The notes beneath the pieces were generated by a model, which saw only the letters and a program-made list of their open reading frames with translations, was not told the origin of the DNA and did no database searches. From NCBI GenBank assembly GCA_958295775.1, contig CATQHC010000002.1, forward strand, positions 1 to 64,000: a stretch of DNA of 64,000 bases. Direction: 5' to 3'. The DNA comes from Chloroflexota bacterium (lineage in GTDB: Bacteria > Chloroflexota > UBA11872 > VXOZ01). How positions within the stretch are numbered: position 1 is the stretch's first letter; the number at the start of each line of letters is the position of its first letter. Both the position numbers and the translations under genes were made by a program. Positions 1 through 64,000 of this stretch are shown here, piece by piece.

Positions 1-171
1 ACCACGCATAGCTGGGATTGCGTGGCGGGCTTCGCGCAGGCGGCGGTTGAAGCGGAGGGCGTGGAAGGCGCGCTGGTGCGGCTGGAAAGCGACGGCGAGG
101 GGATTCGCGCCGTGGAATACTCGGAAGAAGATCTCCAGGTCGTGGCCGAGCAAGGCATCGAGGTGCGCTAG
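1..171 (+). CDS. C-terminal end of an AAA-type (AAA15/OLD-like) ATPase, partial
   Basis: An open frame enters from the left edge and ends at TAG 169-171, giving the last 56 residues of a larger protein. It begins TTHSWDC and continues with an acidic, beta-rich tail ending in IEVR. A TTHS-W-C stretch close to the C terminus resembles the switch/histidine region of AAA15/AAA_21 ATPases related to OLD nucleases, where it follows the Walker B strand. The next gene starts 3 bp downstream and encodes a TOPRIM protein, a partner commonly encoded beside such ATPases. The P-loop and signature motif lie outside the window, so the family call rests on this tail and the neighbour. An SMC-like or ABC-type ATPase is the alternative. 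Confidence 0.55.
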   Translation, partial: TTHSWDCVAGFAQAAVEAEGVEGALVRLESDGEGIRAVEYSEEDLQVVAEQGIEVR

Positions 172-174
172 CGC

Positions 175-795
175 ATGGCGCGACCCACCGGCCCGCCGCC
201 CAGCCGCGTGCTGCTCGTGGAAGGCGTGGATGACAAGCACGTGGCGGGGCACATTTGGCATCGCTACGCGGGGGATCCTCCGTTTTCTCTCTTGGAAAAG
301 GAAAGCGTTGAGAAACTACTGGCCTCCATTTCACGGGAAATCAAAGTATCCGGTCGTGTGGCCGTGGGCATACTCGTCGACGCAAATTCCGACGTTGCCG
401 CCCGTTGGCAGGCGGTGAAGGACCGGCTCGCGCTAGCGAACGTCGCATTGCCCGCCAGCCCGGTTCCTGCCGGCGCGATCATCGAGGGCCGTCCGCGCGT
501 GGGCGTGTGGCTGATGCCGGACAACGCCGCGCCGGGCGAACTGGAAGACTTCGTTGCACAGATGATCCCCGCCTGCGATGCGGTCTGGCCACTGTCGCAA
601 GCATACATCGACGGCATACCGTGTGCGGAGAGGAAGTTCAGCGAGAAGAAGCAACCACGGGCGCAGGTCCATGCCTGGCTAGCGGCGCGCGAGGATCCTC
701 GCCTCATGGGCGCGGCAATTGGCGCGCGTGACTTGAACGTTGACGGCCCGCTCTGCCAGACATTCGTCGCTTGGCTTAAAGCACTCTTCACCTAG
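175..795 (+). CDS. TOPRIM-fold protein of the DUF3226 type
   Basis: This 206-residue protein has the layout of a small TOPRIM domain. LLVEGVDD carries the conserved acidic residue at Glu16, and a strand ending VDANSD supplies Asp69 and Asp73. The rest is a mixed alpha/beta body with a basic segment near residue 155. TOPRIM domains bind Mg2+ and cut or join nucleic acid; in OLD and PARIS-like systems a TOPRIM protein or domain works with an AAA15 ATPase. The ATG sits 3 bp after the stop of the upstream ATPase, so the two are almost certainly co-transcribed and probably form one complex. Anti-phage function is inferred from this pairing only. The ATG at 175 is the first start after the upstream stop and precedes the first conserved strand closely. 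Confidence 0.72.
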   Translation: MARPTGPPPSRVLLVEGVDDKHVAGHIWHRYAGDPPFSLLEKESVEKLLASISREIKVSGRVAVGILVDANSDVAARWQAVKDRLALANVALPASPVPAGAIIEGRPRVGVWLMPDNAAPGELEDFVAQMIPACDAVWPLSQAYIDGIPCAERKFSEKKQPRAQVHAWLAAREDPRLMGAAIGARDLNVDGPLCQTFVAWLKALFT

Positions 796-882
796 GGGCC
801 GGCTGCGTAGCTTCTGATTCCTTCTCTGAGTCGGTGTTTGCGTGGCTCTGCCGAACCGTAGGTTAGACCGGATTGAAGACAT

Positions 883-1135
883 TCCCCTCACCCTAGCCAT
901 CTCCCCAAGGAGAGGGAATGGCCCCAGCGGTTCGTTGCTACCCTCTTACACTCGTATCATCCCGATACTGCGAACGGCGTACGGGGCAGGCTCTAACCCT
1001 CTTCCCAGAAAGAGGGAATGGCGCTGGTGGATCGTTGCTCCCCCCTCACCCTAACCCTCTCCCCAGGGAGAGGGAACAGACCCGGTGGATCGTTGCTCCC
1101 CCTCACCCTAGCCCTCTCCCCAGGGAGAGGGGATA
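883..1135. repeat. Cluster of dispersed intergenic repeats (CCCTCACCCTAGCCCTCTCC type)
   Basis: Four degenerate copies of one unit lie head to tail in this gap, each built on CTCACCCTAGCC followed by a short palindromic CTCTCCCC-AGGGAGAGGG stem. Two neighbouring copies also share the spacer GGTGGATCGTTGCTCCCC. A further copy with the same core is at 7686-7722 and shorter scraps occur near 6712-6775. The unit has no coding capacity of its own; open frames across it are low-complexity artefacts. It looks like a small non-autonomous dispersed element or a folded-RNA repeat. Confidence 0.7.
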
Positions 1136-1157
1136 AGATGGCCTCATCATCGTGCTT

Positions 1158-1182
1158 ATGACCATGGTCATGACTATGGTAC
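1158..1182. promoter_or_regulatory. Probable autoregulatory operator of the toxin-antitoxin pair
   Basis: The perfect palindrome ATGACCATGGTCAT (1158-1171) is followed at once by a second, imperfect half ATGACTATGGTA, so the site reads as two tandem 12-bp repeats. It lies about 40-60 bp upstream of the antitoxin start. Phd-type antitoxins usually bind such short palindromes in their own promoter, with the toxin as co-repressor; that role here is inferred from position and symmetry. Confidence 0.45.
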
Positions 1183-1218
1183 ACTTGACCAAATTCCTCC
1201 AGACCAGAATGGCGGGGC

Positions 1219-1503
1219 ATGGCAGACGACAACAGCATTAATTCCGGTGGCGCGCGGGTGGTGAAGGCGTCGGAGTTCAAGGCGAAGTGCTTGCGGCTGA
1301 TGGACGAGGTGGCGGCGAGTGGTGAGGAGATCATCATCACCAAGCGCGGCCGGCCGGTCTCGCGTCTGGCCCCTTACCAGGAGCGGCCCAAAAGCCTCTT
1401 TGGCGTTGACAAAGGACGCATCGAGATACTGGGAGATATTGACTCGCCCTTGGACGAAGCGTGGGAGGCCGAGAGCGAGCCGGACCGGGTGTTGGAGCCG
1501 TGA
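1219..1503 (+). CDS. Antitoxin of the Phd/YefM type
   Basis: The 94-residue protein has the usual Phd/YefM N-terminal DNA-binding domain: VVKASEFKAKCLRLMDEV, then a beta hairpin GEEIIITKRGRPVSRLAP. The C-terminal 40 residues are acidic and probably disordered until they wrap around the toxin. The family represses its own operon and neutralises a partner toxin. The stop codon overlaps the start of the PIN-domain gene (GTGA), the normal translational coupling for these pairs. A tandem palindromic site sits just upstream. The protein is somewhat longer than typical Phd antitoxins because of about 14 extra N-terminal residues, so a slightly later start is possible. Confidence 0.85.
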   Translation: MADDNSINSGGARVVKASEFKAKCLRLMDEVAASGEEIIITKRGRPVSRLAPYQERPKSLFGVDKGRIEILGDIDSPLDEAWEAESEPDRVLEP

Positions 1504-1898
1504 TCCTACTTGACACGCACGTCTTGCTGTGGCTCAGGGCAGGCAGTGAGCGCTTAGGCACGCGTGCCCGACGTATAATCGACGAGGCTTGGCAATCGAG
1601 TGGGGTTTGTGTCTCCGCGATCTCCTACTGGGAAGTTGCGCTGCTCAAAGAAAGGGGGCGAATCAGGTTCCCCGAGGACATCGGCCTGTGGCGGCAGGAA
1701 CAACTGGCGCAGGGCATGGTCGAATTCCCCGTAAGCGGCGCTATCGGCATCCGCGCGGCTCTTCTATCAGACTTGCACGGCGACCCGGCCGACCGGCTCA
1801 TCGTTGCCACCGCGATGGAAGGCCACACCTTAGTCACCGCCAACGAACGCATCCTCGCCTGGCCGGGGATGCTGAATTGCCTGCGCGCCACGGAGTGA
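1500..1898 (+). CDS. PIN-domain toxin, VapC type
   Basis: From the GTG at 1500 this gives 132 residues and a complete PIN ribonuclease domain. Candidate metal-binding acids are Asp5 in LLDTHVLLW, Glu45 in SAISYWEVA, and Asp95/Asp98 in HGDPADRLIVATA. PIN toxins cleave specific RNAs, usually tRNA or rRNA loops, in an Mg2+-dependent reaction and halt translation until bound by the antitoxin. The GTG overlaps the antitoxin TGA by 4 bp. An in-frame ATG 39 bp further upstream would put a long unrelated extension in front of the first beta strand and is rejected. All catalytic acids are present, so the toxin looks functional. Confidence 0.85.
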   Translation: MILLDTHVLLWLRAGSERLGTRARRIIDEAWQSSGVCVSAISYWEVALLKERGRIRFPEDIGLWRQEQLAQGMVEFPVSGAIGIRAALLSDLHGDPADRLIVATAMEGHTLVTANERILAWPGMLNCLRATE

Positions 1899-1938
1899 GG
1901 GCGGAACCGGAAGAGTAGCTGGGGAACAGGACGCAGAC

Positions 1939-2114
1939 GCAGGTTACAAACCTGCGCTACCAGAAGAACAGGCGGTAGGCGCGGGATGCGAGCAATCGAG
2001 ACTGAAGCGCCGACCTTAGGTTACAAACCTGCGCTACCGGGCGAACGGGCGGTGGGCGTGGGATGCGAGCAGAAGAGACTGCAGCGCCGACCGCAGGTTA
2101 CAAACCTGCGCTAC
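1939..2114. repeat. Three-copy tandem repeat, 77-bp period, each with a short hairpin
   Basis: Three copies are spaced exactly 77 bp apart. Each contains the perfect inverted repeat GCAGGTT-ACA-AACCTGC (altered at its left end in copy 2) followed by GCTAC. The intervening part also repeats, including GGGATGCGAGCA and GAAGCGCCGACC-like segments, with about 80-85% identity between the first two units; the third is cut short. There is no supported coding potential. The exact period indicates local tandem duplication of one dispersed repeat. Confidence 0.8.
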
Positions 2115-2248
2115 TGGACAGAGACCGCGGGCGCTTGACCCGCCAGTGTGCATCCTGGACTTCAGAGCGGAATTAGTAGATTTGGACTTAGACCATAGAG
2201 ATATGATTGACAACGTACGAATCAACGCATAAGGTTGGCTCCTTGCTA

Positions 2249-2325
2249 TGTCATTCTGAGGAGCGGAGCGACGAAGAATCTAGAATCGGGAGCTTTTTAG
2301 ATTCCTCGCTACGCTCGGAATGACA
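2249..2325. repeat. Dispersed inverted repeat
   Basis: TGTCATTCTGAG at the left and CTCGGAATGACA at the right are inverted copies that enclose a second imperfect stem (GAAGAATCTA with TAGATTCCTCG). This makes a long, partly mismatched hairpin in non-coding DNA, similar in style to the short inverted element at 3017-3043. Function unknown. Confidence 0.6.
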
Positions 2326-2384
2326 GGAAACACATCCCGCGATGCTGCCAAGTCTATAGCGACTAATTCCCCTTCTGAGACTAC

Positions 2385-2415
2385 TTGACACGCCGCAACA
2401 TGTGTGTCATATACT
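2385..2415 (+). promoter_or_regulatory. Candidate sigma-70-type promoter for the 2507 gene
   Basis: A perfect TTGACA at 2385-2390 is followed after 17 bp by CATATA (2408-2413), or after 19 bp by TATACT (2410-2415). It lies about 90-120 bp upstream of the small membrane-protein gene and no other gene could use it. The call is from motif and position only. Confidence 0.35.
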
Positions 2416-2506
2416 GGCACAATTGGGTGTGCGGTTAGGCGTATCCGCCCAACTTAGCCAGAGCTAGGAAGCCCTGATTACTGCAAACCAAAGGAGGTTT
2501 GGCGGC

Positions 2507-2941
2507 ATGGCAATGGTCAATCGCGTCTTGGCGGCATTCATCGTGGTAGTTGGATTCTTGGCGTGGGCCAACCTGATTGCGACGCCGATCTACCACGACG
2601 GCTCGCCGGACTATCCGGTGTGGCAGCTTTTGAATTACTTCATGGCGGTCTCCGCAATCATCATCCTGGTCAAAGGGTTCCTGATGCGGCGCGCCCATGC
2701 GCATGAGGACGGCGAGTGCCCCAATACGCTCGAACACCTGCGGGTCAGCATTGCCTTCTACGGGGCGGTTGTGCTCACCATGCTGTTCTTCTGGGAATGG
2801 ATCTGGACCCTGAACCCTGAGAGCGAGACGGGCGACGCGGTCACCTCGCACCTCATCTACTTCCCGATTGTGGACGCGCTGTTGGTCGTGCTCGCGCTGC
2901 TGGTCGGACGCCGCTTGTGGAAGGAAGGTAGCGGCAGTTAG
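2507..2941 (+). CDS. Small four-helix membrane protein, unknown function
   Basis: The 144-residue product is mostly hydrophobic. Segments that look membrane-spanning are at about residues 6-26, 41-58, 84-103 and 117-135. A short polar loop with HAHEDGEC lies between helices two and three. No family motif is recognised. A strong AAAGGAGG ribosome site ends 9 bp before the ATG at 2507; a second ATG two codons later is less well spaced. The gene stands alone between repeat-rich gaps and converges with the dioxygenase gene downstream, with a short hairpin between them. Its own promoter candidate suggests a monocistronic unit. Confidence 0.75.
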   Translation: MAMVNRVLAAFIVVVGFLAWANLIATPIYHDGSPDYPVWQLLNYFMAVSAIIILVKGFLMRRAHAHEDGECPNTLEHLRVSIAFYGAVVLTMLFFWEWIWTLNPESETGDAVTSHLIYFPIVDALLVVLALLVGRRLWKEGSGS

Positions 2942-3016
2942 TGCTCGGTTACGGCTTCATCTGGCAGGGATTACTTGACCAAACTTAAGTGATCCATACG
3001 CATGGCGCAGAGAGGA

Positions 3017-3043
3017 TGGCTTCCCGCTTTCGCGGGAATGACG
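3017..3043. repeat. Short hairpin repeat between convergent genes
   Basis: The sequence TTCCCGC-TTT-CGCGGGAA forms a compact stem flanked by GGATGGC and TGACGAC. It has the style of the common ATTCCCGCGAAAGCGGGAAT-like dispersed repeats. It lies between the convergent genes ending at 2941 and 3102 and could end transcription from either side, although no clear T-run follows. Confidence 0.5.
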
Positions 3044-3101
3044 ACTCGTAGCGCCTCTCCTTTTCCGAGCCTCGCTGTGACAAGCTAAGACGGGACGCCG
3101 T

Positions 3102-4484
3102 CTAGTACAGGCTGTCCTTGGTGGTGGAGTAGCAATACTGCGACGTCAGCAAGAAGTGGACCAGCGCTTCATTGGCCTCCGGCGTGCCGATACGCTGCAA
3201 CGCATGCACGGCCTTGCCCCGTACGTAGCGGTTTTCGTCATCCAAGGCATGCGCCAGGGCGGACGTAGCTTCCTCCGCTTGCTCACCGATCCGCGAAAGT
3301 GCCAGGGCCGCGCCGCGACGCATGAACTCGTCCTCATCTGAAAGAGCGTCGATAAGGGCCGGCACGCCGTTGGCGGAGTCCTGCAGTGAAATGCCGAGCG
3401 CGTCCACGGCATGGCGGCGCACCTCGATAGAATCATCGTCCAGCGCCACTCTGAGATAGGGCATGACTTCATTGCCCAAAAAGCCGAGGTCGGCCAGAGT
3501 TTCCACAGCCATGCAGCGGGTGCCCTCGTTATCGTTGCTGCTGGCATCCAGCAGGGCGGGCACAGCGGCCTCACCGATCGAACTCAGGGCATAACTGGCG
3601 TTGCGGCGCACGGCTTCATTCTCGTGCTTGAGCGTATCGATCAACGCGGGCACAGCCGCCTCGCCCATGGATCCCAGTTGGTAGGCTGATGCCAGGCAGG
3701 TGGTTTCGTCGTCAACCTTGATGTTCGCAATCAATTCCGGAATTGAGCCGCTGCCATTGGCGGACAGCGCGCCGTTGTTCGCCGCGCCGGTGTACCAGCG
3801 CCACATGTGACTCCACAAACCATTGAGGCTGTTGTCGTCCTCGGCGACCCACTCGCTATCCTGGCTATCCCAACTCGGCGCTTGCGGCTCCTCGATGCGG
3901 GCGAACATGAACTTCATCATGTAGCGCTTCTTGTCAGTGGAGTTGCCCATGCCGCGATGCCAGAGGTCGTAGTGGACCATCAATACCGTGCCGGCCTCCA
4001 CCACCACAGGCACCTCGCCCTCGGTGGTGTCCAGCCGCATGTTGAGGCCGATCGGACCTACCAGCCAGTTGTAATAGTGAGTGCCGGGCAGCACGCCGGT
4101 TGGGCCCATCTCCACGGTCGTATCCTGCGGGTAGTACATGGCCAGCAGCCAGCGGGTGCGGTGCCGCCGCCGCGTGAAGGAATCGCGGTGGATTTGCTGA
4201 CCCTCGCTGTGCGGCGGCCGGTAGTGGCAGTGGCGGTGGGGATGGACGAAGTAGTTGTTGCCCAGTACGCCCGCCAGCGCGCCGTCTACGGCCGGATCGT
4301 CGAGGATCTGGCGAATGCCGGGTATTCTGGCCATCAGATTGTTGCCGGGGTTGCCGTCCTCCTCGAAGAGGGCTTCTGTCTCGTTCCAGATGTCCTGATG
4401 AAACTCGCGGGGATGCCCGGTCTTGACCGCGACATACCCATTGCGGATGAAGTCGCGCATTTGCTCATCGGTAAGACGTATCAT
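3102..4484 (-). CDS. Phytanoyl-CoA dioxygenase-family enzyme fused to HEAT repeats
   Basis: From ATG 4484 (AGGAGGT lies just upstream) the product is 460 residues. The first 235 are a PhyH-type Fe(II)/2-oxoglutarate dioxygenase: the metal ligands are His99 and Asp101 in IHRDS and His176 in LWHRG. Residues about 255-445 are five to six HEAT-like repeats of the PBS-lyase type, with the recurring pattern AVPALIDxLxxxxxxVRRxAxxAL. PhyH enzymes hydroxylate small or lipid-like substrates; HEAT arrays are protein-binding scaffolds. The fusion is unusual and implies a protein partner or multimer. The longer reading frame to 4559 adds a low-complexity Arg/Ser leader that does not resemble the family. 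Substrate unknown. A second, unfused PhyH protein is at 54700-55542. Confidence 0.82.
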   Translation of the reverse strand: MIRLTDEQMRDFIRNGYVAVKTGHPREFHQDIWNETEALFEEDGNPGNNLMARIPGIRQILDDPAVDGALAGVLGNNYFVHPHRHCHYRPPHSEGQQIHRDSFTRRRHRTRWLLAMYYPQDTTVEMGPTGVLPGTHYYNWLVGPIGLNMRLDTTEGEVPVVVEAGTVLMVHYDLWHRGMGNSTDKKRYMMKFMFARIEEPQAPSWDSQDSEWVAEDDNSLNGLWSHMWRWYTGAANNGALSANGSGSIPELIANIKVDDETTCLASAYQLGSMGEAAVPALIDTLKHENEAVRRNASYALSSIGEAAVPALLDASSNDNEGTRCMAVETLADLGFLGNEVMPYLRVALDDDSIEVRRHAVDALGISLQDSANGVPALIDALSDEDEFMRRGAALALSRIGEQAEEATSALAHALDDENRYVRGKAVHALQRIGTPEANEALVHFLLTSQYCYSTTKDSLY

Positions 4485-4863
4485 GGCTCTTCGTGACCTC
4501 CTGTGGTGCTGGTAACGGCTGCTGGCGTGGCTCTGCTTACGGGACGATTCACGTCTCACTTGTAAGTGTCTGTTTGCAAGGGGATACTGGACGAAGAGAG
4601 GAATTTATATGACTCTAGTACGGAAAGCGGCTGCTGTCAAAATACGTAGGGACTTGTGTCGCAGGGGAAGGCTATCAGCCGAATTAAAGAGGGGAAAATG
4701 TGATTGATCCTGAAATTTTAGGTGAAGTATTGCTGGTTACCGGCGGGATTAAGGTAGATAGGGTTGCAATTGTGTTCCTTTGAACAAGACTCACCCCCAC
4801 ATTATCATGGCCGTAGCTCTAGGTGTAGGAAACGAACACATAGTTTACATAAGGAGAAAGAGC
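4485..4863. other. Intergenic gap between divergent genes
   Basis: This stretch separates the minus-strand dioxygenase from the plus-strand monooxygenase and must hold both promoters. It is more AT-rich than its surroundings. I see no convincing -35/-10 pair, repeat or small gene in it. Confidence 0.4.
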
Positions 4864-5187
4864 ATGTACATCATTGTCGCGCCGATCAAGATCAAGGAAG
4901 GCTACAAGGACGCCTTCATCGAGGCAATGTTGGGCGATGCGAAGGGTTCGGTGAATGACGAGCCCGGTTGTCTGCGGTTCGACGTGGTCCAGGACGGCGG
5001 CGATCCGAACCGCATCTGGCTGTACGAGGTCTACGTGGACGAGGCTGCCTTCCAAGCGCATCTGCAGACGCCGCACTTCATCAAGTGGCGGGACACCGTC
5101 AAGGACTGGACGGAAGAGCGGCCCGAGGGCGCCGGCGCCGGTGCGGGGAGTACCAACATCTGGCCGTCGGATGATGAGTGGCAATAG
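4864..5187 (+). CDS. Antibiotic-biosynthesis-monooxygenase (ABM) domain protein
   Basis: The 107-residue product begins MYIIVAPIKIKEGYKDAF and continues with NDEPGCLRFDVVQD and WLYEVYVDEAAFQAHLQTPHFIKW. This is the full beta-alpha-beta ferredoxin-like ABM domain seen in quinol-oxidising monooxygenases and the LsrG/YgiN group. ABM proteins are small cytosolic dimers acting on quinones or signal molecules without a cofactor. A TAAGGAGAAAG ribosome site sits 4-13 bp before the ATG at 4864, so the upstream in-frame ATG at 4780 is not used. The last 25 residues are a Gly/Ala-rich extension. The substrate cannot be told from the sequence. Confidence 0.8.
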   Translation: MYIIVAPIKIKEGYKDAFIEAMLGDAKGSVNDEPGCLRFDVVQDGGDPNRIWLYEVYVDEAAFQAHLQTPHFIKWRDTVKDWTEERPEGAGAGAGSTNIWPSDDEWQ

Positions 5188-5297
5188 GTTTCTTGTGAGA
5201 CCAGGGCGATACTTGCGGTCATGCCGTCACTCCGGAGAGAGTCGGAGTCCAAGAATGTAGTGAGAATAGGATGGATTTCCTAGACTCACAAACGAAG

Positions 5298-5388
5298 TGC
5301 AACACCCTGGTAAGGTGTTGCTATGGGAGCACAGTATCGTCAACTTTCCATTGAAGAGCGGTGTGAAGTCTGGCCAGTTCCCAGATGA
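5298..5388 (+). pseudogene. Truncated start of an IS30-family transposase
   Basis: An inverted repeat GCAACACC-GGTGTTGC (5299-5321) is followed by ATG 5323 and MGAQYRQLSIEERCEV, which matches the conserved helix-turn-helix start of IS30-family transposases. Homology stops after about 17 codons and the frame closes at TGA 5386. The hairpin and start codon are what is left of one end of the element; the rest of the transposase and the other terminus are gone. Confidence 0.7.
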
Positions 5389-5476
5389 AGCAATTTTCAA
5401 GTACAACACGCGCCGGTCGGAGATGCCTTTTGGCGACTTCATGCTGAGAGAGGCGAGGTGGCTGAGGTTTTGCTGA
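5375..5476 (+). pseudogene. Possible C-terminal scrap of a second transposase
   Basis: Immediately after the IS30 remnant, another frame reads QFPDEAIFKYNTRR and then some 20 residues to a stop at 5476. The FxYNxR pattern is reminiscent of the C-terminal part of IS1595/ISXO2-like transposases. The stretch is too short to be sure, and chance is a real alternative. Confidence 0.22.
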
Positions 5477-5607
5477 GTGCTTCGTCTCCTGCCTAATCAC
5501 TATTGCTGGAAGCTGTGTCGAGATGATTTCAGAGTGGTTTCTTTGGCGGAATACTCTAGAGTAACACTAGACACTCGGTGTTCTCATTCTGAACCTCTGT
5601 GGGGGAG

Positions 5608-6705
5608 TGTACAGACTGGGGACATAGGTAACAGATGTTCGGGTTGATAGGTTACAGATGTTGTTTTCTGAGGTCTATGGATTTGATGCGCTGTATTGAG
5701 AAATGCACGTCCCAGACGCCGTCGGTTGTGGTGGGTCTGAGCGCGACGCGTTTGTGCCGGAAGGCCTTGCCGAGAGCGAATACATTGCCCTGGAAGGAGA
5801 TGCGGCCGTTGACATCGACGGAGCGCACCTGGTCGTCGGGAGCATAGGCGAGGGCAGGCAAGGTTTCCGGGAAAGGCCTCGGGCTCGGCGTGTATCTGGG
5901 GATGGGAGGGTCTACTGTGGAGCACGTTGATGCCCAGCTGCAAGAGCCAGACGGTGAGAGGCGTGAAGGGCTGGCCGCTGTCGTTGCCCCAGGGGGAGCC
6001 GTTATCCATGAGCATGGCCTGGGGCAGGCCGTAGCGGTGGAAGACAGTGGTGAGGCGGTCTTGGACTGTCTCGCCGCGTTCGTTGGCACAGGCTTGTAGG
6101 GCGAGGTTGAAGCGGGAAGGATCATCCAGGAGGGTGAGGGGATGGCAACGGTCATGGTGCATGCTGAAATGCCCTTTGAAGTCCATTTGCCACAGTGCGT
6201 TGGGCTGGGGTCGCTCGAAGCGCACGTGGGGTGTGTGCTTGGCGCTCTCCACGGGATCGATAAGCCCATGGCGCTTGAGAATGGCCTGGATGGTGCTCTT
6301 GGCCGGCACGTCGGTGCAGCCTTGGTCTTGCAGCAGCCTGTGCAGCACATGCGCGCCCTTCGTAGGATGCGCCAGGCGCAGCGCGATGATCCTCTCTTCC
6401 AGCTCCGGGTCTGTCCGGTGCGGACAGCTGTGCGTACGGTGCGAACGGTCACGCAGGTTCTGCGCTCCCCCCGACGCATACCGCCGCAGCGTTTTGTACG
6501 CCGTCTTGCGGCTGATCTTCATGCGTCGGCACAGTTCACTGATGTTCGATCCGTCCGTCAGTGCCAGGGCAACGAACTCCTTGCGTTCAGACACAACCGT
6601 ACTCTCCTTCCACGGCATGGTCATCCTCCTGCTGCAAGATTTCCCATGCCTTTAGGTGTAACCCATCAACCCGAACATGTGTAACCCATGTACCCGGTCT
6701 ATACA
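5608..6705 (-). mobile_element. IS481-family insertion sequence, internally deleted
   Basis: The element is bounded by imperfect terminal inverted repeats that begin TGTACAGACTGGGGACAT at 5608 and TGTATAGACCGGGTACAT (read from the other strand) at 6705. Each end contains a further inner copy of GTTCGGGTTGAT-GGTTACA. Total length is 1098 bp. The only gene is the transposase on the minus strand, which has lost an internal segment. No clear target-site duplication is visible at either side. With a broken transposase it can move only if a related enzyme acts in trans on its ends. Confidence 0.85.
5652..6618 (-). pseudogene. IS481-family transposase, inactivated by deletion and frameshift
   Basis: The protein starts at ATG 6618 (AGGAGG seven bases upstream) with MPWKESTVVSERKEF, a typical IS481 opening. 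An HTH region follows, then the DDE catalytic core with the first two acids visible in LWQMDFKGHF and LMDNGSPWG. Near 5895 the sequence jumps in mid-codon from the HPQ motif to the late RYxPSPRPFPE segment, in a different frame. The true C-terminal domain (LAYAPDDQVRSVDV to IDLRKQHL) then runs to 5652 in the new frame. About 50-60 residues are missing, including the third catalytic acid, so the enzyme cannot be active. Read without the shift, the original frame ends at 5584 with a nonsense tail. Confidence 0.85.
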
Positions 6706-6900
6706 CCTGTCAAGGGAGAGGGAACGATCTCGCTTCCGCTAGGGTTACGCAAGGGTCTCCTATGGGAGAGGGGACTGTCCTGCTCCGCGAAAGGTACCGG
6801 AAGTAACTCGGTTGGTGGAGGGGGAACTTCCTCAGGATTTCCCAAGCCAATCAGGAATCTCTTCGAAACCTAGAGTCTGCTCTGTTGCCAATATTCGTGG

Positions 6901-7569
6901 TCAGCCTGCAGCGACGGCAGCCGGAGCGAGTGCGCGGTTGATCTCTTCCCGGTTTGCCAGTACTGCCCAGTGTTGGCCGACCAAGGCAGGGAACAGGTGC
7001 TTTGAAGTTTCGTTGCCATAGAGGATGCAGTCTTCCAGCCAGAGCCGTTTCTTGTAGCCGAACTCCCGGCTTTGAATGAGGGAATAGAAGACACAGGCGC
7101 TGCCGTACTGGCCGCACAGCACCACGTTTTCTATGCCGGCTTGGTGCAACAGATATTCCAGGCCTGTGCCCGTAAAGACGGAGCCGGTCGTCTTGCGGAT
7201 TAGAATCTCTCCGGGTAGCGGCGCCAACTGGTCGATTATTGACATGCCGGGAGTATCGAACAGATCGTAGTCCCTTTCACGCATGTGGAGCGGAGCATCC
7301 CGCTTGTCAAGAGTCCATCTGGCGCAAACGGCGTGGACGACGAGCGCGCCGGCCGCGCGAAAGATGTGGAGCGCGTCGGTGACGTTGGGAATCACGTAGT
7401 CGAGCTCGCGCGCAAACCACTCGGCCTTTGCGTGGTTGCCTTGGGCCAACCACACCGGGTTGCAGAACCGGTTCATCATGTCGATGATGATCAGCGCGGT
7501 CTTCTCCGGTTCAAGGACTTCATCTTCTGCGATGCGCTGCGTGATGAAGTCGTTGGTGTCGATAAGCAT
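6901..7569 (-). CDS. Isochorismatase-like cysteine hydrolase
   Basis: The 222-residue protein has the complete catalytic triad of this family: Asp30 in LIIIDMMNRF, Lys125 in IRKTTGSVF and the nucleophile Cys158 in GSACVFYS, after the cis-peptide region VVLCGQ. Members hydrolyse small amides, carbamates or vinyl ethers, for example nicotinamide, ureidoacrylate or N-carbamoyl compounds. An AAAGGAG ribosome site supports the ATG at 7569. It lies downstream of a nitrilase-family amidase and an ABC solute-binding protein on the same strand, which suggests uptake and hydrolysis of a nitrogen-containing compound. The 348-bp repeat-bearing gap makes a single transcript uncertain. The exact substrate is unknown. 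Confidence 0.85.
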   Translation of the reverse strand: MLIDTNDFITQRIAEDEVLEPEKTALIIIDMMNRFCNPVWLAQGNHAKAEWFARELDYVIPNVTDALHIFRAAGALVVHAVCARWTLDKRDAPLHMRERDYDLFDTPGMSIIDQLAPLPGEILIRKTTGSVFTGTGLEYLLHQAGIENVVLCGQYGSACVFYSLIQSREFGYKKRLWLEDCILYGNETSKHLFPALVGQHWAVLANREEINRALAPAAVAAG

Positions 7570-7917
7570 GCGGCAAACTCCTTTGCAGCTAGATTGAAAT
7601 AGGTGTTGGGTACATTGAAGCGGATTCCTAAACGACTGGGAAGAGTGAGCAAGCAGTTCTAGACATCAGCTATGCACTATTCTGTCGCCCTCACCCTAGC
7701 CCTCTCTCCCAGGAGAGGGGACAAGAACGAATCCTTCGAAAACAGAGGGTGCAAGAGTGGAGCCTCTGACAACAGGGGGGAGGCCAGAAACGGAGTCTTC
7801 GACAGAAAAGTAGCAAGAACGGAATGTCCGATTAAGAGAGAGCAAATTTGGTTTCTCCCACAGGAGGCAGAACAAAGTCGGAGTCTCGCGAGACTCCAAG
7901 TCTAGGACTGGACGGCG
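7570..7917. repeat. Repeat-filled gap with a dispersed CTCTCCC element
   Basis: At 7686-7722 there is a copy of the CCCTCACCCTAGCCCTCTC unit seen at 883-1135, with its AGGAGAGGGG stem. The rest, to about 7905, is purine-rich and carries short repeats (CAAGAACGGAAT-like, ACGGAGTCTTCGA-like, CGGAGTCTCGCGAGACTCC). The last of these, GGAGTCTCGCGAGACTCC at 7881-7898, is a perfect palindrome. No gene is supported. Confidence 0.6.
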
Positions 7918-8847
7918 CTAGACTTCCACCTTGGTAGGCCGCTCACCCGGCTCTTGACCCGAATGATCGACCCAATAGCCGTAGTCTAAGAGTTCTTCGT
8001 ACGTATCCGGCCGGCGGTGGTTCCAAGCGTCTTCGCGGAAGCTTGCCAGGCCGGTGCTGCCGCCTCGGTAGACCATGCGGGGGCGGTCGAGGTCGAGGGA
8101 AGCAGCGACCATGCCCCAATAGCGGCCGCGGTCTGCCAGCGTGATGCCGTCCGGCCCGATCACGCTGCTGCGATTGAGGCACATGCCCGGCATCCAGGGT
8201 TCATGATCGGTGAAGCCGTAGTTCACCGGACAGACGTACACGCAGTTATCGATGGCGCGGGACTGGATTACGGCTTCCCAGCCGACCTCGCCGTACATGC
8301 TGTACATCGTGGGATGGTAGATGATGTCGGCGCCCTTGAGCGCGAGTATGCGGTACCCCTCCGGGAAGAAGACATCGTAACAGATGGTAATGCCGATCTT
8401 GCCGAAGTCCAAGTCGAAGACCGGCCAGGAGTCGCCGGCGGTGAGGCCCCACACTTCGTCTTCAGTAACGGTGAGATGGACCTTGTGGTAGCCGCCGATG
8501 TAGTCGCCGTTGCGAGCGATGACCATCGCCACGTTACGGTGAATCCCGTCCTCCACGCCAACTACCGGCGCAACGACGTACATGCCGTGCTGCCGGGCGA
8601 TGGCTGCCATACGTCGAAATGTCTCGCCGCCGGGCACCGGTTCCCGCCAACGGTGATTAGTCCCGCCGTCGCTGATGCCGCGAATGGTGAAGGCCTCCGG
8701 CAAGCACGCGATGTCCGCTCCTTGCGCCGCAGCCTCGTGGAGCAGTGCTTCGGCCTTGCTCAAGTTGAACTCGTAGCGCTCCTCATCACTTTCTCCCAGC
8801 ACCGTGTTCGGCGTGGAACAGACGGCAACTTTCGCTAAGCGAGCCAT
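7918..8847 (-). CDS. Carbon-nitrogen hydrolase of the nitrilase superfamily
   Basis: From ATG 8847, behind a GGGGGAGA ribosome site, the product is 309 residues. It holds the Glu-Lys-Cys triad: Glu51 in ACLPEAF, Lys122 in GGYHKVHLT and Cys156 in ITICYDVFFPE. The surrounding motifs fit aliphatic amidases/N-carbamoyl hydrolases better than true nitrilases. The enzyme is cytosolic and cleaves a non-peptide C-N bond. It is preceded by a solute-binding lipoprotein gene, with a terminator between them, and followed by an isochorismatase-like hydrolase. The longer frame to 8940 adds an unrelated leader overlapping the terminator region and is rejected. The substrate is not deducible. Confidence 0.88.
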   Translation of the reverse strand: MARLAKVAVCSTPNTVLGESDEERYEFNLSKAEALLHEAAAQGADIACLPEAFTIRGISDGGTNHRWREPVPGGETFRRMAAIARQHGMYVVAPVVGVEDGIHRNVAMVIARNGDYIGGYHKVHLTVTEDEVWGLTAGDSWPVFDLDFGKIGITICYDVFFPEGYRILALKGADIIYHPTMYSMYGEVGWEAVIQSRAIDNCVYVCPVNYGFTDHEPWMPGMCLNRSSVIGPDGITLADRGRYWGMVAASLDLDRPRMVYRGGSTGLASFREDAWNHRRPDTYEELLDYGYWVDHSGQEPGERPTKVEV

Positions 8848-8943
8848 GATTTGCTTCTCCCCCGTTCTCAGGATGCCAGGCACAAACCGGACCGATGTCT
8901 CTTGCCGCTGCAAGTGTGCATGAGGGTCCAATGCTTGCATTGT

Positions 8944-8981
8944 ACAAAAACGAACCGGGGGAGCATGACCTGCTCCCCCGG
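8944..8981 (-). terminator. Rho-independent terminator of the solute-binding protein gene
   Basis: On the minus strand a perfect 11-bp stem CCGGGGGAGCA/TGCTCCCCCGG with a 5-base loop is followed by TTCGTTTTTG. It begins 15 bp after the stop of the lipoprotein gene and lies before the nitrilase start, so it should end most transcription from the former. Confidence 0.85.
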
Positions 8982-8995
8982 CTCAGTAGACAGGT

Positions 8996-10342
8996 CTACC
9001 AGAGACAACCGCGTTCGTCCAGCCAACCTTGCACTTGGTCCTGCGTCTTTTGCAGCGCTTCGGGCACCGTTATGGCGCCTTCCAAGATTGCCGGCCACGT
9101 CTCCTGTTGCCACGTTGTATTGAAGTCGCCCTGTTGGATGAGCGTCGGCGTCGCATTGGCGACTTCCGCCATCTTCTTGTAGACGCTGGCATCCTCGTAG
9201 TCCTTGGTCGTGATCGGCTCGCGGCGCAAGTCCGCGGGATAGCGGCCGCCGCCCTGCGGGACCCAGATCTCCTGCAGGTCGCCGATCACCGTGTGTTTGA
9301 TGAACTCCCAGCCACCCTCGACGTTCTCGGCCTGAGAACCGAGGTGGATGGCTACCACAGCATACGCAGCCTTGCGACCGCCCGGCCCATTCGGAGTCGG
9401 CGCCATGCCGACCTCAAACAGGTTCGTCGGCGTGACCTGCTCGTTGATACGCCGGATTTGAAAGTGGCCGGTGTGATAAATGGCCGTGTTGCCCTCGAAG
9501 TAGTTGCCGCCCTGCACTCTGTGCTTGGTAAAGGTATCCGCTTGGTACTGCACTGCATCGCGGAAGGCATCGCTACCGAAGCCGGCCTGCGAGCAATCCG
9601 GATTCCAAAAGTCGGCACCCCAAGCCCAAGAGTAGTACGTCAGCACAGAGGGAACATGCGGCTGGGTGCCCATACCGCCTTGGACGACTTCATCACCTTC
9701 GACCTTGGTCAGCTTTATGGCCGCTTCCAGAGCGGCATCCCAGGTCCAGTTGCCCTCAGCCTCAAGCTCGGTTGGTGTCTTGAGACCGGCATTGACGATG
9801 AGGCTCTTGTTGTACCAGATTTCTCGCGAGTTGATCCACCAGGCAACGCCGTAGTTCTGGCCCTTATGGATCCACTTGGCTGCATCGTGGAAGTTAGCGG
9901 GATCGATGGCCGGGTCGGTGGCAATAATGGGATCGAGGGGCTGGACAATGTTGCCCGCGACAAAGGTGCCTACCCACCCAAAATAGCCGTAGATGATGTC
10001 AAATTTGAGCCCGCCCGCTTGGGCCGCCGCCGCTTTGGTCGGCAAATCGCCAAACGCAGAGTCGGCAATCTCTACCTTGTGACCGGGATTCTTGGCCTCA
10101 AACGTCTCTACCACCTCTGCCCAACCGTTTTGCCAGGTCTCATTCTGGCCTTCGAGCACGTGGAGGAAGTTAATCGTCTTTGGGCCTTCCTCCTTGGGCG
10201 CTTCCGCCGCCTTGGGCGCCTCAGGGGCTTTTTCCGTCTCCGCCGGCGTTACAGGTACAGCGCCACAGGCTGCTGTAATCGCGACCGCGCCGCTCACCAG
10301 CGCGCCGCGCAAAACTGTACGCCGAGATAGTGTATCCGCCAT
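8996..10342 (-). CDS. ABC transporter solute-binding lipoprotein (family 1, Tat-type signal)
   Basis: The 448-residue protein starts at ATG 10342 behind GGGAGG. The leader MADTLSRRTVLRGAL has a twin-arginine motif at 7-8 and ends in a lipobox with Cys26 (ITAACG), so it is exported folded and lipid-anchored. A Pro/Ala/Glu-rich linker (30-62) precedes a type-1 extracellular solute-binding domain of the carbohydrate-binding kind, with YNKSL and TWDAALEAA-like segments. Such proteins deliver sugars, polyols or related solutes to two MalFG-type permeases. None is encoded nearby, so it must use permeases from elsewhere. A terminator follows immediately. The hydrolases downstream may act on the imported solute; this is inference. 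Confidence 0.9.
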   Translation of the reverse strand: MADTLSRRTVLRGALVSGAVAITAACGAVPVTPAETEKAPEAPKAAEAPKEEGPKTINFLHVLEGQNETWQNGWAEVVETFEAKNPGHKVEIADSAFGDLPTKAAAAQAGGLKFDIIYGYFGWVGTFVAGNIVQPLDPIIATDPAIDPANFHDAAKWIHKGQNYGVAWWINSREIWYNKSLIVNAGLKTPTELEAEGNWTWDAALEAAIKLTKVEGDEVVQGGMGTQPHVPSVLTYYSWAWGADFWNPDCSQAGFGSDAFRDAVQYQADTFTKHRVQGGNYFEGNTAIYHTGHFQIRRINEQVTPTNLFEVGMAPTPNGPGGRKAAYAVVAIHLGSQAENVEGGWEFIKHTVIGDLQEIWVPQGGGRYPADLRREPITTKDYEDASVYKKMAEVANATPTLIQQGDFNTTWQQETWPAILEGAITVPEALQKTQDQVQGWLDERGCLW

Positions 10343-10627
10343 GGTTTCCCTCCCTTTAGAGGAAGACACTGACTATGGGAATCACTTAACATAGTGCGGC
10401 CAATGCTATCTATTACTTCTCCTTCCTTTGCTCCATCAAGCCTCTTAGGCACTACCATAGCAGGAATCTGCTTTTGTTTGCAATTGTCAAGGACTTGACT
10501 TGCTGGAAAAATGAGAGAAAGTGCAGCCGGCCATAGGCAACAGATGGTATGTGTTATCCTTCGTTCAGACTGATGGCGTGAGGTCAAATTAACGACTACC
10601 CCGGCCTCTTATGAAGAAGGATTAAGG

Positions 10628-11554
10628 ATGAAACGACTCTCACAGGCGGCATTTCAGCGGGCTATGGCATTCGTGGAAGAGCAGGGCAGGGACCTAGACC
10701 GAGCGCTGCTTGCTTACCACTTTGCGGGAGGTCCTGCCGAGGAAGTCCTTAGCGCGCTGGCGGCATATCAGAATGACGACGGCGGTTTCGGCCACGGTCT
10801 GGAACCGGATCTTAGGACGCCGGCATCATCTGTTATTGCGACGACGGTGGCTTTTCAGAACTTCCGCTCCTTGCACGTGCCGGCGGAGCATCCAATTGTG
10901 CGGAATGCGCTGACGTATCTTCTTGAAGCCTACGACGAGTCCCGGCAGGTGTGGCCGATAATTCCGCCGGAGGTTGAAAGTGCGCCCCACGCCCCGTGGT
11001 GGGACTACGCAAGCAGCGAAGCGAGCTTTGGCGGTTTCTTGATAAATCCGCGGGTGGAGATTGTCGGATACTTGCACGACTATAGTGACGCAGTGCCGGC
11101 GGAACTGCTGGAGACTGTGACGACGGCGGTTTTCGAGCACCTGGAAGGGCTGCCCGATGAGGTGGAGATGCACGACATCATTTGCTTTGTCAGCTTCGCG
11201 GAAACTGAATCGCTGCCCCAGTCCTACAGAGACCGCGTCTGGGCGAAACTGGCCAAAGCGGCGGAGCATGGTGTCGCCCGAGAGCCGGAGCAGTTGACCG
11301 GCTACGTGCTGAAGCCCCTGTACTTGGTCTCATCCCCGGATTCACCGCTGGCGGTCGGTCTCGCAGACGAAGTGGCGATGAATCTGGACTTCGAGATCGA
11401 CCAACAGGGCGAGGACGGCGCGTGGTCGCCGAGCTTCTCATGGGGCGATCAGCATCCGGAGGCGTGGGAGATCGCCAAGCGGGAATGGCAGGCACGGATG
11501 ACCTTGAAGAATTTACGGGTGCTTCGAGATTTCGGCCGCATTGAGACTGGTTGA
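10628..11554 (+). CDS. Alpha/alpha-toroid (terpenoid-cyclase/prenyltransferase-fold) protein, unknown function
   Basis: The 308-residue protein contains repeats typical of the alpha/alpha-toroid superfamily. The clearest is AAYQNDDGGFGHGLEPD (about 44-60), a QW-like motif, with a second echo in QGEDGAWSPSFSWG near residue 266. Between them are alternating helices. It lacks the DxDD motif of squalene-hopene cyclases and the zinc ligands of protein prenyltransferases, so a true cyclase or transferase activity is unlikely. It has no signal peptide. The start ATG 10628 follows GAAGGATTAAGG. It is divergent from the lipoprotein gene and lies 78 bp before a HAD phosphatase on the same strand. I do not assign a reaction. 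Confidence 0.7.
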   Translation: MKRLSQAAFQRAMAFVEEQGRDLDRALLAYHFAGGPAEEVLSALAAYQNDDGGFGHGLEPDLRTPASSVIATTVAFQNFRSLHVPAEHPIVRNALTYLLEAYDESRQVWPIIPPEVESAPHAPWWDYASSEASFGGFLINPRVEIVGYLHDYSDAVPAELLETVTTAVFEHLEGLPDEVEMHDIICFVSFAETESLPQSYRDRVWAKLAKAAEHGVAREPEQLTGYVLKPLYLVSSPDSPLAVGLADEVAMNLDFEIDQQGEDGAWSPSFSWGDQHPEAWEIAKREWQARMTLKNLRVLRDFGRIETG

Positions 11555-11632
11555 GATAGGGCAGCGGCAGGGGGATAGAAGAGATTAGTGAAAATCAGAC
11601 AGATTTACCCCTCTCTTTGATTTGGGAGTGGG

Positions 11633-12370
11633 ATGTCGCTGAGGCTGTACGTGAAACGACTGCACGCGCTTCTTCTTGATTTGGACGATACACTGCTGGA
11701 CGGTAGCTTTTTTTCGCAGTCTGTCGCGCGAACCTGCGAAGAGCTTGCGTTGCTGCGGCCGGAGCTAGAGGCAAAGCGACTGCAGGAGGCCAATCATGCA
11801 GTGTTCAGTACCTATCGACCAGAGCGTCTTGACGCTTGGACGCTCGGCAGATTGAGCGGCGCAGATCTCACTCTCGAAACCTGGCGCAGGACACTTCAGG
11901 CGTGTGGCTGCAATGACGAATCACTCGCTCAATTAGCAGCTAAGATTCATTTGCACTTTGCCTGGGACTCATATCAGCCTTTCGCTGACGTAGCGGGACT
12001 GTTTACTGCAGTGAGGCAGGCACGGGTCCCAGTAGCTCTGGTGACGAACGGCGCCTCCGACACACAGCGGAATAAGATTGAGGCTTTGGGAATCGCCAGT
12101 TGGTTTAGCGCATTTTCCATCTCCGGGGAGACTGGCGTGGCCAAACCGGATAAACGTGCGTTTATTGTTGTACTTAAAGATCTTGGTGTATCCGGCAAGA
12201 GAGTATGGCACGTGGGAGATAGCCTGGCGTCTGACGTTGCCGGAGCGAATGCGGCCGGTCTTAGCTCGGTGTGGCTGAATCGGGAGGGAACAGTACGAAG
12301 CCAGAATGATGCCCAACCCGATTTAGAAATTACATCGCTTCTTGAATTAACTCCCAATCTCTTGCGATGA
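11633..12370 (+). CDS. HAD-superfamily hydrolase (phosphatase)
   Basis: The 245-residue protein carries all four HAD motifs: LDLDDTLL with nucleophile Asp16 and acid Asp18; VTNGAS as motif II; the lysine of KPDKRAF as motif III; and GDSLASDVAGA as motif IV. A helical cap of about 90 residues lies between motifs I and II, as in the YjjG/haloacid-dehalogenase-like class. These enzymes remove phosphate from small metabolites or nucleotides. It follows the toroid-fold gene by 78 bp on the same strand and may share its transcript. Its codon use looks slightly more AT-rich than its neighbours. Substrate unknown; a 2-haloacid dehalogenase is less likely. Confidence 0.87.
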   Translation: MSLRLYVKRLHALLLDLDDTLLDGSFFSQSVARTCEELALLRPELEAKRLQEANHAVFSTYRPERLDAWTLGRLSGADLTLETWRRTLQACGCNDESLAQLAAKIHLHFAWDSYQPFADVAGLFTAVRQARVPVALVTNGASDTQRNKIEALGIASWFSAFSISGETGVAKPDKRAFIVVLKDLGVSGKRVWHVGDSLASDVAGANAAGLSSVWLNREGTVRSQNDAQPDLEITSLLELTPNLLR

Positions 12371-12495
12371 GTGCGAAGGGTGGCTGTCTCTGACGCGATG
12401 TGGCCCCCAGTCAGTAACCACTGAACGGACAGACCACACAGCGGGTGCTTTACAGCCCTAAGATGCGGTACGTCACATTGTCTAGCTCATCCGTC

Positions 12496-13221
12496 CTAAG
12501 GCACGTCCATGGTGCGTAGGCGATACAACGCCAAGAGGAAGAAGGCCACGATTACGACACCGGTGCCGACGATGGCGGCGGGAAACTCAATCACACGCCC
12601 TGTAAAGGCCGCAAAGCTTTCCTCGTCCATACCATGCAGCAGCGCGAGTGTGTAGCCGCGGACGCTGAGATAGCCAACGCCGCTTACGATCGTGCTGAGG
12701 AGGCCCTCCCACACCAGCACGTAGACCAGACCGTAGGCCAGCGCCCGCGGGGTTAGGAGTCCGGCAAACGTGAAGATTGCGGCGTAGGCGGCTACGCCCG
12801 CCGCCAGAGCGAGGGCAAGCGTGCCAAGGGGCCGGGTCTCCGCGCCTACAAGGGCGGACGCCACGACGCCGCTCGCCATTACCAAAGGCACGGCTACGAC
12901 CAAAGTGGCGAGCAATTTTGCCAGCACGATGGACACCCGCGAGACTGGTTTCAGCACCAGGTAGTAGAGCGTTTTGTCTTCGAGCTCGTTGCCGAAGGCG
13001 GCAGTCGCCAATGCCATGGTAACGATGGGCAGGATGCCGCCGACGATCATGCCGTCGATTATGGGGTTGATGATGTCGTCATCTGCGAAGGTAAATTGCG
13101 CCTCGCTCAGAAGTTTGATCAATAGGATGAGCAGTGACGGCAGGGCGGCGAGCAGCAGGATGACGAGCACGCGCCAGCGGCCGAGGATCTGCCTGAGTGA
13201 GAGCCTGAAGATTTCAGCCAT
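12496..13221 (-). CDS. ABC-2 type transporter permease
   Basis: The 241-residue integral membrane protein has six likely helices, beginning with a short cytosolic N-terminal amphipathic segment (MAEIFRLSLRQILGRW). It shows an ELEDKTLYYLVLKPVSR-type motif between helices two and three. That is the conserved coupling-helix region of ABC-2 exporters, read by the ATPase. The ATG is directly adjacent to the stop of the ATP-binding gene at 13222. It is the last gene of a four-gene operon made of two ATPase/permease pairs. ABC-2 exporters move drugs, lipids, polysaccharides or peptides out of the cell; the substrate is unknown. No terminator is obvious downstream. Confidence 0.88.
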   Translation of the reverse strand: MAEIFRLSLRQILGRWRVLVILLLAALPSLLILLIKLLSEAQFTFADDDIINPIIDGMIVGGILPIVTMALATAAFGNELEDKTLYYLVLKPVSRVSIVLAKLLATLVVAVPLVMASGVVASALVGAETRPLGTLALALAAGVAAYAAIFTFAGLLTPRALAYGLVYVLVWEGLLSTIVSGVGYLSVRGYTLALLHGMDEESFAAFTGRVIEFPAAIVGTGVVIVAFFLLALYRLRTMDVP

Positions 13222-14151
13222 CTAGCCCTCCACAATGTAGCTGAAGACGCTCTCGAGCGAATCATCCAGCGGTTCCACGCGCTCGAGGCGAAGGTTGTGA
13301 CCCTGGGCGATGCGGGATAGCGAACGTTGCAACACGGCCACGTTGGTGCTGAGGACGATCACGTCATTTTCCGCGCCAAGCGAGACCGATGCGATACTAT
13401 CCAACACGACCAGCGCCGCGGCTAAGCGCCGTGGGTCGCTGGAGACGATGCGCACCGTGTAGGGTTGCTCGTCGAGCTTGGCGCGAATGGCCCGGTAGTC
13501 GCCGGACGCGGCCAGCTTGCCGCTCACCATGAGCAAAATGCGGTCGGCCAGCGTCTCCACTTCTTCCAGAATGTGCGAGGAGATCAAGATCGTGCGGCCC
13601 TCGTCCGCCAGGTGGCGCATGAGATCGTGAAACTCAATGCGCTGGCGGGGATCGGTACCGTTCAGCGGCTCGTCGAGGATGATCGCTTCGGGCTCATGCA
13701 CGATGGTTGCCGCCAGGCGCATACGCTGGCGCATGCCGCGCGAGTACGTGCCGAGCGGTCGATTCTGCGCGTCGGCCAGCCCCACCCGCTCGATAGCGCA
13801 CGCGGTTGCTTCTGCGCTGGCAGTGACGCCGTGCAGTTTGGCTGACCACTCCACGAACTGTTTGCCGGTCTGAAAGCCGTACACGGCCTCGTGCTCAGAC
13901 ATAACGCCAACGCGGCGATGGAGCGCTGGGTTGTTGCGCGGCGTTTCCCCAAAGATGGTCACAGCGCCGTCCGAGGGAGCAGCCAGTCCTTCCACCATCT
14001 TGAGAAGCGTGGTCTTGCCGGCGCCGTTCGGACCCAGCAAGCCGGTGATGCCTGGCCCAATTTCGAGTGATACATCATTGACGGCCACGACGCTGCCGTA
14101 CCACTTCGAGATGCTTTCCACGGCAATGACAGGGACATTGGGGCTGTTCAT
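13222..14151 (-). CDS. ABC-2 type transporter ATP-binding protein
   Basis: This 309-residue ATPase has Walker A (LLGPNGAGKTTLL), the signature as a YSRGMRQR variant in place of LSGGQ, Walker B (AIILDEPLNGTD), and the switch histidine (ISSHILEEV). The C-terminal 80 residues form the regulatory domain usual in CcmA-like exporters. Its start, ATG 14151, overlaps the stop of the upstream permease by 4 bp (ATGA), so translation is coupled; the longer frame to 14187 runs into that permease and is rejected. It pairs with the permease at 12496-13221. The SRGM signature is common in this subfamily and not a sign of decay. Confidence 0.9.
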   Translation of the reverse strand: MNSPNVPVIAVESISKWYGSVVAVNDVSLEIGPGITGLLGPNGAGKTTLLKMVEGLAAPSDGAVTIFGETPRNNPALHRRVGVMSEHEAVYGFQTGKQFVEWSAKLHGVTASAEATACAIERVGLADAQNRPLGTYSRGMRQRMRLAATIVHEPEAIILDEPLNGTDPRQRIEFHDLMRHLADEGRTILISSHILEEVETLADRILLMVSGKLAASGDYRAIRAKLDEQPYTVRIVSSDPRRLAAALVVLDSIASVSLGAENDVIVLSTNVAVLQRSLSRIAQGHNLRLERVEPLDDSLESVFSYIVEG

Positions 14152-15137
14152 ATCTTCATGCTCCGGTACCGCCACAGCAGCAGGCAACCCGGTCCGAGCA
14201 CCAGGAACGCATACCAGGCTATGGGCACAGCCAAGGGAAGTTCGGTGACAAGGGCCGCCGCCTCGTCTTCAGCGTCGACGCCATCGTCAACCAGATCGAA
14301 GTCTTCGGCATCGTCGAACATTAGGTTGATTAGGTGCATGGGCGCGCGGCCGACGTCGAGCAACGTAAACCACTTGGCATAGTCGCCGGTTATGCGGCCG
14401 CATTCCTCGACACTGTCTCCTTCGCTAACTTCACCGTTCCGCACCGTATACGTGGTCGACCACTGGCACCACTCCATCGAAAGTAACGCCGACATGGGTG
14501 TGGTGATGACAAAGGCGGCAATGACGAATGCCGCAGCATATGCGCGTCGCTCGGTGAACGCCGCTACTGCGAGCGGAATCGTAGTGACGAACACCGTGAT
14601 GACGACGCCGGCCAGAACAAAGCGCGGAATGTCGAGCCAGTTTTCCTGCAGGTAGTCCCAAGGCATTTCGGCTAAGAGAAGATTGGCGATGAGCACAAGC
14701 ACCTGCGCAATGAGCGTGAGGACAAGCACAACGCCAAGGAACGCCGACCAGCGCGCCAGTACGTAATCGAAGCTAGTCAATGGCCTCACCAGATAGAGAG
14801 TCGTAACACCGTTGCGCCGGTCCGGTATGAGTAGTTCCGGGGCGATGATGGCTGAGAAAAGCAGCAGCAGAAGTGATATCGCCTCGTAGAACTCCGCATG
14901 GCTGGCCGGTTGTGCGATCGGAACTATTGCAGACATCACGAGGAAGACCGCTGACGGAGCGATGACGACGAGCGACATGAGCACCGGCAGGATCTTGGCG
15001 CGGGCGCCCCGGCCTAGGCCGAGAATGGTGCGGAAGCCATTGATCCAGAGCGACCAAACGGCCTGGAATCTGCCCCCGCGCGGCCCGTCGTAGTGCTGGT
15101 AGCCGAGATCGTAGATTTCGCCTTGCGCTTGGCTCAC
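14148..15137 (-). CDS. ABC-2 type transporter permease, second pair
   Basis: A 329-residue permease with a long cytosolic N terminus (GEIYDLGYQHYDGPRGGRFQAVWSLWINGF) then six hydrophobic helices. Between helices two and three is IPDRRNGVTTLYLVRPLTSFDYVLARW, the coupling motif of ABC-2 exporters. A large loop of about 80 residues between the last two helices contains an acidic run (DDAEDFDLVDDGVDAEDE), which is unusual and probably extracellular. Translation starts at GTG 15137, overlapping the TGA of the ATPase at 15134 by 4 bp. It and the ATPase at 15134-16054 form the first exporter of the operon. Confidence 0.87.
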   Translation of the reverse strand: MSQAQGEIYDLGYQHYDGPRGGRFQAVWSLWINGFRTILGLGRGARAKILPVLMSLVVIAPSAVFLVMSAIVPIAQPASHAEFYEAISLLLLLFSAIIAPELLIPDRRNGVTTLYLVRPLTSFDYVLARWSAFLGVVLVLTLIAQVLVLIANLLLAEMPWDYLQENWLDIPRFVLAGVVITVFVTTIPLAVAAFTERRAYAAAFVIAAFVITTPMSALLSMEWCQWSTTYTVRNGEVSEGDSVEECGRITGDYAKWFTLLDVGRAPMHLINLMFDDAEDFDLVDDGVDAEDEAAALVTELPLAVPIAWYAFLVLGPGCLLLWRYRSMKI

Positions 15138-16054
15138 CCGGCACTCCTTCGAAAGATATCTGACAACTCGCCGCGGCTGGGAGCAAGTCTGCGCAGGCGG
15201 GCCTGTGCCTCCACGAGCGCATTGCGGATAGCGTCGAGCTGGTCATCACTGCGTAAGAGGACGACGACGGACGCGCCACTGATTTTCGGTTTTAGGCCCC
15301 TCAATTCAAGCGCGGTCATCAGCTCCTCTCTGCGGTCGTCCACGTCGATCAAGAAGGTCTCCGTCTCCTGCGTGAATTCGGAGACATCACCTTGCTCGAT
15401 GATGGCGCCGCCTTCGATCACGATGATGCGGTCGCACGTGCTTTCAACGTCACCCATGAGGTGGGAGGACAGCATGATGTTGATGCCGAATTCCCTGCCC
15501 GTGCGCCGCACGAGTTCCAGCATCTCTTCGCGCCCGCCCGGATCAAGGCCGGCGGTCGGCTCGTCGAGCAATACCATTACCGGATCATGCACGAGCGCCT
15601 GTGCCAGCTTCACCCGCTGCTTCATGCCGGTGGAATACTCTTTGATGTGACGGTAGCGCTCTTCGTCCAGTCCGACATGCCGGAGCATGTCGGCGGCGCG
15701 TGTGCGCGCGTGCTTGGCAGGAATGCCGCTGACTTGGGCCATATGGCTAAGGAACTCTGACGCGGTCATGAAGTCCGGCAGGCAGTCGTGTTCCGGCATG
15801 TAACCCAGGCGCATGCGCACGGCGACGTTTTCGTATGGCTTCTCTCCCATGACCGTTGCCGCGCCGGCCGTGGGCTGCAGCAGTCCCAGGAAGAGTTTCA
15901 TAGCAGTGCTCTTGCCCGCGCCGTTCGGCCCCAACAGGCCCGTGATGCCATCGCGAACCTGCATATCGACATCGTGCAGCGCGATTGTCTTGCCGTAATG
16001 CTTGGTAAGGCCTTGTGACTCGATTAGGGGAGTGCCTGCCGCCGCTTCGTTCAT
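15134..16054 (-). CDS. ABC-2 type transporter ATP-binding protein, first gene of the operon
   Basis: The 306-residue ATPase has Walker A (LLGPNGAGKSTAM), a signature region YSTGMKQRVKLAQAL, Walker B (VMVLLDEPTAGLDPGG) and the switch histidine in LSSHLMGDVE. A C-terminal regulatory domain follows. It powers export by the permease at 14148-15137. The start is taken as ATG 16054, with GCGGAGA just upstream; an earlier frame to 16108 would begin inside the palindromic operator. A consensus promoter and a 25-bp palindrome lie 50-105 bp upstream, so the whole operon (this gene to 12496) is probably under repressor control. Confidence 0.9.
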   Translation of the reverse strand: MNEAAAGTPLIESQGLTKHYGKTIALHDVDMQVRDGITGLLGPNGAGKSTAMKLFLGLLQPTAGAATVMGEKPYENVAVRMRLGYMPEHDCLPDFMTASEFLSHMAQVSGIPAKHARTRAADMLRHVGLDEERYRHIKEYSTGMKQRVKLAQALVHDPVMVLLDEPTAGLDPGGREEMLELVRRTGREFGINIMLSSHLMGDVESTCDRIIVIEGGAIIEQGDVSEFTQETETFLIDVDDRREELMTALELRGLKPKISGASVVVLLRSDDQLDAIRNALVEAQARLRRLAPSRGELSDIFRRSAG

Positions 16055-16106
16055 GGTCTCCGCTTTTGCGATTGGCTTTCTAATAAAAGAATTGTGCACC
16101 GCAATC

Positions 16107-16131
16107 AATCATAAACATATTGTTTATGATT
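16107..16131. promoter_or_regulatory. Palindromic operator over the ABC-2 operon promoter
   Basis: A perfect inverted repeat with 11-bp arms and a 3-bp centre: AATCATAAACA-TAT-TGTTTATGATT. Its right arm overlaps the -10 box of the promoter on the minus strand and the rest covers the expected transcription start. This geometry fits a dimeric repressor (TetR, MarR or GntR-like) that blocks RNA polymerase. No such regulator is encoded within the window next to it. Confidence 0.7.
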
Positions 16132-16158
16132 ATAGACCTAAGACGCAACAGATGTCAA
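16129..16158 (-). promoter_or_regulatory. Near-consensus sigma-70-type promoter of the ABC-2 operon
   Basis: On the minus strand TTGACA (16158-16153) and TATAAT (16134-16129) are both perfect matches to the consensus and are separated by 18 bp. The start would fall near 16122, about 70 bp before the first ATG. It is the best promoter match I can see in the window. Confidence 0.75.
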
Positions 16159-16659
16159 ATTACACTGAATACATTATGCAAAACATTGATAGAGTAATTG
16201 TACTCACTCTTGACACAGATAGGGCAGAAGCATATCAATGTGCGCGCTTAGAGGTGGCGATACTTGAAGGTGGGGAGACAGACGGATTGTTCTGGTGATA
16301 CCAGTTCGCTTGCACGTTGGAGAGATCTTGAAAATTGCCAGAGTGACAGGTTGAGCGTGGCGCGGGGCATGACCCCCGCTCTCAGAGTATGTTCAATAAA
16401 CCGTTTTGTTTGCACGAGCAACGTTCACACTGAGCTTGTCTAAGGATGAATGGAACCACCGAATGTTGGCAAATAGCCGTTCGTGCCTCGGCCCTTCGAC
16501 AGTCTCAGGACAGGTAGGCTCAATACGAACGGTTTTCATCAGCGTTGCAGTCTCCCTCCTAAGAAGATCGTAATCAGGCTCCTAGACCAAAGGCTGAATG
16601 CCTAATGGTCGATGCTGCGTCAAGCTTGCCATATGGTGACTCCAACGTTGGAACGTTGC
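16159..16659. other. Intergenic gap with a dispersed inverted repeat
   Basis: No gene is supported. Positions 16477-16532 hold an inverted repeat, CCGTTCGT and ACGAACGG, enclosing the segment CGGCCCTTCGACAGTCTCAGG and followed by TTTTC. This is one of the dispersed CCTTCGACAG-type elements. The short AT-rich frame at 16152-16298 has no ribosome site or recognisable product and is not called. Confidence 0.5.
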
Positions 16660-17316
16660 TTAGCGGTACCAGCTCGCCTGCATCGCGTAGCGGCCGTTGG
16701 CCGCCATGAGTTCTTCGTGGGAGCCGCCCTCCAATATGGCCCCGTCCTCCAAGACGAGGATTTTGTCCGCCATGCGTACGGTTGAGAAGCGGTGGGAGAT
16801 GATGAGGGCGGTCTTGCCGGCGACTAACTCGCGGAAGCGTTGGAAGAGATGGTATTCGGCTTCGGCATCCAACGCGGCGGTGGGCTCGTCGAGTATCACG
16901 AAAGCAGCATCGCGCATGAAGCCGCGCGCCAGCGCGAGTCGCTGCCACTCGCCGCCTGAAAGCTCCCTGCCGCCGAACTCGCGGCCTACTTGGGTCTCAA
17001 GACCTTCCGGCAACCGGTCGATGACCTCGTCTGCGCCGGATTGGGTGGCAGCGGCGAAGATGCGTTCATGGTCATCCACACTCTCCACCTGACCCAGACC
17101 GACGTTCTCACCTGCCGTAAGTTCGTATTGGACGAAATCCTGAAAGATAACTCCCATTTCGCGGCGGAGTTCGGCCAGGTCGTACTCGCGCAGATCAACG
17201 CCATCTAGCAGAATGCGCCTGCCGCTAGGAGTATAGAAGCGGAGCAGCAACTTGATAATCGTCGTCTTGCCTGCCCCGTTGTGCCCCACGAGTGCGGTGG
17301 ACTCGCCGGGCCTGAG
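16660..17316 (-). pseudogene. 5'-truncated ABC exporter: nucleotide-binding domain only
   Basis: The sequence encodes the C-terminal ATPase domain of an MsbA/ABCB-type exporter: RPGESTALVGHNGAGKTT (Walker A), FQDFVQYELTAGEN (Q-loop), ELSGGEWQRLALAR (signature), VILDEPTAALD (Walker B) and ISHRFSTVR (H-loop), ending at a normal C terminus near GRYAMQASWYR. Homology stops upstream of about 17316, where the frame breaks just before the linker. A short out-of-frame ALDTMV near 17335 looks like the preceding PALDGV segment. The six-helix membrane domain is absent. A GTG at 17289 could start translation inside Walker A but would give a 209-residue fragment. I treat it as a decaying gene. Confidence 0.75.
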
Positions 17317-17445
17317 GTGAGAGGAACCATGGTGTCCAGCGCACTTGTCTGGACCGGCTATCCCATTGGATCGGGCTTTTCACAAACTGCCTTGGTGGAT
17401 GCCGGCTAGCCGAGCGGGACAGGCATACAATAGTTCGATTGGGAA

Positions 17446-17973
17446 TTACTGATTAACGTAGCTCTGCAGCCAATGCGTCGCTTGCCGGATGGCTTGCTCC
17501 ACGGTTGCTGCTTCGCGAGCCAGCGGCAGCGTGACGTTTGTGTGCAGCCACTGGGACATTGCCCAACCGCTGGCCACGTAGGAGGCTTGCGCCCTGGCCA
17601 TGGACTCCAGAGCAGTCTCTTTTACCGGTTCCGGGAACACCAAGGGGACGCCGAGCGTCGCTTGATCGGCATAGTTGTCGCCAGCAGGGATAGGGGTGGT
17701 CACATGCGTCAAGATCGCCTCCTGCGGCAGACCGGGAATGCCGCCCTTCTCCCACTCCTTAAGCACGTTCTCGGCATCGCGAATTGTATCGCGATTGTCG
17801 AGCACCGCTAGCTTGGTTTCCTGGGACTCCTTGACAGCATCGCTGCCAGTACCTGTGCGACTGGGCGGCGCTAGGTCTGAGCGCTCTTCGTCTTCATCGT
17901 CACCGCCGCAACTCGCGAGCAGCAGCGCCTGAGCGCCGAGCAGCGCCCGCGCCAGCCATTCTCGTCTTGTCAT
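17446..17973 (-). CDS. Miniature solute-binding-like lipoprotein, internally deleted paralogue of the 27946 gene
   Basis: The 175-residue product begins MTRREWLARALLGAQALLLASCGG: an Arg pair at 3-4, a hydrophobic stretch and a lipobox with Cys22. The next 70 residues, including LAVLDNRDTIRDAENVLKEW, align with the N-terminal part of the 495-residue protein at 27946-29433. The last 70, ending LTLPLAREAATVEQA and LQSYVNQ, align with its C terminus (LTLPLARGEVGVEQA, LESYVKE). About 300 residues in the middle, which form most of the ligand-binding fold, are missing, yet the frame is intact. It may be a young pseudogene or a small lipoprotein kept for another role. The start is at ATG 17973; the longer frame to 18102 is not family-like. 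Confidence 0.7.
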   Translation of the reverse strand: MTRREWLARALLGAQALLLASCGGDDEDEERSDLAPPSRTGTGSDAVKESQETKLAVLDNRDTIRDAENVLKEWEKGGIPGLPQEAILTHVTTPIPAGDNYADQATLGVPLVFPEPVKETALESMARAQASYVASGWAMSQWLHTNVTLPLAREAATVEQAIRQATHWLQSYVNQ

Positions 17974-18147
17974 AGCTGAGTTATTCCCCGTGGTGGCACT
18001 GTTGTGCTGTTCGTCTCTTGAGTGGAGTCGAATGAGGCGTACGTGACGGCATTGTAGCAGGCGGATGGTCACATGAATAGTGATACTGTTGTATGTGTCC
18101 AACCTTGAGGGGCGGCTTGCTCCGGCCCGTGCTGATGTGGCTGTAAA

Positions 18148-18180
18148 AGCATAGGGCCGCCCTCAGGGCGGCCCTATGCT
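18148..18180 (-). terminator. Rho-independent terminator of the lysis-like cassette
   Basis: On the minus strand a GC-rich 16-bp inverted repeat (AGCATAGGGCCGCCCT with AGGGCGGCCCTATGCT) is followed by TTTTAC. It starts 16 bp after the stop of the last cassette gene, so amidase, holin-like and XhlA-like genes form one transcript that ends here. Confidence 0.85.
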
Positions 18181-18195
18181 CACAACTATGGGGTT

Positions 18196-18486
18196 TCAAA
18201 GCCAGCCGACGAGTTGCGCCAGGTTGACACCCGCCACTTCTGTGAGCACGGCGTAGAGGACGAGGTCCCGCCGCGGCATGCCGAGAATGTGACGTTTGTT
18301 GTCAGAGCCGGCGGCGCGGTGTCCGTCCAGCTCTCGCGTAACGCGGTCAATGCGGTTGTCGAGCAGACGGTGCGAGCCAACCGCTTCCCGTTGCATCTCT
18401 TTCTGGTCACGACGAATCTCACGAATGTCCGCGCGCACCTGGCGAATGACTTCGCCGATGCCGCGGTCTGTGGAGGCGTTACTCAT
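18196..18486 (-). CDS. Small coiled-coil protein with C-terminal hydrophobic helix (XhlA-like)
   Basis: The 96-residue product has a long charged helix with heptad character (about 8-55: GEVIRQVRADIREIRRDQKEM and onward). The C-terminal segment LVLYAVLTEVAGVNLAQLVGWL is hydrophobic and may sit in the membrane. Size, layout and position next to a holin-like protein and an amidase match the XhlA/hemolysin-accessory proteins of prophage lysis cassettes, such as PBSX. The ATG at 18486 is 6 bp after the stop of the holin-like gene. The similarity is architectural; no diagnostic motif exists for so short a protein. Confidence 0.55.
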   Translation of the reverse strand: MSNASTDRGIGEVIRQVRADIREIRRDQKEMQREAVGSHRLLDNRIDRVTRELDGHRAAGSDNKRHILGMPRRDLVLYAVLTEVAGVNLAQLVGWL

Positions 18487-18492
18487 ACGGGA

Positions 18493-18762
18493 TTACTGCA
18501 ACTCTTCCGGCTGTCTCTTGGTGGCCTGGCGGCCGATCTCATACAGCCCGACCGCAGCGCCGCCGGCCAAGATGCCCAGCGCCAAACTCGTATACCAGTC
18601 CGTCCCGCTAACATATCCGCCCATGCTGCCGGCAACGGCGCCGAGCAACACCGCCGTAAGCGGAGCGAACCGTTTGGGGAGACCTGCTTGCTTGAGCGCG
18701 GAGACCAAAATGCGGACGCCGACAGTGATGCCGCCAAGTCCGGCCAGTTCGATACCAGTCAT
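18493..18762 (-). CDS. Holin-like small membrane protein
   Basis: From ATG 18762 the product is 89 residues with two to three hydrophobic helices (about 4-22, 33-51 and 58-78) and a charged C-terminal tail GRQATKRQPEELQ. The pattern VRILVSALKQAGLPKRFAPLTAVLLGAVAG, then a short turn DWYTSLALGILAGGAAVGLYE, resembles small phage holins. Holins form membrane lesions that let an endolysin reach the wall. It lies 113 bp after the amidase gene and 6 bp before the XhlA-like gene on one transcript. The longer frame to 19077 runs back through the amidase in another frame and is a shadow. Confidence 0.65.
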   Translation of the reverse strand: MTGIELAGLGGITVGVRILVSALKQAGLPKRFAPLTAVLLGAVAGSMGGYVSGTDWYTSLALGILAGGAAVGLYEIGRQATKRQPEELQ

Positions 18763-18875
18763 GTAAAGCCCTTTCAGTCGTTTACTGTAATGCTTCTGAG
18801 GTGTTCGATATCTTTGTGCCGCTGCAGGCTGGCGAGGTCGGGAGCGATAGTGCAGGGGCCATGAGCGCGTGCGGC

Positions 18876-19664
18876 TCAAATCTTGCCGGCCCATTTTGTA
18901 TTCAACTCCCGCAGCCGCTCCGCGCGTGACATGCCGCCGAGATCCTTGGGATTGGTGGCGCCGTTGGCAATGCGAATGGCGTACGCAAGGTCGGTGCGGT
19001 CGGACATTAATTCCCTTTGAATCTGAGCGAGCATGGCATCCCGCTGCGCGATAAGCTGCTGTTTCTCGAGCTCCCACGAGGTCTGCGTCGAGGCAGGTGG
19101 CGGAAGGTGCGTCCTGACTGCGTTAACGATCCCCTGCGCAAAGCGCTCAGGTTCTTGATGCAGCCGCAGCGCGTCGGCTTCATGGTCGAGAAAGGCCAAT
19201 TCCAGCAGCGCATCATGCGCGAGGCGTGAAAAGGTGTACCAGTTTGTGCGAGTAGCCGCACTTCCAGCCTTTAGTCCCCGATTGGGCACCAAGTTCAGGT
19301 CGCTGACGCCTTGCGCCAGCGCTGCGGCAAATGCCCGAGAAGGTTCGTTTCCTTCCTGGTACCAGACCTCGCAACCCGTACCGCCGCCGGCATTGGCATG
19401 AATGCTAATGTAGGCGTCTACCTGTTGCGCCAGCGCCAAGCCGGTGCGGGCATGCAGCGGCACCTCCACGTCCGCTTCACGGGTCAAGAGAACCGTATAG
19501 CCGAGTTCGCGCAGAGCCACAGCGGCGGACAGCGCTACCGCGAGCGTGACATCCTTTTCCTTGATTCGCTCACCTGCACCCGTTTCGGACGCTAAGTTTG
19601 ACAGCGGCACGCCGATGGCGCCGGGATCGCGCCCACCGTGCCCCGGGTCTAAGAGGATCTTCAA
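18876..19664 (-). CDS. N-acetylmuramoyl-L-alanine amidase (Amidase_3), endolysin-like
   Basis: The 262-residue zinc amidase has ILLDPGHGGRDPGA with ligand His9, IKEKDVTLA with ligand Glu36, AYISIHANA with the third histidine, and a LLELAFLDHEADA stretch in place of the usual catalytic-Glu motif VEIGFLSN. It cleaves the lactyl-L-Ala bond of peptidoglycan. The C-terminal 80 residues are helical and contain ATNPKDLGGMSRAERLREL, possibly a wall-binding or regulatory tail. There is no signal peptide, as in phage endolysins that depend on a holin. The start is TTG 19664, with GGAG 10 bp upstream. It heads a three-gene cassette with a holin-like and an XhlA-like gene. Confidence 0.88.
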   Translation of the reverse strand: MKILLDPGHGGRDPGAIGVPLSNLASETGAGERIKEKDVTLAVALSAAVALRELGYTVLLTREADVEVPLHARTGLALAQQVDAYISIHANAGGGTGCEVWYQEGNEPSRAFAAALAQGVSDLNLVPNRGLKAGSAATRTNWYTFSRLAHDALLELAFLDHEADALRLHQEPERFAQGIVNAVRTHLPPPASTQTSWELEKQQLIAQRDAMLAQIQRELMSDRTDLAYAIRIANGATNPKDLGGMSRAERLRELNTKWAGKI

Positions 19665-20143
19665 GTCTCGGGACTCCTAATTCAGCTCGATTGATGGGTA
19701 GGGTCGAAGAAGTGTAGGGAGCTACAGCCGTGCTGGGCCTTGGATTGCAGATCGCGAGTGCGTCCCAAGCAGGGATCAATCCTGGGTCCGAAGGCAATCA
19801 CAAACTGCGGATGCACGAATTTCCAATTGGTTAGTTACCAATGGCGCATGGCGGGGAGCGGCTGACTTTTCCCTACAAAGGTAGATATTCAAGGCCGACC
19901 ATCGAACGCAAAGATCCTGGGGGCCAATTCAGCAAGAGTGAAATTGAGATCTCAAAGCATTCGATACTGCAGACCGCGAATACAATAGCATCGACACACT
20001 CGAGAGAGTCGGCAATCTTGCAGCACCAAGAAGTCTAAGGAAAAACTTAGAGTTGTAAGCTCACATGTGCTACACGAGAGTTGAAATGTCGAGTATATTT
20101 TATATGTGAGGACTTTCACAAAACGATTTGCTGGGAGGCAGCC
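19665..20143. other. Intergenic gap between divergent cassette and RND gene
   Basis: This gap is AT-rich compared with its neighbours and should contain the promoters of the amidase cassette (minus) and the RND gene (plus). I see no clean consensus promoter, repeat, or phage-like gene in it. The short plus-strand frame 19841-20038 has no ribosome site or recognisable product. Confidence 0.4.
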
Positions 20144-23100
20144 TTGATCGAATTTGTCACCAATCTCGCGTTGCGTCGCCGCTCGGTTACGGTGTTAGCC
20201 ATCTTTTTGGTGCTGGTCTCCGGTGTGTACACCTACAACCGGTTGCCAGTGGAGCTCTTTCCAGAAGTAGAATTTCCGCTGGTTACGGTTACGACGTTCT
20301 ATCCATCTTCTAATCCGGATTCGGTTGCCCAAAACGTGACCGTTCCAATTGAGAATGTGGTTGCGGGAGTGGATGGTCTCGATGTTATTCAGTCTATTTC
20401 CACAGAGAATCAATCTGTCATCATTGCTACGTTCGATTTTGGCACTGATATGGAAGAAGCGGCGAACATCATCAATTCAAGGGTGTCCGGGCTTCGTTTC
20501 CCTGATGGCGTAAACGAACCAATTGTAGGCCGCTTCGACCCGGATTCCTTTCCGGTAATCCGCATTAGCGTCACAGGCGACAGAGAGGTCAGTGAGCTTC
20601 AGCAGATTCTGGAGACGAGTATTCTCCCGAAGATATCGGGCATTGACGGCATTACGAGCATAGATATTGCCGGTGACGTGCAGCAACGTGTATTAATCAC
20701 GGTTGACCCGGACCTTCTCTTGGAGCGCGGCGTTTCGCTATTTCAGGTTTCGCAGGCGCTTCGAGAAAACAACCTAACCTTCCCCGGCGGGGCGATCACG
20801 AGCAACGGCCAGACTCTCCCGGTAAAGACGACCAATATCTTTGGGTCTTTGGATGAGATCAAGGAGCTGGTTGTCGGATATCCACGCACAGCCGGCGGGC
20901 CGCCGTCCCAGTCTGCCGCACCCCCGCAGCCCGTGAGGCTCGCAGACGTGGCCGACGTGCAGCTTGGCGCGAGTACAGCGCGCACGATTTCGCGCACGAA
21001 CGGCAAGCCGAGTATCGGCGTTTCTCTCTTCAAGGAACCGGACGCCAACACAATTGACGTTACGACCGCCGTAGAAGAGGCTTTGGCAGGTCTGAATAGT
21101 CTGCCGCCGGACGTTGATGTGGTCATTGTCTACAATGACGGACCGCAGATTCAGGCCCAAATCGACACGTTGGAGCAGGAGGCGGTTTTGGGTCTGACCC
21201 TCGCCACTATAGTCGTCTTCGCCTTCTTCCTTACCCTGCGCCCAAGTGTCTTGAGAGGCGTGTTTCGGACCCTGCGGCCGACCCTTGTGATCGTGCTTTC
21301 CATCCCTCTCAGTATTTTTGCCGGCGTATTGCTCATGAACTGGCAGGGCTTGTCGCTGAACTTCATGACATTGGGAGGCTTGGCGATTTCTGTCGGTCGC
21401 GTAGTGGATGACAGTATCGTCGTGCTGGAGAATGTCTACCGGAATATCGACGGCGGCAGGGAGCGCTGGCGCGCTGCCCTGGACGCAACCGTGGAAGTCG
21501 GCCCTGCAATCACTGCATCTACATTGGCGACGATAGTCGTATTTGCGCCCCTGGCGTTCATACAAGGGCTGGTGGGCGCATTCTTCTTCCCATTTGCGTT
21601 GGCAGTCAGCTTTGCCTTGATCGCATCGCTCGTGGTGGCCTTGACGGCGGTACCCGTGCTTGGCGCGTACTTGCTCAGGCCGGGCGACCTGCCGGAGGGA
21701 ACCGGTGAAGAGGACGAGATCCCCGAGACGAACACGTGGATGCAGCGTCTCTATGTGCCAATGCTGCGGTGGTCGCTGGGGCATAAGACACTGACTCTGC
21801 TTGCTGCCATCCTAATTGCCGTGGGGAGCCTGGGCTTGCTGCGGTTCATTCCCGTCAACCTGTTCTCATCCGGTGGAACGGAATTTGTCACGATAAACAT
21901 GGTCCTCCCGCCGGGTACACCGGCTGAGGTCACGCTGGCCGAAGTTCGCGGTCTAGAGGAACAAATAATTGACGTATCCGAACTTTATGACACCGCTGTG
22001 GGCGCGGCCAGCGCAAATGGTGGACAGAGTTTTGCGACTGGCCTGAACCAGTCAACGACTTTCATCAGATTGAATGACGACGTGCCGGAAGACATCCTTG
22101 AGATCCTGCGCGAGCGGCTGCCGAGCACGGAAGACCGGCGGATAACGATTAGTGATATCGGTGGCGGCCCGCCGGCAGCCGGTCTGGAGATTACAATCAC
22201 AGGCAACAACTACCGTGACATTGCACCAATTGCGCTTCTGCTCGCGGATGAACTGGCAACCATTGACGGCGTGGAGGACGTCACCAGCAATGTGAGCGAG
22301 GCTCGTGACGAGGTGATCGTGAATGTTGATCCTGCGCGCGCCGCGTCAATTGGGCTTAGCACGCAATCGGTCGCATTCCAGATCAATCAGTTCCTGGTGG
22401 GACAGACAGTCACTCAGATTGAACTGGAAGGCAGACCGGTTGAGGTTGTCCTGAGCGGAGCTGCAGACCGGGTCAATAGTGTTGAGACCATCAATTCCCT
22501 CGTCATTGCCGGCCCGCTCGGGATAGCCGCCCTCAGCGACCTGGCCACGGTTCAGATTCAGTCGGGCCCGGTGGCAATCAGCCGTACGGATCGCCTGCGC
22601 TCCGCGAGTGTCAGCGGCGACATAACGGCGGATGACACCCAGGCAGTGGGGCTGGAAATCCAGGAAAAGATCGACGCCCTGATACTGCCGCCAGGCGTGA
22701 CCGTCACAAATGCCGGGGTGTTCGCGCAGATCACGGAAGGCTTCGAGGATATTTTCATCGCCATGGCGGTCGGCATCATCTTGGTGTACCTGGTCATGGT
22801 TGGCAGCCTCGGGTCACTGCGGAATCCGTTCGTGATCGTTACCAGCTTGCCGCTGGCTTTGATTGGCGCCTTGGCGGCGTTGGCGATCACAGGACGATCG
22901 CTCGGCTTGCCTGGAATGATGGGAATCCTGTTGCTTATCGGTATCGTGGTAACGAACGCGGTCGTGCTTGTGTCCTTTGTCGAGCAACTCCGCGAGCGCG
23001 GCATGAGCGTCTTTGAGGCGCTGATGCAGGGCGGGCGGGTCCGGCTGCGGCCCATCCTGATGACCGCCATCACCACAAGTTTCGCACTTGTCCCATTGGC

Positions 23101-23311
23101 CGCGTTTTCCGAGGACTCCGGCGGCATTCTCGGGGCCGAACTAGCCACCGTAGTGATCGGAGGCCTGGTAAGCTCGACGTTCCTGACCTTGCTCGTCGTG
23201 CCGGTGGTCTATACGTTGGCCAATCAGAGCATCCCCGGTCTTTTCCGCCGCAAACCGCGGCGTAGACTTCCAATCGAGCGGCTGGAGATCACAGATGAAC
23301 CGATTGTCTAG
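20144..23311 (+). CDS. RND-family efflux permease, HAE1 type
   Basis: From TTG 20144, behind TGGGAGG, the product is 1055 residues and has the full two-fold RND plan. TM1 is near residues 12-30; a porter domain of about 300 residues follows; then TM2-6 with GRVVDDSIVVLENVYRN, the Asp-Asp pair of TM4 that relays protons; a second porter domain; and TM8-12. The TM10 lysine typical of AcrB is replaced in LLIGIVVTNAVVLVSF. HAE1 pumps expel hydrophobic compounds by proton motive force. No membrane-fusion adaptor or outer-membrane channel gene is adjacent, as expected if the cell has a single membrane. An in-frame ATG at 20081 has no ribosome site. A hairpin and the convergent DUF2231 gene follow. 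Confidence 0.92.
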   Translation: MIEFVTNLALRRRSVTVLAIFLVLVSGVYTYNRLPVELFPEVEFPLVTVTTFYPSSNPDSVAQNVTVPIENVVAGVDGLDVIQSISTENQSVIIATFDFGTDMEEAANIINSRVSGLRFPDGVNEPIVGRFDPDSFPVIRISVTGDREVSELQQILETSILPKISGIDGITSIDIAGDVQQRVLITVDPDLLLERGVSLFQVSQALRENNLTFPGGAITSNGQTLPVKTTNIFGSLDEIKELVVGYPRTAGGPPSQSAAPPQPVRLADVADVQLGASTARTISRTNGKPSIGVSLFKEPDANTIDVTTAVEEALAGLNSLPPDVDVVIVYNDGPQIQAQIDTLEQEAVLGLTLATIVVFAFFLTLRPSVLRGVFRTLRPTLVIVLSIPLSIFAGVLLMNWQGLSLNFMTLGGLAISVGRVVDDSIVVLENVYRNIDGGRERWRAALDATVEVGPAITASTLATIVVFAPLAFIQGLVGAFFFPFALAVSFALIASLVVALTAVPVLGAYLLRPGDLPEGTGEEDEIPETNTWMQRLYVPMLRWSLGHKTLTLLAAILIAVGSLGLLRFIPVNLFSSGGTEFVTINMVLPPGTPAEVTLAEVRGLEEQIIDVSELYDTAVGAASANGGQSFATGLNQSTTFIRLNDDVPEDILEILRERLPSTEDRRITISDIGGGPPAAGLEITITGNNYRDIAPIALLLADELATIDGVEDVTSNVSEARDEVIVNVDPARAASIGLSTQSVAFQINQFLVGQTVTQIELEGRPVEVVLSGAADRVNSVETINSLVIAGPLGIAALSDLATVQIQSGPVAISRTDRLRSASVSGDITADDTQAVGLEIQEKIDALILPPGVTVTNAGVFAQITEGFEDIFIAMAVGIILVYLVMVGSLGSLRNPFVIVTSLPLALIGALAALAITGRSLGLPGMMGILLLIGIVVTNAVVLVSFVEQLRERGMSVFEALMQGGRVRLRPILMTAITTSFALVPLAAFSEDSGGILGAELATVVIGGLVSSTFLTLLVVPVVYTLANQSIPGLFRRKPRRRLPIERLEITDEPIV

Positions 23312-23421
23312 CGGAGTCAATGGCGGTACATGGTCACTAGGCGGCCGCAGTGAGTCCGCAACACGTGCATACGTTTGAAAATTCTGCGCTGCGCTAGGCC
23401 CGACGCCTCAGCATACGAAAA

Positions 23422-23459
23422 CACCGAGCGCCCTTCCCGCGTAGGAAGGGCGCTCGGTG
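23422..23459 (-). terminator. Rho-independent terminator of the DUF2231 gene
   Basis: A perfect 16-bp stem (CACCGAGCGCCCTTCC with its complement, 6-base loop) is followed on the minus strand by TGTTTTCG. It lies 58 bp beyond the DUF2231 stop. On the plus strand no T-run follows, so it probably serves the minus gene mainly, though the strong stem may also slow transcription arriving from the RND gene. Confidence 0.7.
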
Positions 23460-23517
23460 CGCGTTCAACAGAATCTCCTCGCAGCGCCTGAATCTCCGTG
23501 CGCAAGAGAGGAACAGA

Positions 23518-23982
23518 CTACTGCTCTAGCAGTGGGTTGATCCCTCTTACATTCACGCCATAGTCATACACCAGGTCCCCTCCGGTCAGCCCCGAAACCG
23601 TAAGCAACGCAATGCCAATCAAGATGACGATCAGATACAGCGGCTTGGTACCGGCGTCCGCCTGACGCCGTCGGGAAAGCCACCGCCATACGGTTAGCGC
23701 AATGAATAGGCCGGTAACCGCAAAACTCCAGTTCTGATGTGTGGTTATCACATCGTGTAATTCCGTCTCTTCATAGGGAAAGTGGGCGATGAGCCCCGTA
23801 ACCGAAGAGATGAAGGCACTTAGAGTCCCAACCCAAAGCAAAACCCAGGTAGTGTGCTGCAGACTGGGACGAGGCTTGATAAATAGGATGAAACTGAGCG
23901 CCGCGCTCACGATGAGAAGCGCGATGGGGAAGTGAACCGAAATCGGGTGCAAGTCCTTGACGGTATCTGAGAGTAGGTCCAT
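23518..23982 (-). CDS. DUF2231-family membrane protein
   Basis: The 154-residue protein begins MDLLSDTVKDLHPISVHFPIALL, and the LHPxxVHFPIAL pattern is diagnostic of DUF2231. Four membrane helices follow (about 15-35, 46-66, 84-102 and 116-135), with a conserved His-containing loop (ELHDVITTHQNW) and a C-terminal GGDLVYDYGVNV motif. The family is found with redox and metal-handling genes and the conserved histidines hint at haem or metal binding; no reaction is established. An AAGGAA ribosome site precedes the ATG at 23982. It is convergent with the RND gene and has its own terminator. Confidence 0.88.
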   Translation of the reverse strand: MDLLSDTVKDLHPISVHFPIALLIVSAALSFILFIKPRPSLQHTTWVLLWVGTLSAFISSVTGLIAHFPYEETELHDVITTHQNWSFAVTGLFIALTVWRWLSRRRQADAGTKPLYLIVILIGIALLTVSGLTGGDLVYDYGVNVRGINPLLEQ

Positions 23983-24373
23983 TCGCTTATTCCTTGCTCA
24001 ATGTGTCCTTGGTTAATTCTTCAAGCTGCAATCTTTACGCCCTGCGGTGAGCACAGAGGCGTTCAGCCAGTATTCCTGCGGCTGCCTCCTATAGTTCTAC
24101 GGTACACGGTTCTGGTGCCACAGTGGAAATGGTATGCTACGCGTTCCCGCGCGTGCTCAATGCCGGGTGATAGCGTTTGCCGCGCATTGGGCCTTTGTAC
24201 ATTCTTCGCGCTAAGACTTGGCGCCTCTCGGTTGTGCGGTCGGCTAAGGCCACACGGCAAGGCAACCCCCGCCCTTCTTTAGCTTCCTCGCCTCTCTTCG
24301 AATTTCCTTGAACTTTCTTCAGTACGCTCGAATCAGAGGCGAACAGAAGTGTACGCAGCATTGGAGGTCTTAC
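23983..24373. other. Intergenic gap between divergent genes
   Basis: The gap lies between the DUF2231 gene (minus) and the secreted-protein gene (plus). A T/C-rich run at about 24276-24330 stands out. I see no gene, repeat or convincing promoter; open frames here are low quality. Confidence 0.4.
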
Positions 24374-25132
24374 ATGAGAAAAAAGCATTGGCTCATCGGC
24401 TTGTTTGCGCTGATGGCGTTGGTCATCGGGGTTGGCGCCGGTACCGCGCTGGCTCAAGAGGGTGGAAATGACGAGAAGAGTCCAATTCGGGGCGTGATAT
24501 CACGAGTTGCCAACATCCTGGGTCTGGATGAGCAACAAGTGCAGGATGCGTTCGACCAGGCGCAGCAGGAACTGCGTGACGAAAGATTCGAAGAGATGAT
24601 CGGCCAGAGGCTTGCAGACCTGGTTGAGAGCGGGCAGATCACCCAGGAGCAAGCGGATGAACTCCGCGAGTGGTACACTGCGCGTCCAGACTCATTCTGG
24701 CTCGCAGGTGGGACGCAACGTGGCAAGAATGGCTTCATGGATCGAGGACACACGGTCGGCGGCCGCGGCTTCTTCTCCGCCAAGGGGCAGAGCGGCGCAA
24801 TGACCGGCATGTCCGAGGAGAGACTGACGGCGTACCTGGATAGCTTGGTCGAGAGCGAGCAAATCACGCAGGCGCAGGCGGACGAGATCCGCAATCTCCA
24901 CAGTTCTCGGGTTCAGGGATTTGGTCGAAGTTTCGAGCGAGGCAAGGGCTTCGGTCGACAGCATGATCGCGGGCACTCCTACCAAAGGGGCTTCTTCAAC
25001 TTCAGGGGTTACGACTCAGGTAAGGACAAGACTGTCCCGGCAATGCCAACGACAGTCCCCGCTTCAGCAACGCCCACGACCGCTCCGGCCGCAACGCCAA
25101 CTGCTCCCGCAGATTCTACCGACGACAATTAA
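24374..25132 (+). CDS. Secreted protein with repeated LxxLVESGQITQxQADE motif
   Basis: The 252-residue product starts at ATG 24374 behind GGAGGT. Residues 1-27 are a Sec signal peptide ending TALAQE. Two similar helical units follow: one around ADLVESGQITQEQADELREW and one around DSLVESEQITQAQADEIRNL. Such units, as in DUF2680-like proteins, occur in exported bacterial proteins. The second half is rich in Gly, Phe, Arg and His, and the last 40 residues are a Pro/Thr/Ala linker with an acidic end. A cell-surface or envelope role is likely. A two-component system starts 370 bp downstream and may sense or control it; this is inferred from position only. Confidence 0.75.
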   Translation: MRKKHWLIGLFALMALVIGVGAGTALAQEGGNDEKSPIRGVISRVANILGLDEQQVQDAFDQAQQELRDERFEEMIGQRLADLVESGQITQEQADELREWYTARPDSFWLAGGTQRGKNGFMDRGHTVGGRGFFSAKGQSGAMTGMSEERLTAYLDSLVESEQITQAQADEIRNLHSSRVQGFGRSFERGKGFGRQHDRGHSYQRGFFNFRGYDSGKDKTVPAMPTTVPASATPTTAPAATPTAPADSTDDN

Positions 25133-25501
25133 ACAGAGGACCTGAAGCGCCACATCCCGCCTCAACTGGCCCTTTAGTTCCGAAACAGTCAGCAAGAGCC
25201 CCTGGCGAGACCGCAGTTGCAGTCCTTGCCAGGGGCACTGCCTTGGCGAATACCCTTCATAATTTCTTCAAGGTTCTGGGTATTCTTAAAACTAGAGGAG
25301 AGAAAGCTCGTTTGGGCATTTGAGCGCAAGGCCCACCGGGCGAACTTTGCCAATTGAGACTTTCTTGGAGACGGCTGCTTGTTGGCAGGCTCGGAGGGTT
25401 TGAGAGGTAAGGTATGGAACAAGTGGGAGTCCGGGCCGGTATAGTTCGTGCGATAGTGGTTGCAAGTAGACTATGCTGCTAAGTTACGGAGAGCACCAAG
25501 A
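25133..25501. other. Intergenic gap with a stem-loop
   Basis: An inverted repeat GCCCCTGGC/GCCAGGGGC (25198-25236) encloses a smaller one around CCGCAGTTGCAG. No T-run follows on either strand, so it is a weak terminator at best. The rest of the gap presumably carries the promoter of the two-component operon. No gene is called. Confidence 0.4.
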
Positions 25502-26188
25502 ATGGCGAGCACAGTACTAATCGTTGAAGATGATCCGGATACGGTGAGGCTTGTCAGCCTCTACCTGGAGCGCGACGGGCACAAAGTCCTGTCCGCGCAA
25601 GACGGCATCGGAGGCTTACGCCTGGCCAGAGAGGCACGACCCGATCTGGTGGTCTTGGACCTCATGCTCCCGAAGCTGAGCGGCATAGAGATTTGCCGAA
25701 CGCTGCGGCAGGAGTCCACGGTGCCAATCGTCATGATGACGGCGCGGGTCGAGGAAGAAGACCGCTTGAAAGGGCTGGACCTGGGCGCCGACGACTACGT
25801 CACCAAGCCCTTCAGTCCCAGGGAGCTCGCAGCCCGCATTCGAGCCGTGCTCCGCCGCACCGCCAAAGATGATCTGGAGCGCGGCCCGGCGGAAGTTGCC
25901 TTCGATGGTGTAACGGTAGATCTGCATCGCAGAAGGGTCTTTGTGGACGGTCAAAAGATTAAGCTCACACCGACCGAATTCAAGATCCTCGTAATGCTTA
26001 TCAAGGAACCGGAGCGGACTTTCTCGCGCGAACAGATCATAGACCGCGTGCTTGGGTTCGACTTTCAGGGCTTCGATCGGACCGTAGACGCCCATGTTGC
26101 CAACATCCGGCGCAAGCTCAGGCCGGCGAAAGGTCAGGATCACATTCAAACCGTGTATGGCGTGGGATATCGGTTCAGCAATGACTAG
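25502..26188 (+). CDS. Two-component response regulator, OmpR/PhoB family
   Basis: The 228-residue regulator has a receiver domain with the acidic pocket Asp10/Asp11, phosphoacceptor Asp53 in [10 protein letters not shown], and the switch lysine in [11 protein letters not shown]. The C-terminal half is an OmpR-type winged helix ([13 protein letters not shown] to [13 protein letters not shown] and [10 protein letters not shown]). When phosphorylated by its kinase it binds promoter DNA. The ATG at 25502 is chosen because it directly precedes the first strand STVLIVEDD; the frame to 25460 adds 14 unlike residues. The stop overlaps the kinase start by 8 bp, so the two are translated together. Confidence 0.93.
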
Positions 26189-27602
26189 GTGGTTTCATAG
26201 CCTCCAGTTTCGGCTCATTGTCGGTTTCGCCTTCGTGCTCTTGCTGGCGCTGGCCACGGTTGGCATCTATGGCAATCTTGCTGCGCAGCGGGAAGTACAA
26301 GACTTGCGCCATGCCGCGGATGAAGCCCTATTTGCCAGGATTCACGAAGCTCTCACAGAGTACTACACAACCGGAGGCAATTGGAGCGGTGTTGCAGGTA
26401 CGGTAGAGCGGGTCAGCTATCTGACCGGGCGGGATATCACACTCCTCGATAGGGATGGCAATGTCCTCTTTGCGACCACGCAGTCGGGCAATGGCGAACG
26501 CCAGCGCAAAGATCGAGACTACACGTCGTCTCGCATAGTTGTGGCTGAAAACCACGTCGGCTCTGTTCTGATCGGTCCCGCAGCCTCGCGGCGGACATTC
26601 AGACCATACAGAGGACCTGATCGGTTTCCCATCCCAGAGGGGACTCCGGGCGAGATTCACGAGCCGTCGCTGCGGCGCTTCACCGATACCGCGTTCCGTT
26701 CGCTGCTGTGGTCGGGTCTGGTTGCGGGTGTGGGCGGCATCGTGCTCGTCTCTTTGTTGTCGCGCAGGCTGCTCAGATCGGTCCACAGGTTGACAGATGC
26801 CGCGCAAAAACTGGGGAAAGGGGACCTATCGCAAAGGGTCGCCGTCTCAGGACGCGACGAAATTGGTGAGTTGACCAGCACCTTCAATGCCATGGCTGAG
26901 GGCCTTGAGAGCGCAGAACGCCAGCGCCGCAACATGGTCGCTGACGTGGCGCATGAACTCCGTACGCCCCTGACGAATATCCGCGGCTACATCGAAGCCG
27001 TGAGAGATGGTGTCCTGGAAGCGGACGAAACCACGATTGCCAGTATCCACCAGCAAACGATGTACCTTTCAAAACTCATTGACGACTTGCGGCTGCTTGC
27101 AGAGACTGAGGCTGCCGACTTCCAGCTTGACCTCGAACCGGCGTTCCTGGCTGAAGTGGTCCTGCGGTCGGTGGAAGGGTTTCGCCAGCAGGCGCAGTCT
27201 AACGGAATTGAATTGACATGCGACCCTGGGTCCGATCCGGCAACTCCGGTAAATCAGGTGAAAGTTGACCGCACCCGCATTGAGCAGGTCATGAACAACC
27301 TGCTGCAGAATGCAGTCGAGCACACGCCTGCCGGAGGCCGCATCGACATTTCTGTGCAAGAGGCTCAAGAGACTATCTCTGTGATTGTTGCAGACACCGG
27401 TGAAGGAATTGCCGACGAACACCTTCCTCACGTGTTTGATCGGCTCTATCGCGTCGATCCTTCACGCACCCGCAGCACCGGCGGCGTGGGACTCGGCTTG
27501 ACCATCGCGAAACAGTTAGTCGAGGCGCACGGCGGCACAATCAGCGCAGAGAGCACCCTTGGTGAAGGCAGCAGGTTTACGTTCACCTTGCCCACTGCAT
27601 GA
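26181..27602 (+). CDS. Sensor histidine kinase
   Basis: The 473-residue kinase starts at ATG 26181 inside the end of the regulator gene. TM1 is about 10-30, a sensor domain of some 140 residues follows outside the membrane, and TM2 is about 174-194. HAMP is about 195-247 and HisKA has His258 in [12 protein letters not shown]. The ATPase domain has the N-box [18 protein letters not shown], and [18 protein letters not shown]. All catalytic motifs are intact. The extracytoplasmic domain has no clear family, so the stimulus is unknown. It phosphorylates the regulator encoded at 25502. Confidence 0.93.
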
Positions 27603-27945
27603 ATCGGCACTTCAGCCGCGTGGCGCACTGATTCTTGGCTGCTAAAGCCGACTGCGCGGAGACTTTCCAAGCAAGCACAGCTTGTCTTCCTTGTTCCAGG
27701 CCACAGCATCTCTGAGCGTGTCGGGCAGACCACAACCGCTGCAAGACTGCTCCCTCGCATTCGTTTCAATCTGAATGCGCAAGCCCTTGCCACATCCCGC
27801 AGAGAGAACTGCGATCGGCAAATCTTACACACAGCGAGGCGCAGCAGCATGCACGTATTGTCTTGACAACATTTACATAACAATAGATACTCGAAGAAGG
27901 GGGATCCCAATTTGGGAGAAACATGTGCGAATCAGGAGGTGCCGC
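27603..27945. other. Intergenic gap with a candidate promoter
   Basis: TTGACA at 27863-27868, then TAGATA 15 bp later (or GATACT at 17 bp), is a possible promoter about 50 bp before the lipoprotein ATG. The small palindrome TCCCAA-T-TTGGGA sits at 27905-27917, between it and the start. No gene or dispersed repeat is evident in the rest. Confidence 0.35.
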
Positions 27946-29433
27946 ATGCAAGCGGAAAGACCATTCATTTCGCTATGGCCGCAGACTTCGGCGGAGCCGC
28001 AGACTTCGGCGGAGCCTCATACCACGGACCAGCCGCGGGCGTCGGCGGGGGCACTCTCCAGAAGAGTAGTGCTTGGCCGCGCGATGATTGGCGTGCAGGT
28101 ACTGCTCCTGGCTGCTTGCGGCGGCGATAACGAGGACGACGTGGAGCAACCGCGCGCCCAGCCGACCGCGCCGCAGGCCTCTGTGCCAAAAGTCGCACGA
28201 GATCCGGTGACGCTGCGGCTTGCCGCCGTGCTCGATCGGCACGGCAATTCCGTCGGCGATGCCATCGAGCGCTGGAACGAGGGCGGGGTCTCGGGCGCTC
28301 CTGAAGATGTCCGGCTACAACGCGTCAAGATTGGCATCGAGTGGTCGTACGACCTGATGGAACTCACGGAACGTGCGCAGACCGAAGTGGCGACAATCCT
28401 GAGCGAGCAAGAGTCTGCCGGCATACCGCCGGACCTGCTCATGGTCAACACGTTCTTTGATTTCCCTTGGGTCTTTCGGAGCGGTCTGGTGCAGCCGCTC
28501 GACCGGTTCCTGCAGCAAGATCGCACCGAACCGTTAGGGAAGTTTCTCCCCGCATCGCTCGAGTTGGTGCGCTATCAAAGCCAGACGATGGCGCTGCCGG
28601 TTGCCCTGGACGTAGGCGTGGCACGGTACAATCCTAAGCACTTCTCCAGTGCCGGCATTCCCCTGCCGGACAAGGGCTGGAGCCGTGAGCAATTCATCGC
28701 TGCTGCCCAGCAGCTTACCAAGGATACCGATAGCGACGGGAATGTGGATGCGTGGGGATTCTATCCGGCGAAATTGTTTTCAGGCTGGTTGCCGTTCGTG
28801 TTGCAGGAGCTGGACGAAGACGTGATAAACCTCGATACCGGCGCAGTGCGCCTGACGGACTCCGCGGCGCTACGCGGCCTTCAGTTCTGGGATGAATTGG
28901 GGCGCGTACATGGCATCATGCCGCATGGCTCAACCGTGACCGCGGGCCACTTTGATGCGGACTTCACCACTTTGTTATCCGGCATGCTCTTCTGGATATA
29001 TCTACCTCCCAGCAACATGCTGCCGGGCCAACAAGCCCCGCTGCCGGCCGGGCCCCGGGACGTGACGCCGCTCGCGGTCTCGCAGGCAGTGGCAATCCCT
29101 ACCGTTGCGCGCGATGCCGCCCTTTCCTACGAGGTGTTGCGGCCGTTTGCCCTTCACCTTGGCGAGCACCTCCTCATGCCGCCCGTTATTGCGGGACAGC
29201 AGCACATTGAGAAACCCTCTACTGAATACTTGGAACTCATGCTGCCTCCCCAGGACAGGGAGCTCGTGTTTCATCTGCTTGATACCGCCCGGGCATCACC
29301 GTTGGCGACCAGCCTCGTGATGACGATTCGGCTATTTGAACGGCTGACGCTGCCGCTGGCGCGTGGTGAGGTAGGCGTGGAACAGGCCGCGCAGCAGGCG
29401 CAAGACTGGCTGGAATCCTACGTGAAGGAGTGA
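27946..29433 (+). CDS. ABC-type solute-binding lipoprotein, full-length paralogue of the 17446 gene
   Basis: The 495-residue protein starts at ATG 27946 behind AGGAGGT. An unusual N-terminal extension of about 36 residues contains the duplicated hexapeptide TSAEPQ/TSAEPH, encoded by an 18-bp DNA repeat. Then comes SRRVVLGRAMIGVQVLLLAACGG, with an Arg pair at 39-40 and lipobox Cys58. The remaining 430 residues look like a family-1 solute-binding protein, with TDSDGNVDAWGFYP and a C-terminal helical end LESYVKE. The twin-arginine motif so far from the N terminus is odd; a start nearer residue 36 is conceivable but has no better ribosome site. No permease genes are adjacent. The preceding two-component system could regulate it. 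Confidence 0.8.
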   Translation: MQAERPFISLWPQTSAEPQTSAEPHTTDQPRASAGALSRRVVLGRAMIGVQVLLLAACGGDNEDDVEQPRAQPTAPQASVPKVARDPVTLRLAAVLDRHGNSVGDAIERWNEGGVSGAPEDVRLQRVKIGIEWSYDLMELTERAQTEVATILSEQESAGIPPDLLMVNTFFDFPWVFRSGLVQPLDRFLQQDRTEPLGKFLPASLELVRYQSQTMALPVALDVGVARYNPKHFSSAGIPLPDKGWSREQFIAAAQQLTKDTDSDGNVDAWGFYPAKLFSGWLPFVLQELDEDVINLDTGAVRLTDSAALRGLQFWDELGRVHGIMPHGSTVTAGHFDADFTTLLSGMLFWIYLPPSNMLPGQQAPLPAGPRDVTPLAVSQAVAIPTVARDAALSYEVLRPFALHLGEHLLMPPVIAGQQHIEKPSTEYLELMLPPQDRELVFHLLDTARASPLATSLVMTIRLFERLTLPLARGEVGVEQAAQQAQDWLESYVKE

Positions 29434-29541
29434 TCCTATTTATTCCTATTTCTGAGTGCGAAACTTAGCGACTCTTGTGGAGATGGGGTAGGATAAGCAC
29501 AGAATAGGTGCAGTGGAAAGACTGCGAGGAGGTCGCGTAAC

Positions 29542-31053
29542 ATGCGTGATTTCAATAGGCGAGAGCTCGTAGCGGCAACCGAAGACGATGTCTTGATCAT
29601 GGTCGCGGATGTCCGCTCGACTCTGATCGCAGGATTTGTAGCGGGTATAGGTGTATTAAGTGCCTTTATTGGCCTGGCCGTGGTTCTTGCCAGCCTATGG
29701 GAGCTCTTGCGCCCCTTTTACTTTGGCATACTCATTGCCGTCGTGGGGCTTGTGATCTTTGTTGCATTCCTTGGCATCACGGGCTTCTTCATTCCAGAAT
29801 TGCTGTCGGCGAGGGTGGTTGGAATCTTCCTTGTCGTGATGCTTGTGCTGGCTTTTGCCGTGGCGTCGTTGACGGCAGATACCACGGGCTCTACCGTGTT
29901 GACAAACGCCGGCGAACTCTTGCTTAGTATGGCGCTCGGCATTCCGGTCCTCATCGGTCGTCTTTGGGTTGTCGTGATCGCGGGAGGAATTCTTGGGACT
30001 CTGGTGGCTGCGGTCCAACGGAACGCACTGCAACACGAGAAGCGGATGCGCCTCTACTTTACGTCGATTTTCACGCTGGATGTCGAACCTCACACCTTCC
30101 TCGCAATCATGGGTGGCAATGTGCTGGCGATTAGCGCGATCACTGCTGCCTTTTCGCCGCCGCTCAATGCCGGTCTCGCGGCCTCCGTGGTGTTAACGCC
30201 CGTGTGGGTGCAGGCCGGCTTTCTCTTCCAGACGTATTGGCGTCCGCTCATGCTGCGCGTGCTTGACCGTCGCGTAGGCCAAAGCGTCTGGTTTAGGCGG
30301 AACATCGGCTTGATGGAACTGCTGCAAGGCGAAGACTCGGATCTCACGGGCGCTACCTTCATGTCGGCTGGCGTGGATTCGGAAAGAATGGTGGCGCGGG
30401 TAAAAGGGTACTTCCGACACCCGGACCAGATGAGGCGAGTGCAAGATAGCGCCATGCGCATTCGGGGGCTGACAGCGGTTGAGGTGGAAGACCTCGCCGT
30501 CAAAGAAGCCGAGGAGGATTTGGCGCGTGAAGACTCAGATGTCGTCGGTTTGCGGTGTCCACGCTGCCGGGCTGCAGTAACCGACGGGCGCTTGTTCTGT
30601 TCAGAGTGCAAGACGTTTGTACAGAATGAAGACCTTGGCCACCGGGCCCATTTGTTCCCGCGTTTTCTTGCAGCGTTATTGGACTTCGGCGTGCCGGCAG
30701 GGCTCATACTACTGTTCGGACTGACTGGCTTCAATCCGGCGGATGGCTACAATTTTCTCACCGTCTTCTGGCAGTTCCTCTTCATGCCCATTGTCTACGG
30801 CGTGTTTTTCATCTCATTCTTAAGTCGCGGCACCACGCCTGGCAAGTCGCTGTTTGGCCTGGAAGTGGTCCAGTTGCGACAACAAAAGTACCCTGATTTC
30901 AAGACCATGTTACGGCGCGAGATCGTTGGCAAGTTCGTGAGCGGCCTGCCTCTCACCTACGGCTTCATTTCGGCACTATGGGATAAGAACGCTCAGACCT
31001 GGCACGACAAGATGGTAGGCACGGTCGTCGTGCGCGATCCTGACGTGTGGTAG
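29542..31053 (+). CDS. RDD-domain membrane protein with a zinc ribbon
   Basis: This 503-residue protein has an N-terminal block of seven or so hydrophobic helices (about 25-250), then a soluble region of some 100 residues. A zinc ribbon follows, CPRC and CSEC separated by 13 residues (about 346-365), and then a C-terminal RDD domain: FPRFLAALLDFGVPAGL, a second helix, and RGTTPGKSLFGLEVV. RDD domains are membrane modules of uncertain function, some linked to ion exchange. The combination of a polytopic N terminus, ribbon and RDD is not one I recognise as a named family. The ATG at 29542 follows GAGGAGGTCGCG. It lies 108 bp after the lipoprotein gene. Confidence 0.75.
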   Translation: MRDFNRRELVAATEDDVLIMVADVRSTLIAGFVAGIGVLSAFIGLAVVLASLWELLRPFYFGILIAVVGLVIFVAFLGITGFFIPELLSARVVGIFLVVMLVLAFAVASLTADTTGSTVLTNAGELLLSMALGIPVLIGRLWVVVIAGGILGTLVAAVQRNALQHEKRMRLYFTSIFTLDVEPHTFLAIMGGNVLAISAITAAFSPPLNAGLAASVVLTPVWVQAGFLFQTYWRPLMLRVLDRRVGQSVWFRRNIGLMELLQGEDSDLTGATFMSAGVDSERMVARVKGYFRHPDQMRRVQDSAMRIRGLTAVEVEDLAVKEAEEDLAREDSDVVGLRCPRCRAAVTDGRLFCSECKTFVQNEDLGHRAHLFPRFLAALLDFGVPAGLILLFGLTGFNPADGYNFLTVFWQFLFMPIVYGVFFISFLSRGTTPGKSLFGLEVVQLRQQKYPDFKTMLRREIVGKFVSGLPLTYGFISALWDKNAQTWHDKMVGTVVVRDPDVW

Positions 31054-31331
31054 GGAACAGCTAGGTTGGGATTGACTTCAGCCACCTCAGCGGTGGTGGA
31101 GTTGGTTAAAAGTCCGGCAGACAATCCATGCGGCACTGACATGCAAGCCCGCCCTATAGGAGATGCCCGCGCGCAGACATCCGGCGCCAGAGCGAGAGTT
31201 GGCCCGTTCTGTAGTAGATTGCGGCCCTTTGCGGGGCTGAAGGCGCAGGCAATTGCGCTTGCGTCGGGCAGTGAGATGCGTCAAAATTAATGCAGGTCAA
31301 GTGTGACAAAGCGAGGTAAACAAGGCACACA

Positions 31332-32444
31332 ATGATCCCCCGACGGAACTCCAAACAGCTAAAAATTGGCGACGTAACAATTGGCGGCGGCGCGCCAATT
31401 CGTGTGCAATCCATGACCACGGCGTTCACGAGAGACGTGGAAGCGAGCGTCGCCGAGATTCTCCGTCTGGCAGAAGCCGGGTGCGAGATTGTGCGCGTGG
31501 CCGTGCCCCACAAAGAAGATGCCGACGCGCTGCCGGAAATTCGCAAACGCTCGCCGATTCCGGTGATTGCCGACATTCACTTCGACTACCGCCTGGCCTT
31601 GCGCGCCTTGGAGGCCGGTGTGGACGGGCTCCGCTTGAACCCCGGCAACATCGGCAGCAAAGAGAAGACCCGCATGGTGGTGAAAGAGGCCAAGGACCGC
31701 CGGGTGCCGATGCGTATAGGCGTCAATGTGGGCTCGCTGGAATCACGCCTTATTCCCGAACTGATGATGCTCGAAGGTGACGAGAAAGTCGACAAGACGG
31801 CGGCAGCGATGGTGGAGTCCGCCCTCGACCACGTCAAGATTCTGGAAGACATGGACTTTACCGACATCAAAATCTCGCTCAAGGCATCGGATGTGCCGAC
31901 GACAATCCTCGCCTACCAGCTTATTGCCGACCGCGTCGAATATCCGCTCCACCTCGGCATCACCGAGGCAGGCACACCCAAGGCCGGTATGGTCAAGAGC
32001 GCCGTGGGGCTGGGCGTCCTGCTGTACCAGGGCATTGGCGATACGTTGCGGGTCTCGTTGGCGGCAGATTCGACGGAAGAAATATTCGCGGGATATGAGA
32101 TTCTCAAGTCACTGGGACTCCGCGAACACGGCCCCACGCTGATTGCGTGTCCTACCTGCGGCCGCTGTGAGATTGAGCTCATTGAGTTGGCCGAACGGGT
32201 TGAGAGCTTCCTGCAGAGCGTCAAAGAACCGGTGAAGGTCGCCGTGATGGGCTGTGTGGTGAATGGCCCGGGCGAGGCGCGCGACGCCGACGTCGGCATC
32301 GCCGGCGGCCGCGGCAAGGGGGCGCTCTTCCGCAAAGGCAAGCCCGTACGCAGTTGCCGGGAGGACGAACTCTTCGATCTGCTCATCGAGGAAGTCGAGG
32401 AGATCGTGGCGCAGAAGCAGGCAGAGCGGGCTGTTGCTACGTAG
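31332..32444 (+). CDS. ispG: 4-hydroxy-3-methylbut-2-enyl diphosphate synthase (IspG/GcpE)
   Basis: The 370-residue protein has the IspG TIM-barrel, with IGGGAPIRVQSMTT, ADIHFDYRLAL, LRLNPGNIG and GVNVGSLE. The iron-sulfur domain has ACPTCGRC and a third cysteine in MGCVVNGPGEA, which bind the 4Fe-4S cluster. It converts 2-C-methyl-D-erythritol 2,4-cyclodiphosphate to HMBPP in the penultimate step of the MEP isoprenoid pathway, in the cytosol. Length is normal for the compact bacterial type. ATG 31332 is the only start that precedes the conserved N terminus. A degraded small gene follows 20 bp downstream. No other MEP-pathway gene is in the window. Confidence 0.97.
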   Translation: MIPRRNSKQLKIGDVTIGGGAPIRVQSMTTAFTRDVEASVAEILRLAEAGCEIVRVAVPHKEDADALPEIRKRSPIPVIADIHFDYRLALRALEAGVDGLRLNPGNIGSKEKTRMVVKEAKDRRVPMRIGVNVGSLESRLIPELMMLEGDEKVDKTAAAMVESALDHVKILEDMDFTDIKISLKASDVPTTILAYQLIADRVEYPLHLGITEAGTPKAGMVKSAVGLGVLLYQGIGDTLRVSLAADSTEEIFAGYEILKSLGLREHGPTLIACPTCGRCEIELIELAERVESFLQSVKEPVKVAVMGCVVNGPGEARDADVGIAGGRGKGALFRKGKPVRSCREDELFDLLIEEVEEIVAQKQAERAVAT

Positions 32445-32464
32445 GCAGGGAGAAGCATCGAGTG

Positions 32465-32690
32465 ATGGCAGCCATAGATACGCCCAAGGCATTCGAGCGT
32501 CTGACTGCAGCGGGCTTCGACAGGGAGAAGGCGGAGGCCATATTCGATCCACAGGGCGAAATAGGGGATTCATTGGCTACCAGGTCCCACCTGCGGACTG
32601 GAACAAAGAATGACTATCCGGCTTGGCGAGCTTGTCGCTGCGGGAGTGGCAGTGTTGGCTGTCTTGAAGTTATCCATGCGATATGAGTGA
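32465..32690 (+). pseudogene. Deleted remnant of a DUF1640-like coiled-coil membrane protein
   Basis: The frame from ATG 32465 reads MAAIDTPKAFERLTAAGFDREKAEAI, a typical opening of small DUF1640-like proteins. About 30 residues later the frame is wrong. In another frame, from 32610, the sequence MTIRLGELVAAGVAVLAVL matches the C-terminal membrane anchor of the same family, ending at TGA 32688. The coiled-coil middle, normally 40-80 residues, is missing. An internal deletion with a frameshift is the simplest explanation. Confidence 0.65.
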
Positions 32691-32759
32691 CAAATCGGGA
32701 GCACTTTTTGACCCGGTTTGTAACTAGACTTCTGTAGGAAAGTGGTGAGGACGTGTGAC

Positions 32760-33737
32760 ATGGCAGAACAGATTTACGTCGGCACAGAGCGAGGTATCTA
32801 TCGGCTGTCCCGTGAAGGTGAGGTTTGGTCACTGCAGGCATCCGGCCTGGGCGACCAGGAAATCGAGGCGGTGGCCGCGCATCCCGACGGCCGGCAGGCC
32901 ATTGCCGGTACTCACGGCGCCGGACTATTCGCGACGGCCGACGCTGGTGAGACCTGGGAGGCAGTGACTGACTGGCAGGGGAGTCCCTACATCCGCTCGC
33001 TTGCGTACCACCCGCACGACCCGCGAATCGTCCGCGTTGGTACCGAACCGGCCCGTATGTGGTGCAGCCGCGACGGCGGTGGGACGTGGCAAGAGGAAGG
33101 CGGCTTTACCGCCCTGCCGGGTTGCGCCGAGTGGTTTCTGCCGTATTCGCCGCGCGCCGGCGCTGTGCGCAAGATCATAATGTTGGGTGGGGGTGAGGCG
33201 GCCGTCTGGGCTGCCATCGAGGTAGGCGGACTGGCTGGAAGTCGCAACGACGGCGACACGTGGAGGATCACCGACAAGGTCGGCCAGTGGGAATATCCGG
33301 CGAACGGTCTTCACCCAGACGTGCATAGCATTGACATAAATCCCGCCCAGCCGGATACGATCATGGCGGCCACGGGAGGGGGCGTGTTCCGCTCAGTCGA
33401 CCGCGGCGAGTCATGGCAGCACCTGATCGATGACTACACCCGCGGCGTGTGCATTAAGTCTGACGAACCCGCCACTGTCGTTGTGGGGCCGTCCCGGCGG
33501 GTCGGACACTTGGGTCGCATGATGGTGACCCACGACGGCGGCGATTCATGGCAGGATGCGGAGCAGAACCTCACGTTTCCCCTGGAACGCATGTGCGAGC
33601 ACATCATCTGCGATGCACAGGACGTCTTTGCCGTCGTGCTCGACGACGCGGTCTATCACGCAGAATTCGCCGACCTTGCGTGGCAGCCGGTTGGCAATGG
33701 ACTCCCGTCGCCAACCTGCGTCGCGATTATTGCCTGA
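32760..33737 (+). CDS. Asp-box (BNR) beta-propeller protein, unknown function
   Basis: The 325-residue protein consists of Asp-box repeats of the form SxDGGxTW: ATADAGETW, SRDGGGTW, SRNDGDTW, SVDRGESW and THDGGDSW, spaced about 45-70 residues apart. This predicts a beta-propeller like those in sialidases and glycosyl-hydrolase-related proteins, but catalytic sialidase residues are not evident. No signal peptide is visible, so it is probably cytosolic. The start at ATG 32760 directly precedes AEQIYVGTERGIYRL, the first propeller strand; the frame to 32742 adds six residues. A second, longer protein of the same kind is at 41386-43371. Confidence 0.75.
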   Translation: MAEQIYVGTERGIYRLSREGEVWSLQASGLGDQEIEAVAAHPDGRQAIAGTHGAGLFATADAGETWEAVTDWQGSPYIRSLAYHPHDPRIVRVGTEPARMWCSRDGGGTWQEEGGFTALPGCAEWFLPYSPRAGAVRKIIMLGGGEAAVWAAIEVGGLAGSRNDGDTWRITDKVGQWEYPANGLHPDVHSIDINPAQPDTIMAATGGGVFRSVDRGESWQHLIDDYTRGVCIKSDEPATVVVGPSRRVGHLGRMMVTHDGGDSWQDAEQNLTFPLERMCEHIICDAQDVFAVVLDDAVYHAEFADLAWQPVGNGLPSPTCVAIIA

Positions 33738-33758
33738 GACATCTACCTTGGCTGGCGC

Positions 33759-34739
33759 CTACGAATGCGATGCTGTGGCACTCTCAGTCTCGGGAACAGG
33801 GCGTGCCGCGTCTTTTCGTTGTAGGAAGCCATTGACCACTTCCAGGAATTTCTCGGCTTCTTCCTCATGGGGACAGTGACCGCACTTGGGGAAAACTACC
33901 AATTCGGCGTTGGCAATGTCCTGCTGGAAACGGTAGCCCCAGTGCAACGGAATCACGGCGTCGAATTGGCCCCACATGACGAGCGTAGGCGCGGAAATTT
34001 CCTTGAGGCGGTGCGCGAGGCTGGTCTGTCCAAAGTCGCGGGCGAGTAAGGGGACAATGCCCTCCGTGCCCGGCGTGAGCAGCGGCAGGAAATAGCCATC
34101 GATCACGTCCGGCGTGCACATGCGGTCGGGATCGTAATAGCAATTCCGCAGATACCACGCCACCATGCGCCGCTGCCGCAGCACGAGCGCGACGACCGCG
34201 CTCCCCAAGGGCGTGCCGGCAAAGCGGACGAGCAGCGGCATCACATGGTAGTTGAGGGCGTACCCGGCGGCGCTGATGAGCACCAAGCGCTCGACGCGCG
34301 CGGGGTGCCTGATCGCGAGCGCGGCTCCGACAGCTCCGCCCATGGACAAGCCAATGATGTTAGCGCGGTCGATCCCCAGCGCATCCATGAAGTGCGCAAC
34401 CAGGTCGGCCATGCCGAAAGGCGAGTAGTCGCCGGAACTCGGTTTGTCTGAAAGCCCGTGCCCCTTGAGATCGAGCGCGTAGACGGTGTAGTTCTGGGCA
34501 AACCGGTCGAAGACGAGCCGCCAGGCAAAAAGGCTGGCGCCTATGCCGTGAATCAGGATCAGCGGCGGCCCCGAACCGGCCGTGCGATAGTGAATCCGCA
34601 AGTCGTCTACGGTTACGAATTGACCGTCAGTGTGCAAGGCTTCAACCGGTATCGGCCGCGGCTTAAGGCGCGTATACGCAATGTAGGCTGCCATTGCGGC
34701 GGCGGCCACAATGAAGCCGCGTTTCAGCCAGTTCAGCAC
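33759..34739 (-). CDS. Alpha/beta hydrolase, membrane-anchored
   Basis: The 326-residue protein starts at GTG 34739 with AGAGGAGA upstream. An N-terminal hydrophobic helix (about 6-22) probably anchors it in the membrane. The hydrolase core has ILIHGIGAS (oxyanion region), nucleophile Ser132 in IIGLSMGGAVG, an acid in WGQFDAVIP (about 265), and a histidine in PKCGHCPHEE. All three catalytic residues are present. Such enzymes hydrolyse esters, lactones or epoxides, or break C-C bonds; the substrate is not evident. It converges with the Asp-box gene at 33737, leaving 21 bp between stops. A repeat-bearing gap lies upstream. Confidence 0.87.
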   Translation of the reverse strand: MLNWLKRGFIVAAAAMAAYIAYTRLKPRPIPVEALHTDGQFVTVDDLRIHYRTAGSGPPLILIHGIGASLFAWRLVFDRFAQNYTVYALDLKGHGLSDKPSSGDYSPFGMADLVAHFMDALGIDRANIIGLSMGGAVGAALAIRHPARVERLVLISAAGYALNYHVMPLLVRFAGTPLGSAVVALVLRQRRMVAWYLRNCYYDPDRMCTPDVIDGYFLPLLTPGTEGIVPLLARDFGQTSLAHRLKEISAPTLVMWGQFDAVIPLHWGYRFQQDIANAELVVFPKCGHCPHEEEAEKFLEVVNGFLQRKDAARPVPETESATASHS

Positions 34740-35190
34740 TGCTCTTCTCCTCTGATCTCAGGTCGTATTGCAGCCAGCGCCGCGATTCTGCGCATGGCCT
34801 TGCCGGCAAAGATTCTCCAACAATAGCGGCACTCACTGAGCACTTTGCTTAATGGTACACTAATGCCGCCGCAGGATTGTGCTTCATCGCTTTTTCTCCG
34901 TAGGAATGTTTCCAAGGGTTTCTGTGGAGTGCCCTCCCGGAGACTTAGCGCCTTCAGTTTCCAGAGGATACCTTTGCATAACTCCGTCAATCCGGCGGAA
35001 GCCGGAATCCAGAAGCGCGTTCACACCTATGGATAGCATGATGTCACTACATTTTACCTCCGTCTCAACCTACCCCACTAGGGAAAGAGGTTTCGCAAAG
35101 GGTCTCCAGAGTGTGAGGACTGCGGTACGGGTATTCCTGCCGATCGTCGCCTGTTTCAGCCGGTCCGGCACAGCTTCTTAGAGGTTTCCG
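34740..35190. other. Intergenic gap with dispersed repeats
   Basis: At 34985-35012 the element GTCAATCCGGCGGAAGCCGG has a CCGGC/GCCGG stem and is followed by AATCCAG. Another stretch at 35064-35115 (CCTACCCCACTAGGGAAAGAGG and on) resembles the CTCTCCC repeats elsewhere. No gene is supported. The promoter of thrB should lie near the right end. Confidence 0.5.
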
Positions 35191-36111
35191 ATGTCAGAAG
35201 GCTTCCCGGGATTTCGTGTTCGCGTTCCGGCTACCACGGCCAACTTGGGACCGGGTTTTGACGCCTTTGGCATGGCCTTGACGATTTACAATGATTTTAC
35301 GGTGCGCTTCAGCGACAATGGTCCGGTCGTTTCGATTGAGGGCGAAGGCGCGGGAGAGCTGGCGCGCGATGCGGACAACCTGTTCGTGCAGGCCTTTGCC
35401 CGTGGCTTTGCCGCAGCCGGTTCAGCGCCGCCTGCCATAGAACTGCGCATGCAGAACCACATCCCGCTTGCGCGTGGCTTGGGCAGCAGCGCGAGTGCGG
35501 CGATCGGCGGCCTGGTCGCAGCCAATCGCATTTTGGGAGACGTGCTCAGCGTCGACCGCCTGCTCCAACTCGCGTGCGAAATCGAAGGGCATCCGGACAA
35601 CGTAGCGGCGGCCCTGTTTGGCGGCCTTGTCGTGTGCGCCGCCGAAAGCGGCGCGCTGCCGACCTATACGCGCGTGTCAGTGCCGGGGCAGCTCCAGGCC
35701 GTTGTGTGCGTGCCGGAGCAGCACCTGCCGACGGCGTTGGCCCGCAAGGTGGTGCCGCAGGAGGTTGCCCTCAGCGACGCGGTCTACAATATCGGACATG
35801 CCGCGTTGCTCCTTACGGGCATAATCAACGCTGACGAAGTGTGCATTCGCGTGGGTATGAACGACCGTTTGCACCAGCCCTACCGCGCCACGATCTTTCC
35901 CGCGATGCAGCCCATCATGGCGGCGGCTTTGGCGGCAGGTGCGTGCGGCAGCGCGCTTTCCGGCGCCGGGTCGTCAATTCTCGCACTGACGTTTCGTAAT
36001 CCGGAAGTTATTGCCGGTGCGATGCTCGCCGCCGCGCAGGCCCACGAGACTCCCGCGCAGACGCTTACACTTGCCTGCGCGGAACAGGGCGCCGTCGTCA
36101 CACGGCTTTAG
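35191..36111 (+). CDS. thrB: Homoserine kinase
   Basis: The 306-residue GHMP kinase begins FRVRVPATTANLGPGFDAFGMAL, the characteristic homoserine-kinase N terminus. The ATP-binding motif is PLARGLGSSASAAIGG, and EIEGHPDNVAAALFGGLVV follows. The C-terminal motif GSALSGAGSSILAL completes the site. The enzyme phosphorylates L-homoserine to O-phospho-L-homoserine, the substrate of threonine synthase. Length matches the bacterial family. The ATG at 35191 follows AGAGG. The rest of the threonine pathway is not in the window. It converges with the adenine deaminase gene 86 bp away. Confidence 0.95.
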   Translation: MSEGFPGFRVRVPATTANLGPGFDAFGMALTIYNDFTVRFSDNGPVVSIEGEGAGELARDADNLFVQAFARGFAAAGSAPPAIELRMQNHIPLARGLGSSASAAIGGLVAANRILGDVLSVDRLLQLACEIEGHPDNVAAALFGGLVVCAAESGALPTYTRVSVPGQLQAVVCVPEQHLPTALARKVVPQEVALSDAVYNIGHAALLLTGIINADEVCIRVGMNDRLHQPYRATIFPAMQPIMAAALAAGACGSALSGAGSSILALTFRNPEVIAGAMLAAAQAHETPAQTLTLACAEQGAVVTRL

Positions 36112-36196
36112 CCTTGCGACCGCATAGAATAGCATTTTTCTTGGACAATTCGGAGTCGGCCCTAGACGCCCATCCTAGCAATTGGCGATTGTATGC

Positions 36197-37972
36197 CTAT
36201 TCGACCACGAGGGGCACGGGGGCAAACGCGTCCACGTCAACCAGGCCGCGATTGGTGATCTTTAGCTGGGGAATTACCGGTAGAGCGAGGAATGAGAGCA
36301 GCAGGAAGATATTCTTGCTCGACGTGCCCGTCAGTTGTGCGGCCGCCAGCAGGGCGTGAAACTGCGTCACGACAGAGTCAATCTTCTCAATTGACATAAG
36401 CCCTCCGATAGTCAACGGCAGGCCGGTTACGTTATCTCCAATGGCTGCAGCCATGCCGCCGCCGATTGTCACCAAATGATTGGCCGCTGCCGCCATAGCG
36501 TGTTCATCCGCGCCTGCCACGATGAGGTTGTGGCTGTCGTGGCCCACGGTGGAAGCAACCGCTCCTTGTCTAATGCCCAAGCCGCTCACGAAGCCCACCG
36601 CGTGCAGCCCGGTGGCGTGATGCCGCTCGATCACGGCAATCTTCACCGTGTCCTGGGTGAGATCGGCCTGAATTTCGCCCTCACGCACCGGCAGCGAAAG
36701 CACTCTGTGTTGCGTTGTGAGGCTGCCGTCCGCCGCGCCGATGACGCGTGTAGCCGCTGCGTCGCCTGAGTTACTGCAGGAAACACGGAAATCTGCTGCC
36801 GTAAGCGGCTGGGCGACCGAGACAGTTTGCAGAAGACCCTCATAGACCGTGTGTACCTCACGCCGCTCCGCGCAGCCATTCGTCACCACAATGTTCCCGT
36901 GGCTGATTACGCTTGTGCACTTGAGGCTGTCGAGTGATTCAACGATCGCTAGATTGGCAACTTTCCCGGCAGCGATTTCGCCGCCCTCCGGGTAACCCTG
37001 GTGGCGGAAGAAGCGTGAGAAATAGCGCGCCGGGTGGAGAGTTGCCATGGCGATGGCCTGGATCGTGGCTCCTTCCACGTCCAGATTGCCGTGTTGCACC
37101 AAGATGTCCCTCGCGCGGCGCACGATCCGGTCCACGTGACCGTGTTCCTGCAATTCACCTGCATCGAGGTCGTCACTGCAGAGCATGAATCCATCCAGAT
37201 TCACCCCCTGCTCCGCCAGGTAAGGAAGAATCATGTCCAGGTCTTTGGCGGCGCTGCCGTAGCGGATGGCTACGGTCATGCCTGCCCGGCGCTTCTCCAG
37301 CGCTTCTTCACCCGTGCGGGACTCGTGATCGGACATGATGCGGACCGCGCCGTCGCCTCTACCGTTGGTGATGTAGAGGGTGAGATCGCTGCCCGAGACT
37401 CCCGGCGCGTGGCCGTCAACCACTTTTCCCAGGTCGTACGCACATTCAACTTTCGCGCGCGCTTCGCCGACTTCATAGATGATGCCGGGAAAATTCATCA
37501 TCTCGGCGAGCCCGTAGACCTGTGGATGGGGTAGAAGCTCCTCGACGTCTGCGAGGGATAGCGCGGCCCCGGTATCTTCAAATGAGGTGGCGGGGACGCA
37601 CGAAGGCACACCGATGAAAATATCTATGGGAGCAACGTCAGCATGGCGCAGGAAGAGATCGATGCCGTCTCTGCCGGCTACGTTTGCGATCTCGTGCGGA
37701 TCGACGAACACCGCGGTGGTGCCGTGTCGCACCGCAGCCTGGGCAAATTCGAGCGGACTCAGCAGGCTGCTTTCTATGTGAAGATGGGGATCGATGAACC
37801 CCGGTATGACGTATTGCCCCGCAATGCAAAGTGTCTCAAAGGCTTCCGTCGCGGATAGAGAGGGCGCGATGCTATCGATAAGCCCGTCTTTGATGAGAAT
37901 GTCGCCCGGATAGCAACGCTTCTCAACCACGTCGACTATCGTGCCGCCCTGCAGTAAGAGATCGGCTTTCAT
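36197..37972 (-). CDS. ade: Adenine deaminase
   Basis: The 591-residue amidohydrolase starts at ATG 37972, where TGATG links it to the end of hpt. Metal ligands His63 and His65 sit in GFIDPHLHIESS, and VDPHEIANVAG, VDGHAPG and SDHES carry later conserved residues. The C-terminal domain has IGGGMAAAIGDNVTGLPLTIGGLMS, typical of bacterial adenine deaminase (Ade). It deaminates adenine to hypoxanthine, which the Hpt enzyme encoded just upstream turns into IMP. The pair is therefore a two-step purine-salvage operon. The frame to 38071 overlaps hpt and is rejected. Confidence 0.95.
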   Translation of the reverse strand: MKADLLLQGGTIVDVVEKRCYPGDILIKDGLIDSIAPSLSATEAFETLCIAGQYVIPGFIDPHLHIESSLLSPLEFAQAAVRHGTTAVFVDPHEIANVAGRDGIDLFLRHADVAPIDIFIGVPSCVPATSFEDTGAALSLADVEELLPHPQVYGLAEMMNFPGIIYEVGEARAKVECAYDLGKVVDGHAPGVSGSDLTLYITNGRGDGAVRIMSDHESRTGEEALEKRRAGMTVAIRYGSAAKDLDMILPYLAEQGVNLDGFMLCSDDLDAGELQEHGHVDRIVRRARDILVQHGNLDVEGATIQAIAMATLHPARYFSRFFRHQGYPEGGEIAAGKVANLAIVESLDSLKCTSVISHGNIVVTNGCAERREVHTVYEGLLQTVSVAQPLTAADFRVSCSNSGDAAATRVIGAADGSLTTQHRVLSLPVREGEIQADLTQDTVKIAVIERHHATGLHAVGFVSGLGIRQGAVASTVGHDSHNLIVAGADEHAMAAAANHLVTIGGGMAAAIGDNVTGLPLTIGGLMSIEKIDSVVTQFHALLAAAQLTGTSSKNIFLLLSFLALPVIPQLKITNRGLVDVDAFAPVPLVVE

Positions 37973-38643
37973 CACCTTTCTCTTCCCGCATAGAGCTGCT
38001 CCTGCACCGTAACGATGTACGGCAACATGCGAAACTCTTCGCTGGCGTCGGTACCGTAGCCTACGACCCACCGATCAGGCACGTCAAAGCCGACAAAGTC
38101 CAGGTTCAACGCGGCGCGATTGCTTGCCACTTGCGGTGAGGGCTGCGTGAGGCGTTTGGCGAGCAGAGCGCAGATTCGCACCGAGCGGACACCTTCTGCC
38201 AGGACACGTTGCTTCAGAGTGGTGAGGGTGTATCCTTGGTCGATCAAGTCTTCGACCAGAAGCACGTCTTTGCCTGCCAGGTCCGCGGGCAGCCGCGCCA
38301 CGCTCACTTCGCGGGCCTCTTCATCCTGCTGCTTGATGGAGTGCCCGTAGGCGCTGGTGCGAATGAACTCATAGCGAAACTCCAAGTCCCCAAGCCGCGA
38401 GATAGCGCGGCCAAGGTCCGCCGCAAAGACGAACGCCCCCTTCAGGACGACCAGCAGCACAAGCTCGCTGCAGTCGGCACAACTGTCGTGGATTTGCCGC
38501 GCGAGACCCGCAACCCGCTGTTGCAGCGCCCATTCGGGTATGAGGATACAGTCAACTTTGTCCGCCATCCCCACCGGCAAGCGGTCGTCGTGCGCCGTCG
38601 CCAGACCTCCCTCCGGTACCGTGATGGTTCGATCAAAGCGCAT
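37972..38643 (-). CDS. hpt: Hypoxanthine phosphoribosyltransferase
   Basis: The 223-residue protein has the type-I phosphoribosyltransferase PRPP motif VLLVEDLIDQGYTLTTL (about 128-144). LLVVLKGAFVFAADLGRAI provides the diphosphate loop, and VGFDVPDRWVVGYGTDASEEFRMLPYI the purine-specifying end. It joins hypoxanthine or guanine to PRPP, giving IMP or GMP. The first 25 residues exceed the usual length, so a start at ATG 38568 (MADKVDCILIP) is possible; neither start has a strong ribosome site. Its stop overlaps the ade start. The ceramidase-like gene ends 51 bp upstream on the same strand. Confidence 0.92.
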   Translation of the reverse strand: MRFDRTITVPEGGLATAHDDRLPVGMADKVDCILIPEWALQQRVAGLARQIHDSCADCSELVLLVVLKGAFVFAADLGRAISRLGDLEFRYEFIRTSAYGHSIKQQDEEAREVSVARLPADLAGKDVLLVEDLIDQGYTLTTLKQRVLAEGVRSVRICALLAKRLTQPSPQVASNRAALNLDFVGFDVPDRWVVGYGTDASEEFRMLPYIVTVQEQLYAGRER

Positions 38644-38694
38644 TGCAGGCCGATTCTCTTTTCGTGACTGAATTGGATGCGTGGACCTGCATCG

Positions 38695-40029
38695 CTAGGA
38701 CGTGGCCGCGGTCTCACGCGCGAGTTCCACGGCGGTGTCCACGAATAGGGCTTCGGCTTCGCCGGAATAGCCTGCCGGGTTCTGCGCACCGTGGCGGTAT
38801 GCGTTCACCTCATAGCCGCCGCGCGGAATCTCATCCGCCGTCGGCACATAGCCGATCATGCCGTTGGCAAGTTCCACGTGCAGGGCTTCAAGTCCCAGTT
38901 CGTTCTTGACCCGTTCTTTCACCGCCAGGCCGAACTCGAGGAAGACTTCGCCGGGGAAGCTCGCGAAGACGAGATTGCCGGCGCGTATCACTTGAATTTC
39001 GGCCTGCGGCTCGTAGCTAACGGCGCCGGCCTCGAACTCAGCGATACGGTTGCGCACCCACTTCATGGAGTCACGCCCCACGCTGTCTTGCGTGTCCGGC
39101 CAAATGCCGGTTTCGCGCGCTTCCTGGAAATATGAAAGGTCGTGCACATCCCGCAGCGGCACGGTCACAACCCGCTGGGCCACAGAAACACCGTCCAACG
39201 GCGCACAGTCAATAGTCTCACGCACGTTCACGACCTCCGCGCCGAGGCCGCGCCAGACGCTCTCGAGTTCGTCGAAAGTGGCGGAGCGGAAGTGACTGCC
39301 GTCGCTGGTGAAGTTGGGGCGAATGTTGCCGCAGCAGCCCAGTATGAACGCCGCCGTGTGACCGGCGCCATAGGTCTGCTCCACAAATGCTTTGGCGCCA
39401 CCGGAGTAATCAGCGCTAAAGGCGTAATTCGAGCCGCCCATGCTCGTGGAATGACAAGCGTAGTGGAAGGCTGTGGCCACCGGCGCGCCGTCTTCAGCAT
39501 CGAAGCGCAGGACAGAAACCGTGTGATCGACAACGCCTTCAAGATTGACGCGCATCTCCGTCTTTCCGTCCGTGGTCAGACGCCGGTTTACGGCAAGCGG
39601 GAAGGTGCCGGTGCCCAGCCCGGCTACGACGTTTTGCAGCTTTTGGTTAGCCACTTGCACGCCACCCGCCAGCTTGCGCTCAAGTTCGTGTATGTAGGCA
39701 TCGTTGAACGGGGCATCGTAGCGCCACTCGCGCGTTGACGGGCCGGAGTGGGTATGTGAGCACGTAACCATCACGTGGCTGCCGGGAATATCCGTCTGCT
39801 CTTCCACCTGAGCGCGCACCGCGGCCGTGCTCTCTTCGGTGACACCGACCAAATCGCAAGTGACGATGGCGGCTTTCGTCTCGCCATCGGAAAACACCAA
39901 GACCTTGGCATAGAGGTCGTCGTGAATGTCCGTCGCGCCGTGGGCGCGGGAGCTGTACCCGCCCATCCACGTGCCCACGGAGGGGGTAATGTTGATGCTC
40001 GCAGTCCCCAACTGTACAGGTTTCGCCAT
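38695..40029 (-). CDS. Neutral/alkaline ceramidase-like hydrolase
   Basis: From ATG 40029, behind AGGAGCG, the product is 444 residues. It matches the N-terminal catalytic domain of neutral ceramidases: QLGTASINITPSVGTWMGGY, DDLYAKVLVF, and MVTCSHTHSGPSTREW with its zinc-binding histidines; then FHYACHSTSMGGSNYAFSADYSGGAKAFVEQ with another ligand and FILGCCGNIRPN. True ceramidases are longer and have a C-terminal Ig-like domain that is missing here, and there is no signal peptide. The substrate may therefore be another amide. It precedes hpt-ade on the same strand and follows the winged-helix gene by 63 bp. Confidence 0.82.
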   Translation of the reverse strand: MAKPVQLGTASINITPSVGTWMGGYSSRAHGATDIHDDLYAKVLVFSDGETKAAIVTCDLVGVTEESTAAVRAQVEEQTDIPGSHVMVTCSHTHSGPSTREWRYDAPFNDAYIHELERKLAGGVQVANQKLQNVVAGLGTGTFPLAVNRRLTTDGKTEMRVNLEGVVDHTVSVLRFDAEDGAPVATAFHYACHSTSMGGSNYAFSADYSGGAKAFVEQTYGAGHTAAFILGCCGNIRPNFTSDGSHFRSATFDELESVWRGLGAEVVNVRETIDCAPLDGVSVAQRVVTVPLRDVHDLSYFQEARETGIWPDTQDSVGRDSMKWVRNRIAEFEAGAVSYEPQAEIQVIRAGNLVFASFPGEVFLEFGLAVKERVKNELGLEALHVELANGMIGYVPTADEIPRGGYEVNAYRHGAQNPAGYSGEAEALFVDTAVELARETAATS

Positions 40030-40092
40030 GGTGCGCGCTCCTTCATCTGGTGGTGTCTTGGTGCCCAATGCGCCGTGTTGTCACGGCTGTCT

Positions 40093-41244
40093 TTAGTGTG
40101 CAGTATTTCCTGCCGGTGTGCCAGTGTACGCAAGTTCGCAGGATGAGTCGAAGAAGCCCGCAACTTCCTGCGCGCGGCGTTCAATCTGGGTGCGTTGGCG
40201 CTTGGCGATGGCTTCGAATGGTTCTATAGAGACTTGCAGTGATTCCCCCCGGCGGGTGTACGACCAGACTCCGGCAATGCGTCCGTCGATCAGCAGCACT
40301 GGCGAGAGCCAACCGGCCGCACGGTAGACGCGCTTGTAGCGGTCGTCGGTGACGAGGTGTAACTTGCTGCGGTGTCCCAGCAAGTACACATCAAAGCTGG
40401 GCAGCAGATGCACCACTTGTCTACCGAGCGAGGCCGCTTGCAAGGTCGGTAGGTCGCTCTGCAAGACTGCGGCGTCTATTCCTTCAACCGATATGGTCTC
40501 CATTTCAGGTTGCAGCCTTTGCCAGATGTGCCGCGCATCGCGCACACTCAAACCCGCCCAGGCGGCAAAGTCTTGCACAATAGCCGGCCCGTACGCTGCC
40601 AGGTATCGCCTGAGCAGCCAGTCTTCAGCCTGTTTACCGGGAGTGTCCTGCCAATCCGCAAGCCAGTGGTCGCGCCGCACAAAGGTAGTTTCCTGCCCTT
40701 GGTTGGGTCCGACGCAGAGTTCGCCCTGCAAGCAGACGTATTTTCCCAGTCCACCCCACCCATGCTGGACTAAGTCCTGAATCTGTGGCGCACTGTGCTT
40801 GAGACGTGGCTGAAGCGCTTGCGTGAGTTGGCGGCGCGTGAGCGGACCGTCTCGCAAGGCTGCGAGGATGGCAACGGCCATCGCTTCGATCGCGCGGTCG
40901 TCAACGCCGTACCGGGCCAGCCAACGTCGCTCTTGCTTAAGTCGATAGGGTTTGAGCGCGGCTACGTAGAGGGAGAGCTCGCGCGCAGGCAGCAGATGCA
41001 GCGTGCCGCGCATGCTCCACACTTTGACCAAGGTGTGGTCTTGCCACAAGGCTCGCTCGATGTCCCGCACGGAAACGGCGGCAGTTCGTGTGCGCAACGC
41101 CAACTGCGCGGCAGACATGACCTGCGCTTGCATGCCGCACGTACTGCTCACGACATCAAGCAGGTCTGCTGATGGGGCAGGTTGCGCGAGGAAGTGGCGC
41201 TGGAGCCGAAATGCATGTACCTGTTGCCACGTAAAGTCACTCAT
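40093..41244 (-). CDS. Winged-helix DNA-binding protein of the AlkZ/YcaQ (HTH_42) family
   Basis: The 383-residue protein begins with FRLQRHFL and carries CGMQAQVMSAAQLALRTR near residue 37. The Gln-Ala-Gln of this motif corresponds to the catalytic QxQ of AlkZ DNA glycosylases. Three winged-helix units follow, with WSMRGTLHLLPARELSLYVAAL, RDGPLTRRQLTQAL and FAAWAGLSVRDARHIW. The C-terminal beta barrel has LLPSFDVYLLGHRSKLH and GRIAGVW. AlkZ-type enzymes unhook interstrand DNA crosslinks; other HTH_42 proteins are of unknown function. DNA-repair activity is plausible but not proven. A terminator separates it from the upstream Asp-box gene. Confidence 0.85.
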   Translation of the reverse strand: MSDFTWQQVHAFRLQRHFLAQPAPSADLLDVVSSTCGMQAQVMSAAQLALRTRTAAVSVRDIERALWQDHTLVKVWSMRGTLHLLPARELSLYVAALKPYRLKQERRWLARYGVDDRAIEAMAVAILAALRDGPLTRRQLTQALQPRLKHSAPQIQDLVQHGWGGLGKYVCLQGELCVGPNQGQETTFVRRDHWLADWQDTPGKQAEDWLLRRYLAAYGPAIVQDFAAWAGLSVRDARHIWQRLQPEMETISVEGIDAAVLQSDLPTLQAASLGRQVVHLLPSFDVYLLGHRSKLHLVTDDRYKRVYRAAGWLSPVLLIDGRIAGVWSYTRRGESLQVSIEPFEAIAKRQRTQIERRAQEVAGFFDSSCELAYTGTPAGNTAH

Positions 41245-41297
41245 GTCGATATGCCAGTGTGTGCGGATAGAGAATGCAGTCTAAGGCAGTAATAACA

Positions 41298-41332
41298 ATA
41301 GCTACGTGCCGTGACTTGCGGCACGTAGCTAT
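41298..41332 (-). terminator. Rho-independent-type terminator of the Asp-box gene
   Basis: A perfect inverted repeat ATAGCTACGTGCCG/CGGCACGTAGCTAT with a 7-base loop ends in TGTTATTAC on the minus strand. It lies 54 bp past the stop of the 661-residue gene and before the start of the winged-helix gene. The U-tract is interrupted. Confidence 0.7.
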
Positions 41333-41385
41333 TGGGGTTTTCTGATATGAAGCCTACGCTCGCACGCAGGGACTCTTGCAGTCAC

Positions 41386-43371
41386 CTAGTTGTCGACATA
41401 CCGCCAAACGGTGCCGCCCAGTGAAACGGCCCAAACGGCGTGATCATCGGCGTAGTTTGGCGAGACCAGCAAGGATACAATTGCCTTGTTGTCCAGCCCT
41501 TCGTTGATGTTGTGCCAGGTGAGTCCTTCGTCAGCGGACTTATAGACGCCGCGGCTGGTCCCGGCGTAAATGGTGGTATCGTTCTCGTAGTCAGGAGAGA
41601 TCGCGAGGCAGACCACCGCCGCGGTGGCTTCGCCAATGGCATCGCCTACCCACAGGTTCTTGCCGCGCCACATGGGGCGGAAGAACCGGGTTGCCGTCGC
41701 GATGAAGAAATTGCTGTAGTCTTCATCGGAACCGGAATAATTGGGCGGCATGGCAAAACTAATCCATTGCGCTCCCGTAGCATGGACGAGAATTCGCTTC
41801 CAGATTTCCCCGCCGTCTGCCGAACGCCAGACCGTAATCGTGCTGGCGTAGTCACCTTGGGAAGCGCGGAAAGTCCCGAGCAGCAGGGTAGTGTCTTCAG
41901 CAAAGTTTGGCGAGAGTGAAACGCCGATAACGTCTTCCTCGCCGAACGTCTCTTCGGCCCGCTCCCAAGACCGGCCCGCATCGCGGCTGAAGTAGAGTGC
42001 GCCCATAGGTCCGCCTGCCACGACAATGCCGTCATCTGCAAAGCTGTCGCCAACCGCAAGCACGCGGAGGTCGTCCGCATCTTCTTCTATGCCATCGTTG
42101 CTGGCTTGCCAGCTTTGTCCCCCGTCCGTGGAAATTGCAATGCCCTGATGAGTTGCTGCAAAAACGGTCGTATCACTTGCGTAGTTCGGCGAAACCAAGA
42201 GCGACGCAACTTGCATCTCTTCGATGCCCGCGCCTGCCGGCGCCCACGAAACGCCTCCGTCCGTCGAGCGCAGTAGGCCGTCTTCGAGACTTGTCGCAAA
42301 GAGCGACCCATCTGTGTGGCAATTGGGGGAGAGCGCCGTGCCGAGCAGCGAGCGCGCCGCGAGACCCGCGACGGCGGGCTCCCAATGCGCCGCATCGCCA
42401 TCGGCGCGCAGTACGCCTTCGCGATGAACACCCACTAAGACAATGTCGTCGGCACCGGTTCCGGTGGTGAGCAGGCAGAGCACGGATGCATCCTGCTCGA
42501 TGGTGCTTTCCCAAGTGGCGCCACCGTCCGTAGAACGGTACACGGCGCCTTCGGCCGTGCCCGCGTACGCAAGATCGTCCGCGGCGAAATTGGGCGACAG
42601 GCAGAGTGCGTTGATCGAAACGCTATCCAGGCCGCTGTTTGCTTCCTGCCAGTTAGTGCCGCCGTCGGTAGACTTAAAGACGCCCATGTCTTCAGTGCCG
42701 ACGAGAATGGTGCGGTCCTCCGCAAAGTGCGGCGACACAGCAATAGCCTGGATCGCCATGCTGTCAAGGCCTCTATCAACCAGCCGCCATGCGCGCCCTT
42801 CGTCGACCGTGCGATAGAGGCCGTCACCGCCCGCTACAAACGCCGTCTGGTCTTCCTGGAAGTCCGGCGAGATAGCGACTGCTTGGATATTCAACTCCAT
42901 GATGCCGAAGTTTGCCGAATTCCAGGTACGCCCGCGATTTGTGGACTTGAACACACCGTCATCCTGGGTGCCGGCAAACATGACACCGTCATCAGCGAAG
43001 TTTGGTGACACCGCCAAACTCGTCACAGACGCGGCGCCCTGCCAAAAGTCAAGCTGCTGCCACGTTTCGCCGCCATTGTCAGACCGATATACGCCGCCTT
43101 CCAACGCGCCGGCAAAGGCTACTTCATGATTCGCGACGTTTGGCGCAAATGCGAGTGCCTGAATGTAGGGGCTAGTAATGCCTTCATTTGAAATCTTCCA
43201 GGTTTTTCCTCCATCGTCAGAGAGGAATACTCCGGCCATGGTGCCGGCCAGCACCAGGTTGTTCTCGCTAAAACTAGGCGAAACGGCAAGCGACGCCACT
43301 GTTCCACCCAGGCGTTGGCCCACAACTTCCCATGCTTGCTTCTCCATCACTGTCAGCCCGGACTTACTCAT
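41386..43371 (-). CDS. Large Asp-box (BNR) propeller protein
   Basis: The 661-residue protein is made almost entirely of repeats of about 45-50 residues. Each starts near VSPNFAEDxxxxxGT and ends in an Asp box, for example LSDDGGKTW, YRSDNGGETW, KSTDGGTNW, YRSTDGGATW, LRSTDGGVSW and KSADEGLTW. Twelve or so copies suggest two beta-propellers or one large one. There is no signal peptide, so an internal role is likely, although such proteins often bind glycans outside the cell. No catalytic residues are recognised. The ATG at 43371 is preceded by AGGAAGGAGCATCG. The high identity between units points to recent internal expansion. Confidence 0.8.
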   Translation of the reverse strand: MSKSGLTVMEKQAWEVVGQRLGGTVASLAVSPSFSENNLVLAGTMAGVFLSDDGGKTWKISNEGITSPYIQALAFAPNVANHEVAFAGALEGGVYRSDNGGETWQQLDFWQGAASVTSLAVSPNFADDGVMFAGTQDDGVFKSTNRGRTWNSANFGIMELNIQAVAISPDFQEDQTAFVAGGDGLYRTVDEGRAWRLVDRGLDSMAIQAIAVSPHFAEDRTILVGTEDMGVFKSTDGGTNWQEANSGLDSVSINALCLSPNFAADDLAYAGTAEGAVYRSTDGGATWESTIEQDASVLCLLTTGTGADDIVLVGVHREGVLRADGDAAHWEPAVAGLAARSLLGTALSPNCHTDGSLFATSLEDGLLRSTDGGVSWAPAGAGIEEMQVASLLVSPNYASDTTVFAATHQGIAISTDGGQSWQASNDGIEEDADDLRVLAVGDSFADDGIVVAGGPMGALYFSRDAGRSWERAEETFGEEDVIGVSLSPNFAEDTTLLLGTFRASQGDYASTITVWRSADGGEIWKRILVHATGAQWISFAMPPNYSGSDEDYSNFFIATATRFFRPMWRGKNLWVGDAIGEATAAVVCLAISPDYENDTTIYAGTSRGVYKSADEGLTWHNINEGLDNKAIVSLLVSPNYADDHAVWAVSLGGTVWRYVDN

Positions 43372-43774
43372 CGATGCTCCTTCCTGAACCAGTCACTCTC
43401 ATAGTTGATTGCGTAATTGGCGCTTAATCCACTTGATCTCGATTTGGACACTCCAATACCAATACACTACGTATTGAATGGGAGTATACAGAGTGCAATG
43501 CGCAATTGGCAAAGCACATTAAAACTGCACCCGCCGTACGGGGGCGCGAAAGATACTCTTACATATGCTACTGTAATGCTACCAGACCGACAAGACAATT
43601 ACGAATTTAGCTGCCAGGCAACCTCACGCATTGCAAAACCGCTAGCAATTGTGGCATGTTTGTGCCGGTACTCCTTTAGTACCGAATAGTTACGGCTTTG
43701 CTAGCATTTGGCGCCGGGTTCATAGTCCCCGTACAAGCAAGGGCTGCAATCTGTGCTTCGCGGTGGAGGTGGAG
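43372..43774. other. Intergenic gap upstream of a comM relic
   Basis: AT-rich stretch with the promoter region of the Asp-box gene at its left end. Apart from a few short direct words I see nothing; reading frames here have no ribosome sites. Confidence 0.4.
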
Positions 43775-43879
43775 ATGCTGGCCAAGTTTATGGCTGCCAT
43801 GCTTGTAGGGCTGGACAGCGCCCAAGTTGAGGTAGAAGTTGATTGTGCTGGCGGCCTGCCGCTTACGGTGGTTGGCGGC
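43775..43879 (+). pseudogene. Relic copy of the start of comM
   Basis: ATG 43775 opens MLAKFMAAMLVGLDSAQVEVEVDCAGGLPLTVVGG, matching the first 35 residues of the intact ComM at 46035 (MLAKIMAATLVGLDSA, then QVEVEVDLADGLPSFVIVG). Similarity ends near 43879, and what follows is unrelated, ending at TAG 43925-43927. The nucleotide identity is only moderate, so the duplication is old or the relic came from a related strain. Confidence 0.75.
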
Positions 43880-44185
43880 GTGCTCGCTGGCTGGGTTTGG
43901 GACTTGATTATGCGGCCGCGGGCCTAGAGACGCGCGCGGAAATTGCAAAAAAAAGGACGGGCCCTACTTGCGCCCAATTGGCCGTGCGCACATGTCGAGC
44001 ACGGCAGGCACGGGTCCGAATTACGTGAGACCTATTGTTTGCCGGGCTTCAGCAGCCTGACTGGCGCACTGCACGCAGGTGCAGTAGGGCGGATGAGCCG
44101 CCCGCCGGTGTGATCTGTCGGCCATGATGCAAAGTGTAAATCAACCTGGATGGACATATTTCGGGCGAACCACGGGAGTGCCAAC
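43880..44185. other. Gap after the comM relic
   Basis: Contains a frame reading LGLGLDYAAAGLETRAEIAKKR that may be scrap from another lost gene. Farther right is a GC-rich stretch with the inverted words GCACGCAGGTGC and GGCGGATGAGCCGCC. No gene is called. Confidence 0.35.
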
Positions 44186-45748
44186 GTGAAGGTATCCAAC
44201 GTCAACACCACCGACATCAAGTCGGCGATCAAACTTGGTTGCCGGACGATGTCGAATGTGTTCAACGCCGACGACAACGACATCCCGTTCTTCGGTTCAG
44301 AGGTCCTTCCCAACCCCCGGCTCAGCTTTAGCAACGTCCACTCTGAGTCGCATGTGCCGGGCAGGCACCTGAACGCCCTGCTGAATGCCGAAGACGCGGC
44401 TGGCGTCTCAATCTCGGAAGAGGCGGTCGAAAAACACGCCGCAGCAGCCTTCTTCTCCTACTCCGGCCCCGTGCCTCTGCCCATGAACCGCGATCGCGTG
44501 GACGGACCAATCGAGAACTTCAACGATCACAACGTGCGAGAGGGAATGCATGCTCTTTACGCCCTGATCAAGTATCGAAACTCCGATAGGGCGAGGGAAG
44601 TGGCCGAATCCAGCATCGAGTTCATTCTCGATGCGTGGGACCCGGTGGACGGCTGGGACCGCGAAAGGATTGCGGCGGCCCACGGCATTCGCTGGACCCG
44701 CCAGAACACATTCATTACGGGAGTCGCCCGCGCCATCGGCCCGCTGGTCAAGTATTTCCGGGCCACCGGCTCGGGCAAGGCGCTCGAACTGGCGTCTCTC
44801 CTGGCCGAGAAGGCCACGACCGAGTTCTTCTTGCCGGACGGGTCGTATGACCGCGACAAGTTCGGCGCGCACACGCACTCGACGACCTGCGTCATGTCCT
44901 CTCTGGCGCAGCTTGCGGACCTGACCGGCGACGCCGCACTTCTGGTGCAAGTACGGGCCTTTGCCGACAACGGGCTGTGGGCGATCCGCGACGAATTGGG
45001 CTGGGTGATCGAGAGCAGCGCCGACGACAGCCCGGCCGACAAGGGCGAGGGCAACAACACCGGCGACATCGTCGAAACAGACCTGATACTCGGCCGGCAC
45101 GGATATCCCGGTTGTTTCCAGGACGCCGAAAGGATACTACGCGGGCACCTGTTGCCGTCCCAACTTCGCGACGCGGATTTCATCCCTGAACCTGCCAATC
45201 CGGCAGACGAAGATGGTCTGAGAAGCGTGAGAGAACGGCACTTGGGAGCGTTTGGGTTTCCGGCGCCGTACGGCCACCGCCCGCTTGGTCTCGAGCGGGT
45301 CAGCTTCAATATGGATATAGTCGGCGGAGTAGTCGGGACCCTCTGCGAAGTGCTTAGGGAGGGCGTCGTGACAGGGCCCGATGGCGTACGGGTGAACCTG
45401 CTGTTGGACCAGGATACGCCGGACGCGCGGGTGCAGGCGGGCGAATCGTCAGGCCGAGTGAGCGTGACGACCAGACACGCGGCGCCACTTTGGATCAGAT
45501 TGCCGCGGTGGGCCGACAGGTCTGCGTTGCAAGTCATTGGCGCCGACGACTACCTGGTATTGGGAGAACACTTGTTCATTGCCCAACCTGATCCGGGTAT
45601 ACCGATTTCACTGGAATACCCGGCGGCACGGACTGAAATTACGCTCGCTCACCGCACGCGTAACATCCGGACGGCTCTTGAAGGAGACGCGGTGGCGGCG
45701 ATGGACAATTTCGGCGCTGCACTGACGTTTTTCGACCCGCTTCACTGA
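44186..45748 (+). CDS. Glycosidase-like protein with an (alpha/alpha) barrel, GH127-like
   Basis: From GTG 44186, behind a well-spaced GGGAG, the product is 520 residues. The N-terminal two thirds are helical repeats of a six-hairpin type (HALYALIKYRNSDRAREVAES, RQNTFITGVARAIGPLVKYFRATG, TCVMSSLAQLADLTGD). The C-terminal third is beta-rich, with SGRVSVTTRHAAPLWIRLPRWAD typical of beta-L-arabinofuranosidase-type (GH127/DUF1680-like) proteins. Those enzymes use a Cys-Glu pair with zinc; I cannot identify it with confidence here. Activity is unproven, and an unsaturated-glucuronyl hydrolase fold is an alternative. No signal peptide. The gene stands alone between a comM relic and intact comM. Confidence 0.6.
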   Translation: MKVSNVNTTDIKSAIKLGCRTMSNVFNADDNDIPFFGSEVLPNPRLSFSNVHSESHVPGRHLNALLNAEDAAGVSISEEAVEKHAAAAFFSYSGPVPLPMNRDRVDGPIENFNDHNVREGMHALYALIKYRNSDRAREVAESSIEFILDAWDPVDGWDRERIAAAHGIRWTRQNTFITGVARAIGPLVKYFRATGSGKALELASLLAEKATTEFFLPDGSYDRDKFGAHTHSTTCVMSSLAQLADLTGDAALLVQVRAFADNGLWAIRDELGWVIESSADDSPADKGEGNNTGDIVETDLILGRHGYPGCFQDAERILRGHLLPSQLRDADFIPEPANPADEDGLRSVRERHLGAFGFPAPYGHRPLGLERVSFNMDIVGGVVGTLCEVLREGVVTGPDGVRVNLLLDQDTPDARVQAGESSGRVSVTTRHAAPLWIRLPRWADRSALQVIGADDYLVLGEHLFIAQPDPGIPISLEYPAARTEITLAHRTRNIRTALEGDAVAAMDNFGAALTFFDPLH

Positions 45749-46034
45749 CTGTGACACGTTGGCTGCGGCTGCGGGCCGACAGCGCGTAACATTCCTTCGG
45801 CGGAACAAATATTCGATTAGTGCCGGAGCCGGCGGTTTCCGCCGTTTGGGGGCGAAATTGCTTCTCGCTGGACAGGCGCTTCCCGCGAAGGGACTATGCA
45901 CCATTGACATCGGCGATATGCGGCAGAGAGCGCCGACGTAGCCATTTGCTTCATTCCTTACTTACGTGTACAAGTCCCCCGTACCTCTAGTGATGCATGT
46001 GTAGGACCGATTTAGCTGGACACTAGGATTCGGT

Positions 46035-47558
46035 ATGCTCGCCAAGATTATGGCTGCCACGCTGGTCGGGCTGGATAGCGCTCAAGTCGAGGTAGAAGTT
46101 GACCTTGCCGACGGGCTGCCCTCGTTCGTCATCGTCGGATTGCCGGATACGGCGGTGCAGGAAGCCCGCGAGCGAGTGCGCGCGGCCGTGCGCAACGCTG
46201 GCTTTGTCTTCCCGCAAAAGCGCGTTACCGTAAACCTCGCGCCTGCCGACGTTGCGAAAGAAGGCACCGGGCTCGACGTTGCCATTGCCATCGGCATCCT
46301 GGTAGCCAGCGGCCAGTTGCCCGCAGAGGGGTTGGAAGAATCGCTCTTTCTCGGCGAATTGGCGCTCGAAGGGGCACTGCGGCACACCAACGGCATTCTC
46401 CCGCTCGTGTCCAACGCGCGTGGCTGGGGCATACGGAACGTGTTCGTGCCTGAAGCCAACGGCGCGGAGGCGGCGATCATTGCCAGTCTGGCTGTCTATC
46501 CTACAACGCACCTGCGCCAACTGGTCTTACATTTGAACGGCTTGGAGTCGCTCGCCAGGGCGGGACCGCCGGATGCGTCTGACGATGACGCTGTTGAGTA
46601 CGACGTTGATCTGGCCGACGTGAAAGGCCAGGAGCACGCCAAGCGCGCCTTGGAAGTGGCCTGCAGCGGCGGCCACAATGTGCTCTTCTCCGGCCCGCCG
46701 GGCACCGGCAAATCGTTGCTGGCTCAAGCGGTTTCGTCGATATTGCCGCCGCTCTCGCTGGAAGAAGCGATTGAAGTCAGCAAGATCTACAGCGTGTGCG
46801 GGCTGTTGCAGCCGGATGAACCTTTGGCGTTGAAGCGTCCCTTTCGCGCACCCCATCACACCGTGTCACACGCGGGACTCGTGGGCGGCGGGCGCTTCCC
46901 GCGACCGGGTGAGATCAGCCAGGCGCATCGCGGTGTTCTGTTCCTCGATGAGATCCCCGAGTTTCCGAGCAACATGCTCGACATGTTGCGGCAGCCGTTA
47001 GAATCCGGCGCGGTGACGATATCGCGCGCGTCGGGCTCGCTGACGTTTCCGGCGCAGTTCTTGCTCATCGGCGCTATGAATCCCTGCCCGTGCGGCTGGT
47101 ACGGTGATCCGGTCCGCAACTGTACGTGCAATCCGGCCATCGTGACGCGTTACCAACGGAAACTCTCGGGTCCTTTGCTCGACCGCATTGACATTCACGT
47201 TGAAGTGCCGCGCGTTGAGTACGAAAAGCTGACCGAGGACCGGCGTGGTGAGTCTTCGGCAGAGGTGCGCAAGCGTGTCATCCGCGCCCGCCAGGTGCAA
47301 CTAGAACGCTTTGCCGACCTTTCTTTCACGACCAATGCCGAGATTGGGCCCCGCCACGTTCGCGAGTTTTGCGCGCTTCAAACCGAGGCGCAAGACTTGA
47401 TGCGCTCGGCAATGGATCGGATGCACCTCACTGCCCGCAGCTTTCATCGGGTGCTCAAGCTCGCTCGCACCATTGCGGATATGGACGAGGCGGATATTAT
47501 CGCCGTCCAGCACCTCGCCGAAGCGCTGCAATACCGACCCAAGCTAGACTCCCACTAA
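46035..47558 (+). CDS. comM: ComM/YifB-type Mg-chelatase-like AAA+ ATPase
   Basis: The 507-residue protein has the N-terminal ChlI-like domain (SFVIVGLPDTAVQEARERVRAAVRNAGF). The AAA+ core has Walker A GPPGTGKSLLAQA, Walker B VLFLDEIPEF and LDRIDIHVEVPRV. The C-terminal Mg-chelatase domain runs to the end (SFHRVLKLARTIADMDEADII). ComM helicases drive branch migration during natural transformation; many bacteria without known competence also carry it. The cysteines CPCGWYGDPVRNCTC form the zinc motif of the family. The ATG at 46035 opens the conserved N terminus. A relic of the same N terminus lies 2.2 kb upstream. Confidence 0.95.
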   Translation: MLAKIMAATLVGLDSAQVEVEVDLADGLPSFVIVGLPDTAVQEARERVRAAVRNAGFVFPQKRVTVNLAPADVAKEGTGLDVAIAIGILVASGQLPAEGLEESLFLGELALEGALRHTNGILPLVSNARGWGIRNVFVPEANGAEAAIIASLAVYPTTHLRQLVLHLNGLESLARAGPPDASDDDAVEYDVDLADVKGQEHAKRALEVACSGGHNVLFSGPPGTGKSLLAQAVSSILPPLSLEEAIEVSKIYSVCGLLQPDEPLALKRPFRAPHHTVSHAGLVGGGRFPRPGEISQAHRGVLFLDEIPEFPSNMLDMLRQPLESGAVTISRASGSLTFPAQFLLIGAMNPCPCGWYGDPVRNCTCNPAIVTRYQRKLSGPLLDRIDIHVEVPRVEYEKLTEDRRGESSAEVRKRVIRARQVQLERFADLSFTTNAEIGPRHVREFCALQTEAQDLMRSAMDRMHLTARSFHRVLKLARTIADMDEADIIAVQHLAEALQYRPKLDSH

Positions 47559-47850
47559 CCCCTGTCCGCCCCTCGCTTGTGCCTGCAAGCCGGATGGCTA
47601 TGTACGTCAACGCTCACTCTAGATATAGACGGGGCTATTGGCCGCGCGTGGGGCCCCTTGCGCATACTTTCACCAACTCCGGCCATCCAAGCCATTCTCT
47701 GTGAATCCATCGGTCTCATGGTGTGCCTTTGGCATTCAGAGACTAGGGCTGCGCGGTGCGCTATAGTATTAAGTACTCTTCGCGGAGCCCCGTTGGAGTA
47801 GACCGCTCTTCTGTTGCAGCACCCACGTATCGGATGCCGAGGAACCACCA

Positions 47851-49230
47851 GTGAACAACGACGCCAACGACCTCAAGAATAAGAGCAGCCACGCATCGCC
47901 TGCGGAGCACAGGCGGTTTCGTGTCTTGGGGTTATTCCAGGAATTTGCCCATGCGGAGGCATCCAGCGGCATTGTCTTGATGCTCTGCGTGATCGTGGCA
48001 ATTGTGTGGGCGAATTCTCCCTTCGGCTCATCATACTATGACCTTTGGCATCTGCACTTTGCCGTTGGGATAGGGGACTCTGTCTTCGATAAGCCCCTTG
48101 AATACTGGATCAACGACGGCCTGATGGTGATCTTCTTCTTCGTGGTCGGCTTGGAAATAAAGCGCGAGGTGATTGCGGGCGAACTGGCCTCACCCCGTCG
48201 CGCGATGCTGCCGATTATGGCCGCCGTCGGTGGGATGGTGGTGCCTGCGGCTATCTTCCTGTGGTTCAACCTGGGCGAACCGGGACAACGCGGCTGGGGC
48301 ATACCCATGGCAACAGACATTGCCTTTACGTTGGGTGTCATGGCGGTCCTGGGCAGCAGAGTGCCCACGCCCATCAAGGTTTTCCTCACCGCCCTGGCAA
48401 TTGTGGATGACATCGGCGCGGTGCTCGTAATCGCTATCTTCTATACCAGCGACATTTCGCTCATGGCGCTGGGCATCGCCGCGGTTTTCGTGCTGTTGCT
48501 CATTGCCGCCAACCGCTTGGGGATTCGCAGCACGCTGGTCTACATCCTCTTGGCCGCAGGCGGACTGTGGCCGGCCTTCATCCTGTCGGGGGTTCATCCG
48601 ACAGTGGCCGGTGTTATTGCCGCCTTCACGATCCCAGTGCGTCGACGCATCGACAGTGCGCAGTTTACAAACCTAAGCCGTGTCTACATCGACGAGTTCG
48701 ACCAGGCTTCGGACGACGGGGAGAGCGTGCTGGTCAATGAGGAGCAAGTCTCGCTGATGCGGTCGATCGAGCGTACTGCCTTGGGAGCCCAGTCGCCGTT
48801 GCAGCGCTTCGAGAGTACGCTCCATCCCTATACGGTCTTTGGCATAATGCCCCTATTTGCGCTGGCAAACGCCGGAGTCGCGATAAGTGCAGACTTGTCG
48901 AGTCTCGTGGAAGAGCCACTGGCGCAGGGCGTGGCGTTGGGACTGATCGTGGGCAAGCCCCTTGGCATCATGCTCTTTTCCGTGGTGGCAGTGCGGCTGG
49001 GCCTGGCCGCGCTACCCAGCCGCGTGCACTGGACTCACGTGCTGGGCGCCGGGTGCCTCGCGGGAATTGGCTTCACAATGTCGCTGTTCATTGCAAACCT
49101 GGCGCTCGGCGGCACAGAACTGCTTGAGAACGCGAAGGTCAGCATTCTCGTAGGGTCGTTGCTCGCCGGCGTGCTCGGCTGGATGGTATTTCAATTTGCC
49201 CCGCGCTTTGGCAGCAGCGAGGGCGACTAG
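47851..49230 (+). CDS. nhaA: Na+/H+ antiporter NhaA
   Basis: The 459-residue transporter has about twelve membrane helices. Key residues are in MATDIAFTLGV (Asp of the funnel) and IVDDIGAVLVIAIFY (the Asp-Asp pair that binds Na+ in TM5), and a lysine in TM10 is expected near GKPLGIM. It exchanges internal Na+ for external protons and controls pH and salt, consistent with a marine lifestyle. The start is GTG 47851; the family signature GLFQEFAHAEASSGIVL begins about 26 residues in. A 60-residue acidic insertion between TM helices (DEFDQASDDGESVLVNEEQ) is also seen in non-enteric NhaA. No nhaR regulator is adjacent. Confidence 0.95.
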   Translation: MNNDANDLKNKSSHASPAEHRRFRVLGLFQEFAHAEASSGIVLMLCVIVAIVWANSPFGSSYYDLWHLHFAVGIGDSVFDKPLEYWINDGLMVIFFFVVGLEIKREVIAGELASPRRAMLPIMAAVGGMVVPAAIFLWFNLGEPGQRGWGIPMATDIAFTLGVMAVLGSRVPTPIKVFLTALAIVDDIGAVLVIAIFYTSDISLMALGIAAVFVLLLIAANRLGIRSTLVYILLAAGGLWPAFILSGVHPTVAGVIAAFTIPVRRRIDSAQFTNLSRVYIDEFDQASDDGESVLVNEEQVSLMRSIERTALGAQSPLQRFESTLHPYTVFGIMPLFALANAGVAISADLSSLVEEPLAQGVALGLIVGKPLGIMLFSVVAVRLGLAALPSRVHWTHVLGAGCLAGIGFTMSLFIANLALGGTELLENAKVSILVGSLLAGVLGWMVFQFAPRFGSSEGD

Positions 49231-49284
49231 CGCGGGAAGAAGCGGAACGCAAGGTTGCCGGGCTCCAGGCGATCCGAAGCGGTC

Positions 49285-50616
49285 CTATCCGAAGAGGCGC
49301 GTGAGATTGCTGGGGATCTTGCCGGATGCGAGCGACTTCATCATCGTCTGCATCTTGCGGAAGTTGCCGAGGAGTTGGTTGACTTCGGCTGGCGAGGTAC
49401 CGCTGCCGGCTGCAATCCGCCGCCGTCGCGATCCGTCGATGATAGTTGGGTTGCGTCTCTCATCCGGCGTCATGGAATAGATTATTGCCTCAACGCGTGC
49501 GAATTGGCGTTCGTCCATGGCCGCGGCCATGGCGGGGTTGCGCATGAACTGGCTCGCACCCGGGACCATCTCCATGATCTGTCCCAGCGAGCCCATCTTC
49601 TTGATATGCTGCAACTGCTCGACAAAGTCCTCCAAAGTAAAACTGGCGGTACGCAGTTTCTTCTCTATGGCGGCAGCTTGCTCTGCGTCGATGGTCTCTT
49701 CCGCGCGTTCGATGAGACTCAGCACGTCTCCCATGCCCAATATGCGGGAGGCCAGGCGGTCCGGGTAGAAGGGATCGAGCGGCTCGATCTTCTCGCCGCT
49801 GCCCAAGAATCTGATGGGGATGCCGGTGACACTGCGCACGGAAAGCGCCGCGCCTCCGCGCGCGTCACCGTCGGTCTTTGTAAGGATAAGTCCTGTAACG
49901 GACACCTGTTCGTGGAACGCCTGCGCGACGTTTACGGCTTCCTGGCCCGTCATGGCATCGGCTACCAGCAGGACTTCCTGCGGTGAAATGGCCTCAGCGA
50001 TTTCGCGGACTTCAGCCATCATTTCCGCATCGATCTGGAGCCGACCGGCGGTGTCAACGATCACGACCCCTAACCGCTCGTCGCGTGCGCGCTCGACGGC
50101 TTTTTCGGCGATGGTGCGGGGCGACTGTGTCGTGCCCATCGCGTGCACCGGCACGTCTATCTGCTTGCCAATGGTCTGAAGCTGATCGATCGCCGCAGGA
50201 CGATAGATGTCCGCCGCGGCAAGCAGGCACCGCTGCCCTTGCTTGCGCAGCGCAAGCGCGAGTTTGCCGGCCGCGGTGGTCTTGCCCGAGCCCTGGAGGC
50301 CGACCAGCACAATGACGTGCGGCGGCGAGCCGGTAAGCGCGAGGGGGACAGGTTCGCCCAGCAAGCTGATGAGTTCTTCGTGAACAATCTTGACGACTTG
50401 CTGCCCCGGCGTGAGACTCTCCAAGACCTCGGCGCCCACGGCACGCTCGCGCAGCGACTTGAGAAAACCGCGCACGACCTTGAAATTGACGTCGGCCTCG
50501 AGCAGCGCGAATCGAACTTCGCGCAAGGCTGCGTCCACGTCGGATTCGCTCAGTTTGCCGCGTCCGCGCAGCTTCTGAAAAACGCCTTGCAGGCGATCGG
50601 AAAGAGTTTCAAACAT
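49285..50616 (-). CDS. ffh: Signal recognition particle protein Ffh
   Basis: The 443-residue GTPase starts at ATG 50616 with MFETLSDRLQGVFQKLRGRGKL. The NG domain has GLQGSGKTTAAGKLAL, AADIYRPAAIDQL, VDTAGRLQID and TKTDGDARGGAALS. The M domain is Met-rich (IMEMVPGASQFMRNPAMAAAMDERQF to MMKSLASG). It binds signal sequences of nascent proteins and 4.5S RNA and hands ribosomes to FtsY. A GTG nine bases upstream would add three residues. The gene follows the nucleotidyltransferase gene by 15 bp on the same strand, downstream of ftsY. The 4.5S RNA gene was not found. Confidence 0.97.
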   Translation of the reverse strand: MFETLSDRLQGVFQKLRGRGKLSESDVDAALREVRFALLEADVNFKVVRGFLKSLRERAVGAEVLESLTPGQQVVKIVHEELISLLGEPVPLALTGSPPHVIVLVGLQGSGKTTAAGKLALALRKQGQRCLLAAADIYRPAAIDQLQTIGKQIDVPVHAMGTTQSPRTIAEKAVERARDERLGVVIVDTAGRLQIDAEMMAEVREIAEAISPQEVLLVADAMTGQEAVNVAQAFHEQVSVTGLILTKTDGDARGGAALSVRSVTGIPIRFLGSGEKIEPLDPFYPDRLASRILGMGDVLSLIERAEETIDAEQAAAIEKKLRTASFTLEDFVEQLQHIKKMGSLGQIMEMVPGASQFMRNPAMAAAMDERQFARVEAIIYSMTPDERRNPTIIDGSRRRRIAAGSGTSPAEVNQLLGNFRKMQTMMKSLASGKIPSNLTRLFG

Positions 50617-50631
50617 CGCGGGCACTCACGA

Positions 50632-51369
50632 TCAGGTATCGAGCTTATTGGCCCCGTGCTCGGCCACGAGGGTTTGGGATTCCAAATACATTTCAAACGA
50701 TTCGCCGCAGTCCGCCCAGAACCCCTCAAGGATATCGTACTCCAGATTGCCCTCTTGAAGATAGTAGTTATTGACGTCGGTAATCTCTAGCTCACCGCGC
50801 CCGGAGGGTCGGAGATTGGCAACGATTTCGAATACGCGCTCATCGTAAAAGTAGATGCCGGTCTGCACCAGGTTTGACTTGGGCCGCGCCGGTTTCTCCG
50901 TAATGGTCTGGATGCGGCCGTCCTCGATCTCAACCACACCGTAACTTGACGGATTCTCAACCCGGGTAAGCATCACGCGCGCGCCCTGATCCTGTGCTTC
51001 GAAGTTCTGCCGCGCAGCAACCAAGTTGCCTTCAATGATGTTGTCGCCCAGCATGAGAAGCAAAGAGTCTCCCTCCGCAAAGTCGCGTGTCAAGCCGAGG
51101 GCATGCGCAATGCCGGCGGGGCGGTCTTGGTAGGTGTAGTGAAGGCGCTTCAACCCAAATTCGCTGCCGTTGCCCAGCAAGCGCAAGAAATCGCCGGCAT
51201 TGTTGCCGCCGGTTACCAGCATGATGTCCGTTATGCCGGCATTGACGAGCGCCTGAATGGGATAATAGACCATGGGCTTGTCATAAATCGGCAAGAGATG
51301 CTTGTTGGCTACCCGTGTCAGCGGGTCCAAACGACTGCCGCTGCCTCCGACCAGAATGACGCCTTTCAC
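50632..51369 (-). CDS. Glucose-1-phosphate thymidylyltransferase-like nucleotidyltransferase
   Basis: The 245-residue protein has GVILVGGSGSRLDPLTRVANKHLLPIYDKPMVYYPI (nucleotide binding), then LLMLGDNIIEG (metal-binding Asp), VENPSSYGVVEIEDGRI, ITEKPARPKSNLVQTGIYFYD and GELEITDVNNYYL. These are RmlA motifs, but it is about 45 residues shorter than classic RmlA; short RmlA-like forms lack the C-terminal allosteric helices. It would make dTDP-glucose from glucose 1-phosphate for cell-surface sugars. It lies between ftsY (66 bp) and ffh (15 bp) on the same strand, an unusual position. No rmlB, rmlC or rmlD is in the window. Confidence 0.9.
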   Translation of the reverse strand: MKGVILVGGSGSRLDPLTRVANKHLLPIYDKPMVYYPIQALVNAGITDIMLVTGGNNAGDFLRLLGNGSEFGLKRLHYTYQDRPAGIAHALGLTRDFAEGDSLLLMLGDNIIEGNLVAARQNFEAQDQGARVMLTRVENPSSYGVVEIEDGRIQTITEKPARPKSNLVQTGIYFYDERVFEIVANLRPSGRGELEITDVNNYYLQEGNLEYDILEGFWADCGESFEMYLESQTLVAEHGANKLDT

Positions 51370-51435
51370 GTTGAGAATTCCTTTCCGCTGGCGCTTGTCG
51401 TTTTGCCTCGCGCTGCAGTTAGCGCGTATTGGGGT

Positions 51436-52392
51436 TCACGTTGGCACGGTCTCGCTGAGCAAGGCTCGCACAAAGCGAACGCTATCAAACATGTCCATGT
51501 CATTCAACTGTTCGCCCGTCCCGACGAGTTTAATGGGTAATTCCAGTTCGCGGGCAATGCTGAACACGCTGCCGCCCCGCGCCGTGCTGTCAAGCTTGGT
51601 GAGCACTATCCCCGTCACGTTGACGGACTCGCAAAAGATTTTCGCTTGCTTGAGCACGTTTTGCCCCGCGATGGCGTCGATGACGAGAAGCGTCTCAATC
51701 GCGGGAGCGCCGACGCGGTTGGCGACAATACGCTGGACTTTGCGCAGTTCGTCCATGAGATTTGACTTGGTATGGAGCCGGCCGGCAGTGTCGACAATGA
51801 GGTGGGAGACATTACGCGCCAGCGCGGAATCGAGGGCGTCGAACACCACGGCGCCGGGGTCGGATCCCGGTTGCTGGGCGATCATGGGAACATCGATGCG
51901 TTCCGCCCATATCCCTAGCTGATCGATGGCGGCAGCGCGAAAGGTGTCTGCCGCCGCCAGCATGCACGTATGGCCTTGTTCCTGCAGCCAATACGCCAGC
52001 TTTGCTGACATGGTGGTCTTGCCGGAGCCATTGACGCCCACCATCAGAATGGTAGTAAGCGGTTGTGCGGTAAGAAGCTGCGATGAGCCGCTTACAAGCT
52101 GCCCCACAAGCAACTCTTCAATGAGACCGTGCGCGTCCGCTGCCGAATCCAGATTTGTCTTGGCGATTGCCTCACGCGCGCTTGCGGCAAGTTCATCGGC
52201 AAGGTAAGGGCCGACGTCGGCCATAATGAGCGTGGCTTCAAGTTCCTCCCAAAAGTCCTCGTCCAACCGGACTCCCGGCCGAAAAAGCTCGCGGAGTGCC
52301 AAGAATGCGCCTCCACGGCTCTTTTCAACGCTATCTTCGAGTGAATTGCCGCCGAATATCTGTTTGAATCGCTTCAATGTCTGGCTTTCCAA
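51436..52392 (-). CDS. ftsY: Signal recognition particle receptor FtsY
   Basis: The 318-residue SRP-GTPase has the NG domain: TTILMVGVNGSGKTTMSAKLA, LAAADTFRAAAIDQLGIWAER, LIVDTAGRLHTKSNLMDELRK, VTGIVLTKLDSTARGGSVFS and PIKLVGTGEQLNDM. The acidic A domain is nearly absent, as in compact FtsY proteins. It recruits SRP-bound ribosomes to the translocon at the membrane. The longest start is TTG 52392 (LESQTLKRFKQIFGG); a second TTG at 52377 has GGAAAG spaced better, so the true N terminus may be five residues shorter. It heads the block ftsY, rmlA-like, ffh. Confidence 0.96.
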   Translation of the reverse strand: MESQTLKRFKQIFGGNSLEDSVEKSRGGAFLALRELFRPGVRLDEDFWEELEATLIMADVGPYLADELAASAREAIAKTNLDSAADAHGLIEELLVGQLVSGSSQLLTAQPLTTILMVGVNGSGKTTMSAKLAYWLQEQGHTCMLAAADTFRAAAIDQLGIWAERIDVPMIAQQPGSDPGAVVFDALDSALARNVSHLIVDTAGRLHTKSNLMDELRKVQRIVANRVGAPAIETLLVIDAIAGQNVLKQAKIFCESVNVTGIVLTKLDSTARGGSVFSIARELELPIKLVGTGEQLNDMDMFDSVRFVRALLSETVPT

Positions 52393-52497
52393 TCGGATGA
52401 TGAATTATTGCGGTTGGGCGATGGGTTTGCACATGGGCAGCGGAACCGGCCGGCCCGCACCGCCAGGACACGCTTGCTCGTGCCTTGCACGTTGCGG

Positions 52498-53331
52498 TCA
52501 TTCAGTGAGGTAGACTCCCACCTCAGCGAGCGACGTGAATTCTGTACTTCCATAGTTATTCAGGATTTCCAGCTTTACGTACCAAACAGGCTGCGTTTCG
52601 AAAGTGAATCGTTGTAAGAGCGAGCTTTCAGCCAGTGTGAACGTGCCGACCTCTTCCCAGGGGCCTTCCGCAGAATCTGTGCTAACGAATAGGCGAAACT
52701 CACGCACCCACGTCTCCGGCGGGCTCTGATCGCTCGCCTGAAGCGTTACCGTGTTCGCGTACACCTGGCTTCCGGCAAGGACGTTGCGCTCAATGGCAAT
52801 GACGAACTCCTGCGGGAAGGTGGCATTTGCAGTGCGCCAGTCCGGAACTCTCGCATCAGCCCACCCGTCCACAAGCCGTTTCGCGAGATGGTCTCCTGTC
52901 TCTTGCTCGCTCGTCGCGGCGACCACCTGTCCATTCACGATGGCTTCGGCGAGGTTAAGTCCTTCAGTGGTTTGCAGAGTGCCGCGAAACGCACGCGCCA
53001 CCCGTGCAGCTTCTTCCGGCTCAAGCGTGATAGAGGCAAGCTGTCTGCCGATTATGCCCGCGGCGGCTACGATCAAGATAACGAAGACAACCGTAAACAC
53101 GACCGAGGAGCGACGCGGCGCAACGTCCTTCAGCTTTTCGCGAAAAGGGCGTTGGCGGCGCGCCTGTATGGCGTCGTAGTAACTGGCGCATTGGTGGCAC
53201 ATTTTTCGTTGGCCGCGCGCCGTCAGACACTCTTGGCAGTACACGGTGCCGCAGCGGTCGCACCGGTCGGTTGTCTTACGGTGCGGGTGGTTGTAGCAGG
53301 CATACTGCTCACGCAGTAGAATCTTTGCCAT
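52498..53331 (-). CDS. Membrane protein with N-terminal B-box-like zinc finger and C-terminal discoidin-like region
   Basis: The 277-residue protein begins with a cysteine/histidine cluster (ACYNHPHRKTTDRCDRCGTVYCQECL, then CHQCASYY), a B-box-type double zinc site. A single membrane helix is at about 77-96 (VVFTVVFVILIVAAAGIIG). The external part ends in FVIAIERNVLAGS to VWYVKLEILNNYGSTEFTSLAEVGVYL, which has the look of a coagulation-factor 5/8 discoidin domain that binds surfaces or glycans. A cytosolic zinc finger joined to an external adhesive domain is unusual. Function unknown. Ribosome site is weak. It precedes ftsY on the same strand by 105 bp. Confidence 0.65.
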   Translation of the reverse strand: MAKILLREQYACYNHPHRKTTDRCDRCGTVYCQECLTARGQRKMCHQCASYYDAIQARRQRPFREKLKDVAPRRSSVVFTVVFVILIVAAAGIIGRQLASITLEPEEAARVARAFRGTLQTTEGLNLAEAIVNGQVVAATSEQETGDHLAKRLVDGWADARVPDWRTANATFPQEFVIAIERNVLAGSQVYANTVTLQASDQSPPETWVREFRLFVSTDSAEGPWEEVGTFTLAESSLLQRFTFETQPVWYVKLEILNNYGSTEFTSLAEVGVYLTE

Positions 53332-53420
53332 GAAGGTTGCCCAGGAACGTCTAAGAGGTGAGATCTCTCATTCTGCGCCGCATGCCAGTTGCCCCCGGAC
53401 ACAGGCCACAGCAGACGAGA

Positions 53421-53636
53421 CTAGCGAACGGGACGGGGTTCCCGCTCGGCATCGGTGACACGTTCGTTGACGTAGACGTCTCCATTGCGAATTTTGAGAT
53501 TAAAGAAGCAGTCAGGATTCGTGCATACCCAAGCTTTGAACGTCACCGAAGCGCCCTGACCGCCAAAATCGGAAAACGGCACAAGCACACCCGTATTGCA
53601 CTTTTGGCATTGGGGAAAGTTGACAATGGTCTCCAT
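53421..53636 (-). CDS. Small zinc-ribbon protein
   Basis: The 71-residue product has paired cysteines, CQKC at about 10-13 and CTNPDC near 38-43, with a strand-rich middle (GQGASVTFKAWVC). This is a standard zinc-ribbon fold, in DNA-, RNA- or protein-binding contexts. The ATG at 53636 follows AGGGAGAGGAAC. It lies 89 bp upstream of the B-box protein gene on the same strand. Function unknown. Confidence 0.65.
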   Translation of the reverse strand: METIVNFPQCQKCNTGVLVPFSDFGGQGASVTFKAWVCTNPDCFFNLKIRNGDVYVNERVTDAEREPRPVR

Positions 53637-53900
53637 GAAGTTCCTCTCCCTGCGAACTCAGCCACCACGCCCCCACATTGTTGCTTAGCTGAAGCTGAGT
53701 GTAGATGCTTAAAATTATACCATTGGGAAACTGACGGCTACTATACCGAGCTAAGAAACCGCGCCTGCCCTCGGGTTAGCGGCTTTGCAAATCGTTTGGG
53801 AGGTGACGAAATCAGCTATTGTAGTGTGTGCGGCAGGCTCTAGGAGGGATTGTTGCCGCCACCAACTTGGCGGAACCAAGAACATCGTTTGGCGCGGGGA

Positions 53901-54668
53901 TCAAATGTGGACCGTGCGTCCGCCGTCCACAACGAAGGCCGCGCCGGTCACGTACGCGGCTTCATCTGAAACCAGGAATGTCACAGTATTGGCGATGTCC
54001 CGTCCTGCGCCAACCCGGCGCATGGGTGTCTTCTGGATTGCTCCGGCAATGCCTTCTTCGAACGTAAGGCCGTCTTCCGCCAGGTTTTCCCGCATCATGT
54101 CCGTATCGATGGCGCCGGGCAGCACACAATTCACGCGAATGCTTTCGTCGCCGAATTCGATCGCCATGGCTTTCGTAAGCGCAATCACCGCACCCTTGGT
54201 GGCGGTGTACGCGGTGGTACGGGCGGTCGTGGCAATCGCGCGCACGGAGGCAATGTTTACGATGCTGCCGCCGCTACTCTCAACCATGGCCGGTATGCAG
54301 TACTTGCTGCAGAGAAAGATGCCCGTCAGGTTAACTGCGAGTACCTGATTCCATTGCGCCAACGTGGTTTCTAACAACGGCGTGTAGAGGCCGATGCCGG
54401 CATTGTTGACCAAGACATCGATGCGGCCGAAGCGTGCGAGCGCAGTCTGGGCGAGGCGTTCTGCGTCCGACTCCTTGGAAACATCTCCTTGCGCGTCGAC
54501 GGCCGTGCCGCCCGCAGCGTCAATGGCGCCGGCAACCGCTGCCGCGGACTCCGGGTTCACGTCGCCCACTACAACCTTGGCGCCCGCTTCCGCCAGACGT
54601 TCAGCCGTCGCGCGGCCGATACCCCGGCCGGCTCCGGTTACAATTGCCACTCTGTCAGTAAGTTGCAT
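53901..54668 (-). CDS. Short-chain dehydrogenase/reductase
   Basis: The 255-residue enzyme starts at ATG 54668 behind GGAGAAAG. It has TGAGRGIGRATAERL (nucleotide-binding glycine motif), DVLVNNAGIGLYT, the catalytic serine near NIASVRAIAT, and YTATKGAVIALTKAMA with Tyr and Lys of the YxxxK pair. The C-terminal INCVLPGAIDTDM-like segment and VDGG ending are standard. The Asp in VVVGDVN suggests NAD(H) rather than NADP. It follows the dioxygenase gene by 31 bp on the same strand, and the two may act on the same compound. The frame to 54914 overlaps that gene and is rejected. Confidence 0.93.
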   Translation of the reverse strand: MQLTDRVAIVTGAGRGIGRATAERLAEAGAKVVVGDVNPESAAAVAGAIDAAGGTAVDAQGDVSKESDAERLAQTALARFGRIDVLVNNAGIGLYTPLLETTLAQWNQVLAVNLTGIFLCSKYCIPAMVESSGGSIVNIASVRAIATTARTTAYTATKGAVIALTKAMAIEFGDESIRVNCVLPGAIDTDMMRENLAEDGLTFEEGIAGAIQKTPMRRVGAGRDIANTVTFLVSDEAAYVTGAAFVVDGGRTVHI

Positions 54669-54699
54669 AAGGAATCTTTCTCCGTCTGGTTCGGCGTCA

Positions 54700-55542
54700 T
54701 TAGCGGAATGTGAGGCTCTCCCATTCCGCCGCGCTCTTGACCGCGCTGCCGGGATTGCTCCGGCTCCGGGCGATGTGTCCCTCTTCCTGGCGCAGCGTGG
54801 GTTGTCCCGCGTCTTGATAGCGCCAGTCGAAACTCCAGCGAATTTCATTGCTGTGGTTCGGCTGTCCGCGGTGGAAGAGCATGTTCTGAAAGAGGACGAC
54901 GTCACCGGGGTCAAGCTCGATGTCGACCGCGGTCTTTACAACCGGGTCCAACGACTCTTGCGCGATTTCCAGGTAGTACTCGCGGCGCTCATGGGGCACG
55001 CTGCCGAGCTTGTGCGTGCCCGGCACAAACTGCATGCAGCCGTTACTTGCGCGGGCGGGGACCAATGGCGTCCAAACGTTGACCATGCGCTGCAATTCCA
55101 CACTCCCATCGGCCTCGGAAATCTGTTCCGTATAGCCGCCGTCCTGATGCCAGAGGACTTCGGTGCCTTTCCACTCGGGCAGTTTCGGACGAGCGGTGTA
55201 ATTGGGATAGAGGCGGACTTCCGGTCCAATGAGGATTTCGACCACATCGAGAAGAGCGGAGTTGAAGAAAAGGTCGAAGAGGCCGGGCAGGTGCAGCTCT
55301 CTGCGGAACGACTTGGGGGCATCGTCCAAGTGGTCCTCGTAGATACGAAAGAAGCGGGTCTCGAAGGGCTCGTTCGCCATGGCGCTTTCGTTCTTACCGG
55401 CTGCGACGAGTTGCTGTGCTTTCTGTTCCACGAGCGCTTCCATCGCGGCCTGGGCTTGGGCCACCACGCTCCCATCGAGAAAGTCAACGAGTTTCACATA
55501 GCCATCCTCGTTGAACTGCCGGCCAAGGTCGTCTCGGTCCAT
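54700..55542 (-). CDS. Phytanoyl-CoA dioxygenase-family protein
   Basis: The 280-residue protein starts at ATG 55542, just after GGGGGAG. Metal ligands are the His and Asp of VLWHQDGGY, and the distal His in LFHRGQPNHS, followed by the 2-oxoglutarate-binding arginine of NEIRWSFDWRYQ. The fold is the double-stranded beta helix of Fe(II)/2-oxoglutarate oxygenases. Unlike the 3102 gene it has no HEAT tail. Its partner 31 bp downstream is an SDR, a natural next step for a newly made hydroxyl group. Substrate unknown. The frame to 55665 adds a Cys/Arg-rich leader with no support. Confidence 0.88.
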   Translation of the reverse strand: MDRDDLGRQFNEDGYVKLVDFLDGSVVAQAQAAMEALVEQKAQQLVAAGKNESAMANEPFETRFFRIYEDHLDDAPKSFRRELHLPGLFDLFFNSALLDVVEILIGPEVRLYPNYTARPKLPEWKGTEVLWHQDGGYTEQISEADGSVELQRMVNVWTPLVPARASNGCMQFVPGTHKLGSVPHERREYYLEIAQESLDPVVKTAVDIELDPGDVVLFQNMLFHRGQPNHSNEIRWSFDWRYQDAGQPTLRQEEGHIARSRSNPGSAVKSAAEWESLTFR

Positions 55543-55871
55543 CTCACTCCCCCTATTCACTTGCCGCGATCGCTTGCGGGCAAGCAGGCCCGGATTGCGT
55601 ATTCTTAGTCGATTGCCATGCAGGTGCATAGTAGCACAGGCGCGGCAAGGGCAAGCCCAGGGCATCGTGTGCGTCGGGACGCCTTGGCAAGTGCCAAGTG
55701 GGATGGGGCAACGGCCAGGGCCGTCAGTAGCTGGTGCGAGGTCGTTCGGCTATACTTGACACGATGCACAGTTCCAACAACAGATTTGGCGGCTTGCACA
55801 AAGCGGCACGCCAATTCTGGGAGCTTTGCGAGGCTAGGGTCACGTTGCATACGGAGAGGTAAGAGGAGAAA

Positions 55872-56774
55872 ATGCGCAAGATCGGCTTAGTGGATTTCGA
55901 TACGTCACACGTCGTGCAGTTTACAAAGCGGCTCAATCACCTGGGCATCGATGAAGACCAATGGGTGGACGGCGGCGCCGTGGTTATGGGTTACCCGGGT
56001 GAGTCGCGAGTCTCGCCCGAACGCATTCCGGGTTTTACGGAAGAGCTCAAAGAAATGGGCGTGCAGATTGTAGACAGTCCGGTAGACATGATCGGCCACG
56101 TCGACGCCGTGTTTATCGAATCCAATGAGGGCAACTTGCATCTCGACCACGCGAAGCCTTTCCTGGAGGCCGGATTGCCGCTGTTTATCGACAAACCCTT
56201 CGCCGCCACCACCGCCCAGGCCCGTGCCATTGCCGACTTGGCAGCGCAACATAGCATGCCTGTCTTTTCAGCCTCCTCGCTGCGTTATACCGAAACAGTG
56301 ATGGAGGTCCAAGCGTCACTGGCGGATGAAGGCGGCGCGGTTGGCGCTTTTGTGCATAGTCCGGGCTCCGAGCACTACGCAAATCCGGGACTGCTCAATT
56401 ACGGCATTCACGGTGTCGAGGTGCTCTTTTCCCTGATGGGGCCCGGCTGCCAAGAGGTGTGGTCCGCGCGTACCGACGGCGCGGACCATGTGACCGGACT
56501 CTGGGATGGCGGCCGCTTGGGTACCGTACGCGCAATTCGAAGTGGCAGCGCGGGCTATGGGTTGACGGTGTATTCGGACAAGCGCACCGTAACCACCAGT
56601 ATCGACGCCAGCAATAACTACCGTAACCTCTTGCGCGAGATCATGAAGATGCTGGATTCGGGGACACCGCCGCTCGCTATTGAAGAGACTATCGAGATTA
56701 TTTCGTTCATCGAGGCGGCGTATCGCTCCACTCAGAACGGCGGCGCAGGGACCAAACTGGAATCGGCGTCCTAG
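55872..56774 (+). CDS. Gfo/Idh/MocA-family oxidoreductase
   Basis: The 300-residue protein begins RKIGLVDFDTSHVVQF, a divergent Rossmann start that lacks the usual GxGxxG. VDAVFIESNEGNLHLDHAKPFLEAGLPLFIDKPFAA contains the family's [DE]KP lysine. A C-terminal substrate-binding half follows, with LLNYGIHGVEVLFSLMG. Members oxidise or reduce sugars and inositols with NAD(P). The loss of the canonical glycine motif is shared by a subgroup beginning VDFDTSH. The ATG at 55872 follows AAGAGGAGAAA. It stands alone between gaps; the palindrome 75 bp downstream may end its transcript. Confidence 0.85.
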   Translation: MRKIGLVDFDTSHVVQFTKRLNHLGIDEDQWVDGGAVVMGYPGESRVSPERIPGFTEELKEMGVQIVDSPVDMIGHVDAVFIESNEGNLHLDHAKPFLEAGLPLFIDKPFAATTAQARAIADLAAQHSMPVFSASSLRYTETVMEVQASLADEGGAVGAFVHSPGSEHYANPGLLNYGIHGVEVLFSLMGPGCQEVWSARTDGADHVTGLWDGGRLGTVRAIRSGSAGYGLTVYSDKRTVTTSIDASNNYRNLLREIMKMLDSGTPPLAIEETIEIISFIEAAYRSTQNGGAGTKLESAS

Positions 56775-57214
56775 GCTGGCAGCGCCAACGAGTCACCGGC
56801 CTTGCGTTTGAATATGGGGCCGGCATATTGCGGCAATAGCAACAGACGGTAGGGGCACGGCATGCCGTGCCCCTACGTAATTGTGCGGGCGGTGTCCATT
56901 CGCAGCGCATTTACCTTGGTCTGTGGCGCAGCAGTGCCGGTCGCGGCTGCTGGATTCGATCAGAGTTGTCCCTAGTCGGCTTACCGCACCTTCCCTACGT
57001 AGGCGCCGATCTACCGGCAAGATAGGCAACACCTTCAGGAGCGACCGGTAGGCCACGATTGGGAGCGGCTGGCTTCTGCGTCTTGCTCTATCGGCGCTAT
57101 GTTCTTCGCCAAAGAAGCCATGGCACGTCACGGGACACATTTTCATATCTGGGAATCAAGGTGCTACCATGTAATCAGAGTTGGAGAGCGCTTTACCCAC
57201 GAGATGGAGGAGAC
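56775..57214. other. Intergenic gap with a 28-bp palindrome
   Basis: Apart from the palindrome at 56849-56876, the gap contains no recognised gene. The short frames here are shadows. The plus-strand frame from 57059 is an upstream extension of the ArsA gene without a ribosome site. Confidence 0.4.
56849..56876. repeat. Perfect 28-bp palindrome
   Basis: GTAGGGGCACGG-CATG-CCGTGCCCCTAC folds into a strong stem. The style, a fully symmetric GC-rich block in non-coding DNA, is that of a dispersed repeat. It could also weakly terminate transcription from the Gfo/Idh gene, though no T-run follows. Confidence 0.7.
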
Positions 57215-58402
57215 GTGGCGCAGAGAATCTTGCTTTACACCGGCAAGGGCGGCGTCGGCAAAACGACGTGTGCGGCTGCGACAGCCATGCGCTGCGCCGA
57301 GCTTGGCTACCGCACAATAGTGCTCAGCACCGACTCGGCCCATAGTCTTGGGGACTCCCTGGATATAGAACTTGGGCCTGAGCCAATGTACATCGCGCCC
57401 AATCTATGGGCGCAAGAGACTGACGTCTACTACAACCTGCGCAAGCACTGGGGCACGGTGCAAGCGTGGCTCAGTGCGCTGCTGGCCTGGCGCGGCATAG
57501 ACGAAACGCTCGCCGAGGAAATGGCAATTCTGCCCGGCATGGAAGAATTGTCGAGCTTGCTCTGGGTAAACATGCACCATGAGTCCGGAGAGTACGATAT
57601 TGTCGTCGTCGATTGCGCGCCGACTGCGGAAACGCTGCGGCTACTGGCTTTCCCCGAGGACGCCCGTTGGTGGCTGGAGCGCATCCTGCCCCTGAAGCGC
57701 CGAGTGGCGCGGGTAGTAAATCCTGTCCTAGAGTCGGTATTGGGTGTGCCCACGCCAGGCAGCGAGGTGTTCAACCAAGCTGAGGACTTGGTGCGTCAGT
57801 TGGGGAGGCTCCGCGACCTTTTGGCGGACCGGCAGTGCGCTTCCGTGCGCTTGGTGCTCAATCCGGAGCGCATGGTAATACGTGAGGCGCAGCGCACGCT
57901 CACATATCTGACCCTCTATGGATATGGCACCGATCTCGTTATCTGCAACCGCGTCCTGCCGGATAGCGTGCGGGATGCGTATTTCACCGCATGGCATGAG
58001 TCGCAGAAAAAGCACTTGCAGTTCATCCACGAGGCATTCTCACCGCTGCCCATTCGTCAGGTCCCGCTCTTTCCACAAGAAGCAGTTGGGTTCGAGATGC
58101 TCCAGCAGACCGGAGCCGCCCTCTTTGGCGAAGACGACCCGCTTGCGCTCTACTACGACGGTCAGAGTCATTCGGTCCAGCGAGAAGACGGTGGGTATGT
58201 CTTGGATATAGAGTTGCCTTTTGGTCAGAAAGGCGACATCGACGTGGTGAAGCGGGGTGATGAGCTCACGGTGCGCATAGGCGTGTATCGGCGCAATATC
58301 GTCCTGCCCACCGTGCTTGCGCGGCTAACGCCGGGCACGGCGCGGCTCGATGACCGCAACCTGCGCATCCCTTTCATCGAGCCCGTCGGGAGTGCGGTCT
58401 AG
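57215..58402 (+). CDS. ArsA/Get3-type ATPase with C-terminal Hsp20-like domain
   Basis: The 395-residue protein starts at GTG 57215, close behind GGAGGAG. The ATPase part has the deviant P-loop GKGGVGKTT (10-18), STDSAHSLGDSLD as switch I, and VVVDCAPTAETLRLL as switch II. The final 70 residues (GGYVLDIELPFGQKGDIDVVKRGDELTVRIGVYRRNIVLP) form a small beta sandwich of the ArsA_HSP20 type. Relatives include arsenite-pump ATPases and Get3 targeting factors; single-domain, Hsp20-tailed forms occur in Actinobacteria and Chloroflexota. No arsenic genes are near, so arsenic resistance is unlikely and a chaperone or targeting role is more plausible. This is inferred. Confidence 0.88.
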   Translation: MAQRILLYTGKGGVGKTTCAAATAMRCAELGYRTIVLSTDSAHSLGDSLDIELGPEPMYIAPNLWAQETDVYYNLRKHWGTVQAWLSALLAWRGIDETLAEEMAILPGMEELSSLLWVNMHHESGEYDIVVVDCAPTAETLRLLAFPEDARWWLERILPLKRRVARVVNPVLESVLGVPTPGSEVFNQAEDLVRQLGRLRDLLADRQCASVRLVLNPERMVIREAQRTLTYLTLYGYGTDLVICNRVLPDSVRDAYFTAWHESQKKHLQFIHEAFSPLPIRQVPLFPQEAVGFEMLQQTGAALFGEDDPLALYYDGQSHSVQREDGGYVLDIELPFGQKGDIDVVKRGDELTVRIGVYRRNIVLPTVLARLTPGTARLDDRNLRIPFIEPVGSAV

Positions 58403-58602
58403 CCCATGGGTGCGCGAATGCGGGCGGTACGGTACTTGTGCCATGGGACTGCTTGCGTCGCGGAGACCAAGCGAAAGCGACTTTGAGAGGGGCCGCCGCC
58501 AACGGCAGCAGGGCTTACTGTAGAATGGATAGACTTGAAAGATACCGATGAGCACGTGCACGCAAGTGCTCTCATTCAGCCGGCATTCAAGGAGCCAAAC
58601 GC

Positions 58603-59394
58603 ATGAATCTCAAACTGAGCGACAAGACCGCAATTGTGTCTGCAGGGAGTAAGGGTTTGGGAAAGGCGATTGCCCTTGGCTTGGCGATGGAAGGCGCGCG
58701 CGTTGCGATTTGCTCGCGCAGTCCCGACAATCTCTCCCAAGCGGCCCAGGAGATTCAAGCCAAAGCCGGTTCGGAAGTGCTGGCGGTTCCAGTAGACGTC
58801 ATGAAACCCGATGCAATCACCAACTTCGTTGAAACCGTCGTACAGCGTCAGGGCAAGATAGACATTCTCGTGAACAACGCAGGCGGTCCCCCAATGGGGA
58901 ACTTTGCGGACTTCGATGATGAGGACTGGGAAGGCGCTTTCAATCTGACCTTTATGAGTGTCGTCCGTTTTGTGCGCGCCGTGCTTCCCTACATGCCCAA
59001 GAGCGGCGACGGCAGAATCATCAACGTGGCATCCACGTCGGTAAAACAGCCTTTGGAAAACCTCTTGCTTTCGAATTCAATTCGTCCCGCGGTGATGGGC
59101 CTCGCAAAGTCGCTCGCGAACGAACTGGCCGCGGACAACATCCTGGTGAACAACATCTGCCCCGGCAGCATTCTCACCGACCGTATCAAGGAAAACGTGG
59201 CTGCGCGCGTGCGTTCCTCCGGCCTGGCCGAAGAGAGCATCATGCAAGAGTACGAGACCAAGATCCCCTTGGGTCGCCTGGGACAACCGGAAGAGTTGGC
59301 GGACCTGGCGGTATTCCTCGCATCGCCGCGGGCGAGCTATGTGACGGGCGCCACTTTCCAGGTGGATGGCGGCTTGATCCGCTACATCACGTAG
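58603..59394 (+). CDS. Atypical short-chain dehydrogenase/reductase lacking YxxxK
   Basis: The 263-residue protein has the SDR frame, VSAGSKGLGKAIALGLAMEG for cofactor binding, DILVNNAGGPPMG, and a C-terminal VTGATFQVDGG. The catalytic serine is kept in NVASTSVKQP, but where Tyr-x-x-x-Lys is expected the sequence reads LSNSIRPAVMGLAKSLA, so both Tyr and Lys are replaced (Ser, Arg). A similar SNSxR pattern occurs in a known SDR subgroup annotated as 3-oxoacyl-ACP reductase-like, so the change is probably not decay, but catalysis cannot be ordinary. ATG 58603 follows AAGGAGCC. It converges with pyrD, 6 bp apart. Confidence 0.88.
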   Translation: MNLKLSDKTAIVSAGSKGLGKAIALGLAMEGARVAICSRSPDNLSQAAQEIQAKAGSEVLAVPVDVMKPDAITNFVETVVQRQGKIDILVNNAGGPPMGNFADFDDEDWEGAFNLTFMSVVRFVRAVLPYMPKSGDGRIINVASTSVKQPLENLLLSNSIRPAVMGLAKSLANELAADNILVNNICPGSILTDRIKENVAARVRSSGLAEESIMQEYETKIPLGRLGQPEELADLAVFLASPRASYVTGATFQVDGGLIRYIT

Positions 59395-59400
59395 CAAGCA

Positions 59401-60348
59401 TCAGGCGGTCGAGAGTTCAGCCTTCTGGGGCAGCGCAGCGCCGATTATTTCTTGAATGCTCGCCAAACCCTCTTTGGCGCAGTAAGCTTCAAGACCTGCG
59501 ATGATCTCCAATGGCGCGCGGTGGTTGTAGAAATTCGCCGTGCCTACCTGCACGGCCGTTGCTCCCGCCATCAGGAACATGAGCGCGTCCTCGGTGGTAC
59601 CGATTCCGCCGATGCCAACAATTGGAATGTCAACCAACGGCGCTACGGTGTAGACAAAGCGGAGCGCAATGCTGCGCACCGCAGGACCGGAAAGGCCGCC
59701 GGTCCCAGTCGCCAGCGCCGGACGCTTTTGCTCAATGTCAATCGCAAGGCCGGAGAGCGTGTTCATGATGGCCAGGGCATGGGCGCCCGCGTCGGCAACG
59801 GCAGTTGCGACCGGCCGCATGTCCGTGACGTTTGGCGTGAGCTTGACAATCAGCGGCAGCGAACTGCGTTCGCTCACTGCCTCCGTGACTGCGCCGGCCA
59901 TGGTGGGATCGGTGCCAAAGTCGAGTCCATGGGCCACATTGGGACAGGATATGTTTAGCTCCAATGCGGCGATTCCCGGTACCCCGTCCAGCATTTCCGC
60001 AATAGTCACGTACTCTTCCAGCGACGCTCCCGCGACATTGGCAATGACCGGCACGTCCCACGTCGCCCAGAGCGGCGCTTTTTCGCGGATCAAGGCTTCC
60101 ACGCCGACGTTCTGCAAGCCAATGGCATTGAGCATGCCGCCCGGTACTTCCTCGATGCGGGGCATAGCGTTGCCCCTGCGGGGCTCTAGCGTCACGGCTT
60201 TCGCCGCAATCGCGCCGAGGCAACTCACATCGTAAATGGACGCGTACTCAGTGCCGTAGCCGAACGTGCCGGATGCCGTAATCACGGGGTTCTTTAGCGC
60301 CAGGCCCGTCGGGTGCTGGGGCGCAATGTTCACTGCCAGCGAAGGCAT
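59401..60348 (-). CDS. pyrD: Dihydroorotate dehydrogenase, class 1B catalytic subunit
   Basis: The 315-residue enzyme starts at ATG 60348. Key motifs are NPVITASGTFGYGTEY, MLNAIGLQNVGV, ELNISCPNVAHG (active-site Cys), and VGIGGIGTTEDALMFLMAGATAVQVGT for FMN. It oxidises dihydroorotate to orotate in pyrimidine synthesis. Class 1B enzymes need a PyrK electron-transfer partner, which is not adjacent. The Cys base and sequence type separate it from membrane-bound class 2. The longer frame to 60564 has a leader without homology. It converges with the SDR gene. Confidence 0.95.
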   Translation of the reverse strand: MPSLAVNIAPQHPTGLALKNPVITASGTFGYGTEYASIYDVSCLGAIAAKAVTLEPRRGNAMPRIEEVPGGMLNAIGLQNVGVEALIREKAPLWATWDVPVIANVAGASLEEYVTIAEMLDGVPGIAALELNISCPNVAHGLDFGTDPTMAGAVTEAVSERSSLPLIVKLTPNVTDMRPVATAVADAGAHALAIMNTLSGLAIDIEQKRPALATGTGGLSGPAVRSIALRFVYTVAPLVDIPIVGIGGIGTTEDALMFLMAGATAVQVGTANFYNHRAPLEIIAGLEAYCAKEGLASIQEIIGAALPQKAELSTA

Positions 60349-60772
60349 TGCATTCTGCCTAGCGGTATAGGGTGTGAGAAAAAGCGGTGAAGCTGCGAGC
60401 ACCGTGTGCCCGTGTCTGAGGGCTTGACTTTGCGCACGCGCCCGGGAGGTTGTTGCTACTCGTACAGCGAATTCATGGCTCGGCGACATCAACTGTACCA
60501 CATGACAAGCATGGGGTATACTATTAACGCATGCGCTTCCCTGTGAGCCGTTGCTTGCGGTCAAGGAGACGGTTGCGCGTCAGAAGGCGGCACGCTTGGA
60601 TTTCCCGGCCCGATCGGTAGGAATTCGGCGAGAGAATTCCGGTAGCCGCTGGCTAGGATGACGCAGCGGCGACATTGGGCTTTGCAGGTTTCGAGTGCGT
60701 GTCGCTTAGTTTAGAAGAGATTGAATGCGCCTACACGACTTGTAGGCGTGCCTGTCGAGAAAGAATAGAATA
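60349..60772. other. Intergenic gap between pyrD and rpmE
   Basis: This gap carries the divergent promoters of pyrD and the rpmE block. Two GAATTC words flank GGCGAGAG around 60620-60640 as a short inverted repeat. I find no tRNA, small RNA signature or gene. Confidence 0.4.
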
Positions 60773-60991
60773 ATGAAGTCTGGTATACATCCCGCGTATC
60801 ACGAGAAAGCAACCATCGTCTGCAGTTGCGGCAATCAGATTACGACCGGGTCCACATCTGAGTCGCTGCGTGTCGATCTGTGTTCGAAGTGCCACCCTTT
60901 CTATACCGGCCAGCAGAAGCTGGTGGATACGGAAGGTCAGGTTGACCGCTTCATGCAGCGAATGCGACGTTCGAAGCGGCTTCAAGAGTAG
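60773..60991 (+). CDS. rpmE: 50S ribosomal protein L31, zinc-binding form
   Basis: The 72-residue protein has [22 protein letters not shown] and [25 protein letters not shown], the standard L31 sequence. Cys17, Cys19, Cys37 and Cys40 bind zinc, so this is the C+ form. It bridges the ribosomal subunits near 5S rRNA. The gene opens the conserved run L31, DUF1385, prfA, prmC. ATG 60773 is preceded by GAGAAAGAAT. Confidence 0.97.
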
Positions 60992-61166
60992 CTGCAGCAG
61001 CCCTATCGCGAGGCGAAGAGAGTCCTGCGCGCAGCCGAGTCCCGCAGGCAGGTCGTCGCTGTCACTTGCCCTCGCTGAGTATTGTGCGTGACATGCATGC
61101 ACACGTCTCTGACTGGGCAAAAGATAGAGATTGGGGTTGCATTCTTCCTCGCACGGCTAAGGACGT

Positions 61167-62093
61167 ATGGCACGGCCTCTCTACGGTGGACAAGCAGTTC
61201 TTGAAGGTGTAATGATGCGCGGTCGTCGCCACATGGCGGTGGCCGTACGCCATCCTGAGGGGCATATCGTCACCTGTTCCGAGCCGCTGCCGCCACGACT
61301 GTACGGCGGTCGCTTAAGCAAGATTCCGTTTGCGCGCGGCATCGGCATGCTGTGGGAAGCCTTGACGCTCGGCACGCGCGCCCTCTCATTCTCGGCCCAG
61401 GTCAAGACCGCCCATGAAAATGCTGAAGATGAGCCGACAGCCCTGCCTGACAGTTCTTCTGTGCGGCAAACGAAGCTCATCTCCCTCTCGGCAGGGATTT
61501 GCCTCTTCTTCGTTGCACCGATGCTCCTTGCCGGAATACTGCACGGGCAGGCGGAGAGCGCAGTGCTCACCAATCTCATCGAAGGCTTGGTGCGCCTGGC
61601 ATTCTTGGTTGGGTATCTATGGTTGATTGGCAGTGCGCCGGACATCGCCCGCGTCTTCGCGTATCATGGCGCGGAACATAAGGTGGTCCATGCGGAAGAA
61701 CAAGGAGTCTTGTTGGAACCTGCATCTGTCCAAGAGTGTTCCACAGCGCACCCGCGCTGCGGCACCACGCTGTTGCTGGTCGTGGTGGTGTTGAGCGTCG
61801 TTGTATTTGCGCTCCTCGGACATCCGCCGCTTTGGCTGCGCACACTGTCACGTATCTTGCTCGTGCCGGTACTCATCGGGATTTCGTACGAGTGGCTGCG
61901 CTTTTCCGCGACCCACTTTCAGCAGGCGCTGGTGCGAGTTTTCATTTGGCCGGGCCTGCTGCTGCAGTCGTTGACGACGCGGGAACCGGACGACGAGCAA
62001 GTAGCAGTAGCCATCGCTGCCATTCGAGCTGTAATGGCGGCCGATGAGGATGCGCAGCCGCAGTATGCGGCGGCGCCAATGAATTCTGCTTGA
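61167..62093 (+). CDS. DUF1385 membrane protein
   Basis: The 308-residue protein begins [23 protein letters not shown], diagnostic for DUF1385. A central pair of hydrophobic helices, then [39 protein letters not shown] with its conserved His and Cys, lies before further membrane segments. The family is a metal-dependent-looking membrane enzyme of unknown activity, regularly encoded between rpmE and prfA. The ATG at 61167 opens the conserved N terminus. It ends 16 bp before prfA. This position is typical, so it carries no special news. Confidence 0.93.
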
Positions 62094-62109
62094 GGACTTG
62101 AGAGAGACC

Positions 62110-63180
62110 ATGATTGAAAAACTCGCCGAAATTGAAGCACGCTACCAGGAACTCAATCAGCTTATGGCTGAGAGCAGTGACAACATACCTCAATTGACTG
62201 CGTATGCGAAGGAGCATGCGTCGCTGCAAGAGGTGGTGCTCCTTTACAACGATCTGCAGCGTGTAGAACGAGAGACAAAGGGGGCCGAAGAACTGCTGGC
62301 GGAAGAGGATGATGCTGATCTGCTTGAGATGGCGCGCCTTGAGATTCAGCAGCTTGAACGTGAGAAAGAGTCGCTGCTCGAGCGCGTGCGGGCTGCCCTG
62401 GTGCCCAAAGACCCAAATGACGACCGCAACGTGATCATGGAGATACGCGCCGGCACGGGCGGCGATGAAGCGGGGCTCTTTGCTGCGGACCTCTTCCGCA
62501 TGTATAGCCTCTTCGCGGAAAAGCAGGGCTGGAAGACGGAATTCCTGTCATCCAGTCCGACCGGCATCGGTGGATATAAGGAAATCATCTATTTGGTCAA
62601 AGGGCAAGGGGCCTTTAGTCGGCTGAAGTTTGAGGGCGGCGTGCACCGTGTGCAGCGCGTTCCCGTAACCGAGACAAGCGGCCGCATTCATACCTCGACC
62701 GCCACGGTCGCAGTTCTGCCCGAAGCGCAGGAAATCGACGTCAGCATCAACGCGGAAGATCTTTCAATCGACGTCTATCGCGCCAGCGGCCACGGCGGCC
62801 AAAGCGTGAATACTACCGACTCAGCCGTGCGCATTACCCACCTCCCGACCGGTCTGGTGGTCACGTGCCAGGATGAACGATCGCAGCAGCAGAACCGCAT
62901 GCGGGCGCTCGCAGTCCTGCGGGCGCGCCTCCTCGAATTGGAGCAGCGCAAGCAGCGAGATAAAGAAACCGCCATGCGCCGCAGCCTGGTGGGAACGGGG
63001 GAGCGGAGTGAGAAAATTCGCACCTACAACTTTCCGCAGAATCGCCTGACCGACCATCGAATTGGTCTTACTGTGTACAGCTTGGACCAGATCATGGACG
63101 GTAACTTGGAGAGCACTGTGGATGCCCTTACGACCACGTACGAGTCGGAGCGCATGGCTACCGCCGGTGCGGGGACTTAG
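62110..63180 (+). CDS. prfA: Peptide chain release factor 1
   Basis: From ATG 62110 the product is 356 residues. The discriminator P185-V-T187 in [14 protein letters not shown] recognises UAG/UAA. The GGQ at 229-231 ([17 protein letters not shown]) triggers release. The frame to 62098 begins with TTG and adds four residues; the ATG is preferred because it matches the family start [15 protein letters not shown]. It lies 16 bp after DUF1385 and 109 bp before prmC, whose product methylates its GGQ glutamine. Confidence 0.97.
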
Positions 63181-63289
63181 GGCTGCAGACAATTGTCGTG
63201 CGATTATTCTTTAGAGACTTGCATGACTTCCCCTGGCAATTACCTCCCTGCTGATCAACCCCTAATTCGACCCCGGGCATGGCGCAACC

Positions 63290-64000
63290 GTGTCAGCATC
63301 TGACGACAACCGGACGTCGCTCGACCCGCGAGAGGCGCTCCGCTGGGCCTCGCATCAGCTTGAGACAAGCGGCATTGACTCGCACGCCCGTGATGGGCGC
63401 ATTCTCCTGCGGCACGTGCTCGACTGCACCGAAGAGCAGTTGGCCGGAGGGAACGTCGCCCCGCTCTTGCCCGCACAGGTTGCCGCACTGCGCGGCCTGA
63501 TAAAGCGGCGTCGGCAGGGCGAACCTATCGCCTACATCGTTGGCAAGAAAGAGTTCATGGCGCTGGAGTTTGCCGTAGACCGGCGGGTGCTCATCCCGCG
63601 ACCCGAAACTGAGCTTCTTGTTGAAAAGGCGTTAGATCTCTTTGCTTGTGACGGCGAAGACGACCGCGTTCCGCAGGAATCGCCAAGGCTAAATGAGGTC
63701 TCGCGCCCGCTCATCGCCGACATCGGCACCGGCAGCGGTGCGATTGCCGTGAGTATTGCCAAGTACCTGCCGCATGCTATTGTCTACGCCACCGATATCG
63801 CGAGCGAAGCGCTGGCGGTAGCCCGCAAGAATGCCGCCGCCCACGGCGTGGCGGAAAGGCTCGTCCTGTTGCAGGGCAGCTACCTGCAGGCGCTGCCGCA
63901 AGCGGTTCACATGGTTGTCTGCAACCCGCCGTATATTCCGCAAGGTGAGATTCCCGGGCTTGACCGCGACGTGCGGGAGTTCGAGCCGCGCATCGCGCTT
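63290..64000 (+). CDS. prmC: Release factor glutamine methyltransferase PrmC, partial (3' end outside window)
   Basis: From GTG 63290 there are 237 codons to the window edge, with no stop. The N-terminal helical domain is followed by FMALEFAVDRRVLIPRPETELLVEKAL, SAM motif IADIGTGSGAIAVSIAKYLP, and the target-binding NPPY in VVCNPPYIPQGE. It methylates Gln of the GGQ motif in RF1 and RF2. The in-frame stop at 63263 leaves GTG 63290 as the only reasonable start, though its ribosome site is weak. The C terminus is beyond the window. Confidence 0.95.
   Translation, partial: MSASDDNRTSLDPREALRWASHQLETSGIDSHARDGRILLRHVLDCTEEQLAGGNVAPLLPAQVAALRGLIKRRRQGEPIAYIVGKKEFMALEFAVDRRVLIPRPETELLVEKALDLFACDGEDDRVPQESPRLNEVSRPLIADIGTGSGAIAVSIAKYLPHAIVYATDIASEALAVARKNAAAHGVAERLVLLQGSYLQALPQAVHMVVCNPPYIPQGEIPGLDRDVREFEPRIAL

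Follow-up and report, generated by a model that had tools for sequence, protein, structure and literature searches.

A DUF3226 TOPRIM gene paired with an OLD-type ATPase gene in a Chloroflexota bacterium: a probable relative of phage-defence systems

Pairs of an ATPase and a TOPRIM protein are a major theme of defence, recurring in PARIS, Gabija and retron effectors. OLD and GajA cut DNA. They are fused proteins, and TsOLD, BpOLD and GajA represent classes 1 and 2 of the OLD proteins (classes as given in the available excerpts of PMC12796447 and PMC10568477). PARIS belongs to class 4 and consists of the two proteins AriA and AriB; its detection rules are set out in excerpts of PMC9122126. AriB is held in check by AriA, to which it is bound, until AriA meets Ocr or another anti-restriction protein (PMC11455837); once released, AriB acts as a nuclease that cuts tRNA (excerpt of PMC12409363). 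A further branch, in which the partner of the ATPase carries DUF3226, crosses phyla and rides on small plasmids, yet no published function for DUF3226 or for the corresponding PADLOC candidate PDC-M38 was found in the literature searched (preprints not covered). We describe here one such pair. In related genomes it has anti-virus genes as neighbours, and it is therefore probably akin to known phage-defence systems, with a nuclease partner that has received less study.

The window analysed is a stretch of 64,000 nucleotides (G000:C2:1-64000), the first 64 kb of contig C2 in a genome of 3.42 Mb and nine contigs. Because it starts at base 1 of the contig, its ATPase is incomplete. An open reading frame on the plus strand (1..171), open at the contig start and closed by a TAG at 169-171, encodes the C-terminal end of an OLD/AAA_15/AAA_21-type ATPase (PDC-M38A). 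Its 56 residues run from the TTHSW motif, with the switch histidine, to the stop. This tail aligns with the end of the PDC-M38A profile (positions 323-383 of 383; E 8.8e-13) and with the C-terminus of AbiLi (E 3.1e-9), both in PADLOC. The second gene of the pair starts with an ATG at 175 and encodes a TOPRIM nuclease-like protein of 206 aa (PDC-M38B; 175..795, plus strand), affiliated to DUF3226 over its whole length (PF11536 E 1.4e-47; PDC-M38B E 1.5e-36). A Phd/YefM antitoxin of 94 aa (1219..1503, plus strand; PF02604 E 1.1e-8) begins 423 bp after position 795, and the GTG start of a PIN-domain (VapC-type) toxin of 132 aa (1500..1898, plus strand; PF01850 E 1e-13) overlaps its stop. The original prediction, made from the sequence alone, had read the locus in the same order, as the end of an AAA15/OLD-like ATPase, a TOPRIM (DUF3226) frame 3 bp after its stop and a Phd/VapC-type pair about 420 bp downstream, and each of these assignments was confirmed. 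Both genes of the pair match PDC-M38 of PADLOC-DB 2.0.0 in adjacent position, and the pair is thus already listed as a candidate there. Sequence to the left of the window was sought; contig C2 holds none, and the whole ATPase was seen instead in congeners and in two further pairs of the same genome.

The closest complete stand-in for the ATPase is that of congener G004 (L028/L058), 95% identical over the 56 residues in common. This copy matched AAA_21 (E 1.7e-18) and AAA_15 (E 3.4e-17) in Pfam, of which the window has only the end, and the upstream gene, whose identity had been a critical point of the original prediction, is indeed an AAA ATPase. The AlphaFold model of the congener protein (pLDDT 87) matched SMC/Rad50 heads, PtuA, GajA and AriA with Z scores of 16-18. 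The glycine and lysine of Walker A, the aspartate and glutamate of Walker B and the switch histidine were kept in all 44 ATPases aligned. The least conserved part across the family is a lobe that coincides with codons 61-180, which also vary among the congeners.

The AlphaFold model of the TOPRIM protein reached a pLDDT of 96. Its best match was PH0156 from Pyrococcus horikoshii (PDB 2p62; Z 11.6, rmsd 3.6, 183 residues), an archaeal hypothetical protein with no function given, followed by TsOLD (Z 10.7), BpOLD (10.6), retron Eco2 (8.1), GajA (7.6) and AriB (7.5); since unrelated folds, Piwi among them, score as high as Z 7.6, the scores of GajA and AriB are not set apart from background by Z alone. 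Foldseek by itself gave no match for the model in the PDB at E <= 0.001, and the structural likeness rests on the second structure comparison. Five residues, E16, D20, D69, N71 and E124, form a candidate metal site. In 54 sequences, E16, D69 and E124 were invariant, position 20 was D in 52 and E in 2, and position 71 was N in 37 and D in 17. In a wider set of 22 sequences, position 20 was D in 12, E in 5 and another residue in 5, and position 71 was N in 9, D in 8 and E in 5. The third catalytic position of the window protein is N and not D, which we count against our preferred explanation. BpOLD binds its metals through E400, D455, D457, E404, T506 and E508 (excerpt of PMC6755086); by order and spacing, with no superposition, plausible counterparts of E400, E404, D455, D457 and E508 are E16, D20, D69, N71 and E124, and E122 may take the place of T506. 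The predicted TOPRIM fold matches that of OLD nucleases, whose metal-site positions it retains: ExxxD/E, then either DxD or DxN, and one acidic residue within the helical region.

This likeness bears on the substrate. One reading is that of a DNA-cutting split OLD, in which the TOPRIM protein would nick or degrade phage or host DNA, as do Gabija and P2 Old, rather than tRNA, while the ATPase would sense nucleotide depletion or DNA ends. The higher scores against TsOLD and BpOLD than against AriB, the counterparts of the BpOLD ligands and the proximity of the ATPase to Rad50/SMC heads and GajA all speak for it. Against it stand the separate genes, as in PARIS, and the example of AriB, whose related two-metal site belongs to an RNase (excerpt of PMC12409363); TOPRIM likeness for that reason does not decide the substrate. 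We regard DNA cutting as a serious possibility, somewhat short of an even one.

In gene organization the pair departs from OLD and GajA, as its two genes are divided by a stop and are separate also in relatives. Gabija further includes a UvrD-like helicase; the downstream genes scanned in the window are Phd and PIN, the left side being missing. With AbiL, the pair shares the AbiLi match of the ATPase tail, and the TOPRIM protein had no AbiLii match at E <= 1 in PADLOC, for which reason assignment to AbiL was rejected. The likeness to PARIS comprises separate, adjacent ATPase and TOPRIM genes, an ATPase of the AAA_15/AAA_21 type (as in congener locus L058), similar folds and carriage on prophages. 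Unlike AriB, a DUF4435 protein of about 305 residues in the structures compared, the partner here is a DUF3226 protein of 206 aa, and at E <= 1 it matched only DUF3226 (Pfam) and PDC-M38B (PADLOC), without DUF4435 or AriB. The OLD-type or PARIS-like plan that had been proposed is hence borne out by profile matches, predicted structure and gene order, and the comparison with PARIS holds as likeness and not as membership.

By analogy, the pair is most likely a PARIS-like sensor-nuclease abortive system, and we consider it reasonably probable that it acts as a self-contained two-gene split-OLD phage-defence system, in which the ATPase senses infection and restrains the TOPRIM nuclease, and the infected cell is stopped. 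The two proteins would form a complex in which the ATPase keeps the nuclease in check. Infection would be sensed by the ATPase, probably via the variable lobe between the Walker A and signature motifs, and the trigger would be a phage factor. An anti-restriction protein is a plausible one because restriction or methylase genes often adjoin the pair, neighbours that sensing of the PARIS kind would fit. The trigger would release or activate the TOPRIM protein, which would then cleave host RNA (tRNA, as in PARIS) or DNA, so that the infected cell stops. Both PARIS-like sensing and a tRNA substrate are here analogies.

DUF3226 was present in 17 of 151 relatives and in 27 of 400 genomes of the phylum. 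In these genomes the ATPase gene lay directly upstream in 31 of 33 DUF3226 loci, the two misses being cut at contig ends; locus L187, below the family cut-off and with no match to the TOPRIM profile, is outside this set. The same arrangement, on the same strand, was found in 80 of 80 genome-contig loci (the best 80 of 241 relatives), some with broken or contig-cut frames, and in four of four DUF3226 loci on viral contigs. The distance between the two genes ranged from -20 to +33 bp in the 85 loci measured. Nearly every DUF3226 gene thus has an ATPase gene directly upstream unless the end of a record cuts the locus, and the linkage is near-obligate. In L012, L022, L083, L106, L124, L130 and L142, either the ATPase or the TOPRIM gene is interrupted by a stop or a frame break; such breaks are common in defence genes under turnover and also arise from assembly errors.

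In congeners G001-G004, the pair lies in a hotspot with a constant order from upstream to downstream: a methylase of about 980 aa (Eco57I in Pfam, for the G002 copy), variable genes, the ATPase-TOPRIM pair and Phd/PIN. The variable genes differ between the congeners and carry mostly defence domains; they encode SIR2_2 and a 569-aa protein without match in G001, ApeA_NTD1 and SIR2_2 in G002, a CAP12-type TIR protein in G003 and a second AAA_15/OLD-type ATPase in G004. The methylase orthologue of the window's genome (73% identity) lies at the start of another contig, on the minus strand (C9:298-3210). Gene order in G002 agrees with the flank past this methylase and, on the opposite side, with the window (L039). 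Contig C9, reversed, therefore most likely precedes C2; the assembly gap between them would then fall inside the hotspot and most likely contain the variable genes along with the bulk of the ATPase. The gene cut by the C9 end, of which 31 residues from its start remain, had no convincing relative in 41 genomes (best E 0.076). As a separate observation, the Eco57I-type methylases are mosaic (G000:C9:298-3210, L038, L056, L057 and L058): residues ~481-780 are at 30-60% identity between some congeners and most of the remainder at 75-97%, as expected of an exchanged target-recognition part.

Elsewhere, the pair is embedded in Hma systems. The order HmaA, HmaB, pair, HmaC was found in L093 and L078, and HmaB, pair, HmaC in L099 and L132, while HmaC follows the pair after 13 bp in L092 and L094. 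A preprint reportedly describes defence candidates lodged within Hma and further systems. A PADLOC scan of the immediate neighbours of 78 loci (146 proteins, E <= 1e-12; excluding L130:932-1489, which is part of the locus's own broken ATPase, and L106 and L124, in which the TOPRIM frame is broken) gave at least 17 positives, individually or by near-identity: SIR2, TIR, an OLD-type protein, three IIG, one type III and one type I methyltransferase, three HmaB, four HmaC and two mad3. These counts are lower bounds because alignment scans give families, not distinct proteins. Twelve large or congener neighbours scanned singly had no match at the cut-off (L127, L038:4546-6252, L079, L107, L081, L108, L103, L111, L114, L061, L091 and L134). 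As controls served 74 genes more than 6.5 kb from a pair (74 of 150 sampled) and 146 genes from 20 arbitrary regions. The plain PADLOC count was not clearly enriched (at least 17/146 near versus at most 6/74 far, p 0.49), and the simple neighbour count is weak evidence because the random control also gave matches (29 families). An excess near the pair emerged only among strong matches, with the threshold of E <= 1e-60 set after the fact: they numbered at least 14 in the 146 near genes and at most 4 in the 146 random ones (p 0.026, or 0.042 with L092-L094 counted once); versus the far control (2/74) the difference was not significant (p 0.096). The nearest upstream gene was on the strand of the pair in 51 of 74 cases (p 0.0015), and the downstream gene in 31 of 73, with no bias.

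Two further ATPase-DUF3226 pairs occur in the window's genome (G000:C9:787427-789159 and G000:C3:321441-323344), with complete ATPases and a PDC-M38A match upstream in each. Both are divergent from the window pair and collinear with congeners, with ordinary chromosomal genes around them. That two of the three pairs of the genome occupy such neighbourhoods would suit a housekeeping or domesticated pair for DNA or RNA maintenance, similar to archaeal Cran1, an OLD-family protein with a non-defence role in cell-cycle progression (excerpt of PMC12796447). This reading is quite improbable considering the patchy presence of the pair, the clades that mix phyla, its carriage on small plasmids, the Hma embedding and the position of the window pair in a variable defence hotspot. 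The interpretation of the locus as an anti-phage one was partly supported. Its link to defence, expected of DUF3226 partners in relatives, was found in the hotspot of four congeners, in the Hma embedding and in plasmid and prophage carriage; it is qualified by the two pairs among ordinary genes and by the existing PADLOC candidate, and the toxin-antitoxin module does not belong to the system.

Mobility of the pair is evident from several kinds of record. Seven of nine plasmid records with DUF3226 have an annotated ATPase directly upstream (split in two in one of them); a Klebsiella plasmid of 4.07 kb has the DUF3226 match at the start of the record and an ATPase gene near its end, and one Acinetobacter record is cut at the ATPase position. 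Six of these plasmids are 4-14 kb in size. In Plesiomonas, the pair follows tail genes, P2-like in our reading of the annotation, at the edge of a prophage. Searches of a phage collection for DUF3226 relatives and of E. coli genomes for DNA similar to the Plesiomonas pair found none. A tree of 83 TOPRIM sequences required 21 changes of phylum label (minimum possible 10, mean 45 after shuffling) and contained well-supported clades of mixed phyla, e.g. L117/L128 and L062/L068. Transfer of the pair across phyla is thus likely, although the same pattern can arise from mis-binned contigs. Many of the pair-bearing genomes presumably come from marine-sponge symbionts, judging by their bin names. On the small plasmids the pair is the sole or near-sole cargo, in some beside another toxin-antitoxin pair, as might be expected if the TOPRIM protein were a toxin held by the ATPase as antitoxin and the pair secured its own persistence instead of serving in defence. 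Such an addiction module is unlikely, given that chromosomal copies accompany restriction and Hma genes and that deletion of either PARIS gene was non-toxic according to an excerpt of PMC9122126. The function of the pair lends itself to direct tests thanks to the copies embedded in Hma systems and those on small plasmids.

Comparison of the congeners revealed segments with divergent histories. In the ATPase of G003, fourfold-site differences in codons 61-180 are far above those elsewhere in this gene (p 2.2e-3, 2.5e-6 and 8.9e-4). For the same codons, G001 against G004 gave p 0.83 and G002 against G004 an intermediate p of 0.013, and G001 against G002 was not significant. In the TOPRIM gene, DNA identity between congeners drops to 47-77% per 60-nt bin over window positions 241..480 (plus strand; codons 23-102), the most divergent segment, versus mostly 75-98% over 481-780. 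The fourfold-site excess in codons 23-102 was significant for the window against G001 (p 8e-5) and G003 (p 3e-4) and not in the other eight comparisons of this gene. From these alignments, the sensor lobe of the ATPase, the N-terminal half of the TOPRIM protein and the middle of the toxin-antitoxin module look as if exchanged between species, which suggests the parts that read the trigger and choose the target. Codons 23-102 are a candidate substrate-specificity region. In AriB, K60 and K64 touch the anticodon loop of the tRNA and lie 34 and 38 residues after E26 (excerpt of PMC12409363); by spacing alone, they would correspond to residues 50 and 54 of the window protein, within the variable segment. 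More tentatively, and with a better chance of being wrong than right, the DUF3226 pairs might form a distinct split-OLD branch that guards restriction, placed within or next to methylase operons (Hma, type I/III/IIG) and firing when a phage blocks restriction, with the sensor lobe and the N-terminal specificity half of the nuclease exchanged as cassettes between related bacteria. Were this true, trigger and target would change while the ATPase and the catalytic core remained unchanged.

The Phd/PIN module lies next to the pair in all five loci of the genus examined, i.e. the window and G001-G004, which could indicate a single system of four genes. This is highly improbable and already disfavoured. 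In the genera examined beyond this one, no Phd or PIN relative lay near the pair, plasmid copies have BrnTA, RelE/NadS or nothing at this position, and the module has a mosaic history of its own; Phd/PIN is a separate neighbour module and not part of the system formed by the pair. From Phd codon 56 to PIN codon 80 the window is the odd one out (p from 3e-6 to 3e-3 across the four comparisons that include it), and two comparisons between congeners also gave p 0.002 and 0.007. The PIN half of this segment resembles copies from three other genomes of the class (66-70%) more closely than those of G001-G004 (43-49%). The N-terminal part of Phd and the C-terminal part of PIN match the congeners and the middle (window 1381-1739) is foreign and nearer to other genera, as if the specificity between antitoxin and toxin had been exchanged as a cassette.

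Two repeats were also noted. A palindromic-looking repeat of 31 bases (CCTCACCCTAGCCCTCTCCCC...) occurs in four copies, at window positions 886-1131 and 7689-7719, with zero expected by chance, and similar repeats are present in the congener loci. Downstream of the toxin gene, GGTTACAAACCTGCGCTACC occurs in three copies with a spacing of 77 bases (window 1942-2115), likewise with zero expected by chance.
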